Notes under the pieces: model-generated | What the model saw: the letters and a program-made list of their open reading frames with translations, nothing else | What the model was told of the DNA's origin: nothing | The model's database searches: none | Source: Acidobacteriota bacterium | GTDB taxonomy: Bacteria; Acidobacteriota; Terriglobia; Bryobacterales; Bryobacteraceae | Direction of reading: 5' to 3' | Length of the DNA stretch: 36,978 nt | NCBI GenBank assembly: GCA_016213775.1 | Contig: JACQZR010000107.1 | Location: 1 to 36,978 of the forward strand | Shown: positions 1 to 36,978 of the stretch, in pieces | Position numbering within the stretch: position 1 is the first letter of the stretch | Layout: each line of letters opens with the position of its first letter | Program-made: the position numbers and the translations under genes

Positions 1-107
1 AAGATGCCGCGGATGGCAACAGCGGATTGTTTTGAGGTCGAGAATAAGGCGCGCAACGCGCGACGCCTAGAACACCAGGCCGACCGCCTTTGAGGCGGCC
101 CAACTCA
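1..107. other. Window edge, no assignable gene; hairpin near 78-100
   Basis: A short open frame runs on the plus strand from base 1 to a TGA at 91-93 and could be the 3' end of a gene cut by the window, but it is too short to recognise. A hairpin (CCGCCT-ttg-AGGCGG, 84-98) lies just beyond the stop of the minus-strand gene that follows. It has no T-tract, so it is only a weak terminator candidate. Confidence 0.3.
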
Positions 108-2066
108 TCAAGCCACCCGCTTCGCGGGGGGTGTCTGACTAAGCGTGCTACTCGGAATCACCGTCGCGTTCACGACGTAGGCCTTCGCTGTCGCAGGGAT
201 GCTGCAAACAGTTGACACAGGCAGATTGAGAGTGCGAGTTTCCCCTGTGTCGAGAGAGGGCGGCCCAAACACACCCGTGCGCCCTTCGAAATTGTACTGC
301 GTCCGGGTCTCCATCACGCGGCAGGGTGGCAACGGAACAAACCGCAATCCAGTCGGCAGCCCCGTGCCGGCCGCTTGCACAACCGCCACGTTAGCAGCAC
401 CAATGCTCAACGTGGCGGCGCGCGCAGTAGCGGCGCCATTCGGTTGAACTGTGTAGCTGACTGAACCGTTGCCTACCCCAGAAAGGGAACCGGACAAAGT
501 GATCCACGACACCTGGGAACTCGCTGACCAAGAACAGTTTGTGCTGGTGGTGATCGCTAGCTGCCCAGTCGTGCCTAAAGCCGAGACTTGCACGCTCGGT
601 GGACTCACGGAGTAGCTGCAACTGACTGCCCCCGACTGCGTCACCATGAACTGTGTTGTTCCGACAGTAATCGCCCCGTTCCGGACTCCGGAATCGAAGT
701 TTGGCCCAACCTGGAACGTTATTGTGCCGTTCCCGCTTCCAGCAGCGCCGGCCGCAATCGTGATCCAACTCACGCCGGAGGTTACGGCCCATGAGCAGTA
801 GGAGGGGGTCGTCACTGTAAGAGAGCCGCCACCACCGACCCCGAGGAAATTCGACGGCCCGCCGGAAACTGTCTGCGAGCAGGGTGCTACGTCCTGTGTC
901 ACGGGGATGGATGTACCTGCGACCCAAACCGTGCCCGCCCGTGCCGCACCAGTCGTGTTTGGCTGCACGTCCACGGACACACTACTGCTGCTTCCGTTTG
1001 GAGCGAAGGCGGTTGTCGTGCCGATCCAACTGGATCCCTGAAAAACGTTAGCAACGCAGTCCGGCTGCGAACTCGTGACGGGAATGGTGATCGTGCCGCC
1101 GCTGGGCGGCGCAGTAATAGTGGTAACGGATGGGGAAGCTGCGCATGCGCTAATGAGGTAGTGCTGCCCGTTCTGGGCAACGACGAATTGCCGGAGATTG
1201 TTGATCCCCGTTAAGAGTGTCGCGCCTTCATTAGTCGGCGCGAGCGCGCCGATGTAGCTCGTTGTTCCCAAATACAAAGTTTTGCCCGTCGCGGACAACA
1301 AGACGTAAGAGGATGTGCTGGTTGCAATACCCGAATATCTGGAAATGCTACAGGTACCTGCAATATCAAGTGAGTCATTTGCGCTCGCCAACCATCCTGC
1401 TCCGCGTATGGACGCACGTGAATTTGGCCGACACGTGAAAAAACCACCGACGTCGGCCCCACTTCGCACAACACCGGATGACGCGATAGTCGCTCCGTCA
1501 CCCACGAACGCGGTGGTTACAGCGCTCTGGACCGTGGTTCCTGAGTTGTTCAGCGAGGTCGTGACGAAGGGATTGTCCGGAGAATCCACCTGGATAAACG
1601 CTGGTGGCGAAGTCATCTGGATCGTGCGCGTCATCCCATCGCTGTCCAGGAAACCGCCCAGAATCTGCCCAACATCGTTGATAGCGAATAGGCTGGTGGA
1701 TCTTGCCCCCGGAACATCAAACGAACTGACGCTTCCATTGGCATCGCGGATGAACCCATGATAGCCATTGGCATCGCTGTGAGAACCAACGATCTTGCCG
1801 GAAGCGTTGATCCCTTTGGGGACAATCGCCGTACTTTGCCCCGGCGGTGAGAACGATGTCACCGTTCCGTTTGCACTCGGCATTACGAAACCGCCTGTCT
1901 TGTCCCCAGGTAGGCTATGCGTGCCAATAATCCGTCCGTCGTTGCTCAACCCGGTGACGATTGCGTTGTTCAGATTAATCGCAAGAGGTTGCCATCGGAA
2001 CCCAGCCGGAAAATCCTGGGTTGCCGGGGCCATTGTGTAGCTGGCACTGTATGACGCGCCGCTCAA
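108..2066 (-). pseudogene. 3' part of frameshifted secreted HAF-repeat/BACON-domain protein
   Basis: This is the downstream part of a broken gene. In order it shows the end of an anchor-type beta domain, HAF-like repeats with recurring 'GINASGKIVG' and 'AINDVGQILGG' patterns, then about three BACON-like domains (Ig-like, with CSW..S..SWIT motifs) and the start of a C-terminal domain with the pattern LPVSTVCSIPATAKAYVV. That last domain breaks off after STLS and is replaced by a short unrelated tail over a small CCCGC/GCGGG hairpin (116-128). Coding in this frame extends upstream past the ATG at 2066 to a stop near 2214, and the extra residues (FTFTNGTSPEYVVTWTPP) complete the domain begun in 2150-2563. 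BACON domains are usually carbohydrate- or mucin-binding; the role here is unknown. Confidence 0.75.
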
Positions 2067-2149
2067 GGTGCCAAAAATCGTAGCTTTCGATGCGACCGCG
2101 GAGACATAGAAGCGAATGTTTCCAACATTGGCAGAGGGTGGAGTCCAGG

Positions 2150-2563
2150 TTACGACGTACTCGGGAGAGGTTCCATTTGTGAATGTGAAGCGTACTCGAC
2201 GCCGTTCATCACCCTAACCGACACTCCCGCTCCGGCCTCGAATTGCCCCGCTGGCATGAGTTCATTCGACGCGAGCCGTGCCGTGATCTCCATCCCTGTC
2301 GCCCCGTAGTTTTGGTCGGTCCAGACGTGAATGCGTATGGCTTGTCGTACTCCAGGTGTGTAGTTCAACGCGCCGAATTCCATGATCACCCCACCACGAG
2401 GACTGCGCTGCTCCGTGTGGCAGTCAACGCAGGTACCCTCGCCAGGTGCCCCGGTCTTCCTCAATGGCGGATTCGCACCATTTCCCATCAGAGGTATCCC
2501 GTGAAGCGTGAGCAGCCCCATGGAGAAGAGCATCGTACTCAATGATGAAAAACTCATTGCCAC
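2150..2563 (-). pseudogene. 5' part of frameshifted secreted CxxCH/Reelin-like (choice-of-anchor) protein
   Basis: This encodes the N-terminus: a hydrophobic signal-like segment (SLSTMLFSMGLLTLHGIPLMG), then CVDCH, a CxxCH motif that could bind haem c, then a beta domain resembling the anchor V/Reeler domains of secreted acidobacterial proteins. I prefer the GTG at 2563 as start. GGAGGT (2573-2578) lies 9 nt upstream of it, whereas the ATG at 2557 is 15 nt away and the ATG at 2608 has no good site. The frame ends early at 2150. A one-base loss near 2188-2194 explains this: restoring one base joins it to the frame continuing to 108. Confidence 0.7.
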
Positions 2564-2608
2564 GTCGTGCTCACCTCCCGGTTTACGAACTGATCTCCAC
2601 CACAACAC

Positions 2609-2796
2609 GTTCGTCAGACTGTAGACATATACGGCACTCCTCTGGGGGGTGATTCAAATCGACATTCTATGAAAGCCTACGGAACGGGAGCAGCGCATGG
2701 AGCGTGTCGATCGAATTCGGCCCTCGCGAGGTCATGCTAATGGATGCGTTATCTTACAGGATAGCAGGGAGTGGCATGCCTACTGCGCTGCCCACG
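2609..2796. other. Intergenic between broken gene and insertion sequence
   Basis: I see no gene, convincing promoter or RNA here. It is the likely promoter side of the minus-strand gene at 2563 and abuts the left end of the insertion sequence. Confidence 0.4.
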
Positions 2797-2818
2797 GGGT
2801 GCGCGACATGGAAAGTTG
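2797..2818 (+). repeat. Left terminal inverted repeat of the IS
   Basis: Pairs with 4606-4626; 20 of 22 positions agree when one single-base gap is allowed. The outermost bases are GGGTGC at both ends. Confidence 0.85.
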
Positions 2819-2883
2819 CCATCAGGCGGCTTTCTTTTTTTGGCTGGATAATCCGATAGTACGCTAGGAGAAGGAGCTATAAC

Positions 2884-3282
2884 ATGCCCGTTTCCCCGCA
2901 GGATTTGGAGTCTCGCCGCCTGGAAATCGTCCAGCAGTTCGCCCTTCTCCGAGATCTCCGCAGCGGGTCCATCTCCAATACGAGTGGCCGTTGCGGTAAG
3001 CCCAATTGTCATTGCCACCAACCCGGTCAACCGGTACACGGCCCGAATCCGCGCTTGTCCTACAAGGTCCAGGGAAAGACCGTCACTGAGTCTCTTCCCA
3101 CTCCCGCTGTCCAGAAGAAAGCCGAGCGCGAGATCGCCGAGTTCCGCCGCTTCGAGCAACTGATGCGTGAGTTCCTCGAAGTCAACGCGCAGATCTGCCG
3201 CGCGCGGCCAGTGGATCAAGATGCGCCGGTAGCCCAGGAAAAACGACGGCCGCGGTATGCCAAGCGGCGGTCCAGGCCTTAG
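2884..3282 (+). CDS. DUF6788-like IS accessory protein
   Basis: A 132-aa basic protein lying inside the IS just before the transposase. A good ribosome site (AAGGAG) precedes the ATG. The sequence has a small cysteine/histidine cluster (GRCGKPNCHCH, residues about 36-46) that may bind zinc, then a helical charged region and an Arg/Lys-rich tail (KRRPRYAKRR). Proteins of this kind commonly precede ISKra4 transposases; the function is not established, perhaps end binding or regulation. Its stop (3280-3282) overlaps the region where the transposase frame is already coding, suggesting coupled translation. The frame is intact. Confidence 0.75.
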   Translation: MPVSPQDLESRRLEIVQQFALLRDLRSGSISNTSGRCGKPNCHCHQPGQPVHGPNPRLSYKVQGKTVTESLPTPAVQKKAEREIAEFRRFEQLMREFLEVNAQICRARPVDQDAPVAQEKRRPRYAKRRSRP

Positions 3283-3335
3283 AGCATCAGTTTCAACGCA
3301 TCTTCGCCGACCGGCACAGAACCGGCCGCCTGGAT

Positions 3336-4602
3336 TTGGAAGCCGTGGAAATGGCCATCCGCTCCACCGTACATCAGACGGGCGCGGCTGCGGTCACCGA
3401 GCTGTTGCGCTTCGATCAGCCGGACAGTGAGCATCGAACCATCCCTTGCGTTTGCGGCCACGCGGCCAATTACCAAGGCATGCGTTCCCGTCCGATCCTC
3501 ACCGCAGTGGGCTGGGCACGTATCGAGCGCCCGTACTATTGGTGCCCTACGTGTAACCACGGACAGTTTCCCGCCGACGTCGCGCTCGACATCGACAAGA
3601 CGGATTTCTCTCCCGGCGTGCGACGCATGCTGGCTGCCGTCGGCAGCGAGACTGCCTTTGTTCCAGCACGCGACCAACTCAAACTCCTGGCCGACTTGGA
3701 GGTCACCGCGAAAGCGGTCGAGCGGACCGCCGAATCCATTGGAGCCGACATCGAGGCCGGGCAGCAACAAGATATCCAATCTGCCAAGCAACTTCGTCTC
3801 CCAGTAGTCGCAGACCGCTCTATCCCATACCTGTATGTGCAGATGGATGGCACACAAGTATTCACGGTGAAGTCGGAAACCGAGGGCCGTGCCGGCCGAA
3901 GCCCAGGGCAACCAGCACGCACCCGCGAATGCAAATTGGGCTGTGTGTTCACTCAAACCGGTGTCGATGAGCAAGGCCGACCCGTACGGGATGAGGCCTC
4001 TACGACGTATGTCGGTGCGATCGAAACTGCCGAACAGTTTGGTCTACGCATCTATACAGAGGCCTGGAATCGTGGCTGGGACAACGCCACCGTTCGCGTG
4101 GTCATGGGCGATGGTTCCCATTGGATCTTGGAATGTCGCCAACCAGCACTTCCCCGGTGCGATTCAAATTGTCGATCTGTATCACGCTCGCGAGCATCTC
4201 TGGGACTTGGCGCGCAAGCTGCATCCGGCCGATGAGGTGGCGAAAAAACGCTGGCTCATGCACAAGCTGGATTCGTTGGAGAATGGCAAAATCGAAAAGC
4301 TCACCGCAACGCTCGCCAAGTTGGCGGACGTGACGACCAATCCCGAATTGGTCAAAGCCATCCGCGGTGAGATCGAGTACTTCGACAATAATCGGGACCG
4401 CATGCGCTATCCCGAATTCCGGAAACAGAATCTGTTCGTAGGCTCCGGAGTCATTGAGGCGGGCTGTAAAACGGTAATCGGGTCCCGGCTCAAAAAATCC
4501 GGGATGTTCTGGACCGTGCGCGGCGCCAATGCCATCATCGCTCTCCGTTGCTGCTGCATCAGCGGAAAACTCGAGGACTATTGGGAGGCGCGGGCGAGTT
4601 GA
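3336..4602 (+). pseudogene. ISKra4-family transposase, frameshifted
   Basis: The reading frame is split. The first frame (3336-4235) carries the N-terminal helical region, a zinc-finger-like segment (CVCGHAANY...YYWCPTCNHG) and the first catalytic part (YVQMDGTQV, then VVMGDGSHWI). Near 4125 it shifts +1 into the second frame (to 4602), which continues WNVANQHFPGAIQIVDLYHAREHL and ends with GSGVIEAGCKTVIGSRLKKSGMFW. Removing one T from ATCTTGG restores a continuous protein of about 420-440 aa, the usual size. The alignable sequence begins upstream of the TTG at 3336, near 3279, overlapping the helper ORF. I read this as decay or a sequencing error; programmed frameshifting is possible but no classic slippery site is visible. 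Confidence 0.8.
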
Positions 4603-4605
4603 CCC

Positions 4606-4626
4606 CAACTTTCATGTCGTGCACCC
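4606..4626 (-). repeat. Right terminal inverted repeat of the IS
   Basis: Inverted partner of 2797-2818, starting 3 bp after the transposase stop codon. Confidence 0.85.
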
Positions 4627-4656
4627 GATATCACTATGGAGTGTCAATCCGCGGTT

Positions 4657-7600
4657 CTACTCGGAGCGCAGCGAACTCAGCAGCGGGGTTTTCATGGCGG
4701 CTTTCACGGCCAGGATCGAGGCGAGGAGCCCGGTGATCGCGACCAGGAGGAGCAGGGAGGCCATCGAGAGCATGGGCAGGTGTGCGCCTCTGGCGGTGAG
4801 GGCGGGCATGACTGCCAACGCGGCGCAGAGGGCTCCGGTGAGCAGACCGCTCGCGAGTAAGTAAATGTTTTCGGCCAGCACCATGGTGGCAATCTGTTGC
4901 GGTTGAAAGCCGACGGCGCGGAGTAGGGCGAGTTCCTTGCGGCGCTCCAGGACGTTGCGCAACAGGACCGCGGCGAGGCCCACCGTTCCGAGCAGCAGGC
5001 CAAAGCCGCCGAGGGCTTGGAAGGTGGAGATGTAGGCGTTCTCAACGCGGTGATAGCCCGCGAGGCGTTCGACGGTGCCCTGCATATCGACGCCGTAGTC
5101 CTTGAGGCGTTCCTCGATCATTGTTGTGAGTGCGGGCAGTTTCGTTTCCGGCGCGGCGGCGAGGAACATGCGGAAGCCGGGTTGTTCGGGGAAGGCTTTC
5201 AGGAAGTCGGCTTCACGGATGATGATCTCGCTTTGGAAGACGCTGTCGTGAATTGTCGCGCTGATGCGGAGAATGATGGGTTTGCCGCTGTCGGGGTTAA
5301 GCACGATGGTGTCGCCCACCTCCTTATGCAGTACGTATTGGAGCGAGTTGGCGTCGACGTAAGCGGCGATCTCGCCCCACCTGGGCGCGAGCTTTTCCTT
5401 GCTGAGCGGCATCTGGAAAAGCACGGGATCCGGTAAGGCCAGCACGCGCGGGTTTTTCGGTGCGTATAGGTTTAGGCAACTGGCATCGTCGCCAGGGCGG
5501 AGACGCAATGGAACGAGCTTGACGTTCTGAAAGAAGATCTCGGCGTCGGTGGGAAAGCCGAGTTCCTGGCGGCCTTCGGGAGTGCCGGGGTTGTGGATGA
5601 TGGGGAGCGCTGCCTCGCCGACGAGCGCATAGCCTCCCGTGCCGGGCCATTGCGCGGGGTCGGTGGAGCCGCCTTCCTGACGGAAGGACGAAAGGGCGAG
5701 GATGAGGAATGCCGCGAAAGCGATCAACGCCATGGACAGGACGCTGCGGCCGGGCTTGTAGGCCGCGTTGCGCCAGCCAAGGCGCCAGATGGTTTGCGGC
5801 GTGACGACTCCGGCATTGAGCCACATTCGCTGTGCGGCTAGCGCGGCGATAAGCAGCAATGCGCCTGCACCGAAGAAGCCTCCAGCGGCGCTCATGCTTC
5901 CGGACGCCGCGGCTGCGAGCAGCGTGAGGCCCACGACGGCGCAGAGGATGGCGACCCATCGTGCGCGGGATTTGGTGTGGGCCGCGGCGGCAATGTCGGT
6001 CTGCCCTTGGAGCAGGCCGCGCGGCGACATTTTGCGCAGAGCGCGGGCGGTGGCCCAGATGACGAGCGCCGCTGTGATCAGCCCGCCGAGTGCTCCGCCG
6101 ATCAACGCCACGGGGCTGGCGTGGAGCCGCAGCAGTTGTGTGCCGACAGCGTCCACCCACCAGGTGCGCAGTCCATAAAGGATGAGCGAGGCGTAGGCGG
6201 CGGCGAACAGCATACCGATGATCGCACCGCCGCAAGCGAGCAGGACGCCTTCCTGCAGATAGAGTTTGGTCAAACTTTGCACGGAGTAGCCGAGTGCACG
6301 CAGCAGACCGGCTTCGCGATGGCGCTGTTCGAGGTTGAGGCGGAAGAAGAGGCCCACCAGCAGGAGCGCTGAGACGAGGAGGAAGAAGCTGAAGTAGAAG
6401 AAGTACTCGCCGAAGTCAGTGGAGCCGGTGGAGGCGGCGAGGCTTTCCTGCCGGATGGCGAAGACAGTGAGGCCCATTTGCGCGGGTTGCAGTTTGCGGC
6501 GGAGCAGCATTTCATACTGGATGCGCGGGACATCGAGGTCGCCGTCGAGCGGGCCGGTGAGCCGCAGCGAGGTGAACTTGCCGTAACGAGTGCCCCACCA
6601 TTTGGCGGCCTGGGCGAGCGGCACGAAGGCTTTGGGCGTGGTGCGGTATTTATCCCAGTAGTCCTCGTCGTGTTTGGTGATTCTGCCGAGGTTCATGGGG
6701 AACGGTGGGTCCCATTCGGAGATGCTGCCGGCTTCGGTGATGCCGGGGTATTCGGGGGCGTAGTCGCGGTCGGCGGCGGGGCCGGATATCGGAGTGATGG
6801 CAGTGACTTGGAGGTCGGCGCCTTCGGTGGCGAGGCGGCCTTCATCGAGCCAGCGGTAGAAATCGAGGTGCAGTTTGTCGCCAGGCTTTGCACCGAGGTC
6901 GCGCGCGGTCCAATCGTTGAGGACGATGCCGCCGCGCGTGTCGATCAAGGAGGGGTCGAGGGCGGCAACAAGAGAGTAAGGGATCTCTTTATCGCCAAGC
7001 TTCATCGCGTTGACGAGATAGGAGAGCACGGGGGCGGCACGCCAGCCGAGTTCCTTGGCGGCTTCGCTGGCGGCGGCGGCGAGTGAGTCGCTGATGACCA
7101 TGCTGGATGTGTCGACGGCGAACTGTTTCTGCGCGGACAGGGTTCTCACGCGCACGCCGAGGTCAGCAAGGGTGGCCCGCTCGCGGAGGAGTTTTTCTAC
7201 TGCCGCGGCATCAGTGGGCTTGTGGGAGCCGAGGAGGATCATGTTCGCCTTGCCTTGCTGGCCCAGTTCGCGTTGCAAACGGGAGAGGGCCACGAAGACT
7301 GCGCGTACACCGGATTGGGCGGGACGGAGGGAGAACTCGCCGAGCTCTTCAGTGGGGAGTGTGGCGGCTGCGCCGAGTCGCATGGCACGGACGGTCTCTT
7401 CCTTGCGTCCGTGCAGGGAATCCACCGGGATGTCCGAGGGCTTATCGAGGCGGACGACGATGGTGTCGTCCTTTTGAATGGCGAGTTCGCTGGCGAGGGA
7501 TGGGCTGACGAGCGCGTTGCGGCCGGTGGGGGCTTCACGCGCGAGGCGGGTTTGGTGGAACTTCCAGAACCCGTCATCGACGCCGTAGATTTGCACTTTG

Positions 7601-7914
7601 GATGCGACGCGTCCGCTGGTGTCATGCGCGACGATCCCTTCCATGGCGAGCATGGGGTAGGCCTCGAGTGAGAGGCCGCGATGGGAGGCGAGGTCGGCGG
7701 CGAGCTGCGCGCGGAAGGGGTTGGTGCCGGCGATGACGAGATCGGTCTTACCGAGGCGTCCGATGACCAGATCGCGCAGGCTGCCGCGCACGGATTCGCC
7801 TACAAGGAGCGCGCCCGCCATGACTGCGACGGCGGTGGCTACGCCGGCAACGACGGCGGCGTTGGTGCGCCAGTGATAGGCGAGGTTACGCCAGAGGAGG
7901 GTGTTCAGTTGCAT
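4657..7914 (-). CDS. ABC transporter permease, double FtsX/MacB-like
   Basis: A 1085-aa inner-membrane protein. It begins with an amphipathic stretch and one membrane segment (NAAVVAGVATAVAVMAGALLVG), then a large extracytoplasmic MacB-type domain (about 45-500). A first FtsX membrane domain follows (about 510-640, with the typical REAGLLRALGYS motif), then further membrane segments, a second periplasmic domain and a final FtsX domain (ERRKELALLRAVGFQ near 980). The gene follows its ATPase by 78 nt in the same direction. MacB/LolE-like systems move substrates by coupling cytoplasmic ATP hydrolysis to periplasmic movement; the substrate here (lipoprotein, peptide or lipid) cannot be told. The double FtsX architecture in one chain suggests it acts without a second permease. 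Confidence 0.9.
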   Translation of the reverse strand: MQLNTLLWRNLAYHWRTNAAVVAGVATAVAVMAGALLVGESVRGSLRDLVIGRLGKTDLVIAGTNPFRAQLAADLASHRGLSLEAYPMLAMEGIVAHDTSGRVASKVQIYGVDDGFWKFHQTRLAREAPTGRNALVSPSLASELAIQKDDTIVVRLDKPSDIPVDSLHGRKEETVRAMRLGAAATLPTEELGEFSLRPAQSGVRAVFVALSRLQRELGQQGKANMILLGSHKPTDAAAVEKLLRERATLADLGVRVRTLSAQKQFAVDTSSMVISDSLAAAASEAAKELGWRAAPVLSYLVNAMKLGDKEIPYSLVAALDPSLIDTRGGIVLNDWTARDLGAKPGDKLHLDFYRWLDEGRLATEGADLQVTAITPISGPAADRDYAPEYPGITEAGSISEWDPPFPMNLGRITKHDEDYWDKYRTTPKAFVPLAQAAKWWGTRYGKFTSLRLTGPLDGDLDVPRIQYEMLLRRKLQPAQMGLTVFAIRQESLAASTGSTDFGEYFFYFSFFLLVSALLLVGLFFRLNLEQRHREAGLLRALGYSVQSLTKLYLQEGVLLACGGAIIGMLFAAAYASLILYGLRTWWVDAVGTQLLRLHASPVALIGGALGGLITAALVIWATARALRKMSPRGLLQGQTDIAAAAHTKSRARWVAILCAVVGLTLLAAAASGSMSAAGGFFGAGALLLIAALAAQRMWLNAGVVTPQTIWRLGWRNAAYKPGRSVLSMALIAFAAFLILALSSFRQEGGSTDPAQWPGTGGYALVGEAALPIIHNPGTPEGRQELGFPTDAEIFFQNVKLVPLRLRPGDDASCLNLYAPKNPRVLALPDPVLFQMPLSKEKLAPRWGEIAAYVDANSLQYVLHKEVGDTIVLNPDSGKPIILRISATIHDSVFQSEIIIREADFLKAFPEQPGFRMFLAAAPETKLPALTTMIEERLKDYGVDMQGTVERLAGYHRVENAYISTFQALGGFGLLLGTVGLAAVLLRNVLERRKELALLRAVGFQPQQIATMVLAENIYLLASGLLTGALCAALAVMPALTARGAHLPMLSMASLLLLVAITGLLASILAVKAAMKTPLLSSLRSE

Positions 7915-7990
7915 TTGGAGTTCCGAGTTCGCTTTCGGGCGCGAGTGGAGCCTGCGGTATCTCCACCAGAATGCGCTTGATGGCTGGCAT
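7886..7990 (-). other. Possible 34-codon leader ORF linking ATPase and permease
   Basis: An ATG at 7990 lies 2 nt after the ATPase stop codon (TGActATG). It opens a 34-codon frame that runs through the intergenic gap and ends at 7886, overlapping the first 29 nt of the permease in another frame. The permease ATG itself has no clear Shine-Dalgarno site. Translational coupling through this short frame would explain that. The peptide (MPAIKRILVEIPQAPLAP...) resembles nothing I know, and chance is a fair alternative. Confidence 0.25.
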
Positions 7991-7992
7991 AG

Positions 7993-8661
7993 TCACCTCA
8001 TGCGAAGGGACTGGTCGTTCATTTCCAGGCGCATTGGAAAGACGCCGGCAAGCTCAGGGCTGTGGGTGACCACAACCAGAACCGTTTCGCCGGCTTTGTG
8101 AAGGTGAAGCAGGAGGTCGGCGACACCGGCAGCGGACTTGCGATCGAGGTTGCCGGTGGGCTCGTCGCAGAGTAACAGCGCGGGCTTGCGGATAAGGGCG
8201 CGGGCAATGGCGGCGCGCTGTTTTTCGCCTCCCGAAAGCTCGGCCGGTTTGTGATGGAGGCGATGGCCGAGTCCTACTTGTTGCAGCAGGTCGCCGGCGC
8301 GTTTGACGAATTCGTTTGATGGTTTGCCGTCCACCAGGAGAGGGGTGAGAACGTTCTCCATGACCGAGCATTGCGGCAGCAGACAGTGATCCTGGAAGAG
8401 AAACCCGATGTTCTTATTGCGGAAAGCGGCTTGTTCTTTTTCTCCGATGGTGAAGGGGTCGGTGCCATCCAACGTTACGGTGCCGCCGGTGGGAGTATCG
8501 AGAACCCCGAGTATGTAGAGGAGCGTGCTCTTGCCACTGCCCGACGGGCCCATGATGGAGACGGCGTCGCCACGCTTCCAGGTGAACGAGATGCCGTCGA
8601 GCACGGGCAGGGGGCCGCCGGCGGTGGGGTAGGTTTTGGACAGGTTTTGTGCTTGCAGCAA
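7993..8661 (-). CDS. ABC transporter ATP-binding protein (MacB/LolD-like)
   Basis: A 222-aa cytoplasmic ATPase of the LolD/MacB/FtsE class. It has Walker A (GPSGSGKST), Q-loop ([10 protein letters not shown]), signature (ELSGGEKQR), Walker B ([13 protein letters not shown]) and the switch histidine (VVVTHS). The length is usual for this class. The start taken is a TTG at 8661 (then CTGCAAGCA), with no strong ribosome site, so a few residues may differ. It partners with the permease downstream. A 99-nt gap separates it from the MDR gene upstream, so it may belong to a longer operon or have its own promoter. Confidence 0.92.
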
Positions 8662-8760
8662 ACCACCATTCTATCCGAGGCCGATTCCTGAGGGCTTCAG
8701 ACGAGGTTGCCCGTGTCACCCGGACTGGTTCATCGGGACGGTAGTGCTTGAGTACGCGGC

Positions 8761-9750
8761 CTAATCGCGGGTGAACAGAATCTTCCCGGTTCGTTCGCCG
8801 CGAGCGGCGTGGGCTAGAGCTTCCCTGGCTTGGGCGAGCGGGTAGGTGGCCTCTACTTGTGAACGGACAGCGCCGCTGACGATGAGAGGGAAGAGTTCAG
8901 CGAAGAGGGCTCCGCGGCCGGCGTAGCCAATACGGGCCATCTCCGATATGAGCCAGAAGCCGCGCACGACGATGCCGGCGCCGATCAGATGCGCGGGGGA
9001 GACTTGTACGTTTTTGCCGGACATCATCCCGTAGGTGCAAAGGGTTCCGCCGGGAGCGAGGCAGGCCGCGAGGCGGGCGCTGGCCTCACCGGCCACGGCG
9101 TCTATAGCCAGCTTAACCGGTGAACCGCCGGTTGCCGCCGCGACTTTCTTGGGAAGGTCGGGGCCGTCCACCAGGACCACGTCGGCGCCGAGGTCGTGCA
9201 ATTGCGCGGCAAGGCCGTCGCGGCGGACGACGTTCACGGTGCGGATGCCGTTGCGCCTGGCAATCTGAATGAGGCACTGGCCGACGGATGAGTTGGCGGC
9301 GTTCTGAATGACCCACTCGCCCATCTTTACTGGGACAAGAGAGCGTAACATCAACAAGGCAGTTGCGGGGTTGGCGATGGCGAGGGCGTACTGTTTGGGA
9401 TCGCCGCCCGGGGGGAGCGCGATCAGATTTTCGGCCGCGAGCAGGTGGCGTTCCTGCCAAACGCCGTCGTCGCCCATGAGAATCGGAGTGAGATCTCCGG
9501 GTTTGAGATGTTTCACCAGATTGCCCACGGCCAAGACCTTGCCGACGCCTTCCTTGCCGAGCGCCTTCGGCATCGGGCCGGGCTCGGAAGCATACATACC
9601 CATGACGGTGAGCAGGTCGGAGGGATGAATGGCGGCGGCCACCAGCTCCACCAGGGCCTCGTGCGGGCCGGGTAGGCCGGGTTCGGGTGCGTCATCCACG
9701 TAGAGGACGTCGGCTGGCGCACCAGGGCGCTGCATCATCACGCGTTTCAT
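8761..9750 (-). CDS. MDR-family zinc-independent reductase, 2-enoyl thioester reductase-like
   Basis: A 329-aa medium-chain dehydrogenase/reductase. The N-terminal GroES-like domain begins MKRVMMQRPGAPADVLYVDD and contains AAAIHPSDLLTVMG. A Rossmann domain follows with NAANSSVGQCLIQIARRNG and VNVVRRDG, a pattern like the MECR/Etr1 trans-2-enoyl-CoA reductases (NAANSAVG...INVVR), which bind NADPH. No structural zinc cysteines are visible. The likely reaction is reduction of an enoyl thioester or quinone, in the cytosol. I chose the ATG at 9750: the frame stays open to 10017, but the added residues are low-complexity Pro/Ser sequence that overlaps the endonuclease gene. It lies 40 nt after the endonuclease gene, same strand. 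Confidence 0.85.
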   Translation of the reverse strand: MKRVMMQRPGAPADVLYVDDAPEPGLPGPHEALVELVAAAIHPSDLLTVMGMYASEPGPMPKALGKEGVGKVLAVGNLVKHLKPGDLTPILMGDDGVWQERHLLAAENLIALPPGGDPKQYALAIANPATALLMLRSLVPVKMGEWVIQNAANSSVGQCLIQIARRNGIRTVNVVRRDGLAAQLHDLGADVVLVDGPDLPKKVAAATGGSPVKLAIDAVAGEASARLAACLAPGGTLCTYGMMSGKNVQVSPAHLIGAGIVVRGFWLISEMARIGYAGRGALFAELFPLIVSGAVRSQVEATYPLAQAREALAHAARGERTGKILFTRD

Positions 9751-9790
9751 ATTTGAATAGATCAGCTTAGCATCAACGTGTGGCGGGCTC

Positions 9791-10501
9791 TCAGCGCAAC
9801 GGCAGGGCGGTGGACTCGAGCGCCTCCTGTTCGAGAGATGTGAGAGCTGAAAAGAAGTTGAGCCCGGAACGCTGCTCGACTTCGCGAACGGAGACATTCT
9901 GGCGGCTGGCTGAGCGCTCGTTAGCGAGGATGACGGCGTAGGCGAATTTCGTCTTGCCCCGGATGGCGATCGCCACTTTGAAGGTGGCGCAGGGAACGGC
10001 GATTTGGTTGGGGCCAATGTGCTGGATGATGTCGCAATCGAAGAGGGTTCCGGTGAGGATGATGAGCATGTCGGAGTGCGCTGCGAGTTTGCGGATGTCG
10101 TTTTCGATTTTGCGCCAGGCCGACATATTCAGTTCCGGGAGTTGCGGGACGGCGTTGGAGAGGTAGTAGGATTCGCGGAGGGCGTTGGGGGATGAGGCTA
10201 GGTCACGGGCTGGGACGAGGTGGCTGCGGTGGAAACCCGAATTGCGATAGTCAGCGTCAGAAGCGGATGAGGCGAGATCGGGGTCACGGCGGAAGTGCCT
10301 GCGTGGGGCGGAGGAAGCGTCGAGCATGTCGGAGGTGAGTTGATAGGCGGTCCAGACGGGGACCCGGCGAGAGTTGCTGTGGCAAAGAGTGAAGGCGGTG
10401 CGGGAGGCGAGTTGTTGATCGGGGCCATCGCAGGCGGGGAGTCCGAAGCGGCCGGGTTGGGCGTTCAGGGTTTGGATTGCGAGGAGGAGGATCGTCAGCA
10501 T
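9791..10501 (-). CDS. Exported DNA/RNA non-specific endonuclease (beta-beta-alpha-Me)
   Basis: A 236-aa protein with a short signal peptide (MLTILLLAIQTLNAQ). The nuclease core shows YRNSGFHRSHLVPARDL at about residues 85-101 and LSNAVPQLPELNMSAWRKIEND at about 115-134. In the NUC1/Serratia nuclease family the first motif is normally DRGHLAPA. Here the catalytic His94 and the metal-ligand Asn (about 125) remain, but Asp and Gly are replaced (H-R-S-H). It would degrade nucleic acid outside the cytoplasm, for nutrition or turnover. It is divergent from metH and first in the minus-strand run that continues with the MDR gene. Some loss of activity is possible given the altered motif. Confidence 0.85.
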   Translation of the reverse strand: MLTILLLAIQTLNAQPGRFGLPACDGPDQQLASRTAFTLCHSNSRRVPVWTAYQLTSDMLDASSAPRRHFRRDPDLASSASDADYRNSGFHRSHLVPARDLASSPNALRESYYLSNAVPQLPELNMSAWRKIENDIRKLAAHSDMLIILTGTLFDCDIIQHIGPNQIAVPCATFKVAIAIRGKTKFAYAVILANERSASRQNVSVREVEQRSGLNFFSALTSLEQEALESTALPLR

Positions 10502-10516
10502 ACACCCATCTATCGG

Positions 10517-10531
10517 AATGTTTGAAACATT
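10517..10531. promoter_or_regulatory. Palindrome in the endonuclease-metH divergent region
   Basis: A perfect dyad, AATGTTT-g-AAACATT, lies 16 bp from the endonuclease start and 71 bp upstream of metH. Its position in a 100-bp divergent promoter region suggests an operator. The binding protein is unknown. Confidence 0.4.
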
Positions 10532-10562
10532 TCTTTACATCACTAGGTCATAAAATGAAAGG

Positions 10563-10576
10563 GCCGGATATCCGGC
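10563..10576. promoter_or_regulatory. GCCGGATATCCGGC palindrome upstream of metH
   Basis: A perfect 14-bp palindrome 26 bp before the metH ATG. A TAAAAT hexamer (10551-10556) lies just upstream and could be a -10 element, which would put the transcription start within or beside this palindrome. It could be an operator for a methionine-pathway regulator. No matching -35 was convincing. No B12 or SAM riboswitch fits in the short leader. Confidence 0.4.
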
Positions 10577-10601
10577 TATCATGGAAATAAGCTGAACATA
10601 C

Positions 10602-13600
10602 ATGACGCGAGTTCCAAACCACCCCCTGAAGCAGATCCTCGATCGTCGAATCGCCATCATCGACGGAGCGATGGGCACGACCATACGCACTTACGGAATG
10701 GCCGAGGCAGACATCCGTGGTGACCGGTTCCAAAATTCCCGCAAGGACCTGCTGAACAACGGTGACCTCTTCTCGCTCACCCAGCCGAATATGATCTGCG
10801 ACATCCACCGCCGGTTCCTGGAAGCGGGAGCAGACATCATCGAGACGAACACCTTCGGCGCCACCACCATCGCGCAGAGCGAGTTTTTTGTTGACGACCC
10901 GCGGGAACACGGTGGCCGCAAGGATCCGGCGTTCTATCAAAAGGTCATTGAGGACCGTTTTCTCAAGGATCTGGCGTGGGAGATCAACGAGCAGTCCGCG
11001 CGGCAGTGCCGCGAGTGGGCCGATCGGGTGGGGACCGCCACTGGACGCCAGAGATTCGTCGCCGGCGCCATCGGACCGCTCACGGTATCGCTATCGAATT
11101 CGCCGGATGCGGACGATCCGGGTTTCCGCGTGGTCGCCTTCGACCAGGTGAAGACCGCCTACATGGAGCAGATCCGTGCGCTCATTGCGGGCGGATCGGA
11201 TCTACTGCTGGTGGAGACGATCTTCGACTCTCTGAATGCCAAAGCCGCGCTGGTGGCCATCCGTGAGGTCTTTGATGAGGACCGCAAGGAACTGCCGGTG
11301 ATGATCTCCGCGGCAGTGGGACGTGGTGGGGAGACGATGATCTCGGCGCAGACGATCGAGGCCTACTGGAACGCAGTGAAGCACGTGAATCCGCTTTCCG
11401 TTGGACTGAACTGTTCGCTGGGTCCGGATCTGATGTACCCGTTTCTTGAGGAACTGGCCGAGAAATCAAACACTGCGGTGTCGTGCTATCCGAACGCCGG
11501 GCTGCCGAATCCGCTTTCACCGACGGGCTTCGATCTCGGACCCTCTGACATGGCTCGTTATCTGGGCGAGTTTGCGCAGGGCGGTCTGATTAATATCGCC
11601 GGTGGCTGTTGCGGCAACACGCCAGAACATATTGCGGCCATAGCCAAAGCTCTCGACGGGCGTCACCCGCGCGAGATTCCCAAAGCCGCGCCGCGGGTGA
11701 CGATCAGCGTTCCCGACGACCGGTTCCACCCGCTGCGTCTGAGCGGAAGCCAACCCTTCACACAGCAGGCCGGCGTCTTCATCATGATCGGCGAGCGGAC
11801 CAACGTCGCCGGGTCGCCCAAATTCGCCAAGCTCATCAAGCAGGGCAAGTACGAAGAAGCAGTGAGCATCGCCCGGCAGCAGGTGGAAAACGGCGCCAAC
11901 GTGATCGACATCTGCATGGATGAAGGCATGATTGACGGCGTGGCGGCGATGTCGCGCTTTCTGCAACTGCTCGCGAGCGAGCCCGAAGTGGCCAAAGTTC
12001 CGTTCATGGTGGATTCCTCCAAGTGGGAAGTGATCGAAGCAGGATTAAAGTGTCTGCAGGGAAAAGGCATCGTCAACTCGATCTCTTTGAAAGAGGGTGA
12101 AGAGAAGTTCCGCCAGAACGCGCGGACGGTGCGCAAGTACGGCGCGGCCGTGGTGGTGATGGCCTTCGACGAGCAGGGCCAGGCTGCGACGTATGAGGAC
12201 AAGATCCGCATCTGCGAACGCGCGTACCGCATCCTGGTGGAGGACATCGGCTTCCCGCCTGAGGACATCATCTTCGATCCCAACATCCTCACCGTCGCCA
12301 CCGGAATGGAGGAGCACAATAACTATGCGCTTGACTTCATCAACGCCACGCGGTGGATCAAGGCCAACCTGCCACACGCGAAAGTCAGCGGCGGCGTATC
12401 CAACATATCCTTCAGTTTCCGCGGCAACAACGCCGTTCGGGAAGCGATGCACTCGGCGTTCCTCTATCACGCCATTTCCGCGGGGATGGATATGGGAATC
12501 GTCAACGCGGGCATGCTGGAAGTCTATCAGGAGATCGAGCCCGAACTGAAAGTCCTGGTGGAGGACGTGCTGCTCAACCGCCGTCCTGATGCCACCGAGC
12601 GGCTGGTGGAACACGGCGAGATTCTGAAGGCAGCCGGAGCAGGCGCAGGCGCAACGGAAAAGAAGGCCGAAGAGTGGCGCAACGGAACGGTGGAAGAGCG
12701 CCTTTCACACGCGCTGGTGAAAGGCATCGACAATTACATCGACATCGACACCGAGGAGGCCCGGGTCAAGCTGGGACGTCCGCTGCTTGTCATCGAAGGG
12801 CCGCTGATGGCCGGCATGAGTGTGGTGGGGGATCTGTTTGGCGCCGGCAAAATGTTTCTGCCGCAGGTGGTGAAATCGGCTCGCGTGATGAAGAAGGCCG
12901 TTGCCTACCTGACGCCGTTCATGGAGGCTGAGAAAGCGGAGATGGCGGCGGCCGGGCAGGTGGTGAAGACACAGGGCAAGATCGTCTTAGCCACTGTGAA
13001 GGGCGATGTGCACGATATCGGCAAGAACATTGTCGGTGTGGTGCTGGCCTGCAACAACTACGAAGTCATCGACATGGGCGTCATGGTTCCTTGCGAGAAG
13101 ATCCTGGAACGGGCAAAGGCGGAAAATGCCGACGTGATCGGGCTCAGCGGACTGATCACGCCGTCGCTGGATGAGATGGTGCACGTGGCGCGCGAAATGG
13201 AACGGCAGAGCTTTCGACTGCCGCTACTGATCGGCGGGGCCACCACGAGCCGTGCGCATACCGCAATCAAGATCGCGCCGCACTACAGCCAGCCGGTGGT
13301 GCATGTTCTGGACGCCAGCCGCGCCGTGCCGGTGACAACGACTCTGCTCAGCGATGACGGAAAGCCCGCCTTCGTGGCGCGGCATTCGGCCGAATACGAG
13401 GCGCTTCGCAAATCGCATGCCGCACCGAAGAACCGGACGGTTTCGATTGAGACGGCGCGCGAACGGCGGACGCCGATCGAGTGGCGGGCCGAGGATATAC
13501 CGTCCCCGTCGTTCACCGGTGTTCGTGTGCTCGACGGCTTTCCGCTGGAGACGTTGCGCGAGTTCATCGACTGGTCGCCGTTCTTTCATACCTGGGGATT

Positions 13601-14435
13601 GAAGGGGATTTACCCGCGCATCCTCGAGAATGAGAATCACGGCGCGCAGGCGCGTCAACTCTATGCGGAAGGCAATGAGCTTCTGGACCAGATCATCAAT
13701 GGGAAATGGATCACGGCGCGCGGAGTGTATGGACTTTTCCCCGCCAATGCGGTGGGCGATGACGTGGAACTCTATACGGACAGCAGACGATCGCACGTAG
13801 TGGACCGCTTTCATTTTCTCCGCCAGCAGGCGAGGGAGGACGACAAGGCATGCCGGGCTCTCGCCGACTTTATCGCGCCAAGGGACAGCGGGCTCGCGGA
13901 CCATATCGGCGCGTTCGCCGTGACAGCGGGTATTGGATTGAAGGAAGTGTGTGAGCGATTTCGGGCCGAGCACGACGACTACCGCGCGATCCTGGCGGAG
14001 GCGCTGGCTGATCGGCTGGCCGAGGCGTTCGCCGAATGCCTGCATAAGAGAGTCCGCGAGGAGTGGGGTTACAGCCGCGAGGAAACGCTCAGTCCCGAGG
14101 AGTTGATTCGCGAAAGATACCGCGGCATACGGCCGGCTCCGGGCTATCCGGCGTGTCCGGATCATACCGAGAAGGGTACGGTATGGCGCCTGCTGGATGT
14201 AGAGGCGAACACGGGAATGTTGCTCACCGAGTCGTTTGCGATGTGGCCCGGATCGAGTGTGAGCGGGCTGTATTTCGCCCACCCCGAATCGCGTTACTTC
14301 GTTCTGGGAAAGATCGAACGGGATCAGATTGCCGATTATGCCGAACGCAAGCATATGACGCTTGCGGAGGTGGAACGGTGGCTCGGGCCGAATCTCAATT
14401 ACGAGCCGGCGGGCTCGCTGGCGGGCGTCGGCTGA
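10602..14435 (+). CDS. metH: Cobalamin-dependent methionine synthase
   Basis: A 1277-aa cytoplasmic enzyme that transfers a methyl group from 5-methyltetrahydrofolate through cobalamin to homocysteine. All four modules are present. The homocysteine domain has zinc ligands C271 (GLNCS) and C336/C337 (GGCCG). The pterin domain spans about 390-650 ([26 protein letters not shown]). The B12 domain spans about 690-930, with D802-x-H804 in [12 protein letters not shown] supplying the lower axial histidine. The C-terminal activation domain contains [10 protein letters not shown] and [13 protein letters not shown]. It is some 50 residues longer than E. coli MetH; about 20 form an insertion near residues 96-122 ([18 protein letters not shown]). 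It ends 7 bp from the convergent MBL gene. Confidence 0.98.
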
Positions 14436-14442
14436 GAGGGTC

Positions 14443-15732
14443 TTATCCGCCGAGATCCACTTCGATATAGAGTCCCTCGGGATGGCTGCGAAACGGGGTT
14501 TGGACCTTACCGGGGTCCGCATCGCTGCGGACATAGGAAACGCCGCGGGATTGGAGAGCGTTCAATATCTCGTCCTTGGGGATGAACGGCCAGCGTTTGG
14601 TATGGAGCGTAGGCACCATTCCCAGAGAGCCAGCGGGCAATACATGTTCGACAAATTCGACGGGGGTGGCGTTGTGGCTGCCGTGATGGGCCACCTTAAA
14701 GAACGACGTCTGCTCTAACAATTGACGGTGCTTCGGATTCTGCAACGCGGCTGACCACGTTCCCCATTGCGCGTCTCCGGGGAAGAGGAGCGATTGGCCC
14801 TCGACGCGGAACAGGAGCATGAGGCTGGTGCCGTTTACGGCCTTTTCGAGGGAACTGGCGATGGCGAACAGGTCGAAGTCAGTCTCTTCGCGAATGGCCT
14901 TCGCGGTTGCCTTTGGGAACTGTTTGTCCTGGCGACGCGACATGGATATACCCCGCTGAGGACGCACCTGTGCGTCCAGCAATGGGAGCCAGCGAGGGGA
15001 GGCCGCGTCCTTGTCCAGATCGGCGAGGAAGGCTTCAAAGGCGTCACGCGCATAGGAGGGGATCCCGGGAAAAGGGTCGAGTGAAGACCGCTCTCCGTCG
15101 ACGTCCACCAGCCGCAGGTAGTGTTCGCCTTCCGGAGGCATCATGTCCCGAATCACGTCCTGATTGCGCGAGGGACCGAGCACGTGCACCGCGACATCCG
15201 GCAGAGCGGGCAGGGGGAAGCTGTTCCGGTTGTCATCCACTTCCGGCAGGAAGCGGCGGCGTTTCACGTTCCGGAACCCTTCATGGACCGTCTGCATGGC
15301 CTTGGCATTGGTGAGATTGTTTTGCACCATGTCGAGTTGCGCCGCCGCCTGCAGTTTCTGAAGAACCAGGTGCAGACGTTTGGCGAGAGTACTCTGGCGG
15401 TCGCGGATAGTGCGCGCGACGGGGTCCAGCGGGTCCTCTGTCCACGGCATCCACACTTCCTCGACTTCGACCGCGGCCCATTGCGGCGACGCGAAGCCTG
15501 ACACGTGATCGCTGTGACGGTGGGTGACCACAACCGCTTCCAGACGCCCTCCGGCATCCTTGTTGAGCGTGGCGATGATGTCATCGACAATCCTGTCCAT
15601 CGGAAAAGGGCCGGGGGCGGAGTGGTGCATTCCACAGTCGATGAGGATGCGCCTGGTGACGCCGTTCGAGGAAAAGCCGAGCAGGAAGCAATCCCCGAAA
15701 CCGGTGTTGTACATGCGAATGGCAACCGGCAT
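14443..15732 (-). CDS. MBL-fold hydrolase, ComEC-like stand-alone domain
   Basis: A 429-aa metallo-beta-lactamase-fold protein without a signal peptide or membrane segments. The metal motif VVTHRHSDHVSG gives H71, H73, D75 and H76. Later come LLFPGDAQWGTW and KVAHHGSHNATP, which supply the remaining ligands and match the ComEC C-terminal hydrolase class. ComEC-type MBL domains are thought to be nucleases; stand-alone versions are mostly uncharacterised. The central 180 residues between these motifs are longer than usual. It starts 3 bp after the stop of the zinc peptidase, so the two are cotranscribed and probably translationally coupled. Confidence 0.88.
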   Translation of the reverse strand: MPVAIRMYNTGFGDCFLLGFSSNGVTRRILIDCGMHHSAPGPFPMDRIVDDIIATLNKDAGGRLEAVVVTHRHSDHVSGFASPQWAAVEVEEVWMPWTEDPLDPVARTIRDRQSTLAKRLHLVLQKLQAAAQLDMVQNNLTNAKAMQTVHEGFRNVKRRRFLPEVDDNRNSFPLPALPDVAVHVLGPSRNQDVIRDMMPPEGEHYLRLVDVDGERSSLDPFPGIPSYARDAFEAFLADLDKDAASPRWLPLLDAQVRPQRGISMSRRQDKQFPKATAKAIREETDFDLFAIASSLEKAVNGTSLMLLFRVEGQSLLFPGDAQWGTWSAALQNPKHRQLLEQTSFFKVAHHGSHNATPVEFVEHVLPAGSLGMVPTLHTKRWPFIPKDEILNALQSRGVSYVRSDADPGKVQTPFRSHPEGLYIEVDLGG

Positions 15733-15735
15733 GGG

Positions 15736-17508
15736 TCAGTGCCCCCTGCGATCAAGAGTGGAGAGGCCCAGTGCGTTTGCGAGGCGCGTTTTCTGGTACA
15801 TCTCGTCTCTCCAAATCTGGAGGGCATCCCTGGCGTCGAAGGCGCGAAGAAAGGACTGCATCTGCTGTCGGCGCGAGTCCTGCGAATGGATTGGTTTGGA
15901 AATGACGTAGCGAAGGCGGCCGTCGGACTGGACGATCACAGTGGATCCGCCGCGAAAGGCGACGCCGCCGTAGTCGGACTTTTTTCGACGGTCGTGCTGG
16001 ACGTACTGGAGGATAGCTTCCACCAGGAGTTGGCCGTCCTGCCCGATGCGGAAGGCGGGATGAATGGCAATCAACTTAGTCTGGAACTTATATGGGTCTC
16101 CGAGGCGCAGCAGGTCTGACTGGGCGGCACTGAATTTGACGGTTTGCGTGAGTTTCTTCAATGCCACTTCGTCCTGAAGGCCAGCCTTGGTGTCCTGGTC
16201 GATCGGCCAATCGCGCAGGGACGACCGGCTGGATTTGGCCGCGGCTTCTGTGAGCTGACGGGTAAGTTCCTCGATCACATCACCGGCAAGGAGGTATTCG
16301 CCGGGGGCTCGTTCCCAAAGCAGAGATTCCTCGGAAAGCGAGAACACACCCTCCGGGTAGATGCCGCGAATGCGGAAGGCTTCCACCATGTTGCGGCGGA
16401 GGCCGCTTCGATCATCGGGGTTCAGCTCGAAATCAGCAGTGACCAGGGCACGGAGAAAGTCGCCAAAAGTAATATCAACGGGAGGAAGATAGTCGAAGGC
16501 TCGCATGCACATGCGGAGGACGGAAGCGGCAATGGTGCGGGCCTCGCCGGCGAGCCGGTTGACGAGGTCGGGGTGGAGGTATCCCTCGGGGAGTCTTCCT
16601 GTGCCACCGGTGGCAATGCGAAGCAGATCCTGAATACCGGCCTGAAACGTCGTAAGAAAGGCATCGAAGATGGCCGCCACGAGGACAGCACCGCGCTCAT
16701 GAGGTTCATCCGGAAGCGTGGCATGGCGAGGCGACGCGGAATCGACTGCGCTGCGCAGGGCCGAACCTTTTCCTGTGGCGTAGCCAAACTGCGCGGCGAG
16801 TTCCAGCAGGGGAGTAGGCCGCCGCAGGTCGCCGCTTGTTTCCTGGATGGCCTGATTGAGAATGCCTGGGAAGGAGAAATGTTGAAAGATGGCGATGATG
16901 TCGGAGAACGCTTCATGAAAGGCGAGCATGTCGGGATTGGTGGGCCATTTGAAATACTGGCGCAAGCGGTCCACCACGGCATGAGTTACTTCGTGAGCGA
17001 TGATATCGTGCGAGAGGCAGCTAAATACATTTTGTCCGGGCAAATCGAGACTGGAAGCGGAGGGGGTGGCGGGGAAGTAGCCGAAGAGGACAGCATTGCG
17101 CCGCGAGGAGTAATAAGCGTTGGCGCCTTGAAAGGCGTGGGGAATTAATAACAATCGCTGGCGGCGATAGAAATAGAAGCGGCGTCCCAAGGCACGCTCG
17201 AAATTCTCAACTACTTTCATGGCCACGGCGTACACCATTTGCTGGTGGAATCGCGGCTCGGATTCGGTAGGTTCGAGGCCCCCGTTCATTAGCACTGAGG
17301 GATGTTCCAGGTCGACGGGCTCGTAGTAACAATCCCGGGCGCTATCATAATCCACAACCGCCACGCGCGACCCGACAGGTCCCGGGTTTAAGGGTTCATA
17401 GGGGACATCGACGCTGATGCGGTGCATAGGCAGCCGGCCGCGCATCGGATCGAATGCGAAGATCTTGAGGCTGCGGGATGTCGGAGTGGGGTAGAGCCGT
17501 GCCGGCAT
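15736..17508 (-). CDS. Thermolysin-like (gluzincin) zinc metallopeptidase
   Basis: A 590-aa protein with no signal peptide or membrane segment, so probably cytoplasmic. Zinc-site residues are clear: HEVTH at 172-176 (DIIAHEVTHAVVD) and the third ligand in FHEAFSDI (E199), equivalent to NEAISD of M4 peptidases. A PHERG segment about 75 residues later could supply the proton-donor histidine. Beyond about residue 350 comes a 240-aa region I do not recognise. I chose the ATG at 17508: upstream TTG codons are in frame but fall in a stem-loop (17521-17549), and conserved-looking sequence begins at RLYPTPTSRSLKIF. It is the first gene of a two-gene operon with the MBL-fold hydrolase. Confidence 0.85.
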   Translation of the reverse strand: MPARLYPTPTSRSLKIFAFDPMRGRLPMHRISVDVPYEPLNPGPVGSRVAVVDYDSARDCYYEPVDLEHPSVLMNGGLEPTESEPRFHQQMVYAVAMKVVENFERALGRRFYFYRRQRLLLIPHAFQGANAYYSSRRNAVLFGYFPATPSASSLDLPGQNVFSCLSHDIIAHEVTHAVVDRLRQYFKWPTNPDMLAFHEAFSDIIAIFQHFSFPGILNQAIQETSGDLRRPTPLLELAAQFGYATGKGSALRSAVDSASPRHATLPDEPHERGAVLVAAIFDAFLTTFQAGIQDLLRIATGGTGRLPEGYLHPDLVNRLAGEARTIAASVLRMCMRAFDYLPPVDITFGDFLRALVTADFELNPDDRSGLRRNMVEAFRIRGIYPEGVFSLSEESLLWERAPGEYLLAGDVIEELTRQLTEAAAKSSRSSLRDWPIDQDTKAGLQDEVALKKLTQTVKFSAAQSDLLRLGDPYKFQTKLIAIHPAFRIGQDGQLLVEAILQYVQHDRRKKSDYGGVAFRGGSTVIVQSDGRLRYVISKPIHSQDSRRQQMQSFLRAFDARDALQIWRDEMYQKTRLANALGLSTLDRRGH

Positions 17509-17520
17509 AGATACAGAGAG

Positions 17521-17549
17521 GCCCCAGCAGCCTTGCGGCAAACTGGGGC
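17521..17549 (-). promoter_or_regulatory. Stem-loop in the peptidase leader
   Basis: GCCCCAG pairs with CTGGGGC across a 15-nt loop, ending 12 nt upstream of the peptidase ATG. No ribosome site is evident between them, so the hairpin may control translation. Confidence 0.35.
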
Positions 17550-17557
17550 GCGCTTAG

Positions 17558-17593
17558 AAATGATTTTCGAAGAGGTTGAACCTCCAATCATTT
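17558..17593. promoter_or_regulatory. Nested dyad in peptidase leader
   Basis: An outer 8-bp helix (AAATGATT with AATCATTT) encloses an inner perfect dyad (GAGGTT-g-AACCTC). It may be an operator, an RNA hairpin in the peptidase 5' leader, or a terminator for the BON gene upstream. The T-tract is weak. Confidence 0.4.
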
Positions 17594-17606
17594 TCCTTGA
17601 GCCTCA

Positions 17607-17635
17607 AGTATTTCTGAGAATCCGGCGGAAGTCAA
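17607..17635 (-). promoter_or_regulatory. Candidate sigma70 promoter for peptidase-MBL operon
   Basis: On the minus strand TTGACT (17630-17635) is spaced 17 nt from AATACT (17607-17612). The predicted start near 17600 falls inside the palindrome CTTGAG-c-CTCAAG (17596-17608), which overlaps the -10 and is an attractive repressor site. Confidence 0.45.
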
Positions 17636-17643
17636 TGGGATTG

Positions 17644-18330
17644 TTACTTCTTCGTCTGGGCTTTCGATTTACCCATCATCTCCATCAAATGGCTGTTGGG
17701 GACGCGGAGGTTGTTGGTGACGGAGAAGACGCCGGAGACGGAGTTGGTCTGGATTTCGGCGATGGTGCTGTCGCCGGTGTTGTCGACGACGCCTTCGAGC
17801 GTGACATTGCCGTTTTTGACGATGATGTGGATGGGGTGGAACCCGAAGGGCGGGTCGTTGGTGATGCCGCCGACGCGCGAAATCCAGCTTTGGAAGAGGG
17901 GGGTGCCGCGGTTGGGGTTGTAACGGCTGAGGGTGGGATGGCGGTAAATGGCGACGTAGACGCGGGCGCGGATTTCGTCGTCGAAGCGGGACAGAGGCTG
18001 GACTTCGATCTGGTTGGTGACCTTTTCCACACCCTCGACCTTCTTCGTCACGTTTTCGGCTGAGGATTTGAGGATGGGTCGCGCGACGGAACCGCGCAGG
18101 ACAATCTCGAGGCCTTTGGGGGAGGGCTTGACATTGAACGAAATGTCGTCGAAGAGACCGTACTCGGGGAGAGTGACAATTTGGCGGCGGACTTCGTTGG
18201 CGACACGAAGGGTCATATTTTCATTGGGTTGCGGGGGGCGAGGGGCCGCCGGCTGCTGGGCCACGGCGAGTGTCGAAAAGCAAAGGCAGGCCGAGAGGAA
18301 CCTGCTGCGGGGCGATGTGTTGGGTTTCAT
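17644..18330 (-). CDS. Exported protein with two BON domains
   Basis: A 228-aa protein with an N-terminal signal (SRFLSACLCFSTLAVAQQ) and a proline-rich linker, then two BON domains at about 42-112 and 117-215. Each shows the alternating beta pattern with the conserved glycine (ISFNVKPSPKGLEIVLRGSV; IHIIVKNGNVTLEGVVDN). BON domains are associated with envelope stability and lipid binding, as in OsmY and DolP; here it would act in the periplasm or outer membrane. A ribosome site (GGAG, 7 nt before the ATG) supports the start. It stands alone, with the peptidase promoter downstream. Confidence 0.88.
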   Translation of the reverse strand: MKPNTSPRSRFLSACLCFSTLAVAQQPAAPRPPQPNENMTLRVANEVRRQIVTLPEYGLFDDISFNVKPSPKGLEIVLRGSVARPILKSSAENVTKKVEGVEKVTNQIEVQPLSRFDDEIRARVYVAIYRHPTLSRYNPNRGTPLFQSWISRVGGITNDPPFGFHPIHIIVKNGNVTLEGVVDNTGDSTIAEIQTNSVSGVFSVTNNLRVPNSHLMEMMGKSKAQTKK

Positions 18331-18586
18331 TTGCTAGCTCCAGAATCAGTGTTTTCGATATTCACTACGGTTCATATGAGGATTTGGATGAGGGAAATTC
18401 CCTGAGGACGCAAGCGTTGTTGCGAATGCGCGTAACCTCAACCGCTGCTCTATCTTAGAGCGCAAAACTACCCCCTGGCGGGAGGTTTTCCACAGGTTAT
18501 CCACAGGATTTGCTCAGGCCGGCGCGGAGTACAAGCTTCCCGGAATCAGTGGTTTGCGGGCAGAAATCGAGGGTCAGTTTTTTTAC
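18331..18586. other. Intergenic with tandem DnaA-box-like 11-mers
   Basis: No gene is visible. At 18486-18505 two direct 11-bp units, TTTTCCACAgg and TTATCCACAgg, contain DnaA boxes; the second is the perfect consensus TTATCCACA. The rest has no AT-rich unwinding element and no replication gene lies nearby. Confidence 0.5.
18486..18505 (+). promoter_or_regulatory. Two DnaA boxes, one helical turn apart
   Basis: TTTTCCACA (18486-18494) and TTATCCACA (18497-18505) are in the same orientation, 11 bp start to start. They may serve DnaA regulation or titration. A replication origin is unlikely, since only two boxes are present. Confidence 0.5.
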
Positions 18587-18615
18587 TTGACTCAACCTCT
18601 CGATCATCTTAAGAT
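18587..18615 (+). promoter_or_regulatory. Near-consensus sigma70 promoter
   Basis: TTGACT (18587-18592) and TAAGAT (18610-18615) are separated by exactly 17 nt and preceded by a T-rich run. Transcription would begin near 18622 and read into the structured leader and acyltransferase gene. Confidence 0.65.
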
Positions 18616-18621
18616 CCAAAT

Positions 18622-18743
18622 CAAACACAGGATTCTGACGGTTGCGTTGCCGTCGAATCTGATTCTCCCAATAACGTCAGCCCTGGGTAGAACCGGGGTT
18701 TGCAAGTGCTCACCCGGAGACGGGTGGGCATTTTGCGTTTTTA
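18622..18743 (+). ncRNA. Structured leader or small RNA, about 120 nt
   Basis: Between a strong promoter and an intrinsic terminator lies a compact RNA with several helices. GACGG (18637-18641) can pair with CCGTC (18650-18654). Alternatively CTGACG (18635-18640) can pair with CGTCAG (18675-18680). The two pairings exclude each other, as in a switch. Further helices are GAATC-t-GATTC (18655-18665), a CCCTGG/CCGGGG hairpin (18681-18697) and the terminator. It matches no riboswitch class I can recall. It may be a transcription attenuator for the acyltransferase gene or an independent small RNA. Confidence 0.45.
18707..18743 (+). terminator. Intrinsic terminator upstream of acyltransferase
   Basis: A 10-bp stem (TGCTCACCCG with CGGGTGGGCA, one T-G wobble) and a GAGA tetraloop are followed by TTTTgcgTTTTT. 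It lies 43 nt before the downstream start codon, a typical place for attenuation. Confidence 0.7.
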
Positions 18744-18785
18744 TTGCGCAGACGGCGCGAAGTAACCGCTCCAAGGAGGTTTGCT

Positions 18786-19919
18786 CTGGCTACTATCACT
18801 CCCCCGATCGCCGGCTCCGGGCCAAAGGTTGACGGGCCGGCACCGGCACTGAGTTCACCTCCCCCGGAGCGACTGCTCGCTTTGGACGTGTTTCGCGGCC
18901 TGACGATGATCCTCTTAATTTCCCACGGTTTTGGGATCCGAGAGGCGCTCGTTGGCAAGCCGGGCTGGGAATGGCTGGCCTACCAGTTTGAGCACGTTTC
19001 CTACGCTGGCTGCACGCTGTGGGACCTGATCCAGCCGGCGTTCACGTTCATTGTGGGGGTGGCGATGCCGCTGTCGCGATCGCGGCGGCTGGCGCAAGGG
19101 GCTTCGGAATCCAAACTGTGGCGTCATGTTTTATGGCGTGCGTTTGCGCTGCTGGCGTTGTCGAATATCCTTTCGAATTGGGGGAGTACGCAGGGACTCC
19201 GGCCGCAGTTCATCAACGTGCTGTGCCAGATTGCGATCGCGTACGTACTCTGTTTCGGGCTTCTGCAACTGCCGTTTCGGGCGCAGGCTGTGGCTGCTGG
19301 AGGGATTCTGGCGGCGCATTACGGGCTGTTTGTGGCGTTTCCCGGCCCGGAGGGGGCGTTTGCCCTTACCGGGAACATCGGGGCGGTGCTGGACAAGGCG
19401 GTGCTGGGGTACAACTATTCGGGCGGATACACGACGCTGAATGCGTTGGGCAACGCGATGACTGTGCTGTTCGGAGTGTGGACGGGAATGCTGCTCGATC
19501 ACACGCGGGACCACGGACGGCGGTTACGGATTCTGCTTGGGTGTGCGGCCTGTGCGTTTGTCCTTGGCCTGGCGATTGCGCCTTGGGTGCCGATGGTGAA
19601 GCGGTTATGGACAGTGTCGTTTACGTTCTTTAGCGCGGGCTGGGTGCTGCTGGCGTTCGCAAAGTGTTACTGGTTGGTGGAGGTCCGCGGATGGCGGCGG
19701 TGGACGTTCCCGGCGGTAGTGGTGGGGATGAACTGCATCTTCATTTACAGTTTTTCTCAGGTGCTGCACGGCTGGTTGTCGCGCGGACTGGCCGCGTTTA
19801 CGAAGAAATTCATTGTTATCGGGTCATATGGAGCGATTCCGCATAACTTAGTGGTTTTGACAGTAATGTGGGGGATGTGTTACTGGCTGTACCGCCGGAA
19901 GATCTTTTTCAAGATATAG
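18786..19919 (+). CDS. Membrane acyltransferase, HGSNAT/DUF5009-like
   Basis: A 377-aa protein with about ten membrane segments. The N-terminal motif LLALDVFRGLTMILLI, then LWDLIQPAFTFIVGVAMPLS, is typical of the heparan-alpha-glucosaminide N-acetyltransferase / DUF5009 group, which moves acetyl groups across the membrane onto sugars. The likely role is acetylation of a cell-envelope glycan. No ATG or GTG is available. The in-frame CTG at 18786 lies 6 nt after a strong AAGGAGG (18773-18779), so CTG is the preferred start. The alternative TTG at 18744 would place that ribosome site inside the gene and lies in the terminator's T-tract. It ends 8 bp from the convergent permease gene. Confidence 0.85.
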   Translation: MATITPPIAGSGPKVDGPAPALSSPPPERLLALDVFRGLTMILLISHGFGIREALVGKPGWEWLAYQFEHVSYAGCTLWDLIQPAFTFIVGVAMPLSRSRRLAQGASESKLWRHVLWRAFALLALSNILSNWGSTQGLRPQFINVLCQIAIAYVLCFGLLQLPFRAQAVAAGGILAAHYGLFVAFPGPEGAFALTGNIGAVLDKAVLGYNYSGGYTTLNALGNAMTVLFGVWTGMLLDHTRDHGRRLRILLGCAACAFVLGLAIAPWVPMVKRLWTVSFTFFSAGWVLLAFAKCYWLVEVRGWRRWTFPAVVVGMNCIFIYSFSQVLHGWLSRGLAAFTKKFIVIGSYGAIPHNLVVLTVMWGMCYWLYRRKIFFKI

Positions 19920-19927
19920 CGGAGGGG

Positions 19928-21460
19928 TCAGTTGGCGTCGTCCGGTGAAGGCATCAGGAAGCGGCGTGGCACAATATCGGGGAATTGATAAGGCACGACA
20001 GCGCATGAGGATCGAACTTGCGGAGTAATCTCCATCTCAGCTCTTCCGGCGGACGCTGCGGGCAGGAGCCACCTGGAACCCTCGCGCCCGGAGTTCTGCG
20101 CCGTAATGTGGAAGAATGTGCTGCGGCGGTGCATGGGCGATAGCCAGGTCAATCTTGGGTAGGCCATCGGTGTCGACGAGTCGCCCAGACTTGCCTGCCA
20201 CTTCTGGCCAGTCACCTTATCGGTCAAGCGGACGAGTACTCGGTGAGGGAGCTGCTCCGGAGACTCGCAATCGATGCGGAGGAATTCCGCTCCGAGTCTC
20301 TTGCCGGGAGCGATGATGCCGGAACAGATGCCGACGCCAGGAACCATCTGGCGGGAGGTGATGGCGAAACTGGTGGAGGGACCTGGTTGGAACACATCCA
20401 CGAGGATTTTGCCGTTCAACTGCAGAGAGCCAGTCTCGAGGCGGCGGTAGGCGCGGCGGTCCATGCGGAGGATCTGCCAGCGGGGGGCATCAAAGGGATA
20501 CCAATAGGGCTCGATGGAGTTCTCGATCGGTTCCGCTCTCCGGCGCATCTCCAGGCGGGAGCCGTTGGCCGCCTGCATGGTCAGGTCGAGTTGACCGAGA
20601 CGAACGAAGGCGCTGGGCGGCAGGCCCGCGACCTCCACCGGGATGGCGAGCGACACAGCGCCGGGAGTGGCAAGGAATCCAATGGCGGGAGGAGCCGGCT
20701 CGCCCAATGGGAATCGGAGTGAGACGGATGCCGCGGTTGGCGACATTGCGCAGCGAACGGCGGATGCAATGGAATCGGGCAGCCACGCGTATGACATGGT
20801 TGCCGCCAGCGCGGCGCACGACGCGATAACGCGCGACAGGCCGGTGCGGCGGAGGCGGTACTGGAGTAGCACGGCGGCGATGGCGCCGGAGACGAGCAGG
20901 GTCAATGAGAGGACGTCACGGAAAGGCTCGGCGGGGAGCCAGGGGAACCGGCCCATGCCGCCATTCACCCACACGACGGCAGCGGCAACGACAACGGCAA
21001 TCAGCAGGAATTGTTCGAGGCTTCTGACAAGGGCGGCAACGGCAGCCGCGATCAGGCAGAATCCCATCCAGAGGAGTTGATGGGAGAACAGTTGCGGGAG
21101 GAATGAGACAGGGTTGAAGCCGCGCAGGACCAGGATCGCGCAGGCCGAGAGGAAGATCGGAATCTGTACGAACGCCACGCAAAACAATGCCTTGGCTGCG
21201 AGGAGAGAGTGCCAGGTGCAGGGAAGAGTCATCCAGAAATGGTTGTCGCCGACCAGCGGATCATCGAGCACCACAAGGGCCATCAAACAGGCCCAAGCGA
21301 AGGGGAGAATCACATTCATCCATCCCTCGATGGAACCGGGAACGGCGTCCGCCCGCTGCGCATCGAAGTAGGTCACGCCTGACAAGAGGCATAGCGCCAC
21401 GGCGGCCTGCCGCCAGAGGCGGCGAATATCCTTCCTCAACAGGTGTCCGATCAAGCCCAT
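19928..21460 (-). CDS. ABC-2-like membrane protein with extracytoplasmic domain
   Basis: A 510-aa protein. The first 240 residues contain about six to seven hydrophobic segments after an amphipathic start (MGLIGHLLRKDIRRLWRQ), as in ABC-2-type permeases. The remaining 270 residues look like an extracytoplasmic beta-rich domain I do not recognise. The gene follows its ATPase by 16 nt, with a good site (AAAAGGAG) before the ATG. Together they form an exporter of the YtrA-regulated type, whose substrates often relate to envelope stress or peptide antibiotics; that is inference from context. Confidence 0.75.
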   Translation of the reverse strand: MGLIGHLLRKDIRRLWRQAAVALCLLSGVTYFDAQRADAVPGSIEGWMNVILPFAWACLMALVVLDDPLVGDNHFWMTLPCTWHSLLAAKALFCVAFVQIPIFLSACAILVLRGFNPVSFLPQLFSHQLLWMGFCLIAAAVAALVRSLEQFLLIAVVVAAAVVWVNGGMGRFPWLPAEPFRDVLSLTLLVSGAIAAVLLQYRLRRTGLSRVIASCAALAATMSYAWLPDSIASAVRCAMSPTAASVSLRFPLGEPAPPAIGFLATPGAVSLAIPVEVAGLPPSAFVRLGQLDLTMQAANGSRLEMRRRAEPIENSIEPYWYPFDAPRWQILRMDRRAYRRLETGSLQLNGKILVDVFQPGPSTSFAITSRQMVPGVGICSGIIAPGKRLGAEFLRIDCESPEQLPHRVLVRLTDKVTGQKWQASLGDSSTPMAYPRLTWLSPMHRRSTFFHITAQNSGREGSRWLLPAASAGRAEMEITPQVRSSCAVVPYQFPDIVPRRFLMPSPDDAN

Positions 21461-21476
21461 GATTCACTCCTTTTGT

Positions 21477-22376
21477 TCACCCTTCGCAGTGTCTTGCCTG
21501 TGCAGCCTTCGCCAGAGCCACGAATATCGAGCGCAGGGGAAGGGCGCGGACGCTGATTTCGCGAACGGCGGAGAAGCGCTGGAGGATCTCCGCATCGCTC
21601 GTTTCCGGCTCATATCTGGAATGCGTGAAGCGGAAGACCGAGGATACGGACTCCGGATTGAGCCAGCTTTCCGGCACGTCCTTCGGTACGCCGGCCTGCT
21701 CGTCCAGAAGGACCTCGATCTCGCGGAACCTGCCGGAGATGGACTGTGCCTCCTCAGAGAAGCGGATGCGGCCTTCGTTCAAGTAGGCCACATGAGTGGC
21801 GAAGCTTTCGATTTCTCCGAGATCGTGAGAGGCGAGGAGGACGGTAAGTTCGGGGGTGCGGTCGAGGATGCTCTCGATGAGTTGCTCGCGCACGAGAACG
21901 TCGAGCCCGCTGAAAGGCTCATCCAACACAATCAACCTGGGGCGGTAGCAGAGAGCGGCGGCAAGGGAGGCTTGCATCCGCATACCTCTCGAAAGCTGGT
22001 TCAATCGACGGTCGAGTGGAAGCTGGTAGAGCGAGAGCAAGTCACTGAGGATGTCGTCGTCCCAGGAAGGGTAAAAACGCCTGTTGTAGGCGAGGAACTG
22101 GCTCACGGACATCCAGTCGGGCAGGCGGCGGCTCTCGGAGACATAGGCGAGCTGAGCGAGATCGGCCGGACCAAGCTTCCGGGAATCCTTGCCGAGGACA
22201 CTGGCGTTCCCCTCGTCGGCGCGAAGCATGTTCAGCAGGATTTTCATGGCCGTCGATTTTCCGGCGCCGTTGGGGCCGACCAAAGCGTAAACGGATCCTT
22301 CCGGAACCTGCATCGTCAATCCGGTGAGGGCGGGGACTGCGCCGAACTTTTTTTTGAGCGCCTGTGTGAACAGCAT
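21477..22376 (-). CDS. ABC transporter ATP-binding protein
   Basis: A 299-aa ATPase with Walker A (GPNGAGKST), Q-loop replaced by YVSESRRLPDWMS (no Gln at the usual place), signature region LSRGMRMQ, Walker B (LIVLDEPFSGLD) and switch histidine (LLASHD). The weakened LSGGQ (LSRGM) is common in CcmA-like exporters. A C-terminal extension of about 90 residues follows the nucleotide-binding domain. The start is the ATG at 22376, with GGAGGTGCC upstream; an upstream in-frame ATG would overlap the regulator. It sits between the GntR regulator (19-nt gap) and the membrane subunit. Confidence 0.92.
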   Translation of the reverse strand: MLFTQALKKKFGAVPALTGLTMQVPEGSVYALVGPNGAGKSTAMKILLNMLRADEGNASVLGKDSRKLGPADLAQLAYVSESRRLPDWMSVSQFLAYNRRFYPSWDDDILSDLLSLYQLPLDRRLNQLSRGMRMQASLAAALCYRPRLIVLDEPFSGLDVLVREQLIESILDRTPELTVLLASHDLGEIESFATHVAYLNEGRIRFSEEAQSISGRFREIEVLLDEQAGVPKDVPESWLNPESVSSVFRFTHSRYEPETSDAEILQRFSAVREISVRALPLRSIFVALAKAAQARHCEG

Positions 22377-22395
22377 CTTTGGCACCTCCAGATAT

Positions 22396-22797
22396 TCAGG
22401 GCTTTTCGACTTCGGCGGTGCGGCCGAGCTGGGACCAGTGCTCCGCCACAAGGTGTTGCAGTTCATCGAAACTCATCCCGAGCCTGATGGCTTCCACCAC
22501 CAGCAACTCCACATCTTTCTTCACCAGACGGGAACGGTCGTGGCGGGACATGGGCCTGGGCTCCGCCACCACTGTGCCGATTCCGGTATGAACTTCAATC
22601 AGCCCCTCCTGCTTGAGCTGTCCGACGACGCGCTGAGCGGTGTTGGCGTGGATCTTGAGCTCCCTGCTGAGAACGCGGACGGAGGGGAATGACTCGCCGG
22701 GTTTCAACCGGCGCGAGAGGATCGCCTTCTTGGCGGCGAAGACGACCTGCTCGTTAATCGGGACGCCGGGCTGGAAGGTGAACCGGAAAGGGATCAC
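22396..22797 (-). CDS. GntR-family regulator, YtrA subfamily
   Basis: A 133-aa repressor-like protein. The winged helix-turn-helix spans about 10-78 (SRRLKPGESFPSVRVLSRELKIHANTAQRVVGQLKQEGLIEVHTGIGTVV), followed by a short helical tail of about 50 residues. That short tail marks the YtrA subfamily, which controls adjacent ABC exporters. The GTG start at 22797 has no ribosome site before it. A putative -10 (CATAGT) ends 6 nt upstream, so the mRNA may be leaderless. The two ABC genes follow directly, and a dyad covers the promoter, suggesting autorepression of the operon. Confidence 0.9.
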   Translation of the reverse strand: MIPFRFTFQPGVPINEQVVFAAKKAILSRRLKPGESFPSVRVLSRELKIHANTAQRVVGQLKQEGLIEVHTGIGTVVAEPRPMSRHDRSRLVKKDVELLVVEAIRLGMSFDELQHLVAEHWSQLGRTAEVEKP

Positions 22798-22822
22798 AAG
22801 TGTACTATGTCACTTGTTACAC
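22796..22822 (-). promoter_or_regulatory. Operator-like dyads over the GntR gene start
   Basis: ACAAGTG-N8-CACTTGT (22796-22817) is a perfect inverted repeat overlapping the GTG start codon. An overlapping repeat GTGTA-N13-TACAC spans 22800-22822. On the minus strand TTGCTT and CATAGT, 17 nt apart, could be the promoter, with both dyads covering the spacer and -10. It is a likely binding site for the regulator. Confidence 0.55.
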
Positions 22823-22975
22823 CAAAAAGCAATAGGAGGGTTACTTGGCGGGATTATCGTTGCGGCTGAGGACAATACTCATCACTTGGCAACCGTAGCG
22901 AAACGCAAGGCGTAGCCGCGAGGTGAAGCTGAAAGAAGCGCAACGGCAAATCGCTACAACTCCGGGCAAATTCTG

Positions 22976-23875
22976 CTACCTCAAATTCACGCCCTGCCTG
23001 GTCAGGTAATCGTTCCAGCCTCGCACGGTGTGTTCGTCCGGCGGCTTCACCGATTCCGGCATGCGCGCCAGAAACCCAAGCCGCTGCAGCTTGGCGCGCC
23101 CCAACCTGTGGTACGGCAGCAACTCGACTCCCGCCAGGCGGGGCAGGGAGGCCGCCGTGCGCGCGATTCCGTCCAGGTGTTCCTTGCGCGCATTGAACTC
23201 CGGAATCATGGGGCAGCGGAGAAGGATGCGTGCCCCGGCGGCGTGCAGCTTTCGCAGATTCTCCAGGATCAGCTCGTTCGACTGCCCGGTGAACGCCTGG
23301 TGGAGGTGCGCGTCCGTCTCCTTGTAGTCGTAGAGGAACAAATCCACCAGAGGCAAAATGCTCTCCAACACTGCCCATTCGGCGAAGCCGGACGTCTCCA
23401 CGACGGTGTGCAACCCCTCCGCTTTCGCGGCTACGAGCAGCGCTTTGGCGAAGGCGGGCTGGTACAACGGTTCACCGCCCGATAGCGTCATGCCCCCGGT
23501 GGAGGCCTGATAGTATTCGCGGTCCCGCAGTACGACTGCCATCACTTCTTCAACAGCCGCATCGCGGCCGACCATCTCCAATGCTTTGGTATCGCACACG
23601 CCCGCACAGGCACCACAGGCGTCGCAGTACTGGCGTCCGAGGATTGCTTTGCCCGAGGACGTTCGCGCCAGCGCGCCTTTCGGGCACACATCGATGCACG
23701 CGTCACAGCCAATGCATTTCTCCTGCAGGAACGAGAGGTGTGGCGCCGGACTGATGCTCTCAGGGTTATGGCACCATTTGCAGTGCAAAGGGCAGCCTTT
23801 CAGAAACACGGTAGTGCGGATCCCCGGCCCGTCGTCGATGCAGAAACGCTGGATGTCGAAAATCCGCCCGGTCAT
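22976..23875 (-). CDS. Glycyl-radical enzyme activating protein (radical SAM)
   Basis: A 299-aa activase. The radical-SAM motif is CPLHCKWC (C28, C32, C35), holding the [4Fe-4S] cluster that cleaves S-adenosylmethionine. Two ferredoxin-type cluster sites follow: C54/C57/C60/C64 (CIGCDACIDVC) and C84/C87/C90/C94 (CDACGACAGVC). These are characteristic of activases other than the pyruvate formate-lyase one, such as those for glycerol or benzylsuccinate enzymes. It abstracts hydrogen from the glycine of its partner under anaerobic conditions, in the cytoplasm. It starts 6 nt after the stop of the partner gene. No export signal is present. Confidence 0.95.
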   Translation of the reverse strand: MTGRIFDIQRFCIDDGPGIRTTVFLKGCPLHCKWCHNPESISPAPHLSFLQEKCIGCDACIDVCPKGALARTSSGKAILGRQYCDACGACAGVCDTKALEMVGRDAAVEEVMAVVLRDREYYQASTGGMTLSGGEPLYQPAFAKALLVAAKAEGLHTVVETSGFAEWAVLESILPLVDLFLYDYKETDAHLHQAFTGQSNELILENLRKLHAAGARILLRCPMIPEFNARKEHLDGIARTAASLPRLAGVELLPYHRLGRAKLQRLGFLARMPESVKPPDEHTVRGWNDYLTRQGVNLR

Positions 23876-23881
23876 TTGTCC

Positions 23882-26164
23882 TCACATGTGCGCTGTGCGC
23901 GCGATGATCTCTTCCTGCATCTCCGGACTCAGGTTGACGAAGAATTCGCTAAACCCGGCGACGCGCACCACCAGGTCACGATACTGGGCAGGGTCCTTCT
24001 GCGCGGCTCGCAGCATCTCCGTGTCGATGGAATTGAGCTGCAGTTGCTGGCCGCCCTTATTGAAGTAGACATTCAGCATCGCGCGCACCTTTGCGCGGTT
24101 CGCCTTGTTGGCGAGCATGCTGTTCTGGAATCTCAGATTCACCTGGTAGCCGCTTTGCCAGCTCTTCGCCGCATTGAGCTTCGCGACGGAATTGAGAACC
24201 GCGGTGGGCCCGTTTCGCTCCACACCGGCGGATGCCGCCACCGAGCTTGCCAGTGGCGTGCCGGCCAGGCGGCCATCCGGAGTCGCTCCCGTGACCTTGC
24301 CAGTGAGCACCGCACCAGCTTTGGTGATGTGCGTGTTTCCGAACTTCGTGCCGTCGCGCGGGTCGCGGCAGATCGCCTTCACGGGTTCATCGCGCATCCG
24401 CTGCACCAGGTGGATGATGTCGTCGAGCCTGGGATCGTCGTTGCCATGCTTGGGCGCCGCCAGCAGTTTGCCGCGCAACCGCTCGTGGCCGTGAAAATTC
24501 GCTTTGCAGGCGGCGGCTACCTGATCGAGCGTCGCCTCCTTGCGCTGGTACACCACCTCGCGAATAGCCGCGAGGCAATCCACGGCGTTGGCGAAGAAGA
24601 CACCTCCACAGGAGAGGATGTTGTACTTCGTGCCCAGCACCATGTCGTGCGCGCCTTCGATGCAGCCGTCGAAAAAGCAGGACGTGAATGACGTGCGGCC
24701 CCATTGCAGCGTGGCCTTGAATACCGCCATGTGCTCGCGGTAGCTCCTCTCGATTCCCCGGCTCAGGTTCGTCCCCACGGCGGCCGCGAAGCTGTCAAAG
24801 GTGGCGGCTCCCGTACGCAGCGCCTGTTCGATGGACCGCAGGTAGTTCGCGCTTGCGCCCGGATTGAAGTAGGCTTGTCCCGGGATGGCGAGCTCGTTGC
24901 ACCCCACCGCGATGTAGTTGTAGGCGTCCTCACGCGACACTCCAAGTTCCATCAATCCTTGGGGCACCACCTTGTCGTTCCACATCAGCGGGAAGCAGGT
25001 GTGCTGGGCGATCCGGGAAAGGCAGAAGTCGAAGAACTCCTGGTTGATGCGGGGGTGCCATCGAATCCAGATCAGCGGCTCGGCGAGAGCCAGATTCGTA
25101 GCAGCCTCGATGAACAACCGCGAGAGGTGATTCGTCAGGTCATGCCCGTACGGAGTGGAACCGCCGACGCACAACGCCTGCGTCAGTTGGAGCGGCCCCC
25201 AATACGTGTTGTCGAGCATCTTGAGTACGAAGTTCTCGCAAAGGAGGAGAGCTTCGGCGTCGTTCAGCCGGCCGGCCTTCTTATCAGCCTCGTAATAGGG
25301 CAGCAGCAGACGGTCGATGTGGTCGGGCGCGCACGACCAGCCGTGCCCCTCGATATGGATGGCCTGATGAGCGAACCAGATCAACTGCAGCGCTTCATGG
25401 AAGGTCGACGGAGGTTCCGTGGCCACCTTCGCCGCGATGCGCGCGAGATCGCCCTTGAGGAACTCCGCGTATCGGCGTACCCACTCCGATACACCGCTCA
25501 GGGATTCCTCCGCGGCCGTGAGGAAAGCCAGGTTCCCGGCATCCCGCTCGCCGGCCTTCCGCTCGCGAACGCGCTTGAGGATCCCGCCAAGCCCAACCTT
25601 GAGTAATTCGCTGTAGCTGGGGCACAAGTGGCCCTGGTTGGAGACGAGTTTGTAGGGCGCCCGCCGTCCGGATTCCGGCGAAACGGGCGCGGGTCCGCCC
25701 GGATTGGAAGCCGCGAAACGGCCCCATAAATTACGCGTTTTCCAATACTCCCACACATCCCGCGGAACTTGCCCCTTCAGATACCCGCGCCACTGCGGAT
25801 TGATGTCGGTCCCCTCCTCGCCAAACCCCAACTCCGCCATCAGCGGCATTGATCCCGGGGTCTCCGAAATCGAGCCGGCCAGCCGGTCTCCAGGACGCAG
25901 GTATAGCGGCACAGTGCGCAGGTGCTCGCGCAACGCCATCCCCTTGCGGACCTCCCACGGCTTGCCCTCAGTCGCTTGAAAGACCTTGGTAAACACCCGG
26001 GCCCGGTGCAGCGCCACGCGGGGATAGTCGAGTGTGCTGAGGATGTTGGCGCGCAGTTCGCCGATTGCAGGATTCGACGGCCGGCTGACGCCGGCAAGCA
26101 CCGGAGCTGATGCCATCGCGGAAAGAAGGAACTCCCGCCGGGAAAGCGAGCGGTGAATCGTCAT
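23882..26164 (-). CDS. Glycyl-radical enzyme with apparent Tat signal
   Basis: A 760-aa member of the PFL/glycerol-dehydratase superfamily. The thiyl cysteine is C422 in YIAVGCNELA (a GCxE motif), and the radical glycine is G737 in RVAGFSEFF near the C-terminus; both are intact. The N-terminus reads SLSRREFLLSAMASAPVLAG, a textbook twin-arginine signal (SRRxFL, then a hydrophobic stretch), which is unexpected for an oxygen-sensitive enzyme activated in the cytoplasm. I chose the ATG at 26164; the TTG at 26188 would add eight residues and keep the signal. Partner activase follows in an operon. The substrate is unknown: the active site lacks the pyruvate formate-lyase Cys-Cys pair, suggesting a dehydratase, lyase or decarboxylase. 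Confidence 0.9.
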   Translation of the reverse strand: MTIHRSLSRREFLLSAMASAPVLAGVSRPSNPAIGELRANILSTLDYPRVALHRARVFTKVFQATEGKPWEVRKGMALREHLRTVPLYLRPGDRLAGSISETPGSMPLMAELGFGEEGTDINPQWRGYLKGQVPRDVWEYWKTRNLWGRFAASNPGGPAPVSPESGRRAPYKLVSNQGHLCPSYSELLKVGLGGILKRVRERKAGERDAGNLAFLTAAEESLSGVSEWVRRYAEFLKGDLARIAAKVATEPPSTFHEALQLIWFAHQAIHIEGHGWSCAPDHIDRLLLPYYEADKKAGRLNDAEALLLCENFVLKMLDNTYWGPLQLTQALCVGGSTPYGHDLTNHLSRLFIEAATNLALAEPLIWIRWHPRINQEFFDFCLSRIAQHTCFPLMWNDKVVPQGLMELGVSREDAYNYIAVGCNELAIPGQAYFNPGASANYLRSIEQALRTGAATFDSFAAAVGTNLSRGIERSYREHMAVFKATLQWGRTSFTSCFFDGCIEGAHDMVLGTKYNILSCGGVFFANAVDCLAAIREVVYQRKEATLDQVAAACKANFHGHERLRGKLLAAPKHGNDDPRLDDIIHLVQRMRDEPVKAICRDPRDGTKFGNTHITKAGAVLTGKVTGATPDGRLAGTPLASSVAASAGVERNGPTAVLNSVAKLNAAKSWQSGYQVNLRFQNSMLANKANRAKVRAMLNVYFNKGGQQLQLNSIDTEMLRAAQKDPAQYRDLVVRVAGFSEFFVNLSPEMQEEIIARTAHM

Positions 26165-26223
26165 GGAATTGCGATGATCTTCTCGCAATTGGAGGGCCGT
26201 TCTGTCCAGGCGCGCCCCCCCCT

Positions 26224-26616
26224 CTAATGCTTCACTCCTCCGCCCGACAGCACCCTGTTAATCTCCGCGATCAACTCGTTCGGCATGCACGGCTTCATCA
26301 GAAACCCCGCGAAACCCGCCAGCGACAATTCCGCCGCCAGATGTTCCAATTCGTAGGCCGTCAATAGCACCACGGGAATACACTTCGTTCGCTCGTCTTC
26401 CTTCAGCCGGTGGTTTGCTTTCGCCCCGTCCATTCCGGGCATCGACAGATCCATCACGATCAGATCCGGCTGCAACTCACGAGCCTTCCCTACCGCCTCC
26501 AGTCCGTCACTCGCCAGAGCCACGTGAAAGCCGGCGCGTGACAGAAATTCACCGTACAGGTCACGGGTGTCCTTGTAATCGTCCGCGACCAGAATCAATT
26601 GGCGTCGTACCGGCAT
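26224..26616 (-). CDS. Stand-alone response regulator receiver (CheY-like)
   Basis: A 130-aa single receiver domain. The acidic pair is in ADD (residues 11-13), the phosphoacceptor is D56 (VMDLSMPGMDG), with T86 (LLTA) and K108 (MKP), so it should be phosphorylated normally. There is no output domain, so it would work by protein contact or as a phosphate shuttle. A strong ribosome site (GGAGGAGG) precedes the ATG. It is the last gene of the four-gene phosphorelay run, 18 nt after the hybrid kinase. Confidence 0.93.
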   Translation of the reverse strand: MPVRRQLILVADDYKDTRDLYGEFLSRAGFHVALASDGLEAVGKARELQPDLIVMDLSMPGMDGAKANHRLKEDERTKCIPVVLLTAYELEHLAAELSLAGFAGFLMKPCMPNELIAEINRVLSGGGVKH

Positions 26617-26634
26617 TTGCCTCCTCCGCGAGCC

Positions 26635-28689
26635 CTACAACATCTCCACTGCTCGTTTTAGTCCCGCCCGTTCAATCAAGGTTGCGGCGGCCGCGGCCAG
26701 CTCGCCCGCATGCACCGGTTTGGGTACGTGCATCTGAAATCCCGCATTGAGAATGTCCATCCGGTCCTGCGCGCCCGCATGTGCCGTCAACGCGATCGCG
26801 GGTGTTCGTCCGCCTTGGTCCGGCGGCAGTGCCCGAATCCCGCGAATCAATGCGTACCCGTCTTTGCCCGGCATTCCGATGTCGGTCACTACCAGATCCG
26901 GCGGCTCGCGGTCAACCCAACACAGAGCTTCGTCCACCGACGCTGCCGTTCTCACTTCCGCGCCCCACTGGCTCAACAACAGCGAGATCACTTCCCTCGC
27001 GTCCGTTTCATCGTCCACTACGAGAATGCGCGCGCCGCGGATCTCCGGCCCCACTTCCCGAGGCGGCTCCGGTTCCGCTGAAAACACGCGCACTTTCGGT
27101 GCCGCGGCCGTCTGGGCATGCAATGGCAGCGCCACGGTGAACACCGCGCCGCTTCGATCCTGCCGGTTCCGCGCATTGACGCTTCCCCCATGCATTTCCA
27201 CCAAGTGCTTTACAATCGCCAGTCCCAGCCCAAGTCCCTGATGCTCCCTCGTGCTCGAGGAGTCCCCCTGCCGGAAGCGCTCAAAGATATACGGCAGCAG
27301 TTCCGGTGCAATACCCGGTCCGTCATCCTGCACCGTCACCTCGACAGACCGGCAGGCGGCTTTCATGAATACCTGAACACGCCCTCCGGCCGGAGTGAAC
27401 TTCACCGCGTTGGTGAGCAGATTCCCAACTACCTGCTGCATTCTCGCCTGATCGCCCCAAATCGGCCCGCTCGCCGTCTCATTCCCCACGTCAATGGCGA
27501 TGTTCTTTGCTTCCGCCGCCGGCCGGACCGTGTCGAGCGCGGCGTGAATCACCGCCGGCAGTTCGATCAGGCGCATTTCCAATCGCAGCTTCCCGCAGAC
27601 GATTCGCGACACGTCGAGAATATCCGAGACAAGCTGGGTCTGGAGGAATGCATTGCGGTATATGGTCTCCACCGCTCTGCTTTGGGTTGCCTGATCCAGT
27701 CCTCCGGTTCGCAGCATGTGTGCCCAGCCAGTAATGGCATTCAGCGGGGTCCGCAGCTCGTGCGACAGCACGGCGAGAAACTCGTCCTTCACCTTGCTTG
27801 CTTTTTCCAGATCGCGCCGCGCTTCCTCCGCTTCCTGCAGCAGCGCGGCCCTCTCATCCTCGGCACGCTTCCGCTCCGTGATGTTGATGTTGATGCCCGC
27901 AATGGACTGCGGCTTGCCGGCCGAATCGCAAATTACGGTTCCCCGCGCCAACCACGATGTGGTCTCGCCTCCTTCCAGCAGCCGGAATTCCGTTTCGTAT
28001 TCCTGCCCGCCCGCAATTGCCCGCAAATAAGCCTCCCGCATCGCGCTGCGATCCTCGGGATGCACCAGCCTCATAATGTCCACGGGCGACGCGAACCCAC
28101 GCACGGAAGCCCCTCCTGGCGTGACCCATGTCAACGTGTTCTCGCGGATGTCCCACGTCCATCCACGAGTACCGCTGGACGTCAACACAAGCCTCATCCG
28201 CTCCTCGCTGAGACGCAACTGTGCCGCCGCTGCCACAATCTCCTCGGTCCGATCCGCAACCCGCCGCTCCAGTTCTCTGTTCAGAAGTTGCAGCTCAGTA
28301 GTCTTCCGGTAGAGATCCGCAAAGATCGAGACCTTCGCCTTGAGAATCTCCGGAACGATCGGAACCGAGACGTAGTCCACCGCGCCGGACGTGTAGCCTC
28401 TCAAGCGGTGGACATCTTCCACCAGAAGGGACGACACGAGGATGATCGCCGTCTCCTTCAATCGCGGGTGCGAGCGGATCATCGAAGCAAGTTCGAAGCC
28501 GTCCAGTTCGGGCATGCAGACGTCGATCAGCACTACCGCGAATTCATGCTTCAGCAGCCGTTCCAGGGCTTCCCGCGCGGAGTTGGCCTTGATCAGGTTC
28601 TCTCCCAAGTCCGCGAGAATCGCCTCATAGCTCATCAGCTTCGCCGGCTGATCGTCCACCAGGAGAATATTGAGCGGGTCCTTTCTCAT
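26635..28689 (-). CDS. Hybrid histidine kinase, REC-PAS-HisKA-HATPase-REC
   Basis: A 684-aa cytoplasmic kinase without membrane segments. The N-terminal receiver has D56 (LIDVCMPELDG), but the usual conserved lysine is replaced (VDYVSVPI). A short coiled coil leads to a PAS/PAC sensor (about 160-275). Then come HisKA with H310 ([10 protein letters not shown]), HATPase (N-box NLLTNAVKF, DDGPGIAP, GLGLGLAI) and a C-terminal receiver with D603 (VTDIGMPGKDG). It starts 13 nt after the giant kinase with AAAAGGAG before its ATG. A kinase fed by an N-terminal receiver probably takes phosphate from the neighbouring kinase. Confidence 0.94.
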   Translation of the reverse strand: MRKDPLNILLVDDQPAKLMSYEAILADLGENLIKANSAREALERLLKHEFAVVLIDVCMPELDGFELASMIRSHPRLKETAIILVSSLLVEDVHRLRGYTSGAVDYVSVPIVPEILKAKVSIFADLYRKTTELQLLNRELERRVADRTEEIVAAAAQLRLSEERMRLVLTSSGTRGWTWDIRENTLTWVTPGGASVRGFASPVDIMRLVHPEDRSAMREAYLRAIAGGQEYETEFRLLEGGETTSWLARGTVICDSAGKPQSIAGININITERKRAEDERAALLQEAEEARRDLEKASKVKDEFLAVLSHELRTPLNAITGWAHMLRTGGLDQATQSRAVETIYRNAFLQTQLVSDILDVSRIVCGKLRLEMRLIELPAVIHAALDTVRPAAEAKNIAIDVGNETASGPIWGDQARMQQVVGNLLTNAVKFTPAGGRVQVFMKAACRSVEVTVQDDGPGIAPELLPYIFERFRQGDSSSTREHQGLGLGLAIVKHLVEMHGGSVNARNRQDRSGAVFTVALPLHAQTAAAPKVRVFSAEPEPPREVGPEIRGARILVVDDETDAREVISLLLSQWGAEVRTAASVDEALCWVDREPPDLVVTDIGMPGKDGYALIRGIRALPPDQGGRTPAIALTAHAGAQDRMDILNAGFQMHVPKPVHAGELAAAAATLIERAGLKRAVEML

Positions 28690-28702
28690 CTCCTTTTCCT
28701 CA

Positions 28703-31700
28703 TCACCTGTGCAGCCACATCCGCAAAGCCGAAAGCAACTGCTCCGTGTTCACGGGCTTCGCCAGATACTCCGACGCTCCTGCTTCGAGACACTTCTCTC
28801 TGTCTCCCTTCATTGCTTTCGCGGTCAAGGCGATAATCGGCAGCCGCCGCCAGATCGAGTTCCTCCGAATCGTCTGGATGGTCTCGTACCCATCCATCTC
28901 CGGCATCATGATGTCCATCAGCACGATACTAATGTTGGGCGTCGACTCCAACACCGCCAGCGCTTCGTGCCCTGTGCTCGCCGTCTGCACATGCATTCCA
29001 TGGCGCTCCAAGACGCTGCTCAGGGCAAAGATGTTCCGGACGTCGTCGTCCACAACCAGCACCAGCTTATCCACCAGGTCCTCATCCGACTGGTGGAGCC
29101 TCTCGATCATCTCCTGCTTCTCCCGTGGCAATGCAGTCGTCACCCGGTGCAGGAACAGCGCGGTCTCGTCCAACAATCTTTCCGGCGATTCCACTCCCTT
29201 CACCACCACGCTTCGGGCGATGGTGTGCAATTGCGCGTCTTCATCCGGCGACAGCTCTTTGCCGGTGAACACCACCACGGGAATGTCGCGCAGCGTTTCG
29301 TCCGATCCCACTTTGTCGAGCACTTCAAAGCCCGACATGTCGGGCAGGCGCAGATCGAGGACAACGCAGTCGAATGGCTGCTCTTTCAGTTTCGAAAGTG
29401 CCTCGTTGCCGGATTCCGCTCTAAAGATCTCGATGTCATCGTGCTCCAGCAATACACGAATACTCATCTGCTCGGAAGGGTCGTCTTCCACCACCAGCAG
29501 GCGGCGCCGCCGCGGTGTGGAGTACTCCTTGATGCGGTTGAGTGCTTCCTGCAACCCATCGCGTGTCGCCGGCTTCGTCAGGAAGTTGAACGCGCCGCGC
29601 GCCAGACCATGCTGGCGGTCTTCATCGAGAGTGACGATTTGCACTGGAATATGGCGCATCGCGGGATCCTGCTTGAGCTGGCTTAGTACCGTCCAGCCGA
29701 GCATATCAGGCAGGAAGACGTCCAGTGAGACTGCGGTCGGACGATAACGCCGCGCCAAATCGAGCGCGTCCAGGCCTTTCATCGCCACAAGCACTTTGAA
29801 CCCTTGCGCCCGGGCCAGGTCCACCAACACACGGCAATAGTGCGGCTCGTCCTCCACAATCAGCAGCACGTCGTCGCCGGCCTGCAAATCCGCCCGATCA
29901 TCTGCGATGTGCTCGACAACCCGCTCAGGGGTTCGCACCGCCGGAAGCTGCCGCCCCTTTGCCGGCTCGCGCGATTGCAGCGTGCTCATCGAGGGACCCA
30001 TGTAGTGCGACGGCAGGTACAGTGTGAAATTGCTACCCGCGCCGGGCGTGCTGCGCAACTGGATTTCGCCGCCCAACAAATAAGCCAGCTCACGGCTGAT
30101 CGCCAACCCCAGCCCCGTTCCGCCATACTTCCGGCTGGTACTCGCATCGGCTTGCTGGAACGCCTCGAATATGATCTTCTGTTTCTCGAGTGGAATTCCA
30201 ATTCCTGTGTCCGAGACATCAAATGACAGCACCGAACCCGCCGCCGATAGTATTGGATGCCCGCTGCTCCATCCGGTTGTCGCCGCCGCGACGCGCAACT
30301 TGACTCCGCCGCGATCGGTGAACTTGAACGCGTTTGACAGCAGGTTCTTCAGCACCTGCATCAGCCGCTTGGAATCGGTGGTCAAGCCCCGGCCCAAGCC
30401 AGGCTCCAGGTGCACCTCGAACAGCAGACCGCGGTTTTCCGCTTCGTGCCGGAACGATCGGTCCACCGTTTCCAGTAAACGGTCAAACGGAATCTCCTCC
30501 GCATCCACCGTTACCGTTCCCGATTCGATCTTCGACAGGTCGAGAATGTCGCTGATGAGGTTCAACAGGTCGGTGCCCGCGCTATGGATGGTCCGCGCGA
30601 ATTCCGTTTGGCGCGCGGTCAGATTCCCCTCGGGATTATCGCCAAGCTGCTGCCCTAAGATAAGGATGCTGTTCAGCGGCGTTCGCAGCTCATGCGACAT
30701 ATTCGCCAGAAACTCCGATTTGTACTTCGACGTCAGGGCCAGCTCGTCCGCCTTTTCCTCCAGCGCGCGCCGTGCCTGCTCAATCTGTTGATTCTTCCGC
30801 TCCACTTCCACGTTCTGTTCCGCCAGTTGCTGGGCCTTCTGGGCGAGTTGCTCGTTCTTTTCCTGGAGTTCCTTCTGCTGGGTCTGCAATTCGCCGGCGA
30901 GCTGTTGGGACTGCTTCAGGAGCGCCTCGGTTTTCATCGTCGCTTCAATGCTGTTCAACACGATCCCGATACTCGCGGTCAACTGCTCGAGAAACGCCAG
31001 ATGCGATGCCGTGAAGATACTGAACGATGCCAGCTCGATCACCGCCTTGGCCTGGTTCTCGAAAAGCACGGGCAGCACTACAATGTTGCGGGGCGACGAC
31101 TCGTACAATCCCGAACGTATCGGCACCGTCGACGGCGGAATGTCGGTCACGAGCATTGTTTCCTTCTCGATGGCGCATTGTCCCACCATCCCCTGGCCGA
31201 GGCGAAGCCGATCGGGAAGTCCATCCCCGTTCGAATTACTGGCGTAGGAGGCCAGCAAGCTCAACGCCGGCTGGTCGGACTCCGAGTCCATGTTGTAAAT
31301 CACGCTCCGCTGGGCATTCACCAACGGTGTCAGCTCTGACAGCAGGGTGCGTCCAACCGTTCCCAGATCGCGCTGTCCCTGCAACATGCCGGTTACTCGG
31401 GCGAGGTTCGTTTTGAGCCAGTCCTGTTCGCTGTTGCGCTCCGTCGTCAGGCGGAGGTTAGTGATCATCGTGTTGATGTTGTCCTTCAGTTCGGCCACCT
31501 CGCCGCGCGCTTCCACCTGGATCGAACGTGTCAGGTCGCCCTTGGTCACCGCAGTGGCCACCTCCGCGATCGCGCGCACCTGCGTTGTCAGGTTCGCCGC
31601 AAGCAGGTTCACGTTCCCAGTCAGATCCTTCCACGTGCCCTCGGTGCCGGGAACGTTCGCCTGTCCACCCAGCCTACCTTCGACGCCCACTTCTCTTGCC

Positions 31701-34700
31701 ACGCTGGTCACCTGGTCGGCAAACGTCGCCAGGGTATAGGTCATATTATTGATCGTCGCAGCCAGCGCCGCCACCTCACCTTTCGCCTTTACGGTGAGGT
31801 TCTGCTTCAAGTCCCCGTTGGCAACGGCCGTAACTACTTTCACGATGCCGCGCACCTGCTCGGTCAGGTTCGCGGCCATCACGTTCACGTTGTCGGTCAA
31901 GTCTTTCCATGTGCCGGCGACTCCCGGCACCTGCGCCTGGCCGCCGAGGTTCCCGTCGGTTCCCACCTCGCGGGCCACACGCGTCACTTCCGCGGCGAAC
32001 GCGTTGAGCTGGTCCACCATCGTGTTGATGGTGTTCTTCAACTCCAGGATTTCGCCCTTCACGTCCACCGTGATTTTGCGCGACAGATCGCCGCGCGCCA
32101 CCGCTGTTGTCACTTCCGCGATGTTGCGCACCTGAGTAGTCAGGTTGGCGGCCAGCAGGTTCACGTTGTCCGTCAAGTCCTTCCAGGTACCCGCGACTCC
32201 GGGCACCACCGCCTGTCCGCCCAGCCTGCCGTCGGTTCCCACCTCGCGCGCCACGCGTGTCACCTCCGCCGCGAACGACCGCAACTGCTCGACCATCGTG
32301 TTGATGGTTTCCTTGAGCTGCAGAATCTCGCCGCGCACGTCCACCGTGATCTTCTTCGACAAGTCTCCATTGGCGATCGCCGTCGACACCTCGGCGATGT
32401 TGCGCACCTGCGCCGTCAGGTTGCTGGCCATGAAATTGACGCTGTCCGTGAGATCCTTCCACGTACCGGCAACGCCGGGCACCGCGGCCTGGCCGCCGAG
32501 CTTTCCGTCGGTACCCACTTCGCGCGCCACGCGTGTTACTTCGGATGCGAATGCGTTCAACTGCACAACCATCGTGTTCATCGTGTTCTTCAACTCGAGG
32601 ATTTCGCCCTTCACATCCACGGTGATCTTGCGCGACAGATCGCCACGCGCCACTGCGGTGGTCACCTCGGCGATGTTGCGCACCTGCGCAGTCAGGTTCC
32701 CGGCCATCGAGTTCACGCTGTCGGTCAAATCCTTCCACGTGCCGGCCACGCCAGGCACCTTCGCCTGTCCACCCAGGCGCCCTTCCGGTCCCACTTCGCG
32801 CGCCACGCGCGTCACTTCACCCGCGAAGGCATTGAGCTGGTCCACCATCGTGTTGAGCGTTTCTTTCAACTGGAGGATCTCACCGCGTACGTCCACGGTG
32901 ATCTTGCGCGACAAATCGCCGCTGGCGATGGCGCCCGCCACCTCGGCGATGTTTCGCACCTGCGCCGTCAGATTGCCTGCCATCGAGTTCACGCTGTCGG
33001 TGAGATCCTTCCACGTACCGGCAACGCCCGGTACCGCAGCCTGCCCGCCGAGTTTGCCGTCCGTTCCCACTTCGCGGGCGACGCGCGTCACTTCCGCCGC
33101 GAAGGCATTCAACTGGTCCACCATTGTGTTCAGGGTCTCTTTCAACTGCAGGATCTCCCCGCGGACGTCCACAGTGATCTTGCGCGACAGATCTCCCTTC
33201 GCCACCGCCGTGGCTACTTCTGCGATGTTGCGCACCTGCGCGGTAAGGTTGCTCGCCATCGAGTTCACGCTGTCGGTGAGATCCTTCCACGTACCGGCAA
33301 CGCCCGACACCTGTGCCTGCCCGCCGAGCTTGCCGTCTGTTCCCACCTCGCGGGCGACGCGCGTCACTTCCGACGAGAACGCGTTGAGCTGATCCACCAT
33401 GGTGTTGATGGTGTTCTTCAACTCGAGGATCTCGCCCTTCACGTCCACGGTGATCTTGCGCGACAAATCGCCGCGGGCCACGGCGGTGGTGACTTCGGCG
33501 ATGTTGCGCACCTGCGCAGTGAGGTTGTTGGCCATCGAGTTCACGCTGTCGGTGAGATCCTTCCACGTGCCGGCAACCCCGCGCACATCCGCCTGTCCGC
33601 CCAACCGTCCGTCGGTACCCACCTCGCGAGCGACGCGCGTGACTTCACCGGCAAACGCATTCAACTGGTCCACCATCGTGTTGACGGTCTCTTTAAGCTG
33701 CAGAATCTCGCCGCTCACGCTCACCGTGATCTTGCGCGACAAATCTCCGCTGGCGATCGCCGTCGCTACTTCCGCGATGTTTCTCACCTGCGCCGTCAGG
33801 TTGCTCGCCATGAAGTTGACGTTGTCTGTCAAATCTTTCCATGTCCCCGCGACTCCCGGCACCTGAGCCTGGCCGCCCAGTTTGCCGTCGGTTCCCACCT
33901 CGCGGGCGACGCGCGTCACTTCCGACGCAAAGGAGTTGAGCTGGTCCACCATCGTGTTGATGGTGTTCTTCAGCTCGAGAATCTCTCCGCGCACATCTAC
34001 CGTGATCTTGCGCGACAAATCGCCGCGCGCCACTGCCGTCGTCACGTCCGCGATGTTGCGCACCTGCGCCGTCAGGTTGTTCGCCATGAAATTGACGTTG
34101 TCGGTCAAATCCTTCCACGTCCCCGCCGCGCCCGGTACAATCGCCTGCCCTCCCAACCGCCCTTCCGTTCCTACTTCTCTCGCCACGCGCGTCACTTCGC
34201 TGGCAAACGATCGCAACTGTTCCACCATCGAGTTGATCGCTTCTTTGAGCTGGAGGATCTCCCCGCGCACATCGGCAGTAATTTTCTTGGAGAGGTCGCC
34301 GCTCGCCACCGCAATCGTCACTTCCGCGATGTTGCGCACCTGGGTGGTGAGGTTGCTCGCCATCAGGTTCACGTTTTCCGTGAGATCCTTCCACACCCCG
34401 CTTACTTCGCGCACCTGCGCCTGTCCGCCCAGCTTGCCGTCCGTCCCCACCTCTCTGGCCACGCGTGTCACTTCTCCGGCGAACGCATTCAACTGGTCCA
34501 CCATCGTGTTCATCGTTTCCTTGAGCTGGAGAATCTCGCCGCTCACGTCGACGGTGATCTTGCGCGACAAATCGCCGCGCGCCACTGCCGTTGTCACGTC
34601 CGCGATATTCCGCACCTGCGCCGTCAGGTTGCCGCACATTGCGTTCACTGAATCCGTCAGATCTTTCCATGTGCCCGCAACACCCGGTACCACCGCCTGA

Positions 34701-35524
34701 CCGCCCAGGCGCCCTTCCGTTCCCACTTCGCGAGCCACGCGCGTCACTTCGCTGGCAAACGATCGCAACTGGTCCACCATTGTGTTGATGGCTTCTTTGA
34801 GCTGGAGGATCTCCCCGCGGACGTCCACTGTGATCTTCTTCGAAAGATCGCCGCTGGCCACTGCGATGGTCACCTCAGAGATGTTCCGCACCTGCGCCGT
34901 CAGGTTGCTCGCCATCAGGTTCACGTTTTGCGTCAGGTCCTTCCACACCCCGCTGACTTCCTTCACCTCCGCCTGACCGCCCAGCTTGCCGTCGGTTCCC
35001 ACTTCCCTCGCCACGCGCGTCACTTCGGAGGTGAACACCACAAGCTGTTGGATCATCGTGTTGACGATCGTCGCCGAGCCGAAGAACTCTCCTTCCAGCG
35101 CCCGGCCATCCAGTTCCAGGGGCACCGTCCGTAGCAGATCCCCTTGGGCCACCGCCGAAACCGAGCGCGTCAACTCCGTAATCGGCCATAGCAGATCGTC
35201 GATCAGGCCGTTCATCGAGTCTTCCATCTCGCCCCACGACCCGCTCCTGCGCTCGAACCGCACCCGCTGGCTCGTCTGGCCCTTCTTGCCCACTACAGAG
35301 CCCACGCGGTTCAGTTCGGCCGCCATGCGCTGGTTGGCCATGACGATCTCGTTGAACGTGTCCGCGATCTTGCCCTCGATTCCGGTACGGTGGCCGGGCA
35401 GCCTCACGGAGAAGTCGCCGTCCCGCACTGCTTGCAGCGCCGTCAGCAGTTCCCTGTTATAGTCACCCGTTGCTTTGCGCGACGTGCGCACTCCTGTGGG
35501 GCGTACCGGTGCTGCTATGCTCAT
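28703..35524 (-). CDS. Giant poly-HAMP hybrid histidine kinase (Nik1/Os-1-like)
   Basis: A 2273-aa protein with no membrane segments. After a degenerate HAMP-like start (1-166) come thirteen tandem 92-residue units (167-1362) with the core [10 protein letters not shown]...LGGQA...[18 protein letters not shown]. This matches the repeats of fungal group III kinases (Nik1/Os-1), which usually have five to nine. Then follow a GAF domain (about 1380-1525), a Gln/Glu-rich coiled coil (1530-1600), HisKA with H1611 ([11 protein letters not shown]), HATPase (about 1720-1840) and three receivers ([27 protein letters not shown]). AGGAGG precedes the ATG. In fungi these kinases sense osmotic or turgor stress; the stimulus here is unknown. 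Confidence 0.95.
31439..35026 (-). repeat. Thirteen in-phase 276-bp repeats (HAMP array)
   Basis: The coding array consists of 13 units of exactly 276 bp without indels. Units alternate between subtypes, for example GDLSKKIT with [10 protein letters not shown] and GDLSRKIT with [10 protein letters not shown], and some non-adjacent units look closer than neighbours. Units 12 and 13 and the part before unit 1 are the most diverged, as expected of an array that expands from the middle. Confidence 0.9.
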
Positions 35525-35728
35525 GGTCCCTCCTGGACGCGCGAATTCTCTCTGCGCGCGCGCGTTGATTCACTCGACTATCCTGTCGTTTCGTCAGCAT
35601 TCGATTCAACTAGGGAAAGCCCCAGGACGGTGAATCGATAACCGGCTAGTCGAATGTGAGGCAGGCCGGAGGTCAACCAAGTCCAGGATGTGTGTAGCGT
35701 GGTGCGAGGGGTTCGCGCCTTGCGGTCG
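35525..35728. other. Intergenic before giant kinase, with dyads
   Basis: Contains an interrupted inverted repeat, CATTCGA (35598-35604) with TCGAATG (35650-35656), and the long hairpin at 35692-35734. No small gene is seen. Confidence 0.4.
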
Positions 35729-35734
35729 CTACAC
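35692..35734 (-). terminator. Long stem-loop at the end of the receiver-like gene
   Basis: GTGTAGCG pairs perfectly with CGCTACAC, and inside it GGTGCGA pairs with TCGCGCC (one wobble). The stop codon of the gene at 35729 lies in the stem. There is no U-tract, so it may be a processing or attenuation site that limits reading into the giant kinase. Confidence 0.4.
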
Positions 35735-36199
35735 CCCCCCAACCGCCGCCGCGCGGACCAACTCCGGCATTCTGTGCCGCCGATCCTCTCCCTGCCGCAA
35801 CTCGTGATACCAGGAATGCCACGCCAGCGAGACATTGGTGACGATATCCCGCATGTCGAACGGACTCTCCAGCAGGCTGTATCCACCGTTGTGAATCACG
35901 TCCCCCCACAGCCGCTCGTCCGCCAGGCGGGAGAATACGATCACTCGCGGCGGGTTTTCCATCGACGCCGTCTCTCGCACGATCGTCTTCCAGGAATCCA
36001 AGCGTGAATCGGCCGAGCACAGGACTACCGGGATGTTCGTCTCCCTCAATAGTTCCAAGGCCTGCTCGCAATCCGTGGCCGTGCGCAGGCTCCAGTTCGA
36101 GTGGGAGAAGACCTGTCGCAAGACCACATGATCGCTCTCGAAGGGACTCATTAGTAGCGCCGAGATATTCAGCGGATACGGAGTTGTTGCCCGTTTCAT
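35729..36199 (-). CDS. Degenerate receiver-like protein
   Basis: A 156-aa protein with a receiver-like fold (NISALLMSPFESDHVVLRQVF..., VVLCSADSRLDSWK, VIVFSRLADERL, SLLESPFDMRDI). The N-terminal acidic pair is absent (SPFESD), an aspartate remains near the acceptor position (D64) and the conserved lysine before PF is serine. It is therefore probably a pseudo-receiver that binds partners without normal phosphorylation. The ATG at 36199 follows GGGAGG; an upstream ATG is less likely. It is first in the run of four signalling genes and lies behind the dyad-rich promoter region. Confidence 0.7.
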   Translation of the reverse strand: MKRATTPYPLNISALLMSPFESDHVVLRQVFSHSNWSLRTATDCEQALELLRETNIPVVLCSADSRLDSWKTIVRETASMENPPRVIVFSRLADERLWGDVIHNGGYSLLESPFDMRDIVTNVSLAWHSWYHELRQGEDRRHRMPELVRAAAVGGV

Positions 36200-36220
36200 G
36201 TGCGGCCTCCCTCTACGTTC

Positions 36221-36241
36221 TGGAAGATGACAGATCTTCCA
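36221..36241. promoter_or_regulatory. Perfect dyad upstream of signalling cluster
   Basis: TGGAAGAT-N5-ATCTTCCA, 22 bp before the ATG at 36199. A further related half-site, CGGAAGTC, occurs at 36303-36310. It is probably an operator for the signalling cluster. Confidence 0.5.
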
Positions 36242-36308
36242 AAACAAGAAATCTGAGATGTCCTGCGCGCGTCCAATTCTGAGGTCTCGGAACTTCTTGT
36301 TTCGGAAG
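36236..36308. repeat. Inverted repeat, 15-bp arms
   Basis: CTTCCAAAACAAGAA (36236-36250) is inverted at 36294-36308 with a single mismatch and a 43-bp spacer. Weaker similarity continues for some ten more bases. It overlaps the dyad at 36221-36241. Confidence 0.55.
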
Positions 36309-36696
36309 TCTAAGCTATTATGCGATTCTCAATCTAAGGTCCTCTACTGGGGGTTTCCCGAGTTTTTCCAATACCTTCGCCTGCATTAACAACTATCGAC
36401 AAAAGAGAACGCCAGGAGCTTCTTGCAAGGGAGGCTCCCGGCGTATCTTGCACCGCATCGTGTCAGCCGTGATCTTCTGAAAACAGGCTTTTGGGGGTTG
36501 GTCCGGACGAATATGATCTATTGATCACGGTCTTTTTATCTCTCGCCCGTCATCAATATTGTAAATAGGTGGCAAGGATTCAGGCTACTAGGGATACACC
36601 TAGTCATGTGGCGCATGCTGACAAGTTGTTCGCTCACGCTCCGTAACGCACTGAATCTACAGCGCCGCCCGCGTCAACTTCTGCCACGGGGTGTTA
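36309..36696. other. Long intergenic region with possible structured RNA
   Basis: No protein gene is convincing. On the plus strand there is an imperfect hairpin (36410-36443, CGCCAGGAGC with GCTCCCGGCG). A distant perfect helix follows, CCGTGATC (36467-36474) with GATCACGG (36523-36530), directly followed by TCTTTTTATCT. That could be the end of a small RNA of about 130 nt; no clear promoter was found. Confidence 0.3.
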
Positions 36697-36758
36697 AGCG
36701 CGACCCCCCAGTCGCGCTGGCTGGCCTGGAAAGGCCAGCCGCGGCCAGGATTGGCCGC
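36697..36758. repeat. Three back-to-back perfect hairpins
   Basis: AGCGCGAC-6 nt-GTCGCGCT (36697-36718), GGCTGGCCT-4 nt-AGGCCAGCC (36719-36740) and GCGGCCA-4 nt-TGGCCGC (36741-36758) abut without a spare base. They lie 12 bp beyond the stop of the minus-strand gene at the window edge. There is no T-tract. They may be REP-like elements or an mRNA 3'-end stabiliser. Confidence 0.6.
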
Positions 36759-36770
36759 CCCACAGACCGG

Positions 36771-36978
36771 CTAGGAGTTTGGCTTCGTTTCCGATTGCTC
36801 GGCTCTTGCTTTCAGAGCGGTGAGCAGGGTTTCGAGTGAATTGGGTTCGTTCTTTGCGGCGAGGGTTGCTTTGAAAGCCTCGGTGTCCTTCATTGCTTTT
36901 ACTACGTCGCGGAGACGCGCGAGGACCGAAAGGCTATGCGGGTGCTGCTGCGACAGCGGAGTAGTGGAGGCGACGTCG
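36771..36978 (-). CDS. 3' end of unrecognised gene (partial)
   Basis: The last 68 codons of a gene that enters from beyond the window and stops at TAG (36771-36773). The peptide includes LSVLARLRDVVKAMKDTEAF and ends SLETLLTALKARAEQSETKPNS; it looks helical and charged. I do not recognise a family. Codon use is like its neighbours. Confidence 0.5.
   Translation of the reverse strand, partial: DVASTTPLSQQHPHSLSVLARLRDVVKAMKDTEAFKATLAAKNEPNSLETLLTALKARAEQSETKPNS

Follow-up and report, generated by a model that had tools for sequence, protein, structure and literature searches.

A twin-arginine signal on a clade of glycyl radical enzymes from Acidobacteriota and Verrucomicrobiota suggests a candidate Tat substrate

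Glycyl radical enzymes (GREs) depend on a protein radical that is cut by O2 and is installed by an iron-sulfur enzyme needing a cytoplasmic reductant. To our knowledge, GREs characterised so far act in the cytoplasm or inside a cytoplasmic microcompartment. The twin-arginine (Tat) pathway transports folded proteins. These subjects meet in a 36,978-nucleotide stretch of a genome of the Acidobacteriota (the window, meaning the whole stretch of DNA analysed), where a GRE gene begins with a twin-arginine segment. The locus raises the question of whether a GRE can be targeted to the Tat translocase and, if so, what chemistry it would perform outside the cytoplasm. In searches of the open-licence literature, no listed title or abstract opening described an exported GRE or a GRE as Tat substrate; mentions deeper in the listed papers and reports elsewhere may have been missed.

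An intact GRE beside its activase

The features of the window that bear on this question are the following.

23882..26164, minus strand: gene for the 760-aa glycyl radical enzyme, from its ATG through the stop codon
26066..26164, minus strand: Tat-type signal at the N-terminus, spanning residues 1 to about 33 and lying ahead of the catalytic domain (Pfam, pLDDT, uncharged run)
26123..26143, minus strand: twin-arginine motif SRREFLL, residues 8-14 ([ST]RRxFL kept in orthologues)
24899..24901, minus strand: catalytic cysteine Cys422 (GCNE), aligned with the GCVE motif of glycerol dehydratase
24893-24895, minus strand: general-base Glu424, invariant in the 8-row alignment
23954..23956, minus strand: radical glycine Gly737 (RVAGFSEFF), invariant in the 30-row alignment
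22976..23875, minus strand: radical-SAM GRE activase with two extra 4Fe-4S cluster motifs and no signal peptide (TIGR02494)

The initial annotation placed the GRE at 23882..26188. A minus-strand open reading frame of 768 aa exists there, but its TTG start at 26188 was not upheld: the ATG at 26164 is the likelier start, since in most orthologues an ATG stands a few codons 5' of the twin-arginine motif. The Pfam PFL-like domain covers residues 34-588 (320.1 bits, far above the cut-off) and the Gly_radical domain (PF01228) residues 639-743 (83.8 bits against a cut-off of 22.2). The catalytic cysteine and radical glycine, described at the outset as intact, are indeed so, as Cys422 and Gly737, and the cysteine is invariant in both the 8-row and the 30-row alignments. 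The protein combines an RVxG[FWY] glycine domain, a barrel-loop cysteine, the GRE fold and a radical-SAM activase, the hallmarks of the superfamily, and is confirmed as an intact GRE whose glycyl radical and turnover are predictions from sequence. By fold and active site it is an eliminase-type GRE without a named specificity. When the host's own 10.96-Mb genome was searched with this protein, the sole match was the protein itself. A sigma-70 promoter scan near the GRE operon returned 0 sites and carries no information.

The activase scores 346.2 bits against TIGR02494 (GRE-activating protein; cut-off 174.35). Its ATG lies 6 nt beyond the GRE stop codon (TGA), and its N-terminus, MTGRIFDIQRF, has no extension, which bears out the earlier description of a signal-less activase 6 nt downstream. 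In 10 of the 13 genomes of the ortholog set, the gene that follows the GRE is the activase, no more than about 135 nt off; the contigs of the remaining three end within or shortly after the GRE, that of G027 inside it. The roughly 180-200 nt between GRE and contig end in G539 and G834 contain no activase start. In G834, short tandem repeats begin directly 3' of the GRE stop and run to the contig end (L080 1-180).

Conservation of the twin-arginine N-terminus

In the window protein, the segment in question precedes the Pfam catalytic domain, which begins at residue 34, and the only residues with pLDDT below 50 are 1-24. An uncharged run of 16 residues follows the arginine pair; by eye, no clean AxA cleavage site is seen. 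The host genome encodes one TatC (PF00902, 200.4 bits, contig C298 of G000). Neither TIGR01409 nor PF10518 matched the N-terminus of the window protein or that of G539.

The ortholog set comprises 13 genomes including the window's, at identities of at least 56%, from Bryobacterales-type Acidobacteriota and from Verrucomicrobiota, part of them placed in a phylum by kinship. The other 12 orthologues are 57-81% (BLAST) or 60-83% (search-reported) identical to the window protein. Of 237 genomes in the window's family, 6 carry an orthologue (G000, G010, G027, G028, G030 and G999). Among 396 sampled genomes of the window's phylum, with at most two candidates per genome scored, there was none besides the window's own, the next best match being 33% identical. 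Among 387 genomes sampled from the phylum to which the Verrucomicrobia MAG G539 belongs, four have an orthologue (G539, G556, G758 and G834); further searches added G1078 and G1113, and a collection scan added G540. The G539 reading frame (L022 5824-6945 / L077) contains an in-frame TAG, which could be a sequencing error or mark a pseudogene.

The N-terminus could be read in 11 of the 13. The contig of G1113 breaks off too early to include it, and G999 was also left out; the G999 match begins 119 nt from a contig end and is preceded by unrelated bases. In 10 of these 11, the window included, [ST]RRxFL is followed by a weakly hydrophobic stretch, and the 10 are spread over two phyla. Orthologues that all begin downstream of the signal, the outcome that the initial annotation had named as refuting its claim, were thus not found. 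The surrounding N-terminal region varies in sequence and length between orthologues, and the RR and FL residues are constant in all 10. Over these 10 sequences the first arginine is encoded by CGG, CGC and CGT, the second by the same three codons, the phenylalanine by two codons and the leucine by four, with the residues invariant. As the arginines are unchanged despite three codons each, we conclude from the codon comparison that the twin-arginine motif is translated and under selection at the protein level.

This pattern also decides on the start codon. An extension lying untranslated upstream of a true downstream start would be compatible with M17 (ATG) and V22 (GTG), both inside the extension, and with the lack, by eye, of a strong Shine-Dalgarno sequence before the ATG at 26164. 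The synonymous changes at kept residues in 10 orthologues indicate translation of the motif, and we reject this scarcely credible reading on that basis.

As controls we took 59 non-orthologous GRE loci, the best-scoring ones rather than a random draw, and dropped 7 partial loci to leave 52. None of the 52 has the motif before the catalytic core (at least 110 residues were inspected for the 15 short-type GREs), and this contrast with the 10 of 11 readable N-termini of the orthologues rules out a chance motif. Under a looser twin-arginine rule of the TATFIND kind, all 10 signals pass, G540 and G758 only via a second uncharged run (by eye), and so do 2 of the 52 controls, both on conserved core-domain residues. 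Scores from the curated Tat models are lower. TIGR01409 matched 6 of the 10 N-termini, two at or over the cut-off, and PF10518 matched 5 of the 8 given to it, none over the cut-off; combined, the two models matched 8 of 10, mostly weakly. With model matches mostly below cut-offs and the window's own N-terminus unmatched, the evidence for targeting is strong from sequence conservation and moderate from single-sequence Tat prediction. Targeting by a Tat-type signal is strongly supported by this conservation, and the original claim of such a signal on an intact GRE paired with an adjacent signal-less activase is confirmed. The interpretation attached to that claim is supported in part, for targeting.

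The one readable N-terminus without the motif is that of G834, which fails the looser rule; PF10518, given this N-terminus and that of a sulfatase from G027, matched neither. In a tree of 30 GREs (quick method, midpoint root), all eight orthologues in the analysis fall into a single clade (support 100), G834 branching first and the other seven grouped with support of 93. The simplest reading of this topology is that the signal was gained once within the clade; loss of the signal in G834 is possible.

An extension that is merely an inherited, idle Tat signal on a cytoplasmic GRE like the others would be in keeping with the low scores of most signals, which fall under the curated Tat cut-offs, and with the G834 enzyme, which does without one. 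An idle segment would drift, however, and the RR and FL residues have stayed unchanged in 10 sequences through synonymous codon changes while their surroundings varied. We regard an idle signal as quite unlikely.

Searches in Verrucomicrobiota also returned many short GRE-like reading frames of about 660-750 aa that match only from about query residue 178 (many of loci L048-L068), and some genomes gave more than 20 first-look candidates (G555, G752, G770). This looks like a separate large GRE expansion.

Gene neighbourhood and proposed function

In the Verrucomicrobiota the GRE gene is part of a sugar cluster. The aldolase DeoC is encoded no more than about 6 kb from the GRE in 7 of the 13 genomes (G010, G540, G556, G758, G834, G1078 and G1113), that is, in six of seven Verrucomicrobiota against one of six Bryobacterales-type genomes (G010), on contigs several of which span 3 to 9 kb and with three of the six Bryobacterales-type contigs below 10 kb. 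Both DeoC proteins that were scored exceed the equivalog cut-off of TIGR00126, and DeoC occurs near the GRE in at least four layouts. A search of the host genome for the dedicated DeoC gave relatives away from the GRE (44% on contig C106 and 29% on C274). An AP_endonuc_2 TIM-barrel gene sits beside the GRE in G540, G556, G758, G834, G1078 and G1113, a ROK kinase is nearby in G010, G556 and G1078, and a Gfo/Idh oxidoreductase in G556, G1078 and G1113. Relatives of GntR are found near the GRE in G010, G556, G758 and G1078, of UTRA type where tested (G010, G758). In G556 and G1078 the GntR, Gfo/Idh, ROK, TIM-barrel and DeoC genes are divergent from a sulfatase-GRE-activase group.

Other genes were seen on these contigs. 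In G758, a protein with a 3-keto-disaccharide hydrolase domain (L086 5084-6583) shares the contig with the GRE and sulfatases, in line with a region of sugar catabolism. An Oar-like TonB-type receptor, split over two reading frames, lies directly upstream of the GRE in G010 (L076 5579-9108), and another Oar-like, TonB-type receptor follows the activase in G999 (L083 2042-5461, OMP_b-brl_4). The window itself encodes, at 28703-35524 on the minus strand, a hybrid histidine kinase of 2273 aa in which very similar repeats, HAMP-like by eye, follow one another over a long stretch. The window's GntR and ABC-transporter genes downstream of the activase were considered as partners of the GRE and set aside because they are not seen beside the orthologues.

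Sulfatase relatives are encoded near the GRE in G027, G556, G758, G834 and G1078. By eye, the N-termini of four of them (G556, G1078, G758 and G027) resemble export signals. The sulfatase of G834, only about 26% identical to that of G027, starts with MKAILVMYDS and has no signal, like the G834 GRE; the joint lack of signals on these two adjacent gene products suggests, from this one genome, that GRE and sulfatase share a compartment.

Alternatively, the signal could serve an end other than release: an uncleaved twin-arginine segment could dock the GRE to the cytoplasmic side of the membrane or to TatBC, with catalysis remaining in the cytoplasm beside the activase. Such docking would suit the anoxic, reducing site that GRE activation generally requires, and no obvious AxA site is visible by eye in the signals of the window protein, G030 and G010. 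Against it, the signals of G028, G556 and G1078 terminate in AxA-like sites (by eye), sulfatases adjacent to signal-bearing GREs start with what look by eye like export signals, and the GRE signals are modestly hydrophobic, as is typical of Tat export signals; the best 12-residue mean Kyte-Doolittle value is 1.48-1.88, measured on nine of the ten signals. We consider membrane docking unlikely.

In the export reading, which we prefer, the cytoplasmic activase would abstract a hydrogen from Gly737 and the Tat translocase would move the folded, radical-bearing GRE to the cell envelope. Sulfatases would release a sugar or polyol in the same compartment. The GRE would eliminate water, or a different C-O leaving group, from this compound and so form a deoxy-sugar. 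After import, the deoxy-sugar would be modified by the Gfo/Idh and TIM-barrel enzymes, and the ROK kinase would then phosphorylate it for cleavage by DeoC. By chemical reasoning from the gene set, dehydration of a terminal diol would give a 2-deoxy-aldose and therefore a substrate for a kinase and then DeoC. In this scheme export itself, activity outside the cytoplasm and the substrate and deoxy-sugar product are inferred. That this clade-specific eliminase- or dehydratase-type GRE is a Tat substrate that acts in the envelope and yields a deoxy-sugar has, in our estimate, an even chance of being correct. The full scheme, with the radical installed inside and the GRE at work outside on a sulfatase-released sugar or polyol so as to feed a kinase and DeoC aldolase pathway, is offered tentatively as falling just short of evens.

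A further alternative accepts export and has the GRE act alone on a small diol or amine, the sugar cluster of its relatives being coincidental or belonging to the sulfatases. The cluster partners are absent from the 37-kb window, from 18 kb around the G030 gene and from the 17-kb G539 contig, so that the window gene and G030 have no sugar cluster in the stretches read. Structure scores tie between glycerol dehydratase, CutC, YbiW and PflD. Recurrence of DeoC near the GRE in six of seven Verrucomicrobiota and in G010, in its several layouts, speaks against coincidence, and a small diol or amine substrate seems to us improbable.

The host has three genes of the haem-copper oxidase family (PF00115), a family that also includes NO reductases, and probably respires O2 at times; given these three genes, an exported glycyl radical could meet O2. 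If the envelope reading is true, it would give glycyl radical chemistry a new site and probably a new substrate. A conserved export-type signal on a whole GRE clade would mean either that a protein radical can survive Tat export and act in the envelope or that Tat signals can have a different role on such enzymes. The link with sulfatase, ROK kinase and DeoC in the relatives points to an undescribed route of radical sugar breakdown in Acidobacteriota and Verrucomicrobiota.

Comparison with known GREs and Tat substrates

Several named functions were considered for the window GRE. Pyruvate formate-lyase proper has two adjacent active-site cysteines and is ruled out by the single cysteine in GCNE and by a TIGR01255 score of 93.8 bits against a cut-off of 994.2. 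Choline TMA-lyase CutC is ruled out by a TIGR04394 score of 257.3 bits against a cut-off of 1050; Asp216 of CutC, presumably the residue contacting choline, aligns with His179. The B12-independent glycerol dehydratase of Clostridium butyricum (PDB 1r8w) shares the GCxE motif together with a His and a Ser, and differs in that its Tyr339 aligns with Thr328 and its Asp447, which we take to be the diol-binding active-site Asp, aligns with Pro435, invariant in the 8-row alignment. Proline at the diol-binding position rules out a glycerol or propanediol dehydratase, and we know of no Tat signal in the B12-independent glycerol dehydratase family.

Close comparisons also include Tat-type exported enzymes of the same genomes, such as the sulfatase beside the G027 GRE. 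This sulfatase is not a GRE, and by eye it has a twin-arginine motif and weakly hydrophobic stretch like those of the signal-bearing GREs; PF10518 left it unmatched, as it did the window GRE. Among GREs of sugar-like compounds, YbiW and PflD have been solved with 1,5-anhydrohexitol 6-phosphates (PDB 8id7, 8id0) and are taken as cytoplasmic enzymes acting on a phosphorylated substrate. The window GRE scores 268.9 bits against NF007437, named formate C-acetyltransferase and presumably PflD, where the cut-off is 1109. In contrast to YbiW and PflD, the clade of the window GRE is marked by a Tat-type signal and is often accompanied by a separate ROK kinase.
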